Origin: Pseudothermotoga thermarum DSM 5069
GTDB lineage: Bacteria; Thermotogota; Thermotogae; Thermotogales; DSM-5069
Length of the DNA: 64,000 bases
NCBI RefSeq assembly: GCF_000217815.1
Contig: NC_015707.1
Location: 1,662,014 to 1,726,013 of the forward strand
Reading direction: 5' to 3'
A model generated the notes under the pieces. The model did not search any database. It was not told the DNA's origin and saw only the letters and a program-made list of their open reading frames with translations. Positions 1 to 64,000 of the stretch are shown in pieces (positions within the stretch are counted from its first letter, which is position 1; the number at the start of each line of letters is the position of its first letter). A program made the position numbers and the translations under genes.

Positions 1-37
1 GTGCGTAGAAGACTGTCTAAAAATTCGGGGAGCATTA
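1..37 (+). repeat. Left arm of a 37-bp perfect inverted repeat
   Basis: Bases 1-37 are the exact reverse complement of 4506-4542. The arm contains gactgtctaaaaattcgggg, which has the look of a transposon end of the IS256 type. It begins at the window edge, so its true length and outer flank cannot be seen. It directly abuts the truncated nadC remnant. Confidence 0.85.
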
Positions 38-514
<477 letters not shown>

Positions 515-533
515 AAATTGAATATTTTTTAAG

Positions 534-669
534 CGTCTTCAGGGCAGGGTGGAATTCCCGACCGGCGGTGATGGACAAGTTCTTGTCCTAAGCCCGCGAG
601 CCCTTCGAAAGAAGGGTTGATCTGGTGAAAATCCAGAGCCGACGGTTAAAGTCCGGATGGGAGAAGACG
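534..669 (+). promoter_or_regulatory. FMN riboswitch (RFN element)
   Basis: The sequence carries the conserved RFN blocks in order: agggcagggtg, cccgaccggcggt, agcccgcgagc, gatctggtgaaaatccaga, gccgacggttaaagtccgga and tgggagaaga. The closing P1 stem pairs cgtcttc (534-540) with gaagacg (663-669). It lies directly upstream of the rib operon and is followed by a terminator hairpin, which is the classical layout for FMN-induced premature termination. It starts only 20 bases after the nadC remnant, so the promoter must lie within or upstream of that remnant. Confidence 0.97.
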
Positions 670-688
670 GAAAATTGTAGATAATTTC

Positions 689-725
689 TACCTCCCTGAA
701 GACTTTTTCAGGTAGGTATTTTTTT
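689..725 (+). terminator. Riboswitch expression-platform terminator
   Basis: The arms tacctccctgaa (689-700) and ttcaggtaggta (about 707-718) pair with one mismatch and are followed by a run of T to 725. The hairpin sits between the FMN aptamer and ribD, so it is the likely FMN-controlled terminator. Confidence 0.88.
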
Positions 726-740
726 ACAAAGGCTTTTTCT

Positions 741-1844
741 ATGAACGAATTTAAGTATATGTCCTTAGCTTTGAAACTTGCAAAGAAAGGTAAATACACA
801 ACTTCACCAAACCCGATGGTTGGAGCTGTGATAGTAAAGGACGGAAAAATCTTAGCAACAGGGTATCACAAAAAAGCTGGACAACCTCACGCAGAAATCA
901 ACGCACTTTCAAAACTAAACTTTCAAGCACAAAACTGCGAGATGTACGTAACTTTAGAACCTTGCTCTCACTATGGCAGAACCCCACCTTGTGCCGATGC
1001 GATTATACGTTCTGGGATAAGAAAGGTCGTTATCGCAACTTTAGATCCTAATCCTTTGGTTAACGGGAAGGGTGTCGAAAAACTCAAAAACGCAGGAATA
1101 GAAGTGGTCTGTGGGGTTTTGGAAGAAAAAGCAAAGAAACTCAACGAAAAGTTTTTTAAATACATAACTACAAAAATTCCGTTCGTTGCTCTTAAAATCG
1201 CACAGACGCTTGATGGAAAAATCGCACTCAAAAATGGTGAGTCTAAGTGGATAACTTCAGAAAAATCTCGAGAATACGTCCACAAACTTAGAATGGAATA
1301 CGATGCCGTTCTCACTGGTATTGGAACTATTCTCAAAGACGACCCACAATTGAACGTTCGACTTAAGAAAGTGTACAAACAGCCTCTCAGAATTATCCTT
1401 GACTCAAAACTCAAAATTCCACTTTCAGCAAAAGTTTTAGAAGATCCAAGTAAAGTTATCATTTTAACAACGGCTTTAGCTGACAAAGAAAAGTTAGAAG
1501 AACTTCGCTCAAAAGGTGTAGAAGTAATCATTACCAATGAAAAGAATGGAATAGTCGATTTAGAATCTGCTCTCAAAATCTTAGGTGAAAAAAAGATAAC
1601 GAGCGTTATGGTCGAAGCTGGACCGACTTTGCTCACTTCTTTTCTTAAAGAATCGCTCTTTGACAAAATTTACCTGTTTATCGCTCCAAAAATTTTTGGT
1701 GCTGATTCAAAAAGTGTTTTTTCTGAACTTGGGCTGGAAGATATTTCTAAGTCACAGAAATTTAGTCTTGAGTCAGTGAAAAAAATAGGGGAAGATTTAT
1801 TACTTGAACTCTATCCAAAACAACTTAAAAAATTGGAGGAATAG
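741..1844 (+). CDS. ribD: Bifunctional riboflavin deaminase-reductase RibD
   Basis: RibD carries out two successive steps of riboflavin synthesis on the GTP-cyclohydrolase product: pyrimidine deamination, then NADPH-dependent reduction of the ribosyl side chain. The N-terminal deaminase domain shows the zinc-site pattern HAE at residues 50-52 and PCSHYGRTPPC at 74-84 (Cys75, Cys84). The reductase domain starts near residue 147 with FVALKIAQTLDGKIA and contains the family stretch KWITSEKSR. The length (367 aa) is normal. It is the first gene after the FMN riboswitch and is followed after 2 bases by ribE. Expression should fall when FMN is plentiful. Confidence 0.97.
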   Translation: MNEFKYMSLALKLAKKGKYTTSPNPMVGAVIVKDGKILATGYHKKAGQPHAEINALSKLNFQAQNCEMYVTLEPCSHYGRTPPCADAIIRSGIRKVVIATLDPNPLVNGKGVEKLKNAGIEVVCGVLEEKAKKLNEKFFKYITTKIPFVALKIAQTLDGKIALKNGESKWITSEKSREYVHKLRMEYDAVLTGIGTILKDDPQLNVRLKKVYKQPLRIILDSKLKIPLSAKVLEDPSKVIILTTALADKEKLEELRSKGVEVIITNEKNGIVDLESALKILGEKKITSVMVEAGPTLLTSFLKESLFDKIYLFIAPKIFGADSKSVFSELGLEDISKSQKFSLESVKKIGEDLLLELYPKQLKKLEE

Positions 1845-1846
1845 AA

Positions 1847-2485
1847 ATGTTTACAGGAATAATAGAAGAAGTTGGAAAGATAGTAAGCTTAACAAGAAGC
1901 GGTGAAAACTGGAAAATAGTTATTAAATGCTCAACAGTTTTGGAAGAAACAAGAATAGGTCAAAGCATTGCGGTAAATGGAGTATGTCTCACCGTAACTG
2001 AGATAGGAAGAGACTTTTTTATTGCTGATATAATGCCTAAAACTTTTGAAAATACAACTTTTAAATTTTTGAAAATAGGAGATTTTGTGAATTTAGAACG
2101 AAGTCTAAAAGCAGACGGAAGGTTTGATGGTCACATAGTTCAGGGACATATCGACTGTATCGGAAAAATTGTAAATATTGAAAAATCTTTCGGGTACTTG
2201 GTAGAAATTTCCGTTGAAAACGCTTGTATGAGATACATTGTCCCCAAAGGTTCAATAGCTGTTGATGGAATAAGCCTAACAATTCAGGAAACGAAAAGTT
2301 CTTCTTTCGTTGTTGCGATAATTCCTCACACTTTTGAGGTGACAAATCTTAAGTACAAAAGAGTTGGTGATTTTGTGAATGTGGAGACAGACATAATCGG
2401 TAGGTACGTTGAAAACTTTTTGAAAGAAAAGAAAGATATTTACACACTTTTAATTGAAAACGGCTTTGTGAAGGGGGAATTTTAA
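1847..2485 (+). CDS. ribE: Riboflavin synthase alpha chain
   Basis: This enzyme dismutates two molecules of 6,7-dimethyl-8-ribityllumazine to riboflavin. The protein of 212 aa opens with the diagnostic [10 protein letters not shown] and has two lumazine-binding repeats (about residues 1-95 and 96-195). Each repeat shows the pattern of a VNG/VDG loop followed by CLTV or SLTI. RBS gaggaatag lies just before the ATG, overlapping the end of ribD. It is the second gene of the riboswitch operon; ribBA follows after one base. It is the product-forming partner of ribH at the end of the operon. Confidence 0.96.
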
Positions 2486-2486
2486 A

Positions 2487-3674
2487 ATGTTTTCAAATTT
2501 TGAAGATGTCATTCAAGCGTTCAAAAACGGTGAGATAGTGATCATCGTTGACGATGAAGACAGAGAAAACGAAGGAGATTTTGTTGTCGCTTCAGAAAAA
2601 GTCACACCCGAACACATAAACTTTATGACGAAATACGGAAGAGGATTAGTTTGCGTTGCGATAACTAAAGACACAGCCGAAAAACTTAAATTAGATTTGA
2701 TGGTTCCAAAGAGTGAAGATTCTTTCGAAACTGCTTTTACTGTTTCGGTCGATCATATATCAACAAAGACAGGCATTTCAGCTTTTGAAAGAGCACAGAC
2801 GATAAAGGCTATAATCGATCCAAAAAGTACCCATAAAGATTTCAAAAGACCTGGGCACGTTTTTCCTTTGATTGCAAAAGAGGGTGGAGTTCTTAGAAGA
2901 GCAGGTCACACAGAAGCAGGTGTTGACCTTGCTAAGATCGCAGGGCTCTTTCCATCGGCTGTGATATGCGAAATAATGAACGAAGATGGAACTATGGCAA
3001 GGTTACCACAACTTTTGGAGATTGCCAAAAAATTCAATTTGAAAATCACATCGGTAGCTCAGATTATAGAATATAGAAGAAAAACTGAAAGTTTGATCAA
3101 AAAAGTTGCAGAGGCTTATCTCCCAACAGATTACGGAGAGTTCCAAATTATCGCTTACGAAGATATCATAACAAAAGATACACATTTAGCTTTAGTAAAA
3201 GGTAATTTAAAATCAGACAAAATCCCGCTTGTCAGAGTCCATTCTGAATGTTTAACAGGTGATGTTTTTGGTTCAAGACGTTGTGATTGTGGACCACAAC
3301 TTCACAAAGCTTTGGAGATGATAGACGAGTATGGTACTGGAGTTCTTCTCTATATGAGACAAGAAGGACGCGGTATAGGCCTTGTTAACAAACTTAAAGC
3401 TTACAAATTACAAGAGGAAGGCTACGATACAGTTGAAGCCAACGTGAAACTTGGATTTCCACCAGACTTAAGAGATTATGGTATCGGAGCACAGATATTG
3501 AAAGATTTGGGAATTTCCAAAATAAAACTTTTGACTAACAATCCCAAAAAGATAGCCGGACTTTCGGGCTACGGAATAGAAATTGTAGAAAGAGTCCCTA
3601 TCGCTCTGCCACCAAATAGGCATAACGAGTTTTATCTAAAAACAAAAAAAATCAAAACTTGGTCATTTACTTGA
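2487..3674 (+). CDS. ribBA: Bifunctional DHBP synthase / GTP cyclohydrolase II RibBA, frameshifted at its last codons
   Basis: The N-terminal half (about residues 1-200) makes 3,4-dihydroxybutanone 4-phosphate from ribulose 5-phosphate and shows the acidic metal loop [10 protein letters not shown] at 22-31. The C-terminal half is GTP cyclohydrolase II with the zinc motif [15 protein letters not shown] near 252-266 and RQEGRGIGL near 290. The last residues are odd. The frame runs through an A8 run near 3642-3650 and ends KIKTWSFT. In the next frame the same DNA reads [11 protein letters not shown] and stops at 3687, which is the usual RibBA C-terminus. One extra A relative to the ancestral sequence would explain this. 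The affected tail is outside the catalytic motifs, so activity is likely kept. Confidence 0.95.
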
Positions 3675-3728
3675 AGATTTAGGTTAAAATGATAACTTGA
3701 CAACTTTCTAAAAGGAGGAAAGAACTTT

Positions 3729-4190
3729 ATGAAAATCTACGAAGGAAAACTCAACGGAGAAGGACTGAAGTTTGGTATTATCGTTTCGCGTTTCAACTCT
3801 TTTATCACAGAAAGACTACTTGAAGGTGCTTTAGATTGTCTAAAAAGACACGGAACTAAAGAAGAAGATATCGAAGTTTATTACGTACCAGGTAGTTTCG
3901 AGATACCTTTAACAGCGAAACTTCTTGCAAAAAAGAAAAAATACGATGCGATAATCTGTTTAGGTGCGGTTATTCGAGGAGCAACACCACATTTTGATTA
4001 TGTGGCAAATGAAGTATCAAAAGGAATAGCAACCGTATCACTTGAAAGTGAAACCCCAGTAATCTTTGGAGTTCTGACAACCGATACGATAGAACAAGCA
4101 ATTGAACGGGCGGGAACGAAAGCGGGAAATAAGGGCTGGGAAGCTGGATTAACCGCTATCGAAATGGCTAACCTAAAGAAAATGGTATAA
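3729..4190 (+). CDS. ribH: 6,7-dimethyl-8-ribityllumazine synthase RibH
   Basis: RibH condenses the RibBA and RibD products to 6,7-dimethyl-8-ribityllumazine, the substrate of riboflavin synthase, and usually assembles into a 60-subunit shell. The protein is 153 aa, normal for the family. It shows the substrate loop VPGSFEIP (about residues 57-64), [16 protein letters not shown] (about 78-93, including the catalytic His of TPHFDYV) and GNKGWEAG near the C-terminus. RBS aaaggaggaa lies 9 bases before the ATG. It closes the rib operon and is followed by a strong terminator. Confidence 0.97.
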
Positions 4191-4193
4191 AAA

Positions 4194-4221
4194 AGCGGGA
4201 CATAAAGTCCCGCTGGTTTTT
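4194..4221. terminator. Rib operon terminator, usable from both sides
   Basis: A perfect 8-bp stem agcgggac / gtcccgct with loop ataaa is followed on the + strand by ggttttt. It ends the rib operon and also lies just past the stop of the leftward gene fragment ending at 4220, so it can serve both. Confidence 0.9.
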
Positions 4222-4522
4222 AGTTATTTACTTTTACTTTTGTTATGAAACTTCCCACTCTCACGTAACTGTCGTAGGAATCTTTCTTATTGTATTCAAC
4301 TATCATTACCGTTCCTACCAGTATAAACTCCCTTTCTCCAGTCTCTATTATGTCGAAACACGTCTCTGTTCTTTCTTTTTCATTTTCATCAAACCACGCT
4401 CCAGCTACTCTCTCTCCTTGTTCATTATAAATCACTATGTATGTCGGATTGTCATAATAACTTCCGTAGTATCTTGTTTGTTGTTGACCACTTGTGATTA
4501 TTATGTAATGCTCCCCGAATTT
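4220..4522 (-). pseudogene. Truncated unknown gene, 3' part only
   Basis: An open frame on the minus strand runs from a stop codon at 4523-4525, inside the inverted-repeat arm, to its own stop at 4220. It would encode about 100 residues: KFGEHYIIITSGQQQTRYY, then a Tyr/Asp-rich part, then YIVIYNEQGERVAGAWFDEN, and ends VRVGSFITKVKVNN. A possible internal GTG start lies at 4435. The composition looks like a beta-rich domain; I do not recognise the family. No start codon with an RBS is visible, and the frame enters the repeat arm. I therefore read it as the 3' end of a gene cut by the same rearrangement that cut nadC. Confidence 0.5.
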
Positions 4523-4542
4523 TTAGACAGTCTTCTACGCAC
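4506..4542 (-). repeat. Right arm of the 37-bp inverted repeat
   Basis: Exact reverse complement of bases 1-37. With the left arm it brackets the nadC remnant, the rib operon and the 3' gene fragment. Both bracketed gene remnants lose their 5' ends exactly at an arm. Confidence 0.85.
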
Positions 4543-4578
4543 TTTCGCTAAACTCATAACTCTCATAATACGGGAGTT

Positions 4579-5874
4579 CGGATAATTTTGTGTCTGGTGG
4601 TAAGATTATTGTACAATAAGGAGGTGTCGGGCATGTCGAACAAATTTCTGGAAGACAGGGAATACTTTGAACAAGTCAAGAAAAGGTCTTTAGAGATGTT
4701 GCTTAAGGAATATGCGGATGATTCTGATCAAAAGCAAAGGGAAACACTTGCAGATTTGTTTGAAAGGCTTTTGAACACGATAATGCTTTCAGAGAGAAAG
4801 ATATATCTTGAGACTGAGGAAGGGGACAAAGGGAACGGGAAGTATGAAAGGGATCTTTACAGCACGTATGGAATTTTGGAACTTGAAGTACCGAGGACGA
4901 GGAAAGGCGGTTTTAGGCCACATTTATTGAAGGAAAAGTACAAGAGGCTGGACGAATCGTATGTTAAGTTATTGGAATCGATGATAGCGAGTGGGTTTTC
5001 GGAGTCTGAGATAATGAGTGTTTTGAAGAGGTTAGGGTTACCATACTCGGAGAAGGAGCTTGAGAGGATAAAGGAAGGGTTGAAGGAAGAATTGAGATGG
5101 TTCAAGGAGAGGGAGCTACCGAGTGAGGCATTTGCGCTAATAATAGATGGTTACCACAGTGAGATAAGGGAAGAAGGGAAAGTAAGGTATGGGGTATGCT
5201 ACATAGTATTGGGGATAGACATGGAGGGGAAGAAGGACATATACGGTTTGTACACGTATTTGGGTAAGGAGAGCAGGGTGGAATGGGGGAAGGTATTTGA
5301 GGATTTGGTGAGACGTGGCTTGAAGAGGGTGATGGTAGTAGTAAGCGACGATTTAAGTGGCTTAGGGGAGATAATAAGGATGGTATATCCATTAGCGGAT
5401 CACCAGCTTTGTGTGAAGCATTTGAAGAGGAATGCGGATAGGCAAATGAAGCGAGAGGATGCGAAGGGGTTCAAGGAAGGGTTGGACGAATTGAAGAAAC
5501 TCAGCTATGAAGAGGCATTAGGGAAGATGGGGAAGCTGCTTGAGAAGTACAAAGAGGAGTATCCGAGTTTTGTGAGATATTTGGAGGGTAAGAAAGAGAA
5601 ATACGTGGCATATACGAAATATCCTGAGGAATTGAGGGGATACATATACACGACGAATGCGGTGGAGAGCATAAACAGCAAGATAGAGCGAGTAAGGATT
5701 AAAAGTGGGGGATATTTTGGGAGTGTTGAGCTATTGGAGTTAAGCGTATATTTGCACAGGAAGAACCTGAGGGAGACAAAATGGAGGAACGGGATAATGA
5801 GGGTAAAGGGATGTATGTATGAGCTGAACCAGATGTTTCAACTGAGGTATTTTGTCCAGACACAAAATTCACCC
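4579..5874 (+). mobile_element. IS256-family insertion sequence, apparently complete
   Basis: The element carries one transposase gene bounded by imperfect terminal inverted repeats sharing aattttgtgtctgg (left about 4584-4597, right the complement at about 5856-5869). The outermost bases differ slightly (cggat against gggtg). I see no direct duplication next to the ends: cgggagtt on the left, taagtctc on the right. This suggests a rearrangement after insertion. The right end abuts a truncated IS6-like element. Confidence 0.85.
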
Positions 5875-5877
5875 TAA
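4633..5877 (+). CDS. IS256 / Mutator-type transposase
   Basis: A DDE transposase of 414 aa. The ATG at 4633 is preceded by aaggaggtgtc, which decides the start over an upstream TTG at 4588 that would lie in the terminal repeat. The candidate catalytic triad is Asp in LIIDGYHSE (about residue 170), Asp in VVVSDDLSGL (about 238) and Glu in NAVESINSKIER (about 342). The C(x2)H-type stretch ADHQLCVKHLKRN of the family lies between the second Asp and the Glu. The frame is open over the full family length, so the element could be active. The stop codon lies at the right terminal repeat. Confidence 0.93.
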   Translation: MSNKFLEDREYFEQVKKRSLEMLLKEYADDSDQKQRETLADLFERLLNTIMLSERKIYLETEEGDKGNGKYERDLYSTYGILELEVPRTRKGGFRPHLLKEKYKRLDESYVKLLESMIASGFSESEIMSVLKRLGLPYSEKELERIKEGLKEELRWFKERELPSEAFALIIDGYHSEIREEGKVRYGVCYIVLGIDMEGKKDIYGLYTYLGKESRVEWGKVFEDLVRRGLKRVMVVVSDDLSGLGEIIRMVYPLADHQLCVKHLKRNADRQMKREDAKGFKEGLDELKKLSYEEALGKMGKLLEKYKEEYPSFVRYLEGKKEKYVAYTKYPEELRGYIYTTNAVESINSKIERVRIKSGGYFGSVELLELSVYLHRKNLRETKWRNGIMRVKGCMYELNQMFQLRYFVQTQNSP

Positions 5878-5880
5878 GTC

Positions 5881-6254
5881 TCTGCTTTGCCTTTCTCTCG
5901 TGTCTTACTGACCAACGCATAGATCACTTTCTTCCTCTTAACCTCATTTATGTTCACCTTCATCTCGTCTATAGCTACTACTGCATTGCCTTCTATCTTC
6001 TCAGCATTCATCCTCGTCCACCATTTCCTCAAGGCTTCATGACTGACTCCAATTATGGCTGCTGCCTTCCTTAATGCAAGTTCATACTTTCGCCTCATGT
6101 GGAACTCTTTGTCTTTGAAAAAGGTTTGGTATAATTTGGTATAGGTACTCGGTGATATTTGTTGTTGTAACTTTCATCTTTACGGGAACCTCCTTTCGGT
6201 GAGAAGAGTTGGTTCCCGTTTATTTTATCTTTCCCGGCTTAAGTTGACACCTCC
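5881..6254 (-). mobile_element. IS6/IS240-like element, copy 1, truncated
   Basis: The right end cttaagttgacacctcc (6238-6254) and the first part of the transposase frame (starting at ATG 6098) match the other two copies at 17054-17657 and 56077-56785. The left part is cut at about 5881 by the IS256 element, leaving a 74-residue frame ending KGKAET. It shares with copy 2 the short form of the gene (MNAEKIEG and NINEVKRKK junctions) that lacks 12 and 30 bases present in copy 3. The hairpin and leader-ORF region upstream of the transposase are kept. It cannot be mobile by itself. Confidence 0.85.
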
Positions 6255-6292
6255 TAATTCAAATATTATAATATCTCAAGGAGGAAAAGCTT

Positions 6293-6970
6293 ATGGGAGA
6301 TCTTGGAAATCAACTTTTGTACGTTTTGGATCTTTGGTACATACTCGTACCAATAGCTTTCTTTTTGGTTTTTGCAGCAAAATATGTGGAAAGGGTTGCT
6401 ATTAGCTTTTTTGGCTTTATTCTTGGGGGATATGTTTTATTGCCGATACTCATCGAAAGATTTGATAAGATTAAAAACTGGGTTTCTAATAATTACTTAA
6501 TAGCTTTGATAATCGCAGGGTTGATCGGTGCCATTGTTTTGTATTTGCTTTACAAAATATTCGTGTTTTTAGTTGGCTTTTTTGTTTTTGGAGCAGTAAC
6601 TTACTTTGTGGTGGATATGATCTTTAAAAACTTTGAATTGACATCGAAGTTAAATTCGTTTATCCAAGAGAATTGGTTTGCCATACTGCTTGGATTTTCC
6701 GCAGTAATAGGTGTCATTGGGGGATTGCTTGCCATAAGAAAAAGTTCTACGATAGTTGCGGTGATTGGTGCAATCTGTGGATCTTTCATCCTTGCCGTTG
6801 AAGCTGTTGGTTGGATTTATTATTTGTACACAAGGGACATGCAAGAAACAATCAATGCCTTCTCAGAAACAGCGGTTTTGGTTGTTGTAGCGATTTTGAC
6901 AGTAGTTATACTATTTTTATCGCTTGTTTTGATGAAGAAAGCTGAAAAAGAAAAGCAAAAACAAGCGTGA
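6293..6970 (+). CDS. Polytopic membrane protein of unknown function
   Basis: A protein of 225 aa with about seven predicted membrane segments (starting roughly at residues 15, 38, 68, 90, 127, 150 and 190) and a lysine-rich cytoplasmic tail, KKAEKEKQKQA. RBS aaggagg lies 8 bases before the ATG. The repeated pattern of a hydrophobic pair followed by a loop with FGFILGGY or FFVFGAVTYF resembles TMEM198/DUF4203-like proteins, but this is a weak likeness. It is convergent with the thioredoxin gene (one base between the stops). The upstream DNA is the end of IS copy 1, so its native promoter may have been replaced. Confidence 0.75.
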   Translation: MGDLGNQLLYVLDLWYILVPIAFFLVFAAKYVERVAISFFGFILGGYVLLPILIERFDKIKNWVSNNYLIALIIAGLIGAIVLYLLYKIFVFLVGFFVFGAVTYFVVDMIFKNFELTSKLNSFIQENWFAILLGFSAVIGVIGGLLAIRKSSTIVAVIGAICGSFILAVEAVGWIYYLYTRDMQETINAFSETAVLVVVAILTVVILFLSLVLMKKAEKEKQKQA

Positions 6971-6971
6971 A

Positions 6972-7634
6972 TTATTTTGCCAGCAATACTCTGAACACAC
7001 CAGTTTCGCTTAGCTTTTTCGCAAGTACTTCATCTTTTGTCACGTGAACTTTGAAAATATCAACCTCACTTGGCATCGATTCCACAAAAACAGCATTTGG
7101 GTCGTGCTTTAAAACGTATTGAGCTTCCTCTTCTGAAACCTCGATTAACTTTACTTCTCCAACGAAATCGTCTTTCTTTCTCGAGTAACTTTGAAAATCC
7201 TCTTTGATTTCTTGGTAGACGTATCTCAAAACCTGTGCGAAGGTAGCTGCAGGTGCATATCCAGGAAGAGAAACAATTGGTTTTGCATTTTGATCCAAAA
7301 ACCAAGTGGTTGGAACTCCTCTTACCGAAAAATAGGAAAATAGCTCTGAATAGCTCATTTGTCTGCCAAAGACAGTTGTTTTCCTCGAAGAATCGTACAT
7401 GACTTCGACGAATACAAAGTTTGCCTTTATCAATTGTTCAACGGTTTTATCCTTCAAAGTTTCGTTTTTCAGCTTAACACAGTATGGACAAGTGGCTGTC
7501 GTAAAAACTATGGCAAGTTTTTTCTGTTCAATTCTTGCAAGATTTGCTGCAACATCGACGTCGTCAAACAATATGGTTTTTGAAAACGTAATCACTGAAA
7601 GTACAACGAAAATCACACCAAAAACTTTTTTCAT
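6972..7634 (-). CDS. Exported thioredoxin-fold protein (CPYC)
   Basis: The protein (220 aa) starts with a signal peptide or membrane anchor (MKKVFGVIFVVLSVITFS) and continues with a thioredoxin fold containing TTATCPYC near residues 46-53 and the cis-Pro region RGVPTTWFLD near 105-114. Such SoxW/DsbA-like proteins reduce or exchange disulphides outside the cytoplasm. It lies 13 bases downstream of ccdA, which supplies electrons across the membrane to such proteins, so the two very likely form one redox unit. The C-terminal about 70 residues (VGEVKLIEVSEEEAQYVL onward) are an added domain I do not recognise. Confidence 0.88.
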   Translation of the reverse strand: MKKVFGVIFVVLSVITFSKTILFDDVDVAANLARIEQKKLAIVFTTATCPYCVKLKNETLKDKTVEQLIKANFVFVEVMYDSSRKTTVFGRQMSYSELFSYFSVRGVPTTWFLDQNAKPIVSLPGYAPAATFAQVLRYVYQEIKEDFQSYSRKKDDFVGEVKLIEVSEEEAQYVLKHDPNAVFVESMPSEVDIFKVHVTKDEVLAKKLSETGVFRVLLAK

Positions 7635-7647
7635 ACTTTAACCTCCT

Positions 7648-8295
7648 TTAAAGATAAATCCCAAAGAGTATCAAAAGACCAACTGTTGACAGGAGCAAAA
7701 AAGCGGCGATTTTCACGATCTTTTCCCATAGTGGTTTTCCGAAGGTAACTTTGGAAAACCATCTTGAAACCAATCCACCAACGGTTAGAAACGGGATAGA
7801 AATTCCCATCGAGTAAACAAACAGAAGCCACGCTCCTTTTAAAGCAGTTCCTTTTGTTGAAGCGAGGATCAAAATTGAAGCCAAAATGGGACTTGTACAC
7901 GGTATCCAAATTAGACCGATTCCAACTCCAACGATTAAACCACTTAGAAAACCACCGGATTTGAATTTGTAAAGATTGAAAACTTTTACCTTGAAAAGCT
8001 GTAGTTGCAAAAGAAAAACTATTCCCATGGCAAGTATCAAAGAACCTGCTATGTATCTAGTGATTGTTCTATCAAAAAGCATTCCAAAAGATCCACCAAT
8101 TGCCCCAAGAACCGAAAATGTTCCAGACAGACCCATAAAGAAACCAAGAATTCTAAAAAAACTCTTTGTACCTTTCTCAGATAAAACAAGGGCAACAAAA
8201 GAAGGAACAAGAGGTATAACACATGGGCTAAAAAAAGCCAAAAGACCGTGGGCTAATGCTGTGAAGAAATCAACGTTCACAAAGGCTAATTCCAT
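7648..8295 (-). CDS. ccdA: CcdA-type thiol-disulphide transmembrane protein
   Basis: CcdA moves electrons from cytoplasmic thioredoxin to extracytoplasmic thioredoxin-like proteins. The protein has six membrane segments and the paired cysteines of the family: FFSPCVIPLVPS in the first segment and IWIPCTSPILAS in the fourth. The ATG at 8295 is chosen because gaggtg stands 5 bases upstream; a GTG at 8304 would overlap that RBS. It is followed by the exported CPYC thioredoxin. A consensus-like promoter with a palindrome over its start region lies upstream (8310-8359). Confidence 0.93.
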   Translation of the reverse strand: MELAFVNVDFFTALAHGLLAFFSPCVIPLVPSFVALVLSEKGTKSFFRILGFFMGLSGTFSVLGAIGGSFGMLFDRTITRYIAGSLILAMGIVFLLQLQLFKVKVFNLYKFKSGGFLSGLIVGVGIGLIWIPCTSPILASILILASTKGTALKGAWLLFVYSMGISIPFLTVGGLVSRWFSKVTFGKPLWEKIVKIAAFLLLSTVGLLILFGIYL

Positions 8296-8309
8296 TTTTA
8301 TCACCTCAA

Positions 8310-8359
8310 AATTTAGACTATTTCAGTCTAAATTATACCACTTTAGGAAAAGTTTGCAA
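8310..8359 (-). promoter_or_regulatory. ccdA promoter with overlapping palindromic operator
   Basis: Read on the minus strand: TTGCAA (8354-8359), 16 bases, TATAAT (8332-8337). An exact 10-bp inverted repeat aatttagact / agtctaaatt (8310-8319, 8325-8334, 5-base spacer) overlaps the -10 box and the expected start of transcription. This is where a repressor would sit. The regulator is unknown. Confidence 0.75.
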
Positions 8360-8460
8360 CTCTGAGAGTTAGGAAAAACAAGAAACTGTTTGGGACTGTC
8401 TAAGAATTGGATCCTGTGGTAGAATATCGACAGAAATCACACTTTGTGGAGGTGGTATAG

Positions 8461-9645
8461 GTGAAGAAGGTCTTTTTAGCAGTAGTTCTACTTGTTGTTG
8501 CAGCTGTTTTGTACGCACAGGCTTTTAGTGATGTACCTGTTAACCACTGGGCATATGAAGCGGTTACACAACTTGCAAAACTCGGTATCATTTCAGGTAT
8601 GCCGGATGGCACTTTTCAGGGTAACAACCCCATGACGAGGTATCAGGTTGCGGTGGCTTTGAAAAAACTTCTTGATTATTTAGCCACTCAAATTGAAAAG
8701 AGTGCAGCAGCTGGAGACGTTCAAGGGATACTCAGAAGATTGTCAACGGTGGAGGATCTTGTTAGCACCGCTATTAATAGAACTCAAAGACAAAGCGAAC
8801 AGATAGCTGCGACAGATCAAGTACTTCAAACCGTTCTAGCAGAAATTGCCAACTTGAAGACCACGGTGGTTGAAATTGGACAGTTGAAGAAAGATGTTCC
8901 GACAATGATAGCTGCTTCAGAAAATAAAGTAATGACTCTTTACAATCAACTTTCCACAAACTTCAACCAGCTTTCCGCAAAAGTTGCAGCGGTTGAAAAA
9001 TCCGTAGCCGATTTGCAAGCACAAGTTTCGGCTCAAGTTTTGTCTCAACTTCAAGCATCCATCAACAACGTGAACAAGAACGTCGATGAAGTCAAAGCAA
9101 GCGTATCGGCTTTGACAAAGAGGGTTGAAACCCTTGAAGCCAATTTGCAAGCACTTACGGTCTTGAGGACAAGCGTTTCAAACCTCGAAACAAGGGTGGC
9201 TTCACTTGAGGCAAAATTAGCAACAGATGTTGACACTTTGAGAAAAGCACTTGATACATCCACAAAACAGCTTGATGCAAGACTTTCAGTTTTGGAAGGA
9301 CAAGTTGCCTCTTTGGCCACAGATGTTGAAAAGCTGAAAAGAGATGTTGCAGCGGCAACCGATGCGACAAGGAAAATCACAAGACTTGAAGAAAACGTTG
9401 GAACTATATCTGGACAAATTGTCAACATAAACCAAAGAGTTTCAAATGTTGAATCCGAAGTCGCAGCAGTTAAGAAAACCGTGGATGCAAAACCATGGAA
9501 GACCGATGTTGAAGCAGCAACAGTTGATCTTTCCAAAAAGATCAACGATACCTACAACATGGCTTTAATAGGTGTAATAGCTGGTGCAGCAGGTGTTGTG
9601 CTTGGTCTTCTTGGTTTGCTGATGGGTGCTGGCGGAAGTCAATAA
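8461..9645 (+). CDS. ompA: SLH-domain coiled-coil outer-envelope tether (Omp-alpha type)
   Basis: The protein (394 aa) has a signal peptide (MKKVFLAVVLLVVAAVLYA) and one SLH domain at about residues 21-65 (FSDVPVNHWAYEAV, then GIISGMPDGTFQG and MTRYQVAVALKKLL). A long heptad-patterned coiled coil covers about 70-365, and a hydrophobic Gly/Ala-rich segment ends it (IGVIAGAAGVVLGLLGLL). This is the architecture of Thermotoga Omp-alpha, a rod that ties the outer toga to the cell wall: SLH to the wall, C-terminal anchor in the outer membrane. The start is GTG at 8461 with ggaggtgg 5 bases upstream. It is a single gene ending in a strong terminator, which fits an abundant product. Confidence 0.93.
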   Translation: MKKVFLAVVLLVVAAVLYAQAFSDVPVNHWAYEAVTQLAKLGIISGMPDGTFQGNNPMTRYQVAVALKKLLDYLATQIEKSAAAGDVQGILRRLSTVEDLVSTAINRTQRQSEQIAATDQVLQTVLAEIANLKTTVVEIGQLKKDVPTMIAASENKVMTLYNQLSTNFNQLSAKVAAVEKSVADLQAQVSAQVLSQLQASINNVNKNVDEVKASVSALTKRVETLEANLQALTVLRTSVSNLETRVASLEAKLATDVDTLRKALDTSTKQLDARLSVLEGQVASLATDVEKLKRDVAAATDATRKITRLEENVGTISGQIVNINQRVSNVESEVAAVKKTVDAKPWKTDVEAATVDLSKKINDTYNMALIGVIAGAAGVVLGLLGLLMGAGGSQ

Positions 9646-9670
9646 GAATTACTTACTAGGATTAAAATCT

Positions 9671-9700
9671 AAAAGGGGACCACAAAGGTCCCCTTTTGTT
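9671..9700 (+). terminator. ompA terminator
   Basis: The stem aaaaggggacc / ggtcccctttt (11 bp, 5-base loop) ends in the T run of its own arm. It lies 26 bases after the ompA stop. Confidence 0.9.
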
Positions 9701-9724
9701 GTAGAATAACCTTGAGGTGATCAG

Positions 9725-10369
9725 ATGTTTGTAAAAGACGTGATGACGAAGAACGTTGTTACAATATCGCCAGAAGCTTCTTTCTTCGATGCCATGGATT
9801 TGATGAGACAAAAAAACGTGAGAAGACTTCCCGTCGTTAAAGAAAATGGAGAGGTTGTTGGGATAATAACTGAAAAAGACCTTTTCAAAGCTTCCCCTTC
9901 GCAGGCAACAACGCTTGATATGTGGGAAATGACAAGCTTGCTCAGCAAGTTAAAGGTTAAACAAATCATGAAAAGAGAGGTAATTCACGTTCATCCAGAC
10001 ACGCCAATAGAAGAAGCTGCCAAGTTGATGGCAGACAACAAAATAGGATCGCTAGTTGTTTTAAAAGAAGGCAAACTTGTCGGTATAATAACAGAAACCG
10101 ATATTTTCAAAGTTTTCATAACAATGCTTGGAGCAAGACAAAGTGGCATCAGATACGTTTTCAGGTTGCAAAATGTACCTGGAATTCTTTCCAAAATACT
10201 CTATTTGATGTACCAATGCGGTGGGGATTTGATTTCTGTGGCAACGTACGAGATATCTCCCGAGGAGTACGAAGTTTTGGTTAAGGTGAGAAATCTAAAT
10301 CGCTCTGAGTTTGAAAAAAGGTTTTTAGAAGGAATTGTAGGTGCTTCAATAGTGAATGTCAAAGAATAA
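9725..10369 (+). CDS. Tandem CBS-domain protein with C-terminal ACT-like domain
   Basis: The protein is 214 aa. Two CBS motifs are clear: VKDVMTKNVVTISPEASFFD to VVGIITEKDLF (residues 3-57) and VKQIMKREVIHVHPDTPIEE to LVGIITETDIF (about 78-130). The last about 70 residues (YVFRLQNVPGILSKILYLMY, then LISVATYEIS) look like an ACT domain. The layout is that of AcuB-like regulators that bind adenine nucleotides and perhaps an amino acid. The target is unknown. The short leader between the ompA terminator and the ATG carries aggtgatc as RBS. Confidence 0.88.
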   Translation: MFVKDVMTKNVVTISPEASFFDAMDLMRQKNVRRLPVVKENGEVVGIITEKDLFKASPSQATTLDMWEMTSLLSKLKVKQIMKREVIHVHPDTPIEEAAKLMADNKIGSLVVLKEGKLVGIITETDIFKVFITMLGARQSGIRYVFRLQNVPGILSKILYLMYQCGGDLISVATYEISPEEYEVLVKVRNLNRSEFEKRFLEGIVGASIVNVKE

Positions 10370-10396
10370 AAGGGGCGCAAAGCGCGCCCCTTTTTG
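10368..10396. terminator. Bidirectional terminator between convergent genes
   Basis: aaaaggggcgc pairs with gcgcccctttt and is followed by T on the + strand and preceded by A, so it works for the CBS gene and for the leftward PEGA gene whose stop is at 10398. Confidence 0.88.
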
Positions 10397-10397
10397 C

Positions 10398-11996
10398 CTA
10401 TGGAATAGGTCTTAAAGTTCTTGAGATAGTTATCGACGGTCTATCCACAACCAAGGTGAAAACTTCGGCGTAGTATCCTCCCTTGATCAAAACTATTTCA
10501 TATGTTCCATATTCAAGATCAATTCTCAAAGGTGTTATACCTCTCAAATAACCGTTCACGTAAACCAAAGCAGCTGATGGGGTTGAATTTATGCTAACGC
10601 TTGAAGTTCTTATTATAGGTTCAAGTACCAAATCTATTCTCTTTGTCTCTCCAGCTCTTACCTCTACACTGATAACTTTATCCTCGTAATCTGGATAAGT
10701 TGCCTTCACTTCTCGAACACCTGCGTCGACTGTGACAGACAAACCACGGTCCGTGGTGGTACCAACGTACCTACCATCTATGAAGATTGAGGCACCAACC
10801 GGAGTGGTGAAAATGTTCAAAACACCTGTTCTTGGAATTGGTCTTAAAGTCAAAGTGACAGTTCTTGTTTCGCCAGGATTGATTGTAACTGTTGTCATGG
10901 CATCTTCGTAGTCTGGAAGTCTTGCGGTTATAGTTCTTGTCCCTGCATCAACCGTTACCGACAAACCATTTGAAGGAGCTGTTCCAACGTATCTTCCATC
11001 GATGTAAATCTGTGCTCCCGTTGGGTTGGTGAAGATTCTCAAGGTAGCCGTTGCCCGTGTCAATGTTACGTTGAAAATTCTTGTTTCACCTGCCACAATC
11101 GTAAAGGTTTGCTGGAAAGGTGTATAGCCTTCCTTTGTGATGAGCAAAGTATGCTGACCAGGTGTTACTTCCGTTTGAAGCGGTGTTAGACCGATGAAAA
11201 CGCCATCGAGAAAGACTTGAGCTTCAGTTGGGGTTGATCTGACGTCTATCGTTGTTCTTTGGAATACTGCGGTGACAGTTATAGTCCTACCCGCTACAAC
11301 TGTGAACGTCTCTGTAATCGTCCGACCGTCGTGGTAGAAAGTGGCAAAATGTGAGCCTTCATCCAGCGTCACTGTTTGTGGAGTTCTGCCAACGTATCTT
11401 CCATCGACATAAACATATGCACCGGTTGGTACGGATTCAAGCCTCACAGTGCCAGTTCTTGGAGTTCTGCCGACGTAGTAGTAAGTTACGTCGCTAACCC
11501 AGTTACCAGTCAGATATGGGATTATTTGTTGCTGAATATACCTTTCTCCTTCTTCGCTCAAGATTGGAAAAAGCTGACGTGTACCAAGATCTTTTAGTTG
11601 TTGAAGTATTGGTATGAAACTTGTACTGGCTATTATTTGGACGAACGCTTTACCCTCTGGAGGGGCAACCTTCAAAAAGTACTTGTCCGATGTTGGAATC
11701 TTGTAGTTCACATTTGGCATTACATAGTTATTTTGATCAAACCTATTTGGGAAAAGTAACGTGATTTTTCCATCGGCACCGATGCTATAAATTGAAACAT
11801 AACAACTCTTGTTCACCCTGAAAAATATTTCGATTTTTTCGTCGATTTGATATACAGAACCTTCGGGCTTATTCAGCCAGACTTTAACCTCAAGATCCGA
11901 CGGTTTGGGAACGATTATGATATTTCTCAGGTTTATCTCCGCGAAACTGACAGCCACAAGTGAAATTACCAGGAAAACAATCAAGGACTTTTTCAT
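10398..11996 (-). CDS. Exported PEGA-repeat surface protein with N-terminal DUF4384-like domain
   Basis: The protein (532 aa) has a signal peptide (MKKSLIVFLVISLVAVSFA) and then a DUF4384-like region (VYQIDEKIEIFFRVNKSCYV to ITLLFPNRFDQNN) of about 100 residues. About five PEGA repeats follow, beginning near residues 182, 250, 318, 393 and 468. Each has the pattern of two beta strands around a TP-G/A-A-x-V/I-x-V/I-DGRYVG turn (for example GAYVYVDGRYVGRTP). PEGA repeats are found in cell-surface proteins, often linked to peptidoglycan or adhesion. It follows a lipoprotein gene after 25 bases. It is likely an envelope structural protein; the partner is unknown. Confidence 0.88.
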   Translation of the reverse strand: MKKSLIVFLVISLVAVSFAEINLRNIIIVPKPSDLEVKVWLNKPEGSVYQIDEKIEIFFRVNKSCYVSIYSIGADGKITLLFPNRFDQNNYVMPNVNYKIPTSDKYFLKVAPPEGKAFVQIIASTSFIPILQQLKDLGTRQLFPILSEEGERYIQQQIIPYLTGNWVSDVTYYYVGRTPRTGTVRLESVPTGAYVYVDGRYVGRTPQTVTLDEGSHFATFYHDGRTITETFTVVAGRTITVTAVFQRTTIDVRSTPTEAQVFLDGVFIGLTPLQTEVTPGQHTLLITKEGYTPFQQTFTIVAGETRIFNVTLTRATATLRIFTNPTGAQIYIDGRYVGTAPSNGLSVTVDAGTRTITARLPDYEDAMTTVTINPGETRTVTLTLRPIPRTGVLNIFTTPVGASIFIDGRYVGTTTDRGLSVTVDAGVREVKATYPDYEDKVISVEVRAGETKRIDLVLEPIIRTSSVSINSTPSAALVYVNGYLRGITPLRIDLEYGTYEIVLIKGGYYAEVFTLVVDRPSITISRTLRPIP

Positions 11997-12021
11997 TTCA
12001 GAGAGCCCCCTTTCTGTTTGC

Positions 12022-12723
12022 TTACCAATACCAACGAGGATTCAAAACCAGGGCATCAACGATTTTATATACAGATTCAGATAATGAGATCTCGAAAAGT
12101 GCATAACCTTTGTGCGCAGCAGGCAGCTTGTTTTTCCAAGGGTTAATATTAATGTTTTTCCAATTCGCCTCCACTTGAACATCTTCGACTTTGTATAGAG
12201 GAACGTTTGGAAAAACGGGATCTGGATTAAATACCACAAAAACGTATGTTCCACCAGCTTGCTTTGTTTCAGTTCCAACACCTATCACTAAACTCCAGAA
12301 TACACCGTCTTCTGACCTTAGATACATCGTTAAGTTAGAACTTGCCGGAGAGTCTTTTAAATCACTTCCGATAGCAGATATGATACCTTGAATATTGCTA
12401 GGATCGCTATAATTACCCTTGAACACATTGTTTAGGTACACGTCCTTATCTTGGACACCCGTTAGCGAGCCAGTCAGCCAACCTTCACGAGCGCTGTATC
12501 CAGTCGGTGTGGCATCATAATCGTACCATAGAAAGATTGTCCGTTTGTTGCCGTAGTTAGCATTTGCAATCTCTTTGGCTTCATTGTCGGCATTCTTGGC
12601 AATGATTTCGCCTATATTGTGCCAATATGCTGGTTTTACCCTTGGTGATACTCCACCACACGACGCCAACAGAGCCACTACAACTAATGCTGCCAAAATC
12701 AGTAAAAACCATTTACCTTTCAT
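12022..12723 (-). CDS. Lipoprotein of unknown function
   Basis: The protein is 233 aa. Its lipoprotein signal peptide, MKGKWFLLILAALVVVALLASC, was examined as two parts: a positively charged start, then a hydrophobic core ending in the lipobox LLASC with Cys at residue 22. The rest is a mixed alpha/beta sequence with many aromatic residues (AYWHNIGEIIAKNADNEAKE, TIFLWYDYDATPTGYSAREG, FVVFNPDPVFPNVPLYKVED). I do not recognise the family. It lies between htrA and the PEGA gene in the same direction, so it is probably an envelope protein of the same operon. Confidence 0.8.
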   Translation of the reverse strand: MKGKWFLLILAALVVVALLASCGGVSPRVKPAYWHNIGEIIAKNADNEAKEIANANYGNKRTIFLWYDYDATPTGYSAREGWLTGSLTGVQDKDVYLNNVFKGNYSDPSNIQGIISAIGSDLKDSPASSNLTMYLRSEDGVFWSLVIGVGTETKQAGGTYVFVVFNPDPVFPNVPLYKVEDVQVEANWKNININPWKNKLPAAHKGYALFEISLSESVYKIVDALVLNPRWYW

Positions 12724-12742
12724 ACCACCACCCTTTTAGACG

Positions 12743-12770
12743 ATTGCGGCTGGTATGAACCAGCCGCAAT
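12743..12770. promoter_or_regulatory. Perfect 11-bp hairpin between htrA and the lipoprotein gene
   Basis: attgcggctgg and ccagccgcaat flank a 6-base loop. On the minus strand, which carries both genes, the hairpin begins 4 bases after the htrA stop and is followed by cgtctaaaaggg, so it has no U-run. It is more likely an RNA-stabilising or partial terminator structure than a full terminator. Confidence 0.65.
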
Positions 12771-12773
12771 TTC

Positions 12774-14144
12774 TCATCGATAAGTGAAACTGTAAATCAT
12801 CTTCGTACCTCTTCGATAGACGAAGAATGCTACAAAATCGCCTTGCTTGATTCTGTCCACCACGCTGTTCCAATCCTTTACTGAATTGATTTCGTAAGTT
12901 CTTCCACTGACCGCAATTTGATAAATGACATCACCAACCTGAATCTGCGAAGACTGCTTGACCTGTCTAACGATTACACCGTTAACCGATGTTGGGATCC
13001 TATAGTTTTCCCTGTCTGCGTTGGTTATCTCGTCAACCACAAGACCTGCGAATTCTCTTGCTTGAACTGTCGCTGTTGGTATTTCTTCGGTTGCACTTCC
13101 AAGTGTGACTGGTATTGTCAATTCTTTTCCACCACGGTTTACAACAAGTGTCACTGTGTCGCCTGGAGCATGACTTCTTATCAAACTGACAAATTCCGAA
13201 TCGGATGTTACTGAACTTCCGTCAAACCTAACTATGACGTCGTTTTCTTTAAGTCCTGCTCTTTGGGCTGGAGAATTCTCCAGAACTTGAACAACTAGCA
13301 CACCTTTGTCAACTTTCAGTCCCATTGCTTTCGCAAGTTCTGGAGTTACGGTTTTAACTCTTACACCAAGGTAAGCCTTTTGAACCTTTCCAGTTGCCAC
13401 AAGTTGATCTAAGAATCTTTTCACTGTGTTGATAGGTATTGCAAATCCAAGATTGATACCTTGCTGTGGGTTGACAATAGCCGTGTTGATACCAATGACT
13501 TGCCCGTGGATGTTCAAAAGCGGTCCACCGCTGTTTCCAGGGTTAATCGCAGCATCCGTTTGAATCAAGTTTGTGTAGTAACCAGAACCATCTGGTTTTG
13601 GAATTCTTCTACCTGTTGCGCTGACAACACCTATTGTCACCGTATGTTGGAAACCAAGTGGGTTTCCAATTGCTATTACCCATTCACCTATTTTCACAGC
13701 ATCAGAATCGCCAAATTCAAGGGCATGTAGTTCCTTATCTGGGTTGATCTTTATCACCGCAATGTCAAGTTCAGCGTCTCCACCTATGTATTCGGCTTTG
13801 TATGTGGATCCATCCAGCAGGGTAACTGTGATCTCTCTTGCACCGCTTACCACATGTTCGTTTGTGAGAATATAACCTTCCTTGTCAAAGATGAAACCTG
13901 AGCCAAGGCTTGTTGTCTGCTGACCTCCAAATGGTGAGTAACCAAACCATCTTCTGAAAAATTCTTCAAAGAACGGATCATAGAAGGGCGATGTGGTTTG
14001 TTTCACCGCTTCGATTTTCACGACTGCGGGTGCGGCGTATTCCACAACAGCCACTATCGGGCTTTCATAACCAGGATTCACATAGGCAAAAATTCCCACA
14101 CTCAAAATCAAGATTGCTAAGATGAATGCTTTCTTCATTTGCAC
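12774..14144 (-). CDS. htrA: HtrA/DegP-type periplasmic serine protease with two PDZ domains
   Basis: HtrA proteases degrade or refold damaged proteins outside the cytoplasm. The protein (456 aa) has an N-terminal signal or anchor (MKKAFILAILILSVGIFA). The chymotrypsin-like domain has His97 (TNEHVVSG), Asp127 (AELDIAVIK) and Ser205 (NPGNSGGPLL), counting from the GTG at 14144. PDZ1 spans about 250-345 (AYLGVRVKTVTPELAK, then GVLVVQVLENSPAQRAGL) and a second PDZ-like part about 365-456. Two starts are possible: the GTG at 14144, sharing its first base with the dus stop, and the ATG at 14138. The ATG fits the aaggagg better. It is the fourth gene of the leftward obgE-nadD-dus-htrA run. Confidence 0.94.
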   Translation of the reverse strand: MQMKKAFILAILILSVGIFAYVNPGYESPIVAVVEYAAPAVVKIEAVKQTTSPFYDPFFEEFFRRWFGYSPFGGQQTTSLGSGFIFDKEGYILTNEHVVSGAREITVTLLDGSTYKAEYIGGDAELDIAVIKINPDKELHALEFGDSDAVKIGEWVIAIGNPLGFQHTVTIGVVSATGRRIPKPDGSGYYTNLIQTDAAINPGNSGGPLLNIHGQVIGINTAIVNPQQGINLGFAIPINTVKRFLDQLVATGKVQKAYLGVRVKTVTPELAKAMGLKVDKGVLVVQVLENSPAQRAGLKENDVIVRFDGSSVTSDSEFVSLIRSHAPGDTVTLVVNRGGKELTIPVTLGSATEEIPTATVQAREFAGLVVDEITNADRENYRIPTSVNGVIVRQVKQSSQIQVGDVIYQIAVSGRTYEINSVKDWNSVVDRIKQGDFVAFFVYRRGTKMIYSFTYR

Positions 14145-15098
14145 TACACCTCCTTGGATAGTTCTTCAATTGGTTTGACAACTTCATTTTCCTGGTTGTT
14201 CATTAAAAGTTGATTAAAAAACTCATTGATCAATTGCTGTTGTTCTTCTGGACTGTTTGCCAGCATGAACCTTTCTCTGAACATCCTTGCGCCGGGCATT
14301 CCGTGGGTGTAGCCTGCAACGAATTGCCTTAGTTTGTAAAAACTCCTTGGACCCTCAAGGTCGATCAGCATTTTCAGATGCAGTAAAAACATGTTTTTGA
14401 TCTCTTCAACCGTGGGGTTTTTTCCTTTAAGTTGGGCAAAAATCCAAGGTTTTCTCAAAGCTCCCCTGGCTATCAAAACAGCTTGTGCACCTGAAATTGA
14501 CAAAGCTTTTTCCACATCCTGTGGCTCGTAAATGTCCCCGCTTATGACAGTCGCAACTTCGTACTGGTCAAGTTTTAAATCCCAAATGGCTTTTCCACCG
14601 TAGCCTTGTTCAACGGTTCTTCCATGAACTTCTACACCGTCTGCTCCTGCATCAATGCAAACTTGCATGATCTTTTCAAGTTCATTCTCTTCAAAGCCTA
14701 TTCTTACTTTGACAGTCACAGGTCTTTGCACAGCATTCTTGACTGCAGAGATTATCGCTTTCAGTCTCTCAAGGTCTTTGAGCAGCGCACCACCGCTGCC
14801 TTTTTTCAAAACTTTTTTCGCAGGACAAGCTGCGTTGATGTTTATCCAACAAGCAAAGGGTTCTACAACTTTTGCTGCTTGAGCCATTCGATTTGGATCG
14901 TTTCCAAAAAGTTGTACTGCCACGTTTTTTTCTTCCTCATCTGGTAGCATCTTTTGAACCACTTTGAAAGCCCTTAGCACGCTTTCAGCGCTTATCATTT
15001 CAGTATATGAAAATTCTGCTCCCCAGAGGGAGCAGATTTTTCTAAAAGGTCTAGATGTTATTCCTGCCATCGGTGCAAGCCCAATCTTTCCAGGGTAT

Positions 15099-15118
<20 letters not shown>
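14144..15118 (-). CDS. dus: tRNA-dihydrouridine synthase, possibly starting at ATT
   Basis: Dus reduces uridines of tRNA to dihydrouridine using FMN. The family motifs present are APMAGITSRPFRKIC at the start, TEMISAES, the catalytic-loop cysteine in ININAACPAKKV, KVRIGF, VEVHGRTVEQGYGGKAIWD and VLIARGALRKPW. The first ATG (15070) would begin in the middle of the highly conserved APMAGIT block. The frame continues upstream to residues IISSNFEYPGKIGLAP, with an ATT at 15118 preceded at normal distance by gaggtgatag. I therefore propose an ATT start (324 aa), overlapping nadD by 20 bases. The ATG start would give 308 aa. The subfamily (DusB-like) is not certain. Confidence 0.88.
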
Positions 15119-16986
<1,868 letters not shown>

Positions 16987-17053
16987 TCACCTCACCACAG
17001 AATAAATTTTACTATGGCTTTGGAATTACACTCGATAATTATTTTCCAACGAA

Positions 17054-17657
17054 GGACCTGTCAACTTAAGAAGGAAAACTGCACTAATAGAAGAAATGGA
17101 AATAGCCACTTAACTATGTCCTCATCCCTCCTCTTGTACCATAACCTGCTTATGTTAAAACGCCTCAGCCTGTACCTTTTTATCCCTATCACACTCTCAA
17201 CAAGACTTCTTTCCCCAAACCTCTCATGCTCGTGTTCCCAATATCCCATATTCTTTTTTCTCGCTTCCCAGTACCATGGCCCTGCTTTGCCTTTCTCTCG
17301 TGTCTTACTGACCAACGCATAGATCACTTTCTTCCTCTTAACCTCATTTATGTTCACCTTCATCTCGTCTATAGCTACTACTGCTTTGCCTTCTATCTTC
17401 TCAGCATTCATCCTTGTCCACCATTTCCTCAAGGCTTCATGACTGACTCCAATTATGGCTGCTGCCTTCCTTAATGCAAGTTCATACTTTCGCCTCATGT
17501 GGAACTCTTTGTCTTTGAAAAAGGTTTGGTATAATTTGGTATAGGTACTCGGTGATATTTGTTGTTGTAACTTTCATATTCACGGGAACCTCCTTTCGGT
17601 GAGAAGAGTTGGTTCCCGTTTATTTTATCGTATTTCCCGGCTTAAGTTGACACCTCC
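17054..17657 (-). mobile_element. IS6/IS240-like element, copy 2, internally deleted (604 bp)
   Basis: The ends ggacctgtcaacttaag (left) and cttaagttgacacctcc (right) are inverted repeats differing at two positions, identical to those of copy 3. The element is 105 bp shorter than copy 3, through deletions of 12, 30 and 63 bases that all keep the transposase frame. Flanking octamers show no duplication. It lies at the 5' boundary of a truncated sugar-binding-protein gene, whose upstream part is missing on the other side. So an adjacent deletion took place with or after insertion. Confidence 0.92.
17061..17498 (-). pseudogene. Defective IS6-like transposase (copy 2)
   Basis: An open frame of 145 aa from MRRKYELALRKAAAIIG. 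Compared with copy 3 it lacks four codons near EEIF, ten codons (GYCWYVWIAF) after NIN, and 21 codons between REK and GPWYW. The last gap includes the middle catalytic Asp of ITDKG. The first Asp (VAIDEMKV) and the Glu (SLVESVIG) remain. The protein cannot be a working DDE transposase, although the frame stays open. Confidence 0.88.
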
Positions 17658-18201
17658 AAAGTACATCGCAGAAAAGCTGAAGGGTAAAGGTAATGTGGTC
17701 ATCATTGAAGGAATACCCTCACCAATCAACGAAGAAAGAGTCAAAGCTTTCAAGGATGCTCTTGCACCTTATCCTGATATTAAGATAATAGCTCAGCAAC
17801 CTGGATATTGGAACAGAGAAAAAGCCTTTGAAGTCATGCAAACGTTGCTTACCAAGTTCCCCAAGATCGACGCTGTATGGACCGGTGATGACGATATGCT
17901 TTATGGAGTCTTGCTAGCCCTGCAACAAGCTGGTAGAGCAAAGGATATAGTTTTGGTTGGTGGTGCATGCGAAAAGAACATGGTCAAAAGAATCATGGAT
18001 GGCGATCCACTGATAGAAGTCAACTTCACTTATCCACCAAACATGATAGCTACGGCAATTAACTTGGCTGTTATGGCTCTTCGTGGAGAATCGCTGAACG
18101 GATTCTACCAAAGAGGTATTCCGAGAAAGATAATCCTTGCAACGGAAATGGTTACAAGAGAAAATGCTCATTTGTATTACTTCCCAGATTCCGTGTTCTA
18201 A
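17658..18201 (+). pseudogene. 3' part of a sugar ABC-transporter substrate-binding protein gene
   Basis: The frame enters directly from IS copy 2 and encodes about 180 residues of a type-1 periplasmic binding protein (RbsB/peripl_BP_4 type): KYIAEKLKGKGNVVIIEGIP, then IDAVWTGDDDMLYGVLLALQ, then VGGACEKNMVKRIMDGDPLI and the C-terminus. About half of a normal 320-340 residue protein, with the signal peptide, is gone. The next gene is a sugar-isomerase-like enzyme, so this was probably the binding protein of a sugar uptake operon, now disabled. The open frame recorded upstream of 17658 is IS sequence. Confidence 0.88.
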
Positions 18202-18212
18202 TTTGAAAGAAT

Positions 18213-18242
18213 AAAAGCGGGGGATAATCTCCCCCGCTTTTT
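18213..18242 (+). terminator. Terminator after the binding-protein remnant
   Basis: A GC-rich stem, agcggggga against tctcccccgct, is followed by ttttt. It separates the broken gene from the isomerase gene, whose RBS ggaggtg follows directly. Confidence 0.87.
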
Positions 18243-18254
18243 GGAGGTGCTGTA

Positions 18255-19172
18255 ATGAAGATAGGATTTTTAACGGTTGCTTTAGGAAATACAAAGCTTG
18301 AAGAGATAGTGCCATGGGCTGCAAGCGTAGGTTTTGAAGCATTAGAAGTAGCAGCCTGGCCACTTGTGAATGAAAGAGATTTTTCGTCAACAACCATAAA
18401 TGTTGAAGGATTAACAAAAAGTAAGGCGGAGGAAATAAAAGCGCTTTTTGAAAAGTATGGTCTTATCATTTCATCTTTGGCTTATTATGACAACAACTTG
18501 GATGCTAATGAAGAGAAAAGAAAAACAATCAACGAACATTTAAAGAAAGTCATAGACGCGGCTAGTATGCTTGGTGTTGAACTAGTTGGAACTTTTATAG
18601 GAAGGGATATCAGAAAAGGCGTGGAGGAGAACATCAAGGAATTTGAAAAGGTTTTCAAACCAATCATTGCTTATGCAGAAAGCAAGAATGTCAAGTTGAT
18701 GATAGAAAATTGTCCAATGGTTGGTTGGCAGCAGGAAGAAAAGATAGGAAACATATTCTATTCTCCGCAACTTTGGCGCGAGATTTTTAGGATAACACCA
18801 GATTCCTTTGGAATTAACCTGGATCCATCTCATCTCCACTGGTTGGGAATTGATTACATCAAAGTGCTCGATGAATTCAAAGACAGAATCTTTCATGTTC
18901 ACGCAAAGGATACAGAAATAAACCATGAGCTTTTGACCGATCAAGGAATCTTTGGACACTTTGGAACAAATTTCCACGGCAAGAGTTGGTGGACTTACAG
19001 GTTACCTGGTTTTGGTGAAATAGATTGGCAAGAATTTATAAAAGCGCTTAAAAAGATTGGCTATGATTTTGTCATCAGCATTGAGCATGAAGATCCAGTG
19101 TGGGTTGGAACTGTTGATAAAGCAAAAAAAGGTTTGACAATTGGCTTGAAACATTTGAAACAATTTGTATAA
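18255..19172 (+). CDS. Sugar phosphate isomerase/epimerase-like TIM-barrel enzyme
   Basis: The protein is 305 aa of the AP-endonuclease-2 / xylose-isomerase-like fold. Metal-site motifs of the family are visible: Glu in LMIENCPMVGW (about 152), Asp and His in INLDPSHLHWLG (about 190-196), His in RIFHVHAKDTEI and Glu in VISIEHEDP near the end. The substrate is not deducible. The adjacent broken sugar-binding protein suggests a carbohydrate or polyol. RBS ggaggtgctgta precedes the ATG. Confidence 0.88.
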   Translation: MKIGFLTVALGNTKLEEIVPWAASVGFEALEVAAWPLVNERDFSSTTINVEGLTKSKAEEIKALFEKYGLIISSLAYYDNNLDANEEKRKTINEHLKKVIDAASMLGVELVGTFIGRDIRKGVEENIKEFEKVFKPIIAYAESKNVKLMIENCPMVGWQQEEKIGNIFYSPQLWREIFRITPDSFGINLDPSHLHWLGIDYIKVLDEFKDRIFHVHAKDTEINHELLTDQGIFGHFGTNFHGKSWWTYRLPGFGEIDWQEFIKALKKIGYDFVISIEHEDPVWVGTVDKAKKGLTIGLKHLKQFV

Positions 19173-19188
19173 ATGCAAACTTCTCTTT

Positions 19189-19215
19189 GCAGAGCCAAAT
19201 GGCTCTGCTTTTTTT
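19189..19215 (+). terminator. Isomerase gene terminator
   Basis: gcagagcc / ggctctgc with an aaat loop, then seven T. Confidence 0.92.
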
Positions 19216-19227
19216 AAGACATAAAAT

Positions 19228-20400
19228 CTACTTTTCCCAAGCCATTTTCATTACGTTTAGTCTTTCCTCGTCCGTCAAAGCCGTTTTTGCTTTCATCAAC
19301 AGTTGTTTCTCAAGTTCATCTTTATTTTTGATGTATTTTTCTCTTTCTCTGCTGTCTTTCAGTGCACGATAGATTTTCTCCCTTTCTTTGATCCAGTAGA
19401 TTATCGCTTCCTTTTGTTCTTCCTCTTTCCAAAGCAATTCTTTTCCAACGAACCATATCGGTTTGTACACAGACAAACAAGGCAAGGGAGAACCCGTTGC
19501 CCAGATCTCTATGTTTCCATCTTTGAGTTCAACGATCATACTACCAGTTGTTTCGCTTGAAATCAAACTACCGTGGTGCATGCATATGTTTTTCATTGAA
19601 CCGTTGAAGAAATTCAAACTCTTTAGATTGTAATGATGGCAAAGTATTTTCATAAAATCTTCTATTGTTAGTGTTCCTTGGTTTTGCTTTAAAAATTCAA
19701 AAGTTATTTTCCTTCGAAAATCTCCTTGTGCGATTGCGGTTATGAGTTTATTTTCAAATCTGAGTTTAAAATCGACTTTTTGACTAGGTTTTGAAAGTGG
19801 TTCAAGATCACTGTTGTGCGTGAAACTTGAAAAATCATAATCATCTCTCAAGCTTAGAGAATTTGATATGGACCAAACATCTTGAACCTTCTTCACAGTC
19901 CAAAACTTTCCCGCAGTTTCAAGAACATAAGCCGAGTTGAAATCTGCGATCAAAAAGCTGTTGTGATACCTAAGATTTTTCGTATAGCCACATTTTCCAC
20001 CTTGTCCATAGATTTCAAGCATTTTGATACAAACTTTAACTGCTTCTAATGCATTCTTGCTTCTTTCCAAAGCTATGCGCAGAATATCCATACCAAGCAA
20101 AGCATCTGGTCCTTGTTTTTCAATGGTGAAAACGGCTTCGTTTCCTATAACAACTCCGTATTCGTTGACACCCATTTCCGCTCCCCAGATCCACGAGGGT
20201 TTGAACAAAATGCATTCATAGGTTTCTTCAACTTGTTCAATTTCTATATAAGTGCATTTCAGCTTTGAACCTTTTGGGTGTCTCTTGCGTGGGACATAAA
20301 CGATCACATGTGGTTCATCTTTTTCTCTATCGCTGTTTTTTGCAAAAATCACAGAACCATTCTTCGTGGAGTTCTTTAGGGCAACAAGTGTATCACACAA
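19228..20400 (-). CDS. Secernin-like (C69 peptidase family) Ntn-hydrolase
   Basis: The protein (390 aa) opens with MCDTLVALKNSTKNG and FAKNSDREKDEPH. Removal of Met leaves Cys2 as the N-terminal nucleophile typical of C69 dipeptidases and secernins. Other family features are GAEMGVNEYGVVIGNEAVFT and ADFNSAYVLETAGKFW. The C-terminus is helical and charged. C69 enzymes cleave small peptides or acyl amides; the real substrate is unknown. It is divergent from the Mut7-C gene, with a shared 63-base promoter region. Confidence 0.85.
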   Translation of the reverse strand: MCDTLVALKNSTKNGSVIFAKNSDREKDEPHVIVYVPRKRHPKGSKLKCTYIEIEQVEETYECILFKPSWIWGAEMGVNEYGVVIGNEAVFTIEKQGPDALLGMDILRIALERSKNALEAVKVCIKMLEIYGQGGKCGYTKNLRYHNSFLIADFNSAYVLETAGKFWTVKKVQDVWSISNSLSLRDDYDFSSFTHNSDLEPLSKPSQKVDFKLRFENKLITAIAQGDFRRKITFEFLKQNQGTLTIEDFMKILCHHYNLKSLNFFNGSMKNICMHHGSLISSETTGSMIVELKDGNIEIWATGSPLPCLSVYKPIWFVGKELLWKEEEQKEAIIYWIKEREKIYRALKDSREREKYIKNKDELEKQLLMKAKTALTDEERLNVMKMAWEK

Positions 20401-20421
20401 ATTGAATCACCTCATGAAAAT

Positions 20422-20440
20422 ATTATAGTGCGACTATAAT
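20422..20440. promoter_or_regulatory. Palindrome with two facing -10 boxes (divergent promoter)
   Basis: attatagt / actataat with a gcg spacer forms a 19-base palindrome midway between the divergent genes starting at 20400 and 20464. Each arm is a TATAAT-like -10 box, one per strand. The -35 boxes are poor. Confidence 0.55.
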
Positions 20441-20463
20441 TATATAATAAGGAGAGTCGGTTT

Positions 20464-20919
20464 ATGATGTTTTTTGCCGACAGGATGCTTGGAAAATTGG
20501 CAAAGAAGCTAAGACTTCTTGGTTTTGACACCCTTTATCTTTCGCAAATAGAGGAAGATGAGATTTTGAAATTGTGTTTCGAAACAGGTAGAATTTTGAT
20601 CACAAGGAATAGAGAACTTCACATGAAAGCTTTAAAGCAAGGGATAAGAAGTTTGCTTTTAAAGTCAGACTCATGGAGACAACAGTTGGTTGAACTTTCG
20701 AAAGTTTTGGATTTGAAAAATGCTGATAGAATGACAAGGTGTAGTTTGTGCAATGCCGAATTGATTTTGGCAAATCCAGAAAAAGTCAAGCAAAAAGTTC
20801 CACTTTATGTTCAACAAATAAGGAATGAGTTTTACGAATGTCCTGTTTGCGGAAGGTTGTATTGGGAAGGGACACATGTAGAACATGCTTTGGAAGAATT
20901 TAGGAGGTTAAATCTGTGA
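20464..20919 (+). CDS. Mut7-C RNase-domain protein with zinc ribbon
   Basis: The protein is 151 aa. The PIN-like Mut7-C domain covers residues 1-85: FFADRMLGKLAKKLRLLGFD holds the first acidic site (Asp), and GRILITRNREL follows. A four-cysteine zinc ribbon follows (CSLC near 96-99, CPVC near 134-137). Such proteins are putative ribonucleases. It overlaps the start of the sensor kinase (GTGA), so the two are translationally coupled. Confidence 0.86.
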   Translation: MMFFADRMLGKLAKKLRLLGFDTLYLSQIEEDEILKLCFETGRILITRNRELHMKALKQGIRSLLLKSDSWRQQLVELSKVLDLKNADRMTRCSLCNAELILANPEKVKQKVPLYVQQIRNEFYECPVCGRLYWEGTHVEHALEEFRRLNL

Positions 20920-23597
20920 GATTTTTCAACTTGGTTTTCGACTTTTTCGAAAATGGTTACAGTTCAAAAGCAATGTGCAAGGTGGCAGAGGAAATTCGCC
21001 AAATCTGCCAGGCCGAAGGTTGCGATATTTTCTTGTTTGAAAATAAAAAAGACGAATTAAGGCTGGTTGGAACTACAAGGGATGAATCTTTGACAGGTAC
21101 AACAAAAGTTTCCATCAAAGAGTTGCAGGCAGATGAAAATAGAGAAGTTTACGATTTAAAGCTTCCCGGTAAACTTTTGGGTGTGGTCGTTTTGTACAAG
21201 CCAAAGGGCACAAAAGTAGAAGACATTCTTGAAGAGCTTTCAATTTCACTTGATTGGGTTCAAAGGTATTTTCAGATTCTCGACGACTGTGAGCGCTATA
21301 GAAATATGACTTTTTTGACGGAACTCTTCTATGGTTGCAACAATCCTTTGGAGCTTAAGGAGCAGTTTACAAATCAAATCGCCCAAATATTGAAAGCAGA
21401 GGTTGTAATGTTCTTCGAAAAAGAAGATGATAATTATGTCTTCAGCTGTGGTTACGGTGTGGATAAAGGCCAGCTTTTGACCAGCATGTTGCCTTCATCC
21501 CATCCACTTGTTGGAAAAATTGCAAAAGAGCCAGATGGGATTTTGCAAACAAAACCCAAGATAGATTTCATAAGCTTTGAATGCAAGTCAATGGTTGCCA
21601 CTCCTGTAAACCTTGAAGATAAACTTCTTGGATTGCTTATTGTGGTGAACAAAATTCAACCAAAAGGTTATAGACCAAGTTATAGCTTTGATCAAACTGA
21701 TTTACAGATCTTAAAGGAAGCTGCCAGAAGATTTTCATTGGCTTTTTCAAGGTTGATCTATCAACAAAATCTGGCAAAGCAGATTGAAACACTCAAAAAG
21801 TATACTCAGGATTACGAAAAGCTTATCGAAGAGCAGAGAATCTACCTTAAGAAAATGGATTTAGTTCATGCAATAAGCAACGCAATGCGGTCAAGCTACG
21901 ATCTTACCAATGTGTACAAAATTCTGCTTTTGGGTTTAACATCTGGAAGAAGCCTTGGGTTCAACAGAGCGATGCTGCTTATAAGGAATAGAAAAATTGA
22001 TGCACTTGAGGGAAAGTTTTGGCTTGGACCGCTGGAAACCGACAACATCGAACAAATTTGGAAAGAAGCCGAGCGCAGGGCTTTGAACTATGGTGATCTA
22101 TCGCAGTATCTGAGAGAGGAAGCCATGATGTTGGACGTTTCGAAAGGTTTAACGGAAAGAATAGCAGGAAAGCTTTTCTTTTACAAAGAACATCCGATTT
22201 TTGAAAGAGTGGTTCTAAGAAGAAAATTAATTCACGTAACACCAGAACTTGCCGAAACTTTGAAAAATTCCATAAAAGATTTGCTCAGATTGCTTGACGT
22301 CGATGAATTTGTCGTTGTTCCGTTGATTGGAAAGTGGGACACCATAGGCGTTGTGATACTGGACAACAAGTTCACCAAAGCTTCTATAACGCAAACTGAC
22401 ATTGAAATACTCAGATTGATTGCAGACAGCGCAGGCTTAGCCATAGAGAACGCGATGAACTACGAGGAACTTAGAAAGAAAACTGAAAGCCTTGAACAGC
22501 AGAAAAACATGATCGATTATCTTAGAAAATTCAGCGAAAGTATCCTTCAAAATTTGAGTACAGCCGTTGTAGTTTTGGATAAAAGTGGAAAAATAATCGA
22601 ATGCAATAAAATGGTTGAATCGATATTCGGTCTTCCAAGAGAAGCTGTCATTGGACGCACCTACGACGAATTTGGACCTGCGTATCAGGATCTTTTTGGG
22701 GTGGCAATGAAAGTTTTTGAGACTGGAGAACCAATTTCTTTATCGAACTACATGGTTGAAACAGTTGCGGGTGAAAGGTACTTTGACGTTAAATATTCAC
22801 CAATGTGGGAAAATTACGGAGAAACTTTGATGGGTGTAATAGTAACCTTGGACGATGTCACCGAACAATATAAAATGGAACAGGAAAGAAAAAGCAAGGA
22901 AAAATTGATATTGCTTGGAGAAGTTGCGGCAAGGGTGGCACACGAGTTGAGAAATCCCATAACGGTTCTTGGTGGATTTTTGAACAGATTGAAGAAGAAC
23001 ATCTCCGATCCTGTTGCACGAGAAAAGTATTTGGAAATATTGTCAAGGGAGATTGAGCATTTGCAAGAAATTGTCAACGAAATACTCGATTTCAGTAAAA
23101 CTTCGGTAAAGATCGATCGTGTAAAATTTCAGTTAAACGAACTGATAAACGAGGTCATAGTTTTGATGAACGAAAAAGCTTCAAAGCAAGGAATCACGAT
23201 AGAATTTCAACCATCACCAATTCCTGAAATTTTTGCCGATAGAAACAGGATAAAGAGAGTACTGATAAACTTGATACAGAATGCCATAGAAGCTTCGCCT
23301 GAAAATGGTAAAGTTGTCGTGAGAACATTTTATGAGCAAGGCAAAGTTATAACATCCGTTTTCAACACAGGTGAACCAATAAAAGATGAGGTTGCAAGAA
23401 AGCTTTTCACACCATTCTTTACGACGAAAACCTATGGAACAGGCCTTGGACTTCCAATTTGCAAAAAAATAGTGGAAGATGAACATGGTGGAAGGATCTG
23501 GGTTGAACCAAGGTTGAACGGTACAGAATTTTTCTTCGAATTACCCGTTGAAAAGGAGGGAGAGGATGGAAAAACAAGCAAAGATATTGGTCGTTGA
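20916..23597 (+). CDS. Soluble GAF-GAF-PAS sensor histidine kinase
   Basis: The protein (893 aa) has no membrane segment, so it senses inside the cell. GAF-like domains lie at about 130-290 and 320-520, and a PAS domain at about 540-660 (NLSTAVVVLDKSGKIIECN). The HisKA region has the phospho-His in RVAHELRNPIT (about 675). HATPase_c follows, with NLIQNAIEAS (about 785) and TTKTYGTGLGLPICK (about 835). The GTG start overlaps the Mut7-C stop. The response regulator gene begins within its last codons. The ligand or signal is unknown; GAF domains commonly bind cyclic nucleotides, haem or other small molecules. Confidence 0.93.
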   Translation: MRFFNLVFDFFENGYSSKAMCKVAEEIRQICQAEGCDIFLFENKKDELRLVGTTRDESLTGTTKVSIKELQADENREVYDLKLPGKLLGVVVLYKPKGTKVEDILEELSISLDWVQRYFQILDDCERYRNMTFLTELFYGCNNPLELKEQFTNQIAQILKAEVVMFFEKEDDNYVFSCGYGVDKGQLLTSMLPSSHPLVGKIAKEPDGILQTKPKIDFISFECKSMVATPVNLEDKLLGLLIVVNKIQPKGYRPSYSFDQTDLQILKEAARRFSLAFSRLIYQQNLAKQIETLKKYTQDYEKLIEEQRIYLKKMDLVHAISNAMRSSYDLTNVYKILLLGLTSGRSLGFNRAMLLIRNRKIDALEGKFWLGPLETDNIEQIWKEAERRALNYGDLSQYLREEAMMLDVSKGLTERIAGKLFFYKEHPIFERVVLRRKLIHVTPELAETLKNSIKDLLRLLDVDEFVVVPLIGKWDTIGVVILDNKFTKASITQTDIEILRLIADSAGLAIENAMNYEELRKKTESLEQQKNMIDYLRKFSESILQNLSTAVVVLDKSGKIIECNKMVESIFGLPREAVIGRTYDEFGPAYQDLFGVAMKVFETGEPISLSNYMVETVAGERYFDVKYSPMWENYGETLMGVIVTLDDVTEQYKMEQERKSKEKLILLGEVAARVAHELRNPITVLGGFLNRLKKNISDPVAREKYLEILSREIEHLQEIVNEILDFSKTSVKIDRVKFQLNELINEVIVLMNEKASKQGITIEFQPSPIPEIFADRNRIKRVLINLIQNAIEASPENGKVVVRTFYEQGKVITSVFNTGEPIKDEVARKLFTPFFTTKTYGTGLGLPICKKIVEDEHGGRIWVEPRLNGTEFFFELPVEKEGEDGKTSKDIGR

Positions 23598-23928
23598 GGA
23601 TGAGGAAAACGTAAGGTTGCTCATCAGTGAAGAACTTCAGGATATGGGACATATAGTTGAAACTGCTTCAAACGCTGAGGAAGCTTTGAAGAAACTGCAG
23701 GAGAAAAGCTTCGATTTGGTGACCATAGATATCGAGATGCCTGGGATGAATGGCATAGAGCTTGCAGGCACCTTGAGGCAGAAATTTCCAAGGATAAAGA
23801 TAATCTTGCTCACCGCATACAGTCACTACAAATACGATCTTGCATCGTGGGCTGCCGATGCTTATATTGTTAAATCACCCGATCTTGAAGAACTCAAGAG
23901 AACTGTGACAAAACTTTTGAGTATGTAA
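23566..23928 (+). CDS. Single-domain response regulator
   Basis: A receiver domain only (120 aa), with no output domain. It shows the acidic pair EDE (residues 11-13), phosphoacceptor Asp55 in [10 protein letters not shown], Thr in LLTAYS and Lys in YIVKSPDL. The ATG at 23566 has aggagggagagg upstream; the longer frame would include that RBS. It overlaps the kinase gene, so they are a cognate pair. Without an output domain it must act through protein contacts (CheY/Spo0F-like). Confidence 0.93.
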
Positions 23929-23936
23929 GGAGGTAT

Positions 23937-26678
23937 ATGACCTTGGAATACAAGGATACACTTAACCTGCCAAGTACCGATTTTCCAATGCGGGCAAATT
24001 TGGTTGAAAAAGAACCAAGAATTTTGGAAAAATGGAAAAAGATCGATGTGTATCGCTATTTGCTTAAGCAAAGAGAGAATTGCCCCACTTTCATTCTTCA
24101 TGATGGTCCGCCATACGCCAACGGAGCAATACACATAGGTACTGCTTCGAACAAGATTTTGAAGGATATCGTAGTCAAGTACAAAATCTTTCAAGGTTAC
24201 AAATCGCCATACGTACCTGGTTGGGACACGCACGGTCTTCCAATCGAGCATAAAGTTACGACTATGCTTGGGGAAAAAGCAAAAACAATGTCTGCAATTC
24301 AGATAAGAAAAGCCTGTGAGGAATTTGCAAAATCTCAAATTGAAATGCAAAAGAAGCAATTTCAAAGGCTTGGTGTAATTGGAGACTGGGAAAACTACTA
24401 TGCCACGCTAACACCAGATTATGAATACAAGATTTACGAAGTGTTTGAAAAACTCGTTGAGGATGGATACATTTACAGGGCAAGAAAGCCAGTCCTTTGG
24501 TGTATGAACTGTCAAACAGCTTTGGCACAAGCTGAAATAGAGTACTATGATCACGTTTCCCCATCGATCTATGTCAAGTTCAAAATGAAGGATTCTGAAA
24601 ACGAATACATCGTCATTTGGACTACGACACCTTGGACTTTGCCTGGAAACACTGGTGTTGCAGTGCATCCAGATCACACCTACGTGAAAGTTGAGGTTAA
24701 CGGGGAAATTTGGATCGTTGCGGAAAAGCTACTTCAAAGTATGATGAAAGAGCTTGGCATCAACGAATACAAGGTGGTTGAAAAATTCAATGGAAAAGAG
24801 TTGAATGGAAAGCTGGCTTTACATCCGCTGTACGAAAGAACTTCGCGCATAATAACCGCCGATTACGTCGACATGGAGACTGGTACTGGTTGTGTCCACA
24901 TAGCACCTGGACATGGTGAAGAAGACTACGAGTACGGTTATTTGATCCATGGATTGGAGGTACTTTCTCCGGTCGACGAAGCTGGAAACTTCACACCTGA
25001 GGCTGGAAAATATTCAGGAATGAACATCGTTGAGGCAAACGATGTTATAATCGAAGACCTCAGAAAAATTGGTGCACTGCTGAAAGCTTCAAGTGTTTCA
25101 CACTCTTATCCTCATTGCTGGCGCTGCAAAAATCCTGTGATATTCAGGGCAACGGATCAGTGGTTTATCTCCATAGATAGGAACAACTTGAGAAAAAGGA
25201 TTCTTGAGCAGATAGAAAAGGTCAAGTGGGTTCCAGATTGGGGTAAAAACCGCATCAGTGCGATGATCGAAGAAAGGCCTGATTGGTGCATCTCAAGGCA
25301 GAGAGTTTGGGGAGTCCCAATCCCCGCGTTCAAATGTAAAGATTGCGGACACGTTTCTCTGACACCGCAAACTGTAAGGCATTTTGCAGAAATTGTGAAA
25401 GAGAAAGGAACAAACGCTTGGTTTGAATTGGAAGAAGAACAACTGCTTCCTCCTGGTTTTGTTTGTCCAAACTGTGGTTCAAGGAACTTTTCCAAAATGA
25501 TGGATACTTTGGACGTTTGGATTGATTCAGGTGCATCCTTTGAAGCTGTTTTGAACAACAGACCTGATCTTTCTTTCCCAGCAGACATGTACCTTGAAGG
25601 AAGCGATCAGCATCGAGGATGGTTCAACTCTTCGATAGTGCTTTCCGTCGTAAAACATGGTGTTGCACCGTACAAAATTGTTCTAACTCACGGCTTTATA
25701 AAAGATGAAGAAGGCAAAAAGATGAGCAAATCTTTGGGCAACGTCGTCGATCCATTGGAGATATGCTCAAAGTACGGCGCAGACGTGTTGAGGCTGTGGC
25801 TTGCCAGCAGCGACTATTTCAACGATATAAGGATTTCTGAAAAAATAATCCTTCAACAAGTTGAGGTTTACAAAAAACTTAGGAACACGATAAGATATCT
25901 TTTGGCCAACCTCAACGATTTCGACGAAAAGCAGGCTGTACCTTACGAAAAACTTCTGCCGATAGACAAATGGGCTTTGGGAAGACTTCAACAGATTGTA
26001 AAATCGGTCACAGATGCCTACGAAGATTACGAATTTTCAAGGGCTTACAACATATTGGTGAAGTATTGTTCAGTGGAACTCAGTTCAGTTTACCTTGACA
26101 TAATCAAAGATAGGTTGTACGTGGAAGGCAAAAACTCTTTGAAAAGAAAGTCTGCACAAACGGTTTTGTACGAGATTTTGAAATCGGTGTTGATAATGCT
26201 GGCTCCAATACTCACCTTTACCTGCGAAGAAGCTTATGAACATTTCCGTGGCAAAAAGTTCGAAACGATTTTCGCAGAAACATGGCCAAAATACCACCCA
26301 GAATGGGTTGATGAAAAACTTCTAGCTGACTTTGACAAGTTGATGGAAGTAAGAGACGTCGTTTTGAAAAAGTTGGAAGAAGCAAGGCAAAACGATTTGA
26401 TAGGTCATTCACTCGATGCAAAAGTGACGATCAAGATTGCTTCGAAGGATTATTATGAGCTTTTGGAAAAATATTCACAGATTTTGGAAGAATTCTTGAT
26501 CGTTTCTCAAGTTAAGTTTACCAAAGATGGTGGCACATCTTTGATAAAAGTTGAAGTTGACAAGGCAGACGGACAAAAATGTGAAAGATGCTGGAAATAC
26601 CATCCAATGGCCGGTTTTGACCCAAGATTTCCAAAAGCTTGTCCAAGGTGCGTTGAGGTTCTAAGCTCAGAGGGATGA
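23937..26678 (+). CDS. ileS: Isoleucyl-tRNA synthetase
   Basis: A class I synthetase of 913 aa, the normal bacterial size. It shows the HIGH-type motif in [14 protein letters not shown] (about 56-69), the editing domain ([19 protein letters not shown]), [16 protein letters not shown] near 594, and a C-terminal zinc finger with CERCW and CPRC. RBS aaggaggt precedes the ATG. It follows the response regulator after 8 bases and is followed after 4 bases by pilT, so the genes are co-transcribed. Confidence 0.98.
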
Positions 26679-26682
26679 AGGT

Positions 26683-27741
26683 ATGTTGGACATATTTGCT
26701 TTGGTATCCGATGCCTTCAACAAGAAGGCATCGGATGTTCATTTGTCCGTCGGTTGTCATCCAGTTTACCGTATAAATGGATTACTTGAACTTCAAAGGA
26801 ATTATCCTGTTATAACTGAAAAAGACCTTTTGGACAGCATCGAAAGACTTTTTGAACGCATAGATTTTCACGCCCTTGAGAACAAAAAAGAAATAGACTT
26901 TGCGTTTGATGTTGGAGAAGAAATAAGGGTACGTGGCAACCTTTATTACGAACGCAGAAAGCCTGCATTGGCACTTCGTTTGATAACCAAAAGAATACGG
27001 ACCTTCGAAGAACTTGGTTTGCCTTCCATTTTAAAAGAATTCGCCGAGCGCGATTCGGGGCTCATACTCGTTGCAGGGCCAACTGGGAGTGGTAAATCCA
27101 CAACTTTGGCTGCTATTATCGACCATATAAACTCCAATTACCCGTATCACATAATCACTATAGAAGATCCCATAGAGTACGTTTTTACGAACAAAAAGTC
27201 TGTAGTTCACCAAAGAGAACTAGGTCAGGACACAAAGAGTTTTTACGATGGACTAAAGTATGCCCTCAGACAGGATCCGGATGTGATACTCGTTGGAGAA
27301 ATGCGAGACCTTGAAACGATGGCTTTGGCTCTCACAGCTGCAGAAACAGGTCATTTGGTGCTCAGTACGATACACACAAACAGTGCCGCAACTGCACCGG
27401 AAAGAATTATAGATGTTTTTCCACCTCATCAACAAAAGCAAGTGGCGCTTCAGCTTGCCAATACTTTGGTGGCGGTTATATACCAAAGGCTTTTAAGAAG
27501 AGCTGATGGAAAAGGTATGGTGCCAATCCTTGAGATTTTGGTTGGTACCCCAGCGGTAAAGAACTTGATACGCGAAAACAAACTGCATCAGATAGAATCT
27601 ATAATGCAAACCAGTGCCAAGCAGGGTATGGTGTTGTTTGACGATGCTCTGTTCAAAGCCTACGTAAATGGTTTGATAGACAAATCTCAGGTTTACGAGT
27701 ACGCTAGAAACCCTGAGGAGATGAGGAGAAAGATAGGATGA
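26683..27741 (+). CDS. pilT: PilT-type twitching motility ATPase
   Basis: The protein is 352 aa of the type II/IV secretion ATPase superfamily. The N-terminal PAS-like part ([20 protein letters not shown]) is followed by Walker [12 protein letters not shown] (about 129-139), the Asp box [11 protein letters not shown], Walker [13 protein letters not shown], and [16 protein letters not shown] with the conserved histidine. PilT powers pilus retraction; no other pilus gene is in this window. The stop overlaps the prfA start (ATGA). Confidence 0.95.
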
Positions 27742-28796
27742 TCGAAGTTGTTGAAAGTGCAGTAAATGAACTGAAAGAAAAACTGGCAAAAATAGAAATT
27801 CAGTTAAGTGATCCGAAATTGACATCGGATCAAATCAAGAGTTTGGCCGTTGAATATTCAAAGATAAAGGAAATTCTTGAAACTTATGATAAGCTGAAAC
27901 AATGCGAGGAAGAAATCGAATTTTGGCAGGAAGCGTTGAACGAAGATCCCTCACTTGAATCAGAGTTAATTAAGGCAAAGGCCAATTATGAAACGCTCCT
28001 CTCTCAGCTGATCTCTCTTCTTTTGCCAACGGAAGAACACAACAATGTGATCATGGAAATCCGTGCTGGAACCGGCGGAGAAGAGGCGGCTTTGTTCGCC
28101 GCCGATCTTTTCAGAATGTACAGCAGGTATGCTGAAAGAAAAGGTTGGAAAGTCGAAGTTTTGGATTTTCACGACACAGGGTTAGGTGGATTCAAAGAAA
28201 TAGTGCTTTCGATAACAGGAAAATCTGCGTACAAAATTTTAAGACTTGAAAGTGGTGTTCACAGGGTCCAAAGGGTACCGATAACCGAATCCTCTGGAAG
28301 AATACACACATCGACCGCTACGGTTGCGGTCTTGCCAGAAGTGAGTGAAGTTGAAGTGGTAATAGATCCGAAGGATCTAAAGATTGAAACTTGTAAAGCC
28401 TCAGGACACGGTGGACAGTATGTCAACAAAACTGAATCTGCCGTTAGAATCACCCACATACCAACTGGCATAATTGTGACATGTCAATCGGAAAGATCGC
28501 AGCATCAAAACCGCGAAAGGGCATTTGCAATTCTTCGCTCCAAACTTTACGAGTTGAAACAAATGGAAATAAACAAAGAGCTTTCTCAACAAAGGAAAAG
28601 CCAAATTGGTACGGCGGAAAGAAGCGAAAAGATAAGAACGTACAACTTCCCGCAAAATCGTGTAACCGATCACAGGATCAACTACACTTCTTACAGACTC
28701 CAAGAAATCCTGGACGGAGATTTGGACGAAATCATAACAAAACTTTTAGAACACGAACTTGTCCAACAACTCAAACAAAAAGTGAGCACAAGCTAA
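27738..28796 (+). CDS. prfA: Peptide chain release factor 1
   Basis: RF1 of 352 aa, which ends translation at UAA and UAG. The PxT stop-codon-reading tripeptide is PIT in [14 protein letters not shown]; the peptidyl-hydrolysis GGQ is in [16 protein letters not shown] (about residue 225). It is the last gene of the rightward run from the Mut7-C gene. Its stop codon overlaps the stop of the leftward flgJ-like gene by 4 bases, leaving no room for a terminator between them. Confidence 0.98.
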
Positions 28797-29062
28797 CTTC
28801 CATAACCTTTCTTTGCAAGGTTTTGGTAGATCATGTTCACCAATGGTTTTAGATTTTCTCTAGCCACTACTTTTGAATACTCGTAAAATAGCATTTCTTT
28901 GAACCATCTTTCACCTGAAGATTCCGGCAAGAGGTTGGACTTTGGAATGGAATGGTACATCTTTTTGAAAATGTCGTAAAAGATCGTTCCAACGAATTCG
29001 CTACATGCATTCCAAAGCTTATCTTTGCTTGAACCTGAAGGCAAGTCTACACCGTAAATCAA
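28793..29062 (-). CDS. flgJ: Short FlgJ-like flagellar rod-binding protein
   Basis: A protein of 89 aa with only the rod-binding part of FlgJ ([20 protein letters not shown], then [20 protein letters not shown]). The muramidase domain seen in gammaproteobacterial FlgJ is absent, as is usual for Thermotogae and many Firmicutes. It caps the growing rod. It is the last gene of the mreB-flgF-G-A-H-I run, 1 base after flgI. Its family is inferred from pattern and position. Confidence 0.82.
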
Positions 29063-29063
29063 C

Positions 29064-30059
29064 TTACATCACCACCAAATCGGCGAGTAAAACGCCTGCC
29101 TTGTGCATCGTTTGAAGGATGGCAATTATATCCTGCGGCGATGCACCAAGGCTTTTTAAAGCGTTTATCAAATTAGCGACCGTTGCTTCTGTTTCCTTGT
29201 CTGCAACGACTTTTCCATTTCTGACCGTTATGTTGAATACACCGTAGGACAGCGTGAAATCAAGAATTTTAACGTTTCCACCGAAAACGACAGTACCAGT
29301 TCTTTCGTTTACGACCACTCTTGCCGGCATATCGACAGTTACTTCAATTTCCTCAACTAAAGCAAGAAAGGTGACAACATCGTCTTCAAATGCAGATGGT
29401 ACCTCGATTTTAACCGTTGCTCCATCAATTGCCTTTGCTATTCTTCTTTCAAAAGTTCTGTTTATCGCCTCGGCAACCCTGGCAGCCGTGGTGAAATCTG
29501 GTTTTGAGATAAGCAACGTCACGGTGTTAGCGTTCACAAATTCAAATGGAATCTCTCTTTCCACAATGGCTCCATTTGGTATGTAACCAACTATTCTATT
29601 TTTAGTTTGAAGGTTGGCTGAAACTTTCACATTCGCCCCGCCCAAGCTCACATTTCCCTGTGCAACGGCGTAGACGTTTCCATCGGCACCGTAAAGTGGT
29701 GTTTGCAAAAGCACACCGCCTTCAAGAGATTTTGCATCGCCTATTGATGCAACCACAACGTCCAATCTCATTCCTTCTTTGTAAAACGGTGGAATATCGG
29801 CAACAACCATTACCAAGGCGGCGTTTCTTGATTTAAAATCGTTGGGATTTATCGTGATGTTGAAAGTCCTCAAAACGTTAGTCAAAAGTTGGGAGCTGAC
29901 GTTTCCAGAATCTCCTGTTCCATTCAATCCAACGACGATACCTACACCAAAAAGTTGATTATCCCTTGCTCCCCTAAAAGTTGCGATATCCTTTATCCTC
30001 GTTGTTGCGAAGGAAAAAACAGCTATTATCAACAAAAAGACCGCAAGGTATTTTCTCAC
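29064..30059 (-). CDS. flgI: Flagellar P-ring protein FlgI
   Basis: Forms the ring around the rod in the peptidoglycan layer. About 331 aa from GTG 30059, with a signal peptide (KYLAVFLLIIAVFSFA) followed by the family stretch RIKDIATFRGARDNQLFGVG and VVGLNGTGDSGN. The start at 30059 is preferred because gaggtgaggaat precedes it; the longer frame to 30089 would overlap flgH by 20 bases and lack a signal-peptide-like start. Its neighbours flgH and flgA build the same ring system. Confidence 0.95.
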   Translation of the reverse strand: MRKYLAVFLLIIAVFSFATTRIKDIATFRGARDNQLFGVGIVVGLNGTGDSGNVSSQLLTNVLRTFNITINPNDFKSRNAALVMVVADIPPFYKEGMRLDVVVASIGDAKSLEGGVLLQTPLYGADGNVYAVAQGNVSLGGANVKVSANLQTKNRIVGYIPNGAIVEREIPFEFVNANTVTLLISKPDFTTAARVAEAINRTFERRIAKAIDGATVKIEVPSAFEDDVVTFLALVEEIEVTVDMPARVVVNERTGTVVFGGNVKILDFTLSYGVFNITVRNGKVVADKETEATVANLINALKSLGASPQDIIAILQTMHKAGVLLADLVVM

Positions 30060-30069
30060 ATTCCTCACC

Positions 30070-30666
30070 TCACAAGAAAAACCTTGCAAGGACTGTTAAA
30101 ACGTAATCCAGCCAAGACTCTTGGCCAGGTTTTTGGCTGAAGACCAGCCGACCGTTTATCCATATTTGACTATCCGCAAGCTTGGAAGCTTCAATTGTGT
30201 TGTTCGCATCTATGTCTTCGTATCTAGCAGTTCCACGAATTATGATTTCGCTCAGCTGATCTTGAACCTTTATTTTCTTGCTTCCCTCAAAAACCAGCTT
30301 GTTGTCCTGTACATCCACAACTGTTGCTGATATGGTGAAACTAACGTTGTTGCTGAGTTTTGCAGAATGCTTTTGCATTGTGTTGGGGTTGATCGGTATA
30401 AACTGTGAGAGATCAAATTGGGTTATTCCTTTAACAGCACCCGTGATAAAGTTGACAAGAGCTTTTGCAAGTGAATCGTACTCGCTTGCGGAGTTGAAGG
30501 TGGGAGTTTCTCTTACGATAATTGTTACTATGTCACCAATTTTGCGGGCTTTTTTGTCCGCAAAGATGTTTTTGAACGCGCTGTTGTTTGAACTGTTCCA
30601 AAGCGATGTGGCATTCAGTACTCCAATCAGAAATATTGTTAGCGTTAGAATCAGAATTTTTCTCAT
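30070..30666 (-). CDS. flgH: Flagellar L-ring protein FlgH
   Basis: A protein of 198 aa with a signal peptide (MRKILILTLTIFLIGVLNA) and FlgH motifs SLWNSSNNSAFKNIFADKKA, IGDIVTIIVRETP and NNKLVFEGSKKIKV-like strands. No lipobox cysteine is seen after the signal peptide, unlike the proteobacterial lipoprotein form. It implies a ring in the outer toga layer. Four bases separate it from flgA. Confidence 0.94.
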   Translation of the reverse strand: MRKILILTLTIFLIGVLNATSLWNSSNNSAFKNIFADKKARKIGDIVTIIVRETPTFNSASEYDSLAKALVNFITGAVKGITQFDLSQFIPINPNTMQKHSAKLSNNVSFTISATVVDVQDNKLVFEGSKKIKVQDQLSEIIIRGTARYEDIDANNTIEASKLADSQIWINGRLVFSQKPGQESWLDYVLTVLARFFL

Positions 30667-30670
30667 CTTC

Positions 30671-31345
30671 TCAGCTCCCTGAAACGTAGATTTTATAGTC
30701 AGTTCCCAAGATTCCTTGGATCAAAAATCCCGTCGATAAGTTTCTGGCTCTCACAACGTCTCCAAAGTAAGCATCGTGCATGAGTCTGACCAAAGCCGTG
30801 ACGATTAGACCATCGAGTTGAACTACAGCTGTTAATATTTCCCCAGCTTTGACGTCCGGCGGTTGAACAACGTAGAAAAGATCGATTGGTTCATCTTCTC
30901 GAAACATTTTTCTGCTTACTTTTCCCACCACGTCTTCCATTTTCTCCGCAAAATTTCCTCTTTTTCCAAAGACGTTTAACTCAACTATTTTTACATCCTC
31001 AGGTTGAATTACTTGTCCGCTTTTTATTATTCTTCTTGCAACCACCACTTTCCTGTAATCGACTACTTTCAAATTGACCCGGCAATATCCCAAGATTTTG
31101 CCGTTATTCAAAAGTTTTAGAAGTATTCTTACATCATCCCTGTTGACAAAGTGCGAAAGTATCTCAAAGTCGTCCACGTTTTCGAGGTTGGTATTTATAT
31201 CGAAGGAAAGAATTTTTATCGAGTTTCCAAAGTTGGAAACAAGATAATCTTCGACAGCTTTTTTAATGGAATCTTCTATTTGGGAGGAAAAGGCTACACA
31301 GAAAATAAAAATGAGAAGGGCGAGCAAACTCGACCTTCTCATCAT
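30671..31345 (-). CDS. flgA: Flagellar P-ring assembly chaperone FlgA
   Basis: A protein of 224 aa with a signal peptide (SSLLALLIFIFCVAFS) and a C-terminal SAF domain (VVARRIIKSGQVIQPEDVKI, then FREDEPIDLFYVVQPPDVKA and GEILTAVVQLDGLIVTALVR). FlgA helps FlgI assemble. It lies between flgG and flgH in the leftward flagellar run. Confidence 0.93.
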   Translation of the reverse strand: MMRRSSLLALLIFIFCVAFSSQIEDSIKKAVEDYLVSNFGNSIKILSFDINTNLENVDDFEILSHFVNRDDVRILLKLLNNGKILGYCRVNLKVVDYRKVVVARRIIKSGQVIQPEDVKIVELNVFGKRGNFAEKMEDVVGKVSRKMFREDEPIDLFYVVQPPDVKAGEILTAVVQLDGLIVTALVRLMHDAYFGDVVRARNLSTGFLIQGILGTDYKIYVSGS

Positions 31346-31363
31346 CGTTCACCTACTTTAGAA

Positions 31364-32149
31364 TTATCTCTTCAGCGTGCTTACTGTTCCAAGCATGTTG
31401 TCGGCAGTCTGAATTGTCCTTGCATTCAGTTCGTAAGCACGCTGAGCAATGATCATATCAACCATTTCTTTAACCACATCGACGTTTGATTTTTCAAGAT
31501 AACCTTGTTGTATGGCTCCAAATCCATCTTGGTTTGGTACACCTTCTATTGGAGCCCCTGAAGCGGTTGTTTCAACGAACAAGTTATCTCCAATTGCTTT
31601 CAAGCCAGCTGGGTTTACAAAGCGTACCAGGGTAATCGTCCCAAGGTTTTGAATCGTTCCATCCTGCATTTCAACTGAAAAGATACCATCTGGAGAAATG
31701 TTTATCGCCACCGCATCCTGTGGAACAACTATGTTTGGAACAAGGGCAAGACCATTTGCGGTGACAATTCTTCCTTCACTGTCTATCTTGAATGCGCCAT
31801 CACGGGTGTAGGCAATCCTTCCGTCTTGAAGCTGAATTTGGAAAAACCCATCTCCCATTATCGCAAGGTCCAAAGCGTTACCAGTGTGCTCGATGTTTCC
31901 TATGGTGAATATCCTTGTGGTGGCACTCAGCCTGGTTCCATGGCCGGTGTAAATTCCCGTCGGTATGGTTGAATCGACGGCTGTTGGAGCTCCTGCATTT
32001 TTGTAATACTGGTAGATCAGGTCTTGGAACTCCGCTCGAACTTTTTTATAACCGGTTGTATCAACGTTCGCCAAGTTGTTTGAAACTATATCCAATTTGT
32101 ACTGCTGAGCCCACATTCCCGTTGCCGCCGAATAAAGCGAAACCATCAT
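31364..32149 (-). CDS. flgG: Flagellar distal rod protein FlgG
   Basis: A protein of 261 aa. The N-terminal rod motif SLYSAATGMWAQQYKLDIVSNNLANVDT was read as two parts (helix, then SNNLANVDTTGYKK), and the C-terminal helix is EMVDMIIAQRAYELNARTIQ. The hook-basal-body core IMGDGFFQIQLQDGRIAYTR lies between. RBS aggaggcga overlaps the end of the spacer from flgF. It assembles the distal rod outside the membrane, exported by the flagellar type III system without a signal peptide. Confidence 0.96.
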   Translation of the reverse strand: MMVSLYSAATGMWAQQYKLDIVSNNLANVDTTGYKKVRAEFQDLIYQYYKNAGAPTAVDSTIPTGIYTGHGTRLSATTRIFTIGNIEHTGNALDLAIMGDGFFQIQLQDGRIAYTRDGAFKIDSEGRIVTANGLALVPNIVVPQDAVAINISPDGIFSVEMQDGTIQNLGTITLVRFVNPAGLKAIGDNLFVETTASGAPIEGVPNQDGFGAIQQGYLEKSNVDVVKEMVDMIIAQRAYELNARTIQTADNMLGTVSTLKR

Positions 32150-32162
32150 CTCAAATCGCCTC

Positions 32163-32912
32163 CTACCTCAACGTTCCCACCTGAGAGATTAATTTTGCAA
32201 CAAGTTCGTCTTGAACTATCACGGCTTTTTGGGCTATTTCAAAGTGTCTTTGCGCTTCAATGAGCGTAACCATTTCCCTCACAGCGTTGACATTTGATAA
32301 TTCGACATATCCTGGCAAAATCCTAAAATTTTCGGCGGCAAACGGTTCACCACTTTCTTGAGTCGGTTGAAAGAGAGTATAACCAAACTTCCTCAGATAT
32401 CTTACGTTTTCGAAGGAATAGACGGCGATTCTTGTTACTGGTTGGTTTAAAGAATTTCTAACATATCCTTGTTCATCGATTGAATAACCATTTTCAAACC
32501 TTATAGGTTGATTGTTGATATCAAGAACTCTAAGTCCATCGGCGTTGACAAGAAAACCTTCAGCATCCAATTTGAAATTGCCAGCCCTGGTGTAAAAAAT
32601 CTCTCCGTTTCTTTCAACCGCAAAAAATCCTTCCCCTTCTATCGCCAAGTCCAAGAGATTTCCGGTGTATTGAACAGTTCCTTGGGAAAAATCTGGGTAC
32701 ACGTGGTCCAAAACGGCACTATAAGCGAGTGTTCCTATCGGTTGTCTTTTGTTGGGAAGCACGTAAATTTCCCTTTCGTGATAGGCTCTAAAGGCCAACC
32801 TATCTTTTTTGTACCCTGCGCTTTCAACGTTTGCAAGGTTGTTTGATGCTGCATCGAGTTTGCTGATATCCAGTAGCATTCCCATTGCTGCCGTGTAGAT
32901 ACCTCTTATCAT
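32163..32912 (-). CDS. flgF: Flagellar proximal rod protein FlgF
   Basis: A protein of 249 aa with the rod N-terminal motif YTAAMGMLLDISKLDAASN followed by NLANVESAGYKKD, the core AIEGEGFFAVERNGEIFYTR and C-terminal VREMVTLIEAQRHFEIAQK. It is a FlgF/FlgG-like paralogue of the next gene and directly follows mreB (4 bases), an order also known from Firmicutes (mbl-flhO-flhP). Confidence 0.93.
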   Translation of the reverse strand: MIRGIYTAAMGMLLDISKLDAASNNLANVESAGYKKDRLAFRAYHEREIYVLPNKRQPIGTLAYSAVLDHVYPDFSQGTVQYTGNLLDLAIEGEGFFAVERNGEIFYTRAGNFKLDAEGFLVNADGLRVLDINNQPIRFENGYSIDEQGYVRNSLNQPVTRIAVYSFENVRYLRKFGYTLFQPTQESGEPFAAENFRILPGYVELSNVNAVREMVTLIEAQRHFEIAQKAVIVQDELVAKLISQVGTLR

Positions 32913-32916
32913 TTCA

Positions 32917-33927
32917 TCACCTCGTGTAAGAAACGGCTACCACCTTCAGCAAATTTTCATCATCCAAAAGAATTCCTGTTCCTCTTGCAACACAGGTCAA
33001 CGGATCTTCGGCTACCACAACTTTCACACCAAGCTCTTCTGCCATAAGTTTGTCCAGGCCCCTAAGCAATGCTCCTCCACCTGTTAAAATTATTCCGTTG
33101 TTTATTATGTCCGCCGCAAGCTCCGGCGGGGTTTTTTCAAGTACAGCTTTTATCCTTGCCAAAATGGTACCTACCAAAGGTTGCAATGTTTCCATAACGT
33201 CTTCGGACGTGATTTTATCGGTTCTTGGAAGTCCTGTTACGGCATCTCTTCCTTTGATTTCCATTTCATATGTTTCCATGTCTGGGTGTACTTTTCCTAT
33301 TTTTATCTTCACTTGTTCGGCGGTTGGCTCGCCTATGACAAGACCATATTTTTTTCTCACATAACGAACGATGGCTTCATCCATGGCATCTCCTGCGATT
33401 TTTATCGAATCCCCAACCACAACTCCTCCAAGACTTATCACCGCTATATCGGTTGTTCCTCCACCTATGTCCACAACCATGCTTCCCTCGGATTTGGTAA
33501 CATCGATTCCTGCACCTATTGCCGCAGCCAACGGTTCTGAGACGACGTGGACCCTCCTTGCTCCAGCGTTCAAAGCCGCTTCAAAAACCGCCCTTCTTTC
33601 AACGCTTGTTGCTTTGGTTGGTATTCCTATCACAAGTTCTGGTTTGAACAAGAACGATCCTTTGACGGTCCTTTTGATGAATTCTTTTATGACAGCTTCT
33701 ATGGTTTTGTAGTCAGCTATCACGCCATCTTTCATCGGCTTTATCGCTTTGTAGTACTCAGGGGTTTTACCTATCATTTTTTTGGCTTCTTCGCCTATGG
33801 CAACTATTTCACCAGTTTTTACGGCCACTGCAACGACCGATGGCTCAAAGATGACAATACCTTTACCCCTTTGATAAACGATGAAACTTGCTGTACCAAG
33901 ATCTATCCCTAAATCACCTTTTGGCAC
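32917..33927 (-). CDS. mreB: Rod-shape-determining actin-like protein MreB
   Basis: A protein of 336 aa of the actin fold. Phosphate 1 loop is GIDLGTASFIVY near the start, phosphate 2 is VVDIGGGTTDIAVISLGGVV, and the adenosine motif ILTGGGALLRGLDKLM is near the C-terminus. It forms filaments that guide wall synthesis. The start is GTG at 33927 with aaagggaggt 9 bases upstream. The 24 bases between the start and the tRNA-Arg CCA end hold only this RBS, so mreB must be transcribed through the tRNA. Confidence 0.97.
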   Translation of the reverse strand: MPKGDLGIDLGTASFIVYQRGKGIVIFEPSVVAVAVKTGEIVAIGEEAKKMIGKTPEYYKAIKPMKDGVIADYKTIEAVIKEFIKRTVKGSFLFKPELVIGIPTKATSVERRAVFEAALNAGARRVHVVSEPLAAAIGAGIDVTKSEGSMVVDIGGGTTDIAVISLGGVVVGDSIKIAGDAMDEAIVRYVRKKYGLVIGEPTAEQVKIKIGKVHPDMETYEMEIKGRDAVTGLPRTDKITSEDVMETLQPLVGTILARIKAVLEKTPPELAADIINNGIILTGGGALLRGLDKLMAEELGVKVVVAEDPLTCVARGTGILLDDENLLKVVAVSYTR

Positions 33928-33951
33928 CGCTGATACCTCCCTTTAAAGATT

Positions 33952-34028
33952 TGGTGTGCCTGGCGGGAATCGAACCCGCAACCTCCGGATCCGGAGTCCG
34001 GCGCTCTATCCTATTGAGCTACAGGCAC
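33952..34028 (-). tRNA. tRNA-Arg (anticodon CCG), CCA encoded
   Basis: On the minus strand: acceptor gtgcctg / caggcac, D-arm gctc / gagc, anticodon stem ccgga / tccgg with loop ctccgga (anticodon CCG, reads CGG), T-arm gcggg ttcgatt cccgc, discriminator A and encoded CCA (33952-33954). All arms pair perfectly. The 5' end overlaps the last codons and stop of the yqgF gene. Confidence 0.97.
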
Positions 34029-34657
34029 ACTAATTTTCCACCTTTTGAAAGAAAAGTTTTGAATTTATTGCAATCTCCTTCGACAACAATCATATCAAAA
34101 GGTGAGAGTTTTTCCAGTTCTTTCCAGCTTCTTTCGACAAAAAAACCTGCTTTGTGAAACAAATAAGCGTAGTACGGATCTGTCTGGAAAATTGTTGTGT
34201 TGTTACCAGCAGCATTAACATCGGAAATTTCCGCCAAAAGAATTTTACCTTGAAAAATTTTGATTGTTTCCAAAATATCCTCTGGCAACTTCTTGGCAGG
34301 TTTGATTTGATACAAAGTTATCTTCGAAGACGTAAATTCCTGAAAGAGCTGTACGGCAACAAGTTCGTCAACGTTTTCCTTTCCTTTGAACAGCTCGCTC
34401 GTCAACCTTTCGTCTATCATGTAAACCTTTTTATTCAGTTCTTTTTGAAGCCTTTCTGCAAATCCCACAACTTCAAAAGTCTGCAAGGAGTATCTTCCAC
34501 TCATCGAAAGTGGTAATCCAACGACAATGGCTTCAAGGTTGTATTTTGAAAGCTCTTCTTTTATTTTTTCAGGAGGTACTGTGAAAACCTTTGATGGAAT
34601 TCTTTCGCCGATTGCCACGCCACATCTTGCTTTTCCATAATCTATTGCTGCGATCAT
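34019..34657 (-). CDS. YqgF/RuvX-like RNase H-fold protein with C-terminal extension
   Basis: The start is ATG 34657, sharing one base with the recJ stop (TAATG). About residues 1-138 match YqgF/RuvX: MIAAIDYGKARCGVAIGE with the first catalytic Asp, IVVGLPLSMSGR, YMIDERLTSELF with Glu, and ENVDELVAVQLFQEF with Asp. YqgF processes pre-16S rRNA and was also proposed as a Holliday-junction resolvase. The protein is 212 aa; the last about 70 residues (LLAEISDVNAAGNNTTIFQT onward) are beyond the usual family length and unrecognised. The stop codon TAG is supplied by bases of the tRNA. Confidence 0.88.
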   Translation of the reverse strand: MIAAIDYGKARCGVAIGERIPSKVFTVPPEKIKEELSKYNLEAIVVGLPLSMSGRYSLQTFEVVGFAERLQKELNKKVYMIDERLTSELFKGKENVDELVAVQLFQEFTSSKITLYQIKPAKKLPEDILETIKIFQGKILLAEISDVNAAGNNTTIFQTDPYYAYLFHKAGFFVERSWKELEKLSPFDMIVVEGDCNKFKTFLSKGGKLVCL

Positions 34658-37602
34658 TAAATCACCACTTTTGGATTCATCAAAGCTTTGCAAATTCCCT
34701 TCGCTTTTTGAAGAAGGTACCACTTTGTCACGCTTTCAAAGTAAGCTGTGTCGAGTTGTCCCTCTGCCATTCTAAGAGAGTGCTTTGAAAGATCTACTTT
34801 GCTTAAATCTATTTTTCCATCCTTTACAACCGCTCCAAGCTCTTTCATCACGGATATCAAAACCTTTCCGTAAGCAGAATTCTTCAAAAAGTTGTTTTCA
34901 ACAAGTGTTTCGATGAATTTATTTTCATCTATTTCTTCGTTTTTGAACATTTTCAAAATTTGTCCAATGTATTCTTTCGTTGGGAAAAGTTCTTTCAATT
35001 CTTGTTCTCTGATCTCCACATCTTTCAGATCAAAACAAAGATCCACTATTTGACTTGATCCGTCGAAAGAAAGACTGTCCATGATTTCAAAAAGGCTGAG
35101 TGGAACATCTCCAATTGCTATTTCAGCGTCCTGCCAAAGCATGGCAGGTATCCCATCGGTGTTGGTCACACACAAAAGCTTTTTGAATTTTCTTTTCTTT
35201 ATTTGATTCAACACCAAGGCTTTCTGTTGCGGCTTTAAGTTGTGCGTGTAAACAATCAGATCTGAGGCTTTCCAAACGTGGGATACTTTTTTGTAAAAAT
35301 CGGCTAGTTTTGATTTCGATGAAAACAGAAAGCAACAGGCTTCATCCAAAACTGTTTCCAAAGAAGGAACTTCAACCAGTCCAAAGGTCGGCTTAATGAT
35401 CCTTTGATAAGTCAGATAAAATCCCAAATCCACTGCAAAATCGTACAAATCCTCGGAAAATTTTACACTCACGGCGGCAAACTTGGTTGGGTTGTCCTTT
35501 ACCAACTGCAAGAATTTTGAAACGTACTGGTTTTTTGAAAAAGTCTTGAAAAGTGCAAGTTCGTTTACAATCACCAAATCGTACATTTGAAGAAACTTTT
35601 CAAACTGTTCGACAAAATACACAACAGTTGAAAATCCCATTCTTTGCGACGGTACTTTGTTCAAAGAGTTGAGAAAATCCAAGGTGCTATCGACATACCT
35701 CAGAAGGCTTTGGTAAGTTTGCAAAGCGATAATGTTGTTCGGCGAAACGATCATGATTTTTCTTTTATCGTTTTCGGCGAGCCATTTGTATATGAAATTT
35801 CTCGTTCTTATGTCCACTGCAAAAAATTCGCGACCTTTTAAGTTTGCAAGAATCTCTTCAAGCTGCAACCATTTGTGGCTGATCGATGGCCTTTTATTCT
35901 GTTTTGTCAAACCGCTTTCTTGTAAGTCAAGGACAAGGTCCAAAACGTTCAAGGACAATTGTTCCCCGTTTTTCTTTATCGTGAAAACCAAGTCGCCTTT
36001 TAAAGATCCATTCAAATGGGATTTTTCAAAAAGATGTCCAAGACCAAATCCTAAAGCTTCAAATTTTTTAACACCGTCAGTCACGAAAAACTTTGCGTTG
36101 GATTCGCCTTGACCAAAGGTTTTTGGGTTTTCAATGACTGCATTTTTCAAGATAAAAACTGGTTCTGGATTACCATTTCCAAACGGTTCAAGTATCTTAA
36201 GTTGCTCAACCAAATTTTGATCGATTTGACTCAAATCAACCTCACAGTCTATTTCAATTGTGTCAGAACTTTCCGCAATCGGTATTTGATAATCTTTCAA
36301 GCTTTCGATGAAAGAATCTAAAATGCTCAAATCTATCGTGAACCCAACGGCAAAAGGATGACCTCCAAATTCTTTGAAGTAGCTTGAGAAAGGTTGAAGA
36401 ATTTCGATCAAGTTTATATTTTCAGGGCTTCTGGCTGAACCACGTGCCTCATCTTCTCCAACCGAAATTACAAGCACAGGTTTTCCGTATCTTTGACAGA
36501 GTTTGGTTGCAACTATGCCAAGTACTCCAACGTGCCAGTTTTCACCACAAACTGCTATGATCGAGTTTTTGTGAAGCTCAAGCTCTTCTATTTGTTCAAC
36601 TGCCATGGAGTAAATTTCACTTTCGATTTCTTGTCGAGCTGTGTTGTACTCGAACAAAAGATTAACCAAGTCCATCGCGGTTTGTCTATCTTTGACAGCC
36701 AAAAGTCTATAGGCATCTTCGGCATAATCAAGCCTGCCGGCGGCGTTCAACTTTGGTGCAACTCGATAACCTATATCCCTCGAATCAGGTTCATCTATAC
36801 CAAGGCGGAACAAAAGCACATCAAGTCCTGGTCTTTTTGTTTTTTTCATCATTTCAAGGCCTTTTTTGACTATAAATCTATTTTCATCGATTAGTTTTAC
36901 CATATCAGCCACAGTTCCAAGTGCAACAAGATCAAGGTATTCGAATACATATTCAAGCGGTAAGCCAAGCCTTTCTGCAAGGGCACAAACTAATTTGAAG
37001 GCAACGCCGGTTCCAGCCAGATCTTTGAAGGGATAAGGATCGTTTGGTCTTTTTGGATTTATTATGGCTTCAGCGGCTGGTAAAACTGGTCCTACCTCGT
37101 GATGATCAGTTATGATAACTTTGCATCCAAGCGAGTTTGCCAAATTAACTGATTCAACGGCGGTTATACCGCAGTCAACGGTGATTATCAACCTTCCACC
37201 GCTTTGCACAAACTGCTTTACCACTTCCGGCTGTACCCCGTATCCTTCGTCCAAACGCTTTGGTATGTAGTGAAAGGCAAGCCAACCATTCGAAAGCAAA
37301 AATTCCTCAAGTACTGCAGTACCGGTTATGCCATCCACATCGTAGTCGCCATAAACAAGTACGGGAAATTTTTGCTCCCTTGCATGGAGCAAAAGTTCGC
37401 ACGCTTTGTCCATGTCCAACAGCAAGTTTGGATCATGAAGATCTTGCTTGGTTGGATTCAAAAAACGTATGACTTGCTCATGATCGGTTAGGCCTCGGTT
37501 TATCAAAAGCTTTGCGAGAAATTCACTTATACCAAGCTGCTGCGATAAAAGATCAACTTGCTCCTGAGGAACGTGCTTTACTATCCACCTCACAATCTCC
37601 AA
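34657..37602 (-). CDS. recJ: RecJ single-strand-specific exonuclease, long form
   Basis: RecJ degrades single-stranded DNA 5' to 3' in repair. The DHH-family core occupies about residues 50-560: VYGDYDVDGITG, ITVDCGI, VIITDHHEVG, and the DHHA1 part with GGHPFAVGFTID. The protein is 981 aa, far longer than the usual 570-790. The C-terminal about 400 residues include a helicase-like pattern (KIMIVSPNNIIALQTYQSLL, then YDLVIVNELALF). This resembles a degenerate motif Ia and DExx box and may correspond to the ssDNA-exonuclease C-terminal domain of Firmicutes RecJ. No intact Walker A is seen there. Confidence 0.93.
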   Translation of the reverse strand: MEIVRWIVKHVPQEQVDLLSQQLGISEFLAKLLINRGLTDHEQVIRFLNPTKQDLHDPNLLLDMDKACELLLHAREQKFPVLVYGDYDVDGITGTAVLEEFLLSNGWLAFHYIPKRLDEGYGVQPEVVKQFVQSGGRLIITVDCGITAVESVNLANSLGCKVIITDHHEVGPVLPAAEAIINPKRPNDPYPFKDLAGTGVAFKLVCALAERLGLPLEYVFEYLDLVALGTVADMVKLIDENRFIVKKGLEMMKKTKRPGLDVLLFRLGIDEPDSRDIGYRVAPKLNAAGRLDYAEDAYRLLAVKDRQTAMDLVNLLFEYNTARQEIESEIYSMAVEQIEELELHKNSIIAVCGENWHVGVLGIVATKLCQRYGKPVLVISVGEDEARGSARSPENINLIEILQPFSSYFKEFGGHPFAVGFTIDLSILDSFIESLKDYQIPIAESSDTIEIDCEVDLSQIDQNLVEQLKILEPFGNGNPEPVFILKNAVIENPKTFGQGESNAKFFVTDGVKKFEALGFGLGHLFEKSHLNGSLKGDLVFTIKKNGEQLSLNVLDLVLDLQESGLTKQNKRPSISHKWLQLEEILANLKGREFFAVDIRTRNFIYKWLAENDKRKIMIVSPNNIIALQTYQSLLRYVDSTLDFLNSLNKVPSQRMGFSTVVYFVEQFEKFLQMYDLVIVNELALFKTFSKNQYVSKFLQLVKDNPTKFAAVSVKFSEDLYDFAVDLGFYLTYQRIIKPTFGLVEVPSLETVLDEACCFLFSSKSKLADFYKKVSHVWKASDLIVYTHNLKPQQKALVLNQIKKRKFKKLLCVTNTDGIPAMLWQDAEIAIGDVPLSLFEIMDSLSFDGSSQIVDLCFDLKDVEIREQELKELFPTKEYIGQILKMFKNEEIDENKFIETLVENNFLKNSAYGKVLISVMKELGAVVKDGKIDLSKVDLSKHSLRMAEGQLDTAYFESVTKWYLLQKAKGICKALMNPKVVI

Positions 37603-37710
37603 CTGCCTTTTTCAGATTTCCCTTATATTAAATCACAAATTTTTCATCAGTTGAAGTGTAACAAAGTTTTGGAAAAATATATGTGAAAGCAAAAATCAGG
37701 AGGTGAAAAG

Positions 37711-38985
37711 ATGACTTTGGACGAGCTTGTTGAAAAAGTTGTTACAATCAAAAAACAAAGAATGCTTTTGTTGATAATATCCATCGCTTGGATGTTCGAT
37801 GCTGCTGGAGTTATGGTGATGTCTTTCACACTTCCTTCGATGCTTCAAGAATGGAAATTAACCCCGCAGCAAGGCGCAAGTCTTTCAAGCGCAACGTTTA
37901 TAGGTATGCTTATCGGAGCATTGTCGGTGGGATTTCTGGCAGATTTGTTTGGAAGAAAGATCTCAAACGTTGTGTACCTTCTGTTCACGATTGGTTTTAC
38001 AACCTTGTCGGGATTTTCAAATTCGCCTTCGCAATACTTTTTCTTCAGAGTTCTTGCTGGAATAGGATATGGTGGTCTTATGCCTTCGGTCAACGCATAT
38101 CTTTCTGAATTCACAGGAAAACAGATTCGTGGGAAATATTTGGTGATTTTGGAAGCAAGTTGGGCGGTTGGAAGCATATTGATAGGTTTGTTCAGCGTCT
38201 TGACCTTGCAAAGTCTTGGTTGGAGATGGAGTTATTGGATTTTCGCGGTTGGTTTTGCGTTACTTCCAATCTTTCTTGTGATTTCAGAATCTCCAAAGTT
38301 TGCTTTTTTGAAGAAAGGTAAAGAAGGTTTGGAAAAGGTTTTGAAAGTGAAAATAGACCAACAGATAACTGTTCCAAAAACTACAAAAAGTCCAGTTATA
38401 TCAGTTCTTTCAAAGGATTACTTAAAGATAACCTTGGTGATATGGACCGCTTGGTTTGTGGTGAGCTTTGTTTATTATACACTGTTCACTTGGGCACCTA
38501 AGATCTTTGCACAACAAGGAATTGAGGCTACAAAATCGCTTTGGTACACCTTTTTCATGATGGTCGCACAACTTCCTGGTTATCTCTCTGCAGCTTATTT
38601 CATCGAAAGACTTGGAAGGAAAACTTCTTTGGCAATTTATTTCTTTGGAATGGGATTGAGTGCCATCCTTTGGGCATATGTAACTGGTACCATATCGCTT
38701 GTCGTGATCGCCTTGGTTCTTTCTTTCTTCACACTTGGTGTGTGGGGGCTTGTGTACGCCTACACTCCTGAATTGTATCCAACATCCATCAGAGGTTCTG
38801 GAAACGGTTTGGCTGGGGTCATAGCAAGAATAGCAGGAATATTGGCTCCACAGTACGGCGGATTCATGCTTCAAAGAAATGCTTCTTTGCTTCAAATTTT
38901 TTCGATTCTTGCGATTTTGCCAATCTTAGCTGGTGTTGTGGTGACGATCTTTGGGGTGGAAACAAAGGGAAAAGAAATTGGTTAA
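37711..38985 (+). CDS. MFS transporter (sugar-porter-like)
   Basis: A protein of 424 aa with 12 predicted membrane segments. The MFS signature GFLADLFGRKISNVVYL lies between segments 2 and 3, and a second copy of the motif is in YFIERLGRKTSLAIYF. YTPELYPTSIRGSGNG near the C-terminal half is typical of the SP/AAHS (sugar or aromatic acid) subfamilies. The substrate is not deducible. RBS aggaggtg precedes the ATG. It is convergent with the YjiH gene across a shared terminator. Confidence 0.9.
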   Translation: MTLDELVEKVVTIKKQRMLLLIISIAWMFDAAGVMVMSFTLPSMLQEWKLTPQQGASLSSATFIGMLIGALSVGFLADLFGRKISNVVYLLFTIGFTTLSGFSNSPSQYFFFRVLAGIGYGGLMPSVNAYLSEFTGKQIRGKYLVILEASWAVGSILIGLFSVLTLQSLGWRWSYWIFAVGFALLPIFLVISESPKFAFLKKGKEGLEKVLKVKIDQQITVPKTTKSPVISVLSKDYLKITLVIWTAWFVVSFVYYTLFTWAPKIFAQQGIEATKSLWYTFFMMVAQLPGYLSAAYFIERLGRKTSLAIYFFGMGLSAILWAYVTGTISLVVIALVLSFFTLGVWGLVYAYTPELYPTSIRGSGNGLAGVIARIAGILAPQYGGFMLQRNASLLQIFSILAILPILAGVVVTIFGVETKGKEIG

Positions 38986-38990
38986 AGTGA

Positions 38991-39016
38991 AAGGCAGCCT
39001 CGCGGCTGCCTTTTTC
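38991..39016. terminator. Bidirectional terminator between MFS and YjiH genes
   Basis: aaggcagcc / ggctgcctt around tcgc, followed by ttt on the + strand and A-rich DNA on the other side. Confidence 0.9.
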
Positions 39017-40301
39017 ACAGGATTATCCATGCCACAGCTGTTGCAATTATCAAGGAGAGTATGGTTCTTTCAATCCAGATAATCAAAAGCTCTGGGATTG
39101 TTATCGGAATTTCTGTGGAGAGAATACACGGAATAGATGCAGAGAAGAACAGTATTGCGGATATTGAAACAACTCCAACGACGAATCTGCTGATCAAAGA
39201 AGCGTTAACAGTTAGCAATGCTGGCAGGAACATCTCTGCAATTTCAACAGCAGAAGCCTTTGCAACCAAGAAAGCTTCAGGCAATCTTAAAAGTGCTGTG
39301 AACGGATAGAATATCCAAGCAATTGCATCAAAAACAGGTGTATAAGTGGCCAGAACCAAACCTATGAAACCTACGGACATGATTGTTGGAAGTATCGTCA
39401 AAGCCATTCGAAAACCTGCTTTCAAGTTTTGCCAGATTCCCTGCAAAAGTCCCGGTGCTTTTGAAGCTGTTGCAAGTGCTTCGTTCCACGCCACTGCAAA
39501 CAGATTCCCACGGATCTCGTGTTCTGGATTCGGTGTGCCAATGTAATCATCCTTTTTCTTGGAAAGAGGCCAAAGCCTTGCCGTTATTGCGGTGACAACA
39601 AAGGTCACAAAAAGTGTGGACCAGAAGAACTTGTTCCACATATCCATGAGTTTCAAAGTCCTTGCGACGATGATCATGAAGGTGGCAGATACCGTTGAAA
39701 ATCCTGTTGCTATTATTGCTGCTTCACGGATTGTGTATTTGCCTTCTTTGAAAACTTTGTTGGTTATCAGAAGTGCTATAGAGTAGCTACCAACGAACGA
39801 GGCAACAGCGTCGATTGCTGACCTGCCAGGCGTTTTGAAAACCGTTCTCATGACTGGTCTTAGGAAAGAACCTGTAAACTCCATCAATCCATATCCAACC
39901 AAGAAAGCCAGAAAAACAGAACCAATTGGAACAATTAATCCAACCGGAACAACCAGTCTGTTGAGCAAAAACGGTCCAATGTCTGGCCTCATCATCCAAC
40001 TGGGACCAGCTTTGAAATACACGAGAACTGCGATGACCGCGCCAAGAATTTTGAGAATCGCAAAAACAAACTCGGTCTTTGACTTTTTGTAGATTTTAGT
40101 GATCCACGGGAATACGGCTCCAATGATTGTCACCAATAGTCCATAAACGATGGCAACCTGTGTGAGATTGTTCCTAATCCATGTGACGATGTGATCCAAA
40201 GGAATCGATGATGTGTTGTTCAACTTGATTGGAATGAAGAACATAAAAATGCCTACAGCACTGAAAAATAAAAACTTCAACGCAGCCCTCGTCCTCTCCA
40301 C
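39015..40301 (-). CDS. YjiH-family membrane protein (nucleoside-recognition Gate domain)
   Basis: A protein of 428 aa with about ten membrane segments. The Gate-domain pattern is seen in LVGYGLMEFTGSFLRPVMRT followed by AVASFVGSYSIALLITNKVF, and again in the C-terminal half (PFTALLRLPEAFLVAKASAV). YjiH proteins are presumed transporters of small solutes but none is well characterised. The gene lies 62 bases downstream of hutU in the same direction, which makes uptake of histidine, urocanate or a breakdown product a reasonable guess, not more. Confidence 0.82.
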   Translation of the reverse strand: MERTRAALKFLFFSAVGIFMFFIPIKLNNTSSIPLDHIVTWIRNNLTQVAIVYGLLVTIIGAVFPWITKIYKKSKTEFVFAILKILGAVIAVLVYFKAGPSWMMRPDIGPFLLNRLVVPVGLIVPIGSVFLAFLVGYGLMEFTGSFLRPVMRTVFKTPGRSAIDAVASFVGSYSIALLITNKVFKEGKYTIREAAIIATGFSTVSATFMIIVARTLKLMDMWNKFFWSTLFVTFVVTAITARLWPLSKKKDDYIGTPNPEHEIRGNLFAVAWNEALATASKAPGLLQGIWQNLKAGFRMALTILPTIMSVGFIGLVLATYTPVFDAIAWIFYPFTALLRLPEAFLVAKASAVEIAEMFLPALLTVNASLISRFVVGVVSISAILFFSASIPCILSTEIPITIPELLIIWIERTILSLIIATAVAWIIL

Positions 40302-40363
40302 GGACGTTCCCTCCTCTCATGGTTTTGGCAGACTGCTGCCGATTTATGGGTGAAAAATTGTTT

Positions 40364-42034
40364 CTACTCTGCCATAGGATATCTCAAACCTTTTTTCTTA
40401 GCCGTTTCCCGAGCTATTTCATAGCCTGCGTCAAGGTGTCTTATGACCCCCAAACCAGAATCGTTCGTAAGAACTTTTTCAAGTTTTTGCCTTGCAAGCT
40501 CTGTGCCATCTGCAACAATCACCATTCCGGCGTGGATCGAATAACCTATGCCAACTCCTCCTCCGTGGTGCACCGAAACCCAAGTTGCACCGCTTGCCGT
40601 GTTCAGCAAAGCGTTTAGAATTGGCCAATCTGCTATTGCATCGCTACCGTCTTTCATCGCTTCCGTCTCCCTGTATGGCGAAGCAACTGAACCTGTATCG
40701 TGATGATCTCTACCTATGACTATTGGGGCCTTAAGCTGACCTTTCTTGACCATTTCGTTCATAGCAAGTCCCATCAAAGTTCTTTCTCCTTGTCCAAGCC
40801 AGCATATCCTTGCAGGTAATCCCTGGAACTTCACCTTTTGTTGAGCCATTGTTATCCATTTTCTCAAATGTTCGTCCTCTGGGAACAGTTCCAAAACCTT
40901 TTTGTCTGTTTCGTATATGTCTTGAGGATCCCCAGACAAAGCCACCCATCTGAACGGTCCTTTACCTTGGCAGAACAGATCTCTTATGTACTCTGGTACA
41001 TAACCTGGTATTTCAAACGCATCCTTCACACCGTGGTCATACGCAAGCCTTCTGATGTTGTTTCCATACTCAAATACCTTTGCTCCCTGTCTTTTCATTT
41101 CAAGTATCGCGTTCACATGGTCAACAACTGAATCGTAAACCATTCTCAAATATTCCTGTGGATTTTTCTTTCTAAGTTCCAAAGCTTCCTCGAAGCTTAT
41201 TCCCTTTGGAACATAACCGTTCAGCGGATCGTGCGCAGCCGTTTGATCTGTCACCACATCTGGAATAATTCCCATCTTAACAAGCTTTGGATGTATCTCT
41301 GCTGCGTTGCCAAGCAAACCTATTGACAGTGGTTTACCTTTTTTCATCGCTTCCTTCACCATTTTTAAAGCTTCGTCTAAATTGTCAGTCCATGTGTCAA
41401 GATAGCCTGTTTTCAAGCGTCGGTCTATCATTCTTTTGTCAACTTCTACAGCGAGAATCACTCCGTCGTTCATTGTAACCGCCAAAGGCTGAGCTCCACC
41501 CATTTCTCCAAGCCCTGCCGTTAGGACAAACCTGCCTCTCAACGTTCCACCAAAGTATTTGTTTGCAACTGCATGGAATGTTTCGTAAGTTCCCTGCAAG
41601 ATTCCCTGTGTTCCTATGTATATCCAGCTTCCAGCAGTCATTTGGCCGAACATTATCAAACCACGTTCTTCAAGTTCTCTGAAATATTCCCATGTCGCCC
41701 ACTTTGGAACCAAAAGCGAGTTGGCTATTAACACCCTTGGAGCCCATTCGTGGGTTTTGAAAACGGCAACAGGTTTTCCACTTTGAATCAACAAAGTTTC
41801 GTCGTTTTCCAAAACCTTTAACGTTTCAACTATCTTGTCAAAACATTCCCAGTTTCTTGCCGCTTTTCCACTACCACCGTAAACGATCAAATTCATCGGA
41901 TCTCTTGCAACCTCTGGATCAAGGTTGTTCATGAGCATCCTCATAGCTGCTTCAGTTTGCCAGCTTTTACAGGTAAGCTGGCTTCCGCGCGGGGCTCTTA
42001 CAACTCTTGGTTGACTTTTCTGTTTTTCAACCAC
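40364..42034 (-). CDS. hutU: Urocanate hydratase HutU
   Basis: HutU adds water to urocanate to give imidazolone propionate, the second step of histidine breakdown, using tightly bound NAD+. A protein of 556 aa, normal length. It shows [40 protein letters not shown] (the NAD-binding Gly-rich region), [17 protein letters not shown] and [15 protein letters not shown] with the active-site cysteine region. No hutH, hutI or hutG is present in the window; the downstream neighbour is the YjiH membrane protein. Confidence 0.97.
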
Positions 42035-42229
42035 TTTAATTCACCTCCTTTTAACATACATTTTACTACATATATTTTACTGATTTTACTTGAAGAATCA
42101 AAGTTGTTGGGCTGCAAGAAAATTGGTTATAATGTCTTACAGTAAGAGCCACTTGACAGTTTAAACGACTTTACTCTTTACGCTTGGATTTCCACTTGTT
42201 GGTCAACTAACTTAAGGGGGAAATTGCTG

Positions 42230-42481
42230 ATGAAAAACTTAGATACCCCAACTGAGCTGGAAAAAGCTCAAATTGAAATTCTAAGGAAAATGCCTCCTGA
42301 AAAACGTTTGAAGATGTCAATCGAACTGACTGAAAACACGATAAAATTACTCAAAGAAGGCGTGAGAAATCGTCATCCTGAGTACAGCGACGAAGAAGTT
42401 AAGTTTGCAGTTATAAAGATTTTGCTGGGTGAAGAACTTTTCAAGAAAGTATATCCTCAATTCAAGGAGATTAAACCATGA
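42230..42481 (+). CDS. Small protein paired with a nucleotidyltransferase (candidate antitoxin or toxin partner)
   Basis: A protein of 83 aa from ATG 42230 (aaggggg 9 bases upstream; a TTG at 42224 is too close to it). It is all helical by composition: TELEKAQIEILRKMPPEKRL, then ELTENTIKLLKEGVRNRHPE and FAVIKILLGEELFKKVYPQF. I do not recognise it as a known DNA-binding antitoxin. Its stop overlaps the ATG of the nucleotidyltransferase gene by 4 bases (ATGA). Tight coupling of a small helical protein to a nucleotidyltransferase beside a defence region is the pattern of a toxin-antitoxin pair. A TTGTTG / TATAAT promoter (about 42105-42134) can be drawn upstream. Confidence 0.7.
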   Translation: MKNLDTPTELEKAQIEILRKMPPEKRLKMSIELTENTIKLLKEGVRNRHPEYSDEEVKFAVIKILLGEELFKKVYPQFKEIKP

Positions 42482-43047
42482 GTATTGAGGAAATCTTAAA
42501 AGAAGTGTTAGAAAAGCTTGAGAGGAATAACATAGAGTACATGATAACTGGTTCACTTGCGAGCAATATTCATGGTGTGCCACGAACCACATTTGATGCA
42601 GATATCGTGATTTCTGCAAATTTTGAAAATTTGAAAAAATTCATAGATGAAATAAAAAACAGTTTTTACGTGGATTTAGATATGGTAAGAGATGCTTTCG
42701 AGCGGAAAAGCATTTTTAACTTGATCCATTATGAGACGGGGTTTAAGATAGATTTCATCGTAAAAAAGCAAGGTGCTCATTTTGATATGGAATTTGAGAG
42801 GCGGAGGGCTTATACATTTGCAGGTAGAAAATGCTTTTTTGCATCACCCGAAGATACAATACTTTCGAAGCTTTTGTGGGCAAAAATTGGGGAATCTGAA
42901 AAGCAATTTCGGGATGCTTTGGGAGTAGCGAAGATACAAGCCGAGAACCTGGATTTTGAATATCTTCAGAAGTCAGCAGAAAATCTGGGAATTAAAGACA
43001 TGCTTGAAAAGTTGATAGAACAACTAAGGCGAGCCAACTTAGGTTGA
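42478..43047 (+). CDS. Nucleotidyltransferase-fold protein (AbiEii / DUF6036-like)
   Basis: A protein of 189 aa. The nucleotidyltransferase core is EYMITGSLASNIHGVPRTTF followed by DADIVI (GS, then DAD after 13 residues) at about residues 20-45. A third acidic position is likely in the KIDFIVKK strand (about 91). FFASPEDTILSKLLWAK fits the helical part after the palm. This family includes toxin components that nucleotidylate tRNA or protein. It is coupled to the small gene upstream. The remnant of a second cas6 follows on the other strand. Confidence 0.82.
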   Translation: MSIEEILKEVLEKLERNNIEYMITGSLASNIHGVPRTTFDADIVISANFENLKKFIDEIKNSFYVDLDMVRDAFERKSIFNLIHYETGFKIDFIVKKQGAHFDMEFERRRAYTFAGRKCFFASPEDTILSKLLWAKIGESEKQFRDALGVAKIQAENLDFEYLQKSAENLGIKDMLEKLIEQLRRANLG

Positions 43048-43072
43048 GGAATGCTATAAATAAATTGGTATC

Positions 43073-43430
43073 TACCCAGCAAACATTCTCAACCATCCAA
43101 AATCTTCGTAGAGTTCTTTTCACCAAAACCGCCTTCGTATCCTATTTTGATCAATCAACATCGTCTTCCACTTCGAACGGAAAAAGACAGGCTTTAACGA
43201 GAGATTCAAGGTGGACTCTGTGCCTGGGGAGGATCGAAAAAACACCGTTTTCTCTTTTCTGTTGAAACTTTTCGATCTTTTCGAACCTATTTCTGCCAAT
43301 GAACATGTTTTTGAGAAAGATGTTCTTTCTGTTTAATCGAAATACCTGTGTCGCTATTAAGCAATTGCGTGTGAATGACGAGGTTGTTGTAAGATATTTT
43401 TTGGTCATCGTTTTTCATTGACGGCAAATG
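43073..43430 (-). pseudogene. cas6: Decayed second cas6, C-terminal part
   Basis: The minus-strand translation of 43151-43408 ends ENGVFSILPRHRVHLESLVK, then ACLFPFEVEDDVD and a stop. The intact Cas6 nearby reads FIKACLFPFEVEGDVELIKI. Past the stop, and in another frame, GGFGEKNS and MVENVC match the glycine-rich loop and C-terminus of Cas6 (AGFGEKNAMGFGMVECV). At least two frame changes separate these blocks. The N-terminal half is missing. DNA identity to the intact gene is partial, so this is a diverged second Cas6, not a recent copy. Confidence 0.8.
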
Positions 43431-43516
43431 TCGGGCACTAAATTATCCGAACCCCTGTTTTGCAGCAGTAAATTGAAAACATAATAAGGATTGCTTTAAA
43501 AGAAAGGTAGGGTATT

Positions 43517-43834
43517 ATGAGAGCTACTGGTAAGAAAAGTGTGAAATTGGAAGACATTAAAAGAATTCTTGCTGAAAACAAAAAAAGATTGCAGGAAAAG
43601 TATGGAATTAAAGAGATAGCGATATTTGGTTCTTTTGCAAGAGGGGACGAAACATCAAAGAGCGATATAGATATTCTATTGGAATTTGAAAGACCCATAG
43701 GATGGGAGTTTGTGGATTTATGCGAAGAGCTTGAAAACTTGTTGGGATTAAAGGTTGATGTTCTTACTAAGAATGCGCTGATGAGCAAACCAGCTTTGTG
43801 GGAGTCTATAAGAAAGGATATTGTGTATGTCTAA
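43517..43834 (+). CDS. mntA: MntA-type minimal nucleotidyltransferase (antitoxin)
   Basis: A protein of 105 aa with the signature GSFARGDETSKSDIDILLEF, i.e. GS-x10-DxD, and a further Asp in LKVDVLT. In HepT/MntA systems this enzyme neutralises the HEPN toxin by adding AMP units to a tyrosine of the toxin. The ATG at 43517 follows gaaaggtagggt. It overlaps the hepT gene by 8 bases, as is typical for the pair. The pair sits between the cas6 pseudogene and cas6. Confidence 0.92.
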   Translation: MRATGKKSVKLEDIKRILAENKKRLQEKYGIKEIAIFGSFARGDETSKSDIDILLEFERPIGWEFVDLCEELENLLGLKVDVLTKNALMSKPALWESIRKDIVYV

Positions 43835-44171
43835 AAGAAATGTAAAACTCTTCGTTGAAGATATGCTTAACGCTATTGAGAAAATAGAAAAATACTGCAA
43901 GGGGATAGGAAGTTATGAAGAATTCTCTAAACAGGATATCGTAGTTGATGCAGTATTAAGGAATCTTGAAATTATTGGGGAAGCTGCATCCAAAATTCCA
44001 GAAAATATCCGTAGCAGGTTTTCTGAAATACCGTGGAAAAGAGTTGTAGGATTAAGAAACATAATTGTTCATGGATATTTTGTGGTGGATTTGCAAATAG
44101 TCTGGAGAATTATTACTTCTCAACTTCCTGAATTAAGAATCGCTTTGGAAAAAATGAGGGCTGAATTATGA
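43827..44171 (+). CDS. hepT: HepT-type HEPN ribonuclease toxin
   Basis: A protein of 114 aa from ATG 43827. The RX4HXY motif is present as RNIIVHGY (about residues 77-84): Arg and His form the RNase site and Tyr is the residue AMPylated by MntA in characterised pairs. NLEIIGEAASKIPENIRSRF before it is typical of the family. The start overlaps mntA, so the antitoxin is made first. Confidence 0.93.
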   Translation: MSKRNVKLFVEDMLNAIEKIEKYCKGIGSYEEFSKQDIVVDAVLRNLEIIGEAASKIPENIRSRFSEIPWKRVVGLRNIIVHGYFVVDLQIVWRIITSQLPELRIALEKMRAEL

Positions 44172-44208
44172 ATATCAAAAAGACTTTACCCCCGCTTTCG
44201 ACTTTAAA

Positions 44209-44955
44209 TCAAACGCACTCAACCATTCCAAACCCCATAGCGTTTTTTTCACCAAAGCCGGCCTCATAACCTATCTTGATCAGTTCAACATCACCTTCAA
44301 CTTCAAATGGAAACAGGCAGGCTTTGATGAATGTATCTTTTATTTGAATAAGCTTGGTAATTTTACTTCTTGAGGAAATATATTCCCAATCTGGATAAAT
44401 CTTCACACTGCCTGTAGATTCTTTGCCATATATCGCCATAAATTTCTTTTTCAGATTTCTTTCAAACGCATTTTGGTACTCTGGATCACTTGGTACCAAA
44501 TATTTATGCGATAACTTACCTTTGAATTCCACCGGGATGCTCAAAACCATTGGTGAAAGCATTTTGAACTTCATCCTACTTGAAAATTCGATGTTTGTTG
44601 GTACCTCAATTTCAACGATCTCGAAATTCTCGCCGCAAATTTCCAAATATGGTTTTTGCAAAAGAGAACTCATGAAAGCCTTCAAAAAATCGTCGTTGAT
44701 CGAACTGACAAACCAAGTTCCCTTGCAACCTTCTTTCAATATCAAAACATCTTTGTTAACAGTGTACATAGTCAAAAAAAGTTGTGAAAACGTGAAAAGT
44801 TTGAAACCGCCGTATCCTGATTCGTGCAGAATACTGGCGAGAGCTTCGTCTGCTATTTTCAAGCGCTTGTATATGAAAGCAGCCAGATGGTAGTTGTAGT
44901 TTAAAGGTATTGAGCAGGGATAGGCAGAAAAGGAAATTTTCAGCCTCAAAAGCAT
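44209..44955 (-). CDS. cas6: CRISPR repeat endoribonuclease Cas6
   Basis: Cas6 cuts the array transcript in each repeat, leaving an 8-nt 5' handle. A protein of 248 aa with two RAMP folds: PLNYNYHLAAFIYKRL and ASILHESGYGGFKLFTFSQL at the N-terminus, and the C-terminal glycine-rich loop GYEAGFGEKNAMGFGMVE. It is on the strand opposite to the other cas genes, about 200 bases from cas4, so it has its own promoter. A decayed relative lies at 43.1-43.4 kb. Confidence 0.93.
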   Translation of the reverse strand: MLLRLKISFSAYPCSIPLNYNYHLAAFIYKRLKIADEALASILHESGYGGFKLFTFSQLFLTMYTVNKDVLILKEGCKGTWFVSSINDDFLKAFMSSLLQKPYLEICGENFEIVEIEVPTNIEFSSRMKFKMLSPMVLSIPVEFKGKLSHKYLVPSDPEYQNAFERNLKKKFMAIYGKESTGSVKIYPDWEYISSRSKITKLIQIKDTFIKACLFPFEVEGDVELIKIGYEAGFGEKNAMGFGMVECV

Positions 44956-45155
44956 CCCCTTTCATATTTTATCATAGGTGGTGATGACAACTTTTGCGTA
45001 ACCTAAGTGACGATGTTGGAGTATTTCCAAGTCGATTTTTTGCAAAATTAACTTTTTGGTATAATTTTCATGAACGAGATTCTTAGCCGTGGGGGGATAT
45101 CCGCACCCAATAAAAACCACAACCTTTATATTGCTTTTTGTATTGAGGTGAGCGT

Positions 45156-45647
45156 ATGGTAACAGGTTCATCCTTGCTCAGCTACACAGTTTGTAAAAGG
45201 CAAGCTTGGTTGATGCAGAGAAATGTTGAGCCAGACCAAGCGAACGAATACCTCGTGATCGGAAGACTCATACATTCTGAGTCATATAAGGATAAAGCTA
45301 TCAGAGAAATTACCTTACCAGGTATGAAAATAGATCTTGTCTGGGAATCCGGAGGTTTGACAATTGTCGGCGAAATCAAGAAATCTTCTCGGTATCTTAA
45401 AGGAGCAAAGTTACAATTGTTATTCTATCTTAGCGAATTACGAAAAAGGGGAATAAAAGCAGTTGGGAAAATATTGATACCCAAAGAAAAAAAACAGATC
45501 AACGTGGAACTTACAGAAGAAAACCTTAAAGAGCTTTATACAGCCATTGAAGAGCTTGAGGAATTATCAAAGATTGAAAAGATTCCTCCAAAGAAGCGAA
45601 CCAGCTTTTGCACGAAATGTGGCTTTGAAGAATTCTGCTGGTCATGA
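45156..45647 (+). CDS. cas4: CRISPR adaptation protein Cas4
   Basis: A protein of 163 aa of the RecB-nuclease family with an iron-sulphur cluster. The first cysteine is in YTVCKRQAWLM (about 11), and the last three are in FCTKCGFEEFCWS at the C-terminus. The nuclease motifs are HSE (about 47), DLVWESG and GEIKKSSRYLKGAKLQLLFY (E, K and Q of motif III). Cas4 trims pre-spacers and helps choose those with a PAM. It is the first gene of the rightward cas run, with gaggtgagcgt before the ATG. Confidence 0.95.
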   Translation: MVTGSSLLSYTVCKRQAWLMQRNVEPDQANEYLVIGRLIHSESYKDKAIREITLPGMKIDLVWESGGLTIVGEIKKSSRYLKGAKLQLLFYLSELRKRGIKAVGKILIPKEKKQINVELTEENLKELYTAIEELEELSKIEKIPPKKRTSFCTKCGFEEFCWS

Positions 45648-45658
45648 GGTGGTAACCT

Positions 45659-46639
45659 TTGGAACCGGTGTACATTTTCTCAAGCGGTTTTTTGAGAAGA
45701 AAGAACGAAACCCTTGTTTTGGAAACAGAACAAGGCAGCAAGTACATTCCAGTTGAAAATGTCTCTGAAATAAAGATCTTTGGCGAAGTTGATATCAATA
45801 AAAGAGCTCTTGAATTTCTCACCGAAAAGAGTATTGTTGTTCACTTTTTCAATTACTATGGGTACTACGTAGGTACTTTCTATCCTCGTGAACATCTGAA
45901 CAGCGGCTATGTGATCTTAAAGCAGGCTGAATTTTATCTTAACCCCGCAAAAAGGTTAAACCTGGCAAAAAAATTTGTGTTCGGCGCCATTAAGAACGCG
46001 ATAAACGTTCTTAAATCCCGAAACGAGAATCTTGAATCAGAGATTAAGAAAATTCAGGAACATCTATCGTTAATAGACAAGTGTGATTCAATTGAGCAAT
46101 TAATGGCTATCGAAGGTAATGTAAAGGAAATCTATTATTCCTGCTTTGACAAAATCCTTCAAGGATCAGATTTTGTGTTTGAAAGAAGGACAAGACAGCC
46201 TCCTGAAAACGAATTGAATGCAATGATTAGCTTTGGAAACTCGTTGTTGTATACTTCTGTTCTTTCGGAAATATACAAAACACACCTAGATCCAAGGATA
46301 GGTTATCTTCATACAACGAATAATCGCAGATTCACATTAAACCTAGATGTTGCTGAGATTTTCAAGCCAGTCATTGTTGATAGGTTGATCTTTGCTCTTG
46401 TAAATAGAAAACAAATAAAGAAAAATGATTTTGAACCAATTGTCAACGGACTTGTTTTAAAAGAAAAAGCAAGACAAACTTTCATTCGAGCCTTTGAAGA
46501 TAGACTTAAAGAAACTGTTTACCATCGAAGTCTAAAACGAAACGTTTCTTATAGAAGCCTGATAAGAATGGAAATTTATAAAATAGAAAAACATTTGATG
46601 GAAGATGAGGAGTACAAACCGTATATTTTCGAGGGATAA
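45659..46639 (+). CDS. cas1: CRISPR integrase Cas1 (type I-B)
   Basis: A protein of 326 aa that integrates spacers with Cas2. The metal site is Glu in PPENELNAMISFGNS (about 184), His in RIGYLHTTNNRRFTL (about 217) and Asp/Glu in NLDVAEIFKPVIVDRL (about 227-231). The start is TTG at 45659 with gaggtgg upstream. It is followed by cas2 after 2 bases. Confidence 0.97.
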   Translation: MEPVYIFSSGFLRRKNETLVLETEQGSKYIPVENVSEIKIFGEVDINKRALEFLTEKSIVVHFFNYYGYYVGTFYPREHLNSGYVILKQAEFYLNPAKRLNLAKKFVFGAIKNAINVLKSRNENLESEIKKIQEHLSLIDKCDSIEQLMAIEGNVKEIYYSCFDKILQGSDFVFERRTRQPPENELNAMISFGNSLLYTSVLSEIYKTHLDPRIGYLHTTNNRRFTLNLDVAEIFKPVIVDRLIFALVNRKQIKKNDFEPIVNGLVLKEKARQTFIRAFEDRLKETVYHRSLKRNVSYRSLIRMEIYKIEKHLMEDEEYKPYIFEG

Positions 46640-46641
46640 AG

Positions 46642-46902
46642 ATGTACGTAATAGTTTGTTATGACATAGAAGTTGAAAGAGTCGCAAAAGCTTTAAAAAT
46701 TTGTAGGAAGTATCTAAACTGGGTACAAAACTCGGTTTTTGAAGGACAAATAACAAGAGGAAATCTTGAGCGATTAAAACATGAACTATCAAAAATCGTC
46801 AAAGATAGCGATAGTATCAGATTCTACATATTCCAAAGTGAAGATGTCTTCGAACTCGAAATTTTGGGACAAGACAAATGCATGAACGATCTTATAATTT
46901 GA
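46642..46902 (+). CDS. cas2: CRISPR adaptation protein Cas2
   Basis: A protein of 86 aa of the ferredoxin-like fold: MYVIVCYDIEVERVAKALKI, then WVQNSVFEGQITRGNLERLK and DSIRFYIFQ. It bridges two Cas1 dimers during spacer capture. The gene is preceded by a good RBS (agggataaag is weak; translation is probably coupled to cas1). Confidence 0.96.
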   Translation: MYVIVCYDIEVERVAKALKICRKYLNWVQNSVFEGQITRGNLERLKHELSKIVKDSDSIRFYIFQSEDVFELEILGQDKCMNDLII

Positions 46903-46921
46903 AAACTTGGAGGTGGTACAC

Positions 46922-48649
46922 TTGATAGATAAACTTATAAGACTGTCAAAGATTTATCCACCAAAGGATTTGATTGAAAACCTTTCCAGACCCTTAACTG
47001 CGAAACAGGGCTTTGCGATCAAAATAAGCAGGGATGCTTTTGAGGATGTCATTGTGATAGATCAAACGAAAAAGCTGCTTTTTTACGACCAAAAAGGAAA
47101 TGTTTCTGGGAAAAGTCCAACTGTGAAAATCAGCGGTTCTAATGTTGATGATTTCAAAAAAGTCGTTAAAAAAGTTGCTGAGTTTTTCAACGAAACGGCT
47201 TTACAGAACGTTTATGAAACCATCGTCGGTAACCTAGAAGCCATAACTGAAAAAGCTTTTCAAAAATATTCTGAAAGCTTAGGTAAAGACAAACCAAGTT
47301 TCTTCACCGTGATAATTGATGGAAAATTTCCAGAGGATCATCCTATAGTAAGGGAAATTTTTGTGGAAAGAGTTATGGAGAAATCAAAATCTGGAATCGA
47401 CGGAATCTGCGCAACATGCGGTAAGAAAACAAAAGTCACAGCCAGTGCCAATCAAGTTTTCAAGTTTATAACTTTTGACAAACCAGGATTTTGTCCAAAT
47501 TTAGATAAATCGCAAGCTGTAAAAGTTTTCCCAATATGCGAAAATTGCCTTTTGCTGCTGGAGAATGCCTCAAATTTGATCAAAAACAAGTTAACCTTTG
47601 ACTTTGTGGGAAGCAACCTTTGGATTATCCCATCCATCGTTGGAGATGATCCAGAAATACTCAAAGCTGTAACGGAAAAAATCGCTTCTATAGGGATTGG
47701 CAGTGTTGAAATAACCGCATCGAAAACACTCCGAGATTTTTCAAAACTGGAATTAAGCGCAGAAGAGATTCTTTCAGAAGAAGGGGAAAATGTTCTCTAT
47801 GATTTTCTGCTCATTAAGCAGTCTCAAAGTCAACAGAGAATAGAGCTTCATGTAAGCGAAGTTTCCCCAACAAGGTTGAGAAAACTTTATGAATGTTCCA
47901 AAAGTATCTCTAAGCTTTTTGAGGAAAATGGTTTGGATATTTCAATGGAGAAAAGTTCTTTCAAACCGGGATTTGAACAGCTTTGGTATTTGTTTGGAAA
48001 ACCAGCTGCTGATGAGGCAGGTAGGAAAGAATATCTCAACCTCGTTGAAGCTTGTTTTACACAAAATCAGTTTAACTATGACAGATTTCTTTGGTACATC
48101 ATGAAAAAATTGAGACAAACTTTCCACCAGTTTCCCGAAAATCTCAAAAATGACGCTCTGAGCGCGTTTGGAAACTTGCTTTACTTGACAGCGATAAATG
48201 TTTTACGGCCAACCCAAGGAGGTGCGAAAATGCCTCAAGAAGAGGGTATTTTCGATAGTTTCTTTGACAAATTCAAAGAGTTCTTCGACGAACCTTGGAA
48301 AAAAGCAGTCTTTTTAACAGGTGTTCTTGTCAAACGAGTTATGGAAGTACAGGAATCAAGAAAGGGAAAGTCGCCTTTTCTCAAGAAACTTGGTGGGCTT
48401 AAGATGAATTACAACCAAATTAAGTATTTACTCACAGAATCTTGGAAAAAATTGCAGCAGTACGATGCGTTCCAAAGTAGTGATGAAATATTGTTCTCCG
48501 AGGCATCAAAGTATTTCCTGCAAGCTTCAGATGTTAAAGCCAGTATTGATTTGCTAAACTTTGTTCTTACTCTTGGCATGACTTTCCCCAGAAATCTTCT
48601 GCTTAAAAACTTTGAAAGAAAGGTTGAGGGGGTGTCTGTGAATGAATAA
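46922..48649 (+). CDS. cas8b: Cas8b (Csh1/TM1802 type), large subunit of the I-B Cascade
   Basis: A protein of 575 aa from TTG 46922 (ggaggtgg 6 bases upstream; the frame extends to a TTG at 46907 inside that RBS). It has a zinc-finger-like region CATCGKKTKVTASANQVFKF, then FCPN and ICENC, typical of the TM1802 family. Cas8b recognises the PAM and holds the target. The C-terminal part is helical, as expected for the fused small-subunit region that type I-B can also make by internal initiation. It overlaps cas7 by 8 bases. Confidence 0.92.
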   Translation: MIDKLIRLSKIYPPKDLIENLSRPLTAKQGFAIKISRDAFEDVIVIDQTKKLLFYDQKGNVSGKSPTVKISGSNVDDFKKVVKKVAEFFNETALQNVYETIVGNLEAITEKAFQKYSESLGKDKPSFFTVIIDGKFPEDHPIVREIFVERVMEKSKSGIDGICATCGKKTKVTASANQVFKFITFDKPGFCPNLDKSQAVKVFPICENCLLLLENASNLIKNKLTFDFVGSNLWIIPSIVGDDPEILKAVTEKIASIGIGSVEITASKTLRDFSKLELSAEEILSEEGENVLYDFLLIKQSQSQQRIELHVSEVSPTRLRKLYECSKSISKLFEENGLDISMEKSSFKPGFEQLWYLFGKPAADEAGRKEYLNLVEACFTQNQFNYDRFLWYIMKKLRQTFHQFPENLKNDALSAFGNLLYLTAINVLRPTQGGAKMPQEEGIFDSFFDKFKEFFDEPWKKAVFLTGVLVKRVMEVQESRKGKSPFLKKLGGLKMNYNQIKYLLTESWKKLQQYDAFQSSDEILFSEASKYFLQASDVKASIDLLNFVLTLGMTFPRNLLLKNFERKVEGVSVNE

Positions 48650-49580
48650 TTTGAATGAAGTAATCAGAAATCGTTCTGAACTGCTGTTTCTCTACGATGT
48701 CAAATGGGCAAATCCCAATGGAGATCCATTGGAAGAGAACAAACCAAGGATTGATGAAGAAACCGAAAGATGTATTGTAAGCGACGTAAGGCTTAAAAGA
48801 ACCATTAGAGACGAGTTAATGGCAATGGGTGAAACTATCTGGGTATCCGGAGAAGCGGTAACACCTGATGAAAGGGCAAAAGAACTTGAGATAACAAGCG
48901 AAGAAGACGCAACAAAGAAGTGTATCGACGTACGGTTGTTTGGCGGAGTTATGCCCATCAAACCGAAAGAAAAGGGAGCAAAAGGGCAATCGATCAATCT
49001 CACAGGTCCTGTGCAATTTCGATTCGGTATGAGCCTTCATCCAGTGAAAGTCGTGTTCATGCAAGGTACAGCTGCTTTCACAAGCGAAGCAAAAGCTGAA
49101 CAGAGAAGCTTTAGAGAAGAATACGTGATCCCATACGCGCTGATATGCTTTTACGGTGTGGCCAACGAGAATAGTGCCAAAAAGACAAATTTGACAGAAC
49201 AAGATATGCAAAAACTTCTAAAGGCGATGTGGAACGGAACAAAGAATTTGATCACTCGCTCGAAAATGGAGCACAACCCAAGACTTCTTTTAAGAATAAT
49301 CTACAAAGAAGGGCAAAACTTTCACATCGGAGAATTGGACAGCTATATATCTTTCGTGGCAGAAAAAAGTCCAAAAGAGCTAAGGGATATTTCCGATTTG
49401 CAATTGGATGTAACGATGCTAATGGATGCTTTAGGGAAGAATAAAGATAAAATAGAAAAAGTACAATTGATCATAGATGAGCGACTAAAAATGCTTAAAA
49501 ATAATTCTCCAACATGCATCGTAAGAGAACTACAAGAACTTGGAATAAAATTCGAAAATATAGCACAGCTGATGGGATGA
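48642..49580 (+). CDS. cas7: Cas7 (Csh2), backbone subunit of the I-B Cascade
   Basis: A protein of 312 aa of the DevR/Csh2 RAMP family. Features are LLFLYDVKWANPNGDPLEEN followed by PRIDEETERCIVSDVRLKRT, and the central VRLFGGVMPIKPKEKGAKGQ. Several copies coat the crRNA. The start is ATG at 48642 inside the end of cas8b; the stop overlaps cas5 (ATGATGA). Confidence 0.95.
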   Translation: MNNLNEVIRNRSELLFLYDVKWANPNGDPLEENKPRIDEETERCIVSDVRLKRTIRDELMAMGETIWVSGEAVTPDERAKELEITSEEDATKKCIDVRLFGGVMPIKPKEKGAKGQSINLTGPVQFRFGMSLHPVKVVFMQGTAAFTSEAKAEQRSFREEYVIPYALICFYGVANENSAKKTNLTEQDMQKLLKAMWNGTKNLITRSKMEHNPRLLLRIIYKEGQNFHIGELDSYISFVAEKSPKELRDISDLQLDVTMLMDALGKNKDKIEKVQLIIDERLKMLKNNSPTCIVRELQELGIKFENIAQLMG

Positions 49581-50284
49581 TGAACATGAAGATTTTGGTT
49601 TTTGATGTCAAAGGAAAATTTGCGCTTTTTAGAAGATCTTATACAACCACAAGCTCAACTACTTATCCTTTTCCACCTAGGACTGCTATTTGTGGAATAA
49701 TAGCAGCAATACTTGGAATAGAAAATCCACCCGACAGACCAAGCTGGTATCTACGAAAGTTTGACAATGCGAGAATTTCGATAAGACTTTTGAATCCGAT
49801 CAAGAAAATCCGGCTTGGGATAAACTACGTTGAGACAAAACCTGATAAAGACACCCCAAGAACGCAGATTCTCGCCGAGATCATAAAAGATCCGGCATAT
49901 AGAATTTACATCTCTGAGTTCGAAAAATTCGACGAGCTTGTTAAGTTAATTCGCTCTCATGAATGTGTTTTCACCCCGTACCTTGGTCTTAGTGAATTCA
50001 TCGCCGATTTCAGTTATGTTGGGGTTTTTGAAGCAAAAAAAGTATCTTTACCTACTTTAGTCAACAGCGTCGTCAAAATAATCGATGGAACTAAATCGTT
50101 CCCCGAAAGAGGAACCGCGCTGATCCGTGAAAGAATGGTTCTTAGGATGGACGATAAAAGAACCCCGTTAGAATTTGCAGAGTACTGGGTTGAAAAAAAT
50201 GGTAAGGCTTTGCAAATACTTGAATACAGCGAAGACATTTTGGAAATAGAGGAGTTGAACGAACGAATATGCTGGATCGACTAA
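49577..50284 (+). CDS. cas5: Cas5 of the I-B Cascade
   Basis: A protein of 235 aa from ATG 49577; a longer frame exists upstream, but it would lie inside cas7. The Cas5 N-terminal RAMP signature is KILVFDVKGKFALFRRSYTT, then YPFPPRTAICGIIAAILG. Cas5 caps the 5' handle of the crRNA. It overlaps cas3 by 16 bases. Confidence 0.93.
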   Translation: MMNMKILVFDVKGKFALFRRSYTTTSSTTYPFPPRTAICGIIAAILGIENPPDRPSWYLRKFDNARISIRLLNPIKKIRLGINYVETKPDKDTPRTQILAEIIKDPAYRIYISEFEKFDELVKLIRSHECVFTPYLGLSEFIADFSYVGVFEAKKVSLPTLVNSVVKIIDGTKSFPERGTALIRERMVLRMDDKRTPLEFAEYWVEKNGKALQILEYSEDILEIEELNERICWID

Positions 50285-52497
50285 AGTCTCACGAAGATAG
50301 ATATTTAATTGACCATCTTGACAGTGTAACAAATTTAATGCTTAAAAAAGGCAAACTAATAAATTGGGAATTTTTTGATTTGCCCTGGCAGAAAATGGAG
50401 AAAATTCTAAAGGTTTGTGGATATTGCCACGATTATGCTAAGGCAACCTCATATTTTCAAGAATACATTGAAAAACGAAGAAAAAAGGGCGTGGAAACAA
50501 ACCACGCCCTGCTTTCAGCGATAGTCGGCTTTGAAGCTTCAAGAAAACTTGGACTTGATGGAAAAACATCTGCCTTCATATATTTGGTGATAAAGCATCA
50601 TCACGATAGGCTTGATAACTTTGGACCATTTGAAATTGAACACATGCAAATACTTCAAAACCAAATCAAAACGATCTCAGATGAATTCAAAAGGTGGGTT
50701 GAGCAGAAACTAGGGATTGAATTAGAATTATCCCTTGAAAACGAAATCAAGAAAATAAAGAGGCTCTTTCTGCTCAACACAGTTGATGAAAGGGATTACC
50801 TTTTTGTCCACTTGTTGCTTTCACTTTTAGCTTCTGCAGATATGGAAGATGCAGCTTTTCATGGTTTAGCGCCTTCTTGGCCCGAGGGAGGGCTAACTGG
50901 CAGCTTGATAGATAATTACGTGTCAAAAATTCCTCGGAAAACTAGTATTGATGAACTTCGTCAAAGATTCTACAAAAGCACCTTAGAAAAATTGAAAAAA
51001 GCGGCAGGCAATGTTTTTTCTGTAACAGCACCAACTGGTGTTGGAAAAACACTTGTAAATCTTAGAATAGCTGCTGAACTTGTGGGAGAAAACGGTTTGA
51101 TTGTTTATTGCTTACCATTTATAAGTATCATTGATCAAACAGTAAAGGTTATAGAAAGATTATTTTCAAGTGAAATCGATGCCAATATACTGTTACCGTA
51201 TCACCATCTAGCAGATCCAGAATACAAAGAATACGAATATGACAAGCCAAACGAACAGCAAACGAGGGTTTTGATCGAAGATTGGCACTCTAAAATAGTT
51301 GTTACTACTTTCGTGTCGTTGTTTGAATCATTATTTACAAATCGAAAAGTACCATTCCTTCACAAGCTTTCTAATGCTGTAATCATCTTGGACGAAGTGC
51401 AAGCAGTTCCTTACAAATATTGGGAGCCAATCAAGATCATGCTTAGCATGTTAAGTAAATTAGGGACAAAAATAATTCTTTCGACTGCTACACAGCCAGG
51501 TATATTGGACAATTGCACCGAATTAGCCGATCGAAATCTTTTTAAAGATTTGGATAGAACAAAAATAAACTTTTGTGGGGAAATCTTTATCGAAGATTTC
51601 GCTGAGAAGCTTTCAAAACTCACCAAGGAAAAACTAATCAAAGGGCAAAAGATGCTGGTTATTTGTAACACTATTCGAGAATCACAAAATCTCTACTTGG
51701 CATTGAGGGAGGCTATAGGAAGTAAAGACATCTACTATCTTTCCGCAAGTGTAATTCCAAAGCATAGATTGGAAAGAATATCCAAACTAAAATCGCTGTC
51801 AAAACCCGTGATTTGCATAAGTACACAAGTCGTTGAAGCTGGTGTAGATTTGTCATTTGATTATGTTATTCGTGACGAAGGACCTATGGATAGCGTAGTG
51901 CAGGCAGTTGGAAGGTGCAATAGAAATTTTGAAAAAAAGCTTGGTATCGCAGATATATTCACGGTCAAAGATGAAAGGAGAGCCTTAAGTAAGTACATCT
52001 ACGATTCCATAAACATCGACGTCACACGTAGAATACTTGAGAAAAACAAAACTTTTTCGGAGCAGCAATTCCACGGTGTTGTTGAAGAGTACTTTCAAGA
52101 AATCAAATTGATATCAAATCAAGATAAAGAAAATCTTTGCGAAAAGCTTAGAAACCTCATGTTCGATGAAATAGCAACCAGTTTTCGACTCATAGAAGAT
52201 AAAGGTGAAACAGTGGCAGTATACATCGAGTATGATGACGAAGCAATTCAGCTACGCAAAGAGTATAACCAAATCGTCGAAGATAACAGCTTGACAAAAT
52301 TTGAAAAACTAGCTAAATTATCTAAAAAGTATAAGCAAATGTCATCTTACATTGTTGATGTTAGAATAGACAAAAGACTTGTTGAAAACGCCCTTGTAGT
52401 CGAGCATGGGCTAATAGTGGTTCCTAGCGATCAACTCGATCTGTGGTACGATAAAACCACTGGTTTTGGAAGGAAAGATGGAATCATTGAAATATAA
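50269..52497 (+). CDS. cas3: Cas3 HD nuclease-helicase
   Basis: A protein of 742 aa. The HD domain comes first: ICGYCHDYAKATSYFQEYIE-like region near 50-65 and later KHHHDRL (about 119-125). The SF2 helicase follows: Walker A TAPTGVGKTLVNL (about 253-265), DEVQ in IILDEVQAVPYKYW (about 373-386), STAT-like motif III in LSTATQPG, and motif VI QAVGRCNRN (about 544). Cas3 is recruited to target-bound Cascade and degrades DNA. HD and helicase are in one chain. It is the last cas gene; the leader follows. Confidence 0.96.
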   Translation: MLDRLKSHEDRYLIDHLDSVTNLMLKKGKLINWEFFDLPWQKMEKILKVCGYCHDYAKATSYFQEYIEKRRKKGVETNHALLSAIVGFEASRKLGLDGKTSAFIYLVIKHHHDRLDNFGPFEIEHMQILQNQIKTISDEFKRWVEQKLGIELELSLENEIKKIKRLFLLNTVDERDYLFVHLLLSLLASADMEDAAFHGLAPSWPEGGLTGSLIDNYVSKIPRKTSIDELRQRFYKSTLEKLKKAAGNVFSVTAPTGVGKTLVNLRIAAELVGENGLIVYCLPFISIIDQTVKVIERLFSSEIDANILLPYHHLADPEYKEYEYDKPNEQQTRVLIEDWHSKIVVTTFVSLFESLFTNRKVPFLHKLSNAVIILDEVQAVPYKYWEPIKIMLSMLSKLGTKIILSTATQPGILDNCTELADRNLFKDLDRTKINFCGEIFIEDFAEKLSKLTKEKLIKGQKMLVICNTIRESQNLYLALREAIGSKDIYYLSASVIPKHRLERISKLKSLSKPVICISTQVVEAGVDLSFDYVIRDEGPMDSVVQAVGRCNRNFEKKLGIADIFTVKDERRALSKYIYDSINIDVTRRILEKNKTFSEQQFHGVVEEYFQEIKLISNQDKENLCEKLRNLMFDEIATSFRLIEDKGETVAVYIEYDDEAIQLRKEYNQIVEDNSLTKFEKLAKLSKKYKQMSSYIVDVRIDKRLVENALVVEHGLIVVPSDQLDLWYDKTTGFGRKDGIIEI

Positions 52498-52927
52498 TTC
52501 AATTTGTAACTTTTCAGTAATATTGAAGCCGTGAACCTTGTTTGCTTTTACGAATAAGGCTTCTATTCTGTAAAAAAGTGCTAATTGTTTTGTGCTTTTA
52601 ACTTTAATTTTTGGTCTTTGAAAAGTTAATATTCATTTCAATCTGAAAGAATTTCCAACAACTTCGAATCTACTTTCAATGTTACGAAAAACCCCTAAGG
52701 AAGGCTTTTTTCTGGTAAACCTGACATAGAGGAAAAAATGCCGGAGGTGCACCCCTGACTTCAACTGTCACATGAACCCCTTCATTACATTAAAATCGCT
52801 TATTCAAACCTACTGCAATTTGTTTGTTAGACGTGTCTAATGTTTGTTTTTCAACTAAAATCTGAACATAGTTTTGATTCAAGAATACCTGTGCAAAATC
52901 AACAGCAAATGCTATAATAAACAAAGG
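52498..52927 (+). promoter_or_regulatory. CRISPR leader
   Basis: About 430 bases of AT-rich DNA without a convincing gene lie between the cas3 stop and the first repeat. TATAAT occurs at 52913-52918, ten bases before the first repeat, so transcription would start at or within a few bases of that repeat. The -35 region is weak. The far end of the array carries the degenerate repeat, which agrees with this side being the leader. Confidence 0.8.
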
Positions 52928-55550
52928 GTTTCAATCGAACTTAAGAGGGATGGAAACATGTGCGTGAATTTCCACGCCACTTTACTGCCTCCTGGTTTCA
53001 ATCGAACTTAAGAGGGATGGAAACCGCTTGTTGGTATACAACAGACTCAAATGCTGGCATGGTTTCAATCGAACTTAAGAGGGATGGAAACCGGTTATAG
53101 TGCGCCGGGCAGGTATACGGTATCGATGTTTCAATCGAACTTAAGAGGGATGGAAACCAGGTTGCCTACCGAAGTGTATGGACACATTGAATTGTGTTTC
53201 AATCGAACTTAAGAGGGATGGAAACTGCTAAGTGCGCTTGAAAAAATTTATATGAATTTAAGTTTCAATCGAACTTAAGAGGGATGGAAACCTCAAGAAG
53301 ACACAACATTGTTTGTTGCAGCCTGCACGTTTCAATCGAACTTAAGAGGGATGGAAACACGCCTTTTTCAAATGTTTTCTTCTCATTCCTTGGCGTTTCA
53401 ATCGAACTTAAGAGGGATGGAAACATGTGTGTAGTCGATCTTATTGTCCGAAAGCCACCTTGTTTCAATCGAACTTAAGAGGGATGGAAACCGACTATGA
53501 TACGTACTTGTTCGTTTTGGCTAAAGAAGTTTCAATCGAACTTAAGAGGGATGGAAACCCGTTCCTTCATGATTACCTCTAAAAACTCCCACTCGTTTCA
53601 ATCGAACTTAAGAGGGATGGAAACACTTTAACCTTCCTTTTACATTTCATTAACCCAAATGTTTCAATCGAACTTAAGAGGGATGGAAACGATTTTTTTT
53701 GAGGACATTAATCATACCCCCTTGTAAGTTTCAATCGAACTTAAGAGGGATGGAAACGGAGCATAAATACTGCTTTTTCGAGGTTGTACATTCGTTTCAA
53801 TCGAACTTAAGAGGGATGGAAACTATACTTCTTCTTCAACGAAGTCGTAAGATCCTACAGTTTCAATCGAACTTAAGAGGGATGGAAACGGCGACTTAGT
53901 AGCACAACTAGAATACTTAGATAGAGGTTTCAATCGAACTTAAGAGGGATGGAAACTAGTTCAAAACGTGTTATTCCGGATCGTAATTCTTTGTTTCAAT
54001 CGAACTTAAGAGGGATGGAAACCTTTTTCAAGAGATTAAGCAACTGCAGGAAGAAGTTCGTTTCAATCGAACTTAAGAGGGATGGAAACACCAGTCTGCG
54101 CTGCACGGAAAATCGATATAATCTTCGTTTCAATCGAACTTAAGAGGGATGGAAACAAATGTGATTGAAATAAGGGAGGCGTGAGCCTCCCTTGTTTCAA
54201 TCGAACTTAAGAGGGATGGAAACACGATTCTGTAACTTGACAAGTTATAGATAAGGTATAGTTTCAATCGAACTTAAGAGGGATGGAAACCATAGCCCCT
54301 TGTCACTTATCGCCAATATTTTTTTAGTTTCAATCGAACTTAAGAGGGATGGAAACTATTGTCTGCAAGATATTACATGGCACAAGCTTGCCGTTTCAAT
54401 CGAACTTAAGAGGGATGGAAACGCGTGCCTATGCTGTTGAAGCTCAGCCACGAATAGTGGTTTCAATCGAACTTAAGAGGGATGGAAACAATGGCATTTG
54501 CTCGGTTTCTCCTTCTCCGAATACCGTTTCAATCGAACTTAAGAGGGATGGAAACGATTTTCTTTGAGGACATTAATCATACCCCCTTGTAAGTTTCAAT
54601 CGAACTTAAGAGGGATGGAAACCCTTGCCGGTGTAGAGAACCGCTTTTCGGTCTAAATGTTTCAATCGAACTTAAGAGGGATGGAAACCCGTGTTTGGTA
54701 GCTTGCCATATTGAAGCTCAAGGTGTTTCAATCGAACTTAAGAGGGATGGAAACTTGGCACAATGTAACACCTTACCGTTCCGCTGCGTTGTTTCAATCG
54801 AACTTAAGAGGGATGGAAACACCATTTCGTTTCCAACATTTTACTTTTTCTTAACAGTTTCAATCGAACTTAAGAGGGATGGAAACAATCGTGGCCGCAT
54901 ATGCACATGTCATTGAGGGAACAGTTTCAATCGAACTTAAGAGGGATGGAAACTGAACCTGATTTACTTTATGGTACTGATCGGCGTTAAGTTTCAATCG
55001 AACTTAAGAGGGATGGAAACTTGCGTGTTCTCTCGAATACATTTGCGCTATTACGATGTTTCAATCGAACTTAAGAGGGATGGAAACCTAGAACCTAATG
55101 TTGAAAGAGATGTGTGCTTCTGGGTTTCAATCGAACTTAAGAGGGATGGAAACCAAACCACCGGTGGCTTAAGTCCCCTTGCAACTAACGTTTCAATCGA
55201 ACTTAAGAGGGATGGAAACGTTTCGAGCAGAAATATGTCTACCCGCTCCGCTACCCGTTTCAATCGAACTTAAGAGGGATGGAAACCAGTGATCCCAAGC
55301 GAGTAATCGTGACAACATGTTCAGTTTCAATCGAACTTAAGAGGGATGGAAACTTCTGCTCAAGCCACTTTTCTGTCGAAAGGTGGCGCGTTTCAATCGA
55401 ACTTAAGAGGGATGGAAACACATTTGCAGAAATGCGATACGAAATAAGAGACGGAGTTTCAATCGAACTTAAGAGGGATGGAAACCAGACGGGGTGAAAA
55501 AGAGGAGGGGTTTAGATGTAGTTTCAATCGAACTTAAGAGGGATGGAAAA
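52928..55550 (+). CRISPR. Type I-B CRISPR array, 40 repeats and 39 spacers
   Basis: The repeat is 30 bases, beginning gtttcaatcgaacttaag and ending agggatggaaac; the last 8 bases (atggaaac) are the expected crRNA handle. Repeats start at 52928, 52995, 53062, 53128, 53196 and so on to 55521, with a unit length of 65-68 bases and spacers of 35-38 bases. The internal repeats I compared are identical. The last one ends ggaaaa, so it is the trailer end. Spacers 12 (53691-53727) and 25 (54556-54592) differ at one base. Spacer 19 (54157-54193) contains a perfect 9-bp hairpin. Confidence 0.99.
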
Positions 55551-55713
55551 TATTTTGGACTTTGAAAGGTAAGGTGGCACTTACATAAAGCCAAAAATTT
55601 CTAAGAAAAATAACACTTTGAGATAGTTTATGGTGGAGGGTTGCGGAAAGTTTAACAATTCGTTGTTTTGCTGTAAGAAAGAGTGTGATGATTATCAAAA
55701 AACATTTGTTGAA

Positions 55714-55742
55714 GATGTTCATGAAAACCACGTTTGAAAGCG
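55714..55742 (-). repeat. 29-bp piece identical to part of the OppD-type gene at 62266-62294
   Basis: Bases 55714-55742 are the exact reverse complement of 62266-62294, which encode LSNVVFMNI just after the Walker A loop of the ATPase. On the minus strand the local translation reads KTSLSNVVFMNIF against KTTLSNVVFMNIV, so the likeness extends a few codons with changes. No longer ATPase frame remains around it. It is probably a trace of a decayed ABC-ATPase gene. Confidence 0.75.
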
Positions 55743-55798
55743 ATGTTTTTACTTGCTTGTGTATACATTGGTACCTTGGCAATCTGATGAGTGTCTGA

Positions 55799-56092
55799 TT
55801 GTGGGAAAGTTTGCTCAAAAAAAGGATTACAAAGGAAATGTTTGTAGAAACATTCGAACTTAAGAATAGAGAATTTGACCTCGAGGAAGATGAAAAAGCG
55901 CTTGATTTTGTCTGCGGCGGACTCAATAGTGGCAAAGATATTGAATTTAATTTTCAAACTTTATGCCATTTACATTTTGCCGGAGTGCCAAAAGACAAGG
56001 ATAGGAAAACATTGGTTACAGTTCTAATGAAGCGCAAATCAAAATTTGGTTTTAAATCTATGATAACTAAGGAATCGGACCTGTCAACTTAA
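55799..56092 (+). pseudogene. Unknown gene truncated by IS copy 3
   Basis: An open frame from TTG 55799 encodes about 91 native residues (WESLLKKRITKEMFVETFEL, then FDLEEDEKALDFVCGGLNSG and HLHFAGVPKDKDRKTLVTVL) and then runs into the left end of IS copy 3 at 56077, which supplies the stop. A TGA stands directly before the TTG and no RBS is clear. The 5' side may be missing too. I do not recognise the family. The stretch 55551-55798 before it shows only scattered short frames and the oppD-like fragment. Confidence 0.45.
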
Positions 56093-56785
56093 GAAGGAAA
56101 ACTGCACTAATAGAAGAAATGGAAATAGCCACTTCACTATGTCCTCATCCCTCCTCTTGTACCATAACTTGTTCCTGTTGAAACGCCTCAGCCTGTACCT
56201 CGTTATCCCTATCACGCTCTCAACAAGACTCCTCTCCCCAAACCTCTCATGCTCGTGTTCCCAATATCCCATATTCTCTTCGCTCGCTTCCCAGTACCAT
56301 GGCCCTTTGTCCGTTATTATCCTCAACTTACCTGTCACTCTCTTCTTCACCATCTTCATCACCAAGCTCGCTTTGTCCTTCTCTCGCGTTTTGCTGACCA
56401 ACGCATAGATCACTTTCTTCCTCTTAACCTCAAACGCTATCCATACATACCAGCAGTAACCGTTTATGTTCACCTTCATCTCGTCTACAGCTACTACTGC
56501 ATTGCCTTCTATCTTCTCAGCAAATATCTCTTCTTTCATTCTTGCCCACCATTTCCTCAAGGCTTCATGACTGACTCCAATTATGGCTGCTGCCTTCCTT
56601 AATGCAAGTTCATACTTTCGCCTCATGTGGAACTCTTTGTCTTTGAAAAAGGTTTGGTATAATTTGGTATAGGTACTCGGTGATATTTGTTGTTGTAACT
56701 TTCATCTTTACGGGAACCTCCTTTCGGTGAGAAGAGTTGGTTTTTGTTTATTTTATCGTATTTCCCGGCTTAAGTTGACACCTCC
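56077..56785 (-). mobile_element. IS6/IS240-like element, copy 3, full length (709 bp)
   Basis: Terminal inverted repeats ggacctgtcaacttaag (56077-56093) and cttaagttgacacctcc (56769-56785) match except at two positions. It contains the longest form of the transposase gene. Copies 1 and 2 lack 105 bases in total relative to this one. Flanking octamers (aaggaatc and ataagttt) are not duplicated. On the transcribed strand the sequence before the gene holds an AGGAGG ribosome binding site, which in copies 1 and 2 falls partly in a hairpin arm. In this copy the opposite arm is mutated. Confidence 0.9.
56084..56626 (-). CDS. IS6/IS240-like DDE transposase (copy 3)
   Basis: A protein of 180 aa from ATG 56626. 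The helix-turn-helix-like start is MRRKYELALRKAAAIIGVSH. The catalytic residues are Asp in VAVDEMKVNING, Asp in IITDKGPWYWEA and Glu in SLVESVIG, about 30 residues after the second Asp, close to the D-D-34-E of the IS6 family. The frame may start earlier in effect. An ATG with AGGAGG at 56705 opens a 31-codon frame that ends within the first codons of this one, in a different frame, so coupling or frameshifting is possible. The family assignment is by motif only. Confidence 0.82.
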   Translation of the reverse strand: MRRKYELALRKAAAIIGVSHEALRKWWARMKEEIFAEKIEGNAVVAVDEMKVNINGYCWYVWIAFEVKRKKVIYALVSKTREKDKASLVMKMVKKRVTGKLRIITDKGPWYWEASEENMGYWEHEHERFGERSLVESVIGITRYRLRRFNRNKLWYKRRDEDIVKWLFPFLLLVQFSFLS

Positions 56786-56949
56786 ATAAGTTTTGGCGTG
56801 TATTATCAGGCTTGTTAACTTGGCTTAACTTATAAGAGTTTTAAAAAAGATATCTGCTGACACTGTTTGACCAACTTGATGAACTTTGATCGGTAATTCA
56901 AGAAGGCGGAACAAAAAGTTACTTGATTTAAATAAGTTTAAGGACTTTT

Positions 56950-56980
56950 AGCGGGCTTTTGCCCGCTTTTTTTATTTTTC
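56950..56980 (+). terminator. Orphan intrinsic terminator
   Basis: agcgggc tttt gcccgct followed by tttttttattttt. No intact gene precedes it on the + strand, since IS copy 3 lies just upstream. It marks the former end of a gene removed or broken there. Confidence 0.85.
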
Positions 56981-57116
56981 TATGTCTAGGTTAACATACG
57001 AGCATAGTGCTATAATATAAAGAAAACTAAAGAAAACTTGTGTAAACTTATGAAAACCAGAGATAATTTATGATAATAAGGTTTAATCGACTATAATTGG
57101 ATTTTTTTGCTAATAA

Positions 57117-57146
57117 TTGACCTTTTAATTTTTTTGAAACTATGAT
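57117..57146 (+). promoter_or_regulatory. Promoter of the ROK regulator gene
   Basis: TTGACC, an 18-base spacer and TATGAT, in AT-rich DNA 62-91 bases before the TTG start at 57208. Confidence 0.6.
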
Positions 57147-57207
57147 ATTCTTTCTGAGGAAGATGAAAAAGAAAACTGTTAACTGAGTAAAAAGGAGGCT
57201 TAAAAAT

Positions 57208-58347
57208 TTGTACTTGAAAAAGTTGAACCCCAAGTCAATGAAGTCTGAAAACAAAAGGATGATCCTTCGATATCTAATAGAAAACGGTTCACAAAGTAGG
57301 ATGGATATTGTTAGAAAAACAAAGCTAGCTCAAAGTGCAGTATGGCGAATCACAGAAGAGCTTATAGAAGAAGGTTTGTTGGAAATATCAACTCGTCGAA
57401 AGAGGGCGACTATAGTTGCTCCAACAAAATCTTTTATGACAGCTGTTGTGTTCAACGTTGAAGTTTCAGAAACGACCGTTGCGATGGGGTTCCTAAATGG
57501 TTCATGGAAGGTTGTGAAAAGGTTTTCGACTCCTAAAGTTTTTGAGGAATTCAAAGAGGAGGTGAGAAGTTCCCTTCAAGAAGCAATAAAAATTCAACAA
57601 GTTGTAGACGGGAAGTTACCAAAGCTTGTTTTTTCTCTTCCTGGTATGGTGAACAATGAAAAAGCTTTCCTAATCCATGCACCAAACATTGGTTGGAAAC
57701 ACATCGATTTTCGCAAAGAATTTGAAGATCTTGGTATGGAAATACTTGCGGACAATGATTCTAACTTATCTCTATTGGCTGAGTTGTTTTTCTCTCAAGA
57801 TGTGAAAAAGTCTAAAACATCGTTTTTCTTGTACCTCAGCGAAGGTGTGGGAGGAGCAATCTCATTGAACAGAAATATTGCACGTGGTGAAAACTTCGCA
57901 GCTGGTGAGATAGGTCACGTAATAATTGATCTTAATGGTAGCAGAGAAGTGGAAGAATTTCTTTCAATATCAAAACTCATTGAAAGAGTGGAAAAATTAG
58001 TTCAGTTAAAAGGAAAAACTCCAAAGGAAAAGTTCCATCATTTGTTACATTTGTGGCTGTTGGGAGATCATGGAGTAAAAAAAGTGGTGGAAGAATATCT
58101 GCGCCATTTGGCAGTAGTTTTGAGAAATATCATTTATTTTTTAAATCCGGGCGTGATCATCCTTGGTGGACTTGTGAACAATTTGTGGGAAACATTCGGA
58201 TTTTTTGTGAAAACAGAACTGCAAAAGATAACCGATGAAGAAATCGCTAAAGTTATAATAAGGGACACCGTCTTCAAGGAAGTTTCGCCGTCTTTAGTTG
58301 GTGGAAATGTGTTGGCGATCGAAAGTTTTTTGAAAAGCGTAAACTAG
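57208..58347 (+). CDS. ROK-family transcriptional repressor (XylR/NagC-like)
   Basis: A protein of 379 aa. A winged helix-turn-helix covers about residues 10-70 (NKRMILRYLIENGSQSRMDI, then KTKLAQSAVWRITEELIEEG). The ROK sugar-kinase fold follows, with LSEGVGGAISLNRNIARGEN, GEIGHVII and NPGVIILGGLV. The CxCGxxGC-type zinc cluster after GHV of many ROK proteins is not seen here. ROK repressors respond to sugars and are commonly next to the transporters they control. This one precedes the Opp-type operon by 29 bases. The start is TTG with aaggaggctt 8 bases upstream. Confidence 0.92.
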   Translation: MYLKKLNPKSMKSENKRMILRYLIENGSQSRMDIVRKTKLAQSAVWRITEELIEEGLLEISTRRKRATIVAPTKSFMTAVVFNVEVSETTVAMGFLNGSWKVVKRFSTPKVFEEFKEEVRSSLQEAIKIQQVVDGKLPKLVFSLPGMVNNEKAFLIHAPNIGWKHIDFRKEFEDLGMEILADNDSNLSLLAELFFSQDVKKSKTSFFLYLSEGVGGAISLNRNIARGENFAAGEIGHVIIDLNGSREVEEFLSISKLIERVEKLVQLKGKTPKEKFHHLLHLWLLGDHGVKKVVEEYLRHLAVVLRNIIYFLNPGVIILGGLVNNLWETFGFFVKTELQKITDEEIAKVIIRDTVFKEVSPSLVGGNVLAIESFLKSVN

Positions 58348-58375
58348 TTCAATTCTATCTTAAGGGGGTGTTGTT

Positions 58376-60189
58376 ATGAGAAAATTTGTTGCGGTATTGT
58401 TGATTCTCCTGATTCTATCTAGCTTGATGGCGCAGGTTTCAGTTCCGCGTGAAGAGACAGTCTATGTTGCAGGAGCTTTGTGGGGACCTGCAACCACTTG
58501 GAACCTGTATGCACCACAGAGTACATGGGGTACCGACCAGTTCATGTACCTTCCAGCTTTCCAATACGATCTTGGTAGGGACGCTTGGATCCCAACCATC
58601 GCAGAAAAGTACGAATTCTTGGATTCCACAACGCTTAGGATTTACATCAGACCGCAAGCAAAATGGAGTGACGGAACACCGATTACGGCCGATGATTTTG
58701 TGTATGCCTGCAATTGTCCAAGGAACTTGGAATTGGTCCAGGGGTTGATTGGGACACTTACATCAAGTATGTAAAGGCCGTGAACAGCAAGGTAGTTGAG
58801 TTCAAAGCTAACGAAGAGAATCTCAACTATTTCCAGTTCCTTAGTTATTCTCTTGGAGCTCAACCTATGCCAAAGCATGTCTATGAAAAGATCAGAGCAC
58901 AGATGAACATTAGAGATTGGGTAAACGACAAACCAGAAGAGCAAGTGGTCTCCGGTCCTTATAAGTTATATTATTACGATCCAAACATTTTGATCTACCA
59001 AAGAATTGACAATTGGTGGGGTAAAGATATCTTTGGAGTCCCAGGACCAAAATACATAGCACACGTTATTTACAAAGACAACCCAAGCGCAAGCTTGGCA
59101 GTTGAGAGAGGAGACGTTGATTGGGCTGGATTGTTCATCCCAAGTGTTTGGGAATTGTGGGAAAAGAAAGGCTTGCCAGTAGGAACATGGTACAACAAAT
59201 CACCTTACTTCTTACCAGATGGTGTGGGATTTGTGTACGCAAACAACACCAAACCTGGTTTGAAGGATCCAGCCGTGAGAAAAGCCATTGCTCATGCTAT
59301 TCCATATGACGAAATGCTTCAGAAAGCTTACTTCGGCTACGGCAGTCAAGCTCACCCATCGATGGTAATCGATTTGTTCGAACCCAACAAACAGTACATA
59401 GACTACGATCTTGCGAAGAAAACTTGGGGAACTGCGGATGGAAGAATCCCATTTGATCTTGCCAAAGCCAACAAGATTCTTGACGAAGCAGGATACGTGA
59501 AAGGACGAGACGGTATAAGGGTTGGAAAAGATGGTACCAGGCTTGGACCGTACACAATTTCGGTTCCGTATGGATGGACAGACTGGATGATGATGTGCGA
59601 AATGATAGCAAAGAACTTGAGAGCAATAGGAATCGATGTTTCAACCGAATTCCCAGACTTCTCAGTTTGGGCAGACAGGATGACAAAAGGTACGTTCGAT
59701 CTCATCATTTCTTGGAGTGTTGGACCAAGCTTCGATCATCCGTTCAACATCTACAGATTTGTTCTTGACAAAAGGCTTTCCGCACCAGTTGGAGAAGTCA
59801 CATGGGCTGGAGACTGGCAAAGATATGACAACGACGAGGTTGTAAAACTTTTGGACTCTGCAGTTTCAACACTTGATCCAGAGGTCAGGAAACAAGCTTA
59901 CTTCAAGATCCAGCAGATAATCTACAGAGATATGCCAAGCATTCCTGCGTTCTTCTCTGCTCACTGGTACGAATATTCGACCAGATATTGGATCAACTGG
60001 CCAAACGAAAACAACCTGGCTTGGTTCAGACCAGCACCATGGCATGGTGACACATGGCCTACCTTGTTCATAATCTCGAAGAAAACTGATCCAAAGCCAA
60101 TTCCAACCTGGCTGAAAACAGTCGATGAAGGTGGAATGGGAATACCAACCGCAAAGGTCTTCAATGATCTTCAAAAAGCCGCAAAGTGA
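58376..60189 (+). pseudogene. Family-5 extracellular solute-binding protein gene, broken by a frameshift
   Basis: The first frame (58376-58774) has a signal peptide (MRKFVAVLLILLILSSLMA) and the start of an SBP_bac_5 protein (EETVYVAGALWGPATTWNLY to WSDGTPITADDFVYA). The second frame (open to 60189) continues with LSKELGIGPGVDWDTYIKYV to the end of the family. The break is near 58705-58714 (gtatgcctgcaattgtcc); insertion of one base would join them as VYA-x-x-LSKELGIG. The joined protein would be about 604 aa, normal for the family. The rest is intact, so the change is recent or a sequence error. It would bind an oligosaccharide or peptide for the permeases that follow. Confidence 0.9.
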
Positions 60190-60194
60190 CACTT

Positions 60195-60217
60195 GCCCCG
60201 GGCTGCAAGGCCCGGGG
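60195..60217 (+). promoter_or_regulatory. Intercistronic GC hairpin after the binding-protein gene
   Basis: ccccgggc / gcccgggg with a 6-base loop lies between the binding-protein stop and the first permease, with no T run after it. Such hairpins protect the upstream mRNA, raising the ratio of binding protein to permease. Confidence 0.75.
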
Positions 60218-60249
60218 ATGATATGCAAAACAGGGAGAGTGAGAGATAA

Positions 60250-61266
60250 ATGTCGTTAAAGCCCATGATGAAATATCTTCTGCGAAGGTTTGTCTTTCTT
60301 CTCATTACGTATCTAGTGGCTACCACGATTGTTTTTATTCTGCCAAGAGCTATACCGGGAAATCCACTGGCTCAATTATTGGGAAATCTTTCCAGAGTGG
60401 CCCAAGCAAATCCTGAAGCTGTCAGAGCTGCTGAGAGAAGATTAATGGAAGAATTTGGTCTTGATAAACCTTGGTATGTTCAATATTTTGAATTCATTGG
60501 AAAAACTTTGAGAGGAGATCTTGGAACTTCTATTGCCTTTTATCCCAGAAAGGTTGTGGATTTAATAATACCGGTTATACCTTGGACTCTTGCGCTTCTT
60601 CTCCCTGCAACGGTTGTGGCATGGATACTTGGAAACAGTTTAGGCGCTTTGGCAGCCTTTAGAAGAAATTCATGGATAGACAAGGGTGTGCTTACAACAT
60701 CACTTATTGTCTCGCAAATTCCATATTACTGGCTTGGAATGATATTCATCTTTTTCTTTGGAGTGAGACTCGGCTGGTTACCCGTTCAGGGTGCTTACTC
60801 TCAAGGCACGATACCAAGTCTAAGCTGGTCGTTCTTCGTTGATGTGGCAAAACACTATATCCTTCCGTTCCTGTCCATAGTTGTGTCAGCAATGGGTGGT
60901 TGGGCAATAGGAATGAGGCTGATGGTTATATACGAACTTGGAAGCGATTATGCCATGTTCTCGGAGTATTTGGGAATGAAGGATGAGAGGATTTTCAAAT
61001 ACGTTTTTAGAAACTCACTGCTTCCACAGGTGACAGGGCTTGCTCTAAGTTTAGGTGGGATTCTTGGAGGAGCCTTAATAACAGAGATCGTTTTCAATTA
61101 CCCCGGTACAGGCTATTTGCTTTTCAGAGCTTTGACAACGCTTGATTATTCGTTGATACAAGGGATATTTGTTATACTTATTGCCTCCGTATACCTTGCT
61201 AACTTTGTCGTGGATTTTCTATATGCATTGATAGATCCAAGAATAAGACTAGGTCAGGAGGCTTGA
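60250..61266 (+). CDS. oppB: ABC transporter permease, DppB/OppB type
   Basis: A protein of 338 aa with six membrane segments. The EAA loop motif lies near the C-terminal third: EYLGMKDERIFKYVFRNSLL followed by PQVTGLALSLGGILGGALI. The N-terminal RRFVFLLITYLVATTIVFIL is typical of the first permease of this family. It follows the broken binding-protein gene and overlaps the next permease by 4 bases (ATGA-type). Confidence 0.94.
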   Translation: MSLKPMMKYLLRRFVFLLITYLVATTIVFILPRAIPGNPLAQLLGNLSRVAQANPEAVRAAERRLMEEFGLDKPWYVQYFEFIGKTLRGDLGTSIAFYPRKVVDLIIPVIPWTLALLLPATVVAWILGNSLGALAAFRRNSWIDKGVLTTSLIVSQIPYYWLGMIFIFFFGVRLGWLPVQGAYSQGTIPSLSWSFFVDVAKHYILPFLSIVVSAMGGWAIGMRLMVIYELGSDYAMFSEYLGMKDERIFKYVFRNSLLPQVTGLALSLGGILGGALITEIVFNYPGTGYLLFRALTTLDYSLIQGIFVILIASVYLANFVVDFLYALIDPRIRLGQEA

Positions 61267-62114
61267 AAACTATGTTTTTGATAATGATAAAGCCGTTGTT
61301 CAAAAACAAAAAGTTCTTGGTAGGAATTTCCATCTTTCTGTTCTTTTTGCTTCTTGGTATCTTAGGGCCAGTTTTCTACAAAGTTGATCCAATGGAAATG
61401 ACTTGGGATTGGGAAAAGCCACCTTCTTCAGAGCATCCACTTGGTACTGATACATATGGGAGAGATATTTTAGCTCAACTTCTGCACGGAATAAGAGCTT
61501 CTCTTTATGTAGGATTTTTGGCTGCCGTCATATCTCTTTCGATAGGAACTGTTATTGGTAGCTTGTCTGCAGTTAAAAGAGGTATCGTTGATGATACTTT
61601 GATGGCTATAACAAACATTGTGCTAACCACACCTTCTATTTTGATAGCCATACTCATAGCAAGTTATTTTAGGGTACGAAGTATAGAGATGGTGGCAGTT
61701 ATATTAGGGCTTTTCCAATGGCCGTGGTACGCAAGGGCGATAAGAGCACAACTTATGAGTCTGATGGCGCGAGATTACGTGAATCTCTCAATACTAGCAG
61801 GATATTCAGATTTAAGACTTGCAGTGGAGGATCTTATACCCTCGATAGCAACTTACGCGTTTATGTCTTTTGTTTTGTTCATCAATGGAGGAATAATGGG
61901 AGAAGCTGGATTGAGCTTGATAGGTCTTGGTCCAACGCGTGGTATTTCCCTTGGCATAATGCTTCAGTGGGCCGTTTTGATGGAAGCTGTCAGAAGAGGG
62001 CTTTGGTGGTGGTTTGTCCCACCTGGAGTAGCGATTGTTGCTATCACAGCATCTTTGCTGGTTATAAGTACCGCTATGGATGAGGTTTTTAATCCGAGAT
62101 TGAGGGAGGAATGA
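61263..62114 (+). CDS. oppC: ABC transporter permease, DppC/OppC type
   Basis: A protein of 283 aa with about six membrane segments. EHPLGTDTYGRDILAQLLHG is the family signature after the first segment; the EAA loop is YVNLSILAGYSDLRLAVEDL followed by IPSIATYAF. It pairs with OppB to form the membrane channel. The start may be the ATG at 61272 (MFLIM) or the overlap codon at 61263. Confidence 0.94.
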   Translation: MKTMFLIMIKPLFKNKKFLVGISIFLFFLLLGILGPVFYKVDPMEMTWDWEKPPSSEHPLGTDTYGRDILAQLLHGIRASLYVGFLAAVISLSIGTVIGSLSAVKRGIVDDTLMAITNIVLTTPSILIAILIASYFRVRSIEMVAVILGLFQWPWYARAIRAQLMSLMARDYVNLSILAGYSDLRLAVEDLIPSIATYAFMSFVLFINGGIMGEAGLSLIGLGPTRGISLGIMLQWAVLMEAVRRGLWWWFVPPGVAIVAITASLLVISTAMDEVFNPRLREE

Positions 62115-62117
62115 GTT

Positions 62118-63110
62118 TTGAAAGAAGTACTTCTTGCTGTTGAGAATGTTAGAGCTTACTATGAATTAGAAAAAATCTGTGTAAAGGCCGTTGATGGAGT
62201 ATCTTTTGAAATATTCGAAGATGAAGTTGTAGGAGTTGTTGGGGAATCGGGTTGTGGGAAGACCACGCTTTCAAACGTGGTTTTCATGAACATCGTCAAG
62301 CCTTTGAAATTCGTCGATGGAAGAGTTGTTTTGAAAGCCAATGGAAAATATGAAGAGATTTCTTCGATGAACAGAGAAGAGGTAAGAAAAAGATTTTGGG
62401 GAAAGGAGATAACAATTATTCCTCAATCGGCAATGAATGCATTAATGCCTACGATAAAAATGGAAAGTTATGTTAAGCATCTTGCACAGTCCCACGAGAT
62501 AGATGTAGAAGAACTTTTGGATAAAGCTAAAAAGAGGTTTGAAGAAGTTGGGTTAAAACCAATGTGGTTGAAGCGATATCCATTTGAACTTAGCGGTGGT
62601 ATGAGGCAAAGAGCAGTGATAGCTATCGCGACCATACTGAATCCAAGTCTTTTGATAGCAGATGAGCCAACTTCTGCACTAGATGTTGTGAACCAGAAGG
62701 TATTTCTAAAAGTTTTGATGCAGATGAAAAAGCAAGGAATTGTGAAGAGTATTATGTTCATCACACACGATATTGCTACTGTCAGACAGATTGCAGATAG
62801 AATGATCATCATGTACGCTGGAAAGATTGTGGAATTTTCTAAGATGGAAGATATTTTGAAAAAACCACTTCATCCTTATGCTCAAGTTTTGTTCAATTCT
62901 GTTCTAACTCCTGAGCCGGAAGTGAAAAAAAGGGGAATCACTGTTATACCTGGTGCGCCACCAAATCTGATAAATCCACCATCTGGTTGCAGATTCCATC
63001 CAAGATGTCCTAAGGTAATGGAAATTTGTAAAGCGGACGAACCTCCTTTGAGAGAGGTTGAGCCAGGAAGAAAAGTTGCCTGTTGGCTTTACATGGAGGA
63101 GGTAGTATGA
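62118..63110 (+). CDS. oppD: ABC transporter ATPase, DppD/OppD type
   Basis: A protein of 330 aa. Walker A is GESGCGKTTLSN (about 42-53), the signature is ELSGGMRQRAVIA (about 156-168), Walker B is LLIADEPTSALD, and the H-loop is MFITHD. The C-terminal oligopeptide extension has the cysteines GCRFHPRCPKVMEICK, which in this family bind an iron-sulphur cluster. TTG start at 62118. It shares a 29-bp identity with the scar downstream of the CRISPR array. Confidence 0.96.
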   Translation: MKEVLLAVENVRAYYELEKICVKAVDGVSFEIFEDEVVGVVGESGCGKTTLSNVVFMNIVKPLKFVDGRVVLKANGKYEEISSMNREEVRKRFWGKEITIIPQSAMNALMPTIKMESYVKHLAQSHEIDVEELLDKAKKRFEEVGLKPMWLKRYPFELSGGMRQRAVIAIATILNPSLLIADEPTSALDVVNQKVFLKVLMQMKKQGIVKSIMFITHDIATVRQIADRMIIMYAGKIVEFSKMEDILKKPLHPYAQVLFNSVLTPEPEVKKRGITVIPGAPPNLINPPSGCRFHPRCPKVMEICKADEPPLREVEPGRKVACWLYMEEVV

Positions 63111-63913
63111 ATAGGTTGGTGGTAAAAAATCTCACAAAAATCTTCACCCTTGGGTTTTTTTCAAAACGGCGGATTGAGGCCGTTAAAAATGTTTCATTTG
63201 AAGTGAAAGCAAAAGAAATCGTTTCATTGGTGGGTGAAAGTGGCTCAGGTAAAACAACGACGGCAAAGATGATCTTAAGGCTTCTTCCACCGACAAGTGG
63301 CGAGATAATCTTTGAAGGCAAGGATATATGGAAAGATATAAAAGATAGGGAATCTGTGCTGTGGTTTAGAAGAAAAGTTCACGCAGTGTTTCAAGATCCC
63401 TTTTCAAGTTACAATCCTTTTTATCCAGTTGAAAGAACCATTTGGCAAGCAATCAACCTTTTGGAAAAAAAGCCATCCAACAAGAAAGAAGCTCTTGAGC
63501 TCATAAAAGAATCTCTTTTTAGGGTTGGAATCGATCCAAACGATGTGTTAGGAAAATATCCCCACCAAATATCCGGCGGGCAAAAGCAAAGGATAATGAT
63601 CGCAAGATGCTGGATTTTAAAACCGCTCTTGATCGTTGCAGATGAGCCAACATCGATGATAGACGCATCCAGCAGGGGTGGAATAATCAAGCTCTTGGAA
63701 GAATTAAGGGAAGAACAAGGTACTTCAATTATTTTTATCACGCACGACCTTGGCCTTGCATACTATGTTTCCGACAATATTTACGTTATGAAAGATGGAG
63801 AAATCGTTGAGAGAGGACATCCAGACAAGATTGTTCTTGAACCATCTCATGAGTATGCGAAAATTCTTGTGAAAAGTATTCCAAAACTCTACGAAAAAAT
63901 GGAAGATCTATGA
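63107..63913 (+). CDS. oppF: ABC transporter ATPase, DppF/OppF type
   Basis: A protein of 268 aa from ATG 63107, which overlaps the oppD stop (ATGA) and has ggaggtag upstream. Walker A is GESGSGKTTTAKM (about 44-56), the signature is QISGGQKQRIMIA, Walker B is LLIVADEPTSMID and the H-loop is FITHD. It lacks the cysteine-rich C-terminal extension of OppD, being at the short end for the family. Confidence 0.95.
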   Translation: MNRLVVKNLTKIFTLGFFSKRRIEAVKNVSFEVKAKEIVSLVGESGSGKTTTAKMILRLLPPTSGEIIFEGKDIWKDIKDRESVLWFRRKVHAVFQDPFSSYNPFYPVERTIWQAINLLEKKPSNKKEALELIKESLFRVGIDPNDVLGKYPHQISGGQKQRIMIARCWILKPLLIVADEPTSMIDASSRGGIIKLLEELREEQGTSIIFITHDLGLAYYVSDNIYVMKDGEIVERGHPDKIVLEPSHEYAKILVKSIPKLYEKMEDL

Positions 63914-64000
63914 TGTTCACCAAAGCTTTGATAACACTTTTTGCTTGGGCGTTGGTGCTGGAAGTACTGGTCTTGCTCTATTATCTTTGGCGTGGATTTA
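63910..64000 (+). CDS. Start of a membrane protein, cut by the window edge
   Basis: The ATG at 63910 overlaps the oppF stop. The 30 visible residues (MMFTKALITLFAWALVLEVL, then VLLYYLWRGF) form one hydrophobic segment, a membrane anchor or the first of several. Too little is visible to name it. Coupling to oppF suggests a role in the same sugar-uptake operon. Confidence 0.6.
   Translation, partial: MMFTKALITLFAWALVLEVLVLLYYLWRGF

Follow-up and report, generated by a model that had tools for sequence, protein, structure and literature searches.

Two spacers differing by a single seed base in the type I-B CRISPR array of Pseudothermotoga thermarum

When a CRISPR array holds the same spacer twice with one base changed, the pair may record two encounters with one mobile element or a copying event within the array itself. 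The chromosome of Pseudothermotoga thermarum DSM 5069 raises this question with spacers 12 and 25 of an array located in the window analysed here, a stretch of 64,000 nucleotides. Should both versions turn up in viruses, a single chromosome would reveal in which order CRISPR escape and the renewed response took place, at single-base resolution; if the pair were a mutated duplicate, it would show how such a pair can imitate a record of coevolution. Moreover, the type I-B seed of this clade has recently been measured biochemically, and a pair of natural spacers distinguished by seed position 7 alone provides a ready interference test.

The type I-B locus and the orientation of its array

Judged by its gene families and repeats, this is a complete and ordinary type I-B CRISPR-Cas locus. 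In the 64-kb window, cas6 comes before cas4-cas1-cas2-cas8b-cas7-cas5-cas3, and the array begins 430 bp after cas3. The genes include cas8b/csh1, cas7/csh2 and cas5b together with cas3 and cas6, as is characteristic of type I-B, and the adaptation module cas4-cas1-cas2, while the array displays 30-nt repeats, an 8-nt handle ATGGAAAC and spacers of ~36-37 nt. The features are as follows.

44209..44955, minus strand: cas6 (TIGR01877, E 7.8e-38)
45156..45647, plus strand: cas4 (TIGR00372, PF01930)
45659..46639, plus strand: cas1, type I-B (TIGR03641, E 1.7e-136)
46642..46902, plus strand: cas2 (TIGR01573, PF09827)
46907..48649, plus strand: cas8b, TM1802 family (TIGR02556, PF09484)
48642..49580, plus strand: cas7, Csh2 (TIGR02590, E 1.5e-98)
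49514..50284, plus strand: cas5 (TIGR02592, E 1.1e-41), given from the start of the open reading frame; the real start may be later
50269..52497, plus strand: cas3, HD and helicase (TIGR01587, TIGR01596)
52498..52927, plus strand: putative leader, between cas3 and the first repeat
52928..55550, plus strand: type I-B CRISPR array, 40 repeats of 30 nt and 39 spacers of 35-38 nt

No reverse transcriptase domain was reported in Cas1 by Pfam, and capture of spacers from RNA by an RT-Cas1 was therefore rejected. Cas8b shares 37% identity over ~557 amino acids with its homologue in genome G090, which we take to be Thermotoga maritima MSB8. The T. maritima type I-B system (Cas8b1/TM1802) has gene families in common with the present locus as well as a 30-nt repeat with an AAC end and the end of the crRNA handle (PMC13199841). 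Unlike in T. maritima, there is one array here, directly behind cas3; no second array of the same repeat was found in the genome (2,039,943 bp, one contig), and a search of the GTDB contig collection found the repeat sequence in no other species.

The repeat, GTTTCAATCGAACTTAAGAGGGATGGAAAC, occurs in 39 perfect copies from 52928 onwards, so that the internal repeats amount to 1170 nt without a change, and the terminal repeat (55521-55550) has one mismatch, its last base being A instead of C. Spacers of 36 and 37 nt are about equally frequent, and the last one, spacer 39, is the shortest (35 nt). Upstream, TGCTATAAT lies 12 bp before the first repeat and a GG stands at the leader-repeat junction. 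This layout, a TATAAT box and a terminal GG, is also that of the upstream flanks of Thermotoga arrays, and local alignment scores of the leader against these flanks were not above those of shuffled sequences. The promoter-like box, the terminal repeat, the crRNA handle and the position in the operon place the leader on the left, and the mismatched terminal repeat accordingly marks the trailer, or old, end on the right. As new spacers enter at the leader, spacer 12 was acquired after spacer 25, and in both of them position 7 falls at the seed end.

Spacers 12 and 25 and the origin of near-identical pairs

The two spacers, numbered from the left (leader) end, are as follows.

53691..53727, plus strand: spacer 12, the younger copy, 37 nt, GATTTTTTTTGAGGACATTAATCATACCCCCTTGTAA, T at position 7 (window 53697, genome 1715710)
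54556..54592, plus strand: spacer 25, the older copy, 37 nt, GATTTTCTTTGAGGACATTAATCATACCCCCTTGTAA, C at position 7 (window 54562, genome 1716575)

Both have the same length and boundaries, and their sole difference is the T or C at position 7, which bears out to the base what the initial annotation had noticed. They lie 13 units apart among unrelated neighbours, as had likewise been observed. The local score of the pair is 34, compared with 10 for the next-best pair, and no other similar spacers were found in the array. Since only ~4e-18 such pairs would be expected, chance similarity is excluded. The array copies are the only two occurrences at up to 3 mismatches in the whole 2,039,943-bp genome, and a self-target elsewhere in the genome was rejected on this ground. 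Near-identical spacers with an identical PAM-side boundary, as seen here, are what a re-capture would be expected to show.

Related arrays display both duplications and re-captures. The comparison covered 773 spacers from the type I-B arrays of 11 Thermotogota genomes, where spacers 12 and 25 are the only pair within one genome to differ by one base. The relatives hold 21 full-length duplicate pairs within a genome, all exact, that is, 0 of 21 with a substitution in a small sample; among near-identical spacers common to different genomes, 1 of 13 has one. Most of the exact duplicates belong to a single genome, G007, and are adjacent or arranged in blocks, and its arrays L086 and L112 display runs of as many as three tandem copies and a repeated block of four units. 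The same genome contains exact single-unit duplicates 8 and 4 units apart with different neighbours (spacers 62/70 and 10/14, respectively). Other pairs differ in ways that mark them unmistakably as separate captures of one site. In genome G093 (loci L121 and L123), spacers 7 and 12 of array 1 share start and length and differ at 6 positions, reading TASFTALVPAS and SASFTALIPAS in the plus-strand frame from base 3, which amounts to two conservative amino-acid changes in one frame, while spacers 7 and 26 of array 3 have diverged and are shifted by one at the start. An overlapping pair in G095 is shifted by 12 at the start with one difference within the overlap, and a pair in G090 is identical in sequence but 37 and 36 nt long. 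In addition, spacers 36 and 85 of genome G008 (locus L087) match when one is read on the other strand, with a 3-nt indel between them, and spacers 80 and 81 of the same array, which lie side by side, were taken from similar hairpin (terminator-like) sequences.

Given these observations, spacers 12 and 25 probably arose from a single protospacer that was captured twice, independently, in different variants of one element. Spacer 25, with C, would have been captured first from a virus or another mobile element, and spacer 12, with T, later from the same protospacer in a variant of that element. Several lines of evidence favour this reading: the common start, the 37-nt length, the single difference and the distance of 13 units among unrelated neighbours; a complete locus with cas1, cas2 and cas4; the clear same-site re-captures in relatives; and the 21 duplicate pairs in relatives that lack any substitution. 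Furthermore, the perfect internal repeats bound the mutation that could have accumulated in the array, as 1170 unchanged nucleotides put the probability of even one change in 74 nt at ~17% or less. The pair resembles spacers 7 and 12 of G093 array 1 in its common start, later capture and variant sequence, and departs from them in that one base differs, within the seed. Re-capture as a phenomenon is already known, and the SpacerPlacer reconstruction treats both "reacquisition" and "independent acquisition" as established classes of event (PMC11472070). Two captures remain the best-supported interpretation, as the initial annotation had proposed, on the strength of the re-captures in relatives and of mutated duplicates being found nowhere else in the set. 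Its argument from the neighbours is insufficient, however: that different neighbours rule out duplication is too strong a claim, as relatives hold single spacers duplicated exactly at a distance of 4 or 8 units whose neighbours differ, and these duplicates weaken the case for two captures. It is also weakened by the absence of either variant outside the array, and the identical length of both copies would have only a ~50% chance under re-capture.

Alternatively, the site may have been captured once and its repeat-spacer unit copied within the array, after which position 7 mutated in one of the copies, a sequence of events that we regard as rather unlikely; the weights given to this reading and to two captures are judgements, not computed posteriors. 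Copying could proceed by recombination or slippage between repeats, either as a block duplication followed by deletions or as a transfer from a related array. Such a course requires no virus variant, and the exact duplications in related arrays, which comprise non-adjacent single units as well as blocks, likewise place the same spacer twice in one array. Duplication also dominates published array reconstructions: 695 duplications were counted against 8 reacquisitions among 24,090 spacers, a disproportion that weighs against two captures, and deletions occurred at 374 times the per-site mutation rate (PMC11472070), a ratio that implies a mutation in ~9% of duplicate pairs before either copy disappears. 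However, the copy would have to end up 13 units away, in a place that shares no further unit with the first, unlike the mostly adjacent or block-wise duplications of G007, and then mutate in an array whose internal repeats show no mutation, when none of the exact duplicates in relatives has done so. The mutation would also have to land by chance in the seed, which makes up 16-19% of spacer positions, although this argument from the seed is in part post hoc. That the spacers are truly identical and the difference is an error of sequencing or assembly, conceivable as a single assembly is at hand and the site adjoins a T run, is highly improbable, as the difference is a clean substitution and not a change in homopolymer length, and the genome is a single contig in which all 39 internal repeats were read perfectly.

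Seed position 7 and the question of escape

The initial annotation went further and saw "escape and renewed immunity" in the pair, which is one reading of it. In T. maritima type I-B Cascade, mismatches at positions 1-5 and 7 led to little or no binding, whereas a mismatch at position 6 was without effect and one at position 8 intermediate (PMC13199841). The loss of binding at position 7 supports a functional effect of the T/C difference, and virus escape at this position would be plausible. If a later virus carried the T version, its pairing with the crRNA of spacer 25 would contain an rC-dA mismatch. Type I-E systems often tolerate a seed change to A or T, with rC-dA accepted at position 2 and slow at position 1, and a target that escapes direct interference by virtue of a single mismatch still primes (PMC13122317). 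Priming would accordingly be a natural route to re-capture in the present array. Usually, priming yields new sites around the old one, and an exact re-capture by this route would presumably need a favoured site.

It could be speculated, as a step beyond two captures and a weaker one, that the change at seed position 7 weakened the crRNA of spacer 25 and that the altered version was therefore captured, through partial recognition (priming) or in a new infection. The array as an ordered record, in which an older spacer is followed by a renewed version after a seed escape mutation, with the mismatched crRNA priming re-capture at or next to its own target, is a tentative proposal. A similar situation has been described for viruses of hot-spring Synechococcus, likewise a natural thermophile population, where targeted sites carry single-base, coding-silent changes; there the viral variants were seen in the virome, whereas here neither version was found outside the array (PMC2612747). 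An equally tentative possibility is that variants of the element co-circulated and were captured twice without escape, position 7 being neutral and the site a hot spot of acquisition; this is two captures minus the escape step, and its likelihood is contained in that given to two captures. The frequent tolerance of single seed mismatches to A or T in type I-E (PMC13122317) is consistent with such neutrality, and in G093 the diverged re-captures make clear that sites are sampled again from variants whose changes lie outside the seed. On the other hand, the older spacer should then still have protected its host, and the T. maritima Cascade binds little or not at all with a mismatch at position 7 (PMC13199841).

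The captured site and the surroundings of the array

In the 37-nt site itself, the T/C change is synonymous in two readable frames, which would also suit a neutral difference. The plus-strand frame reads IFFEDINHTPL and then stops; on the minus strand, AAGGGGGT lies seven bases before an ATG, giving the gene start MSSKKI. This may point weakly to foreign coding DNA under protein constraint, the argument being weak because third-position changes are often expected by chance.

Viromes and Thermotogales prophages had been suggested as sources of both versions, yet neither version was found in IMG/VR, GTDB genomes, phages, plasmids or 103 Thermotogota genomes. The exact 27-mer core of spacers 12 and 25 had no match in IMG/VR or GTDB, two 18-mer cores gave a single chance match in IMG/VR (22 of 37 bases alike), and no protospacer was detected by BLAST against phages and plasmids or at up to 3 mismatches in the 103 Thermotogota genomes. 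Degenerate scans were run for three open frames, two of them without matches, and the four matches of the gene-start pattern scan were rejected as unconvincing. The other spacers behaved alike: against the 103 Thermotogota genomes, the best matches of all array spacers were at chance level, none of the best-match loci being matched at more than 75% over the full spacer length, and the newest spacers 1 and 3 had no match in IMG/VR. To our knowledge, the viruses of this clade are poorly sampled, and the absence of a protospacer therefore says little.

Elsewhere in the array, spacer 19 (54157-54193) contains a perfect hairpin, AAGGGAGGC-GTGA-GCCTCCCTT; its source appears to have been a terminator-like element, and self-folding of the crRNA could weaken this spacer. 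Around 300 bp beyond the array, positions 55854-55865 match 12 nt of the repeat core exactly (TCGAACTTAAGA); the window has no other such match beyond the array itself, and this one may be the remnant of a repeat or a chance occurrence. At 0.5 kb past the array, the minus strand carries a fragment of an IS240-type DDE transposase (56084-56626), and a 300-nt stretch present at both 5882-6181 and 17282-17581, 99% identical, seems to belong to the same element.
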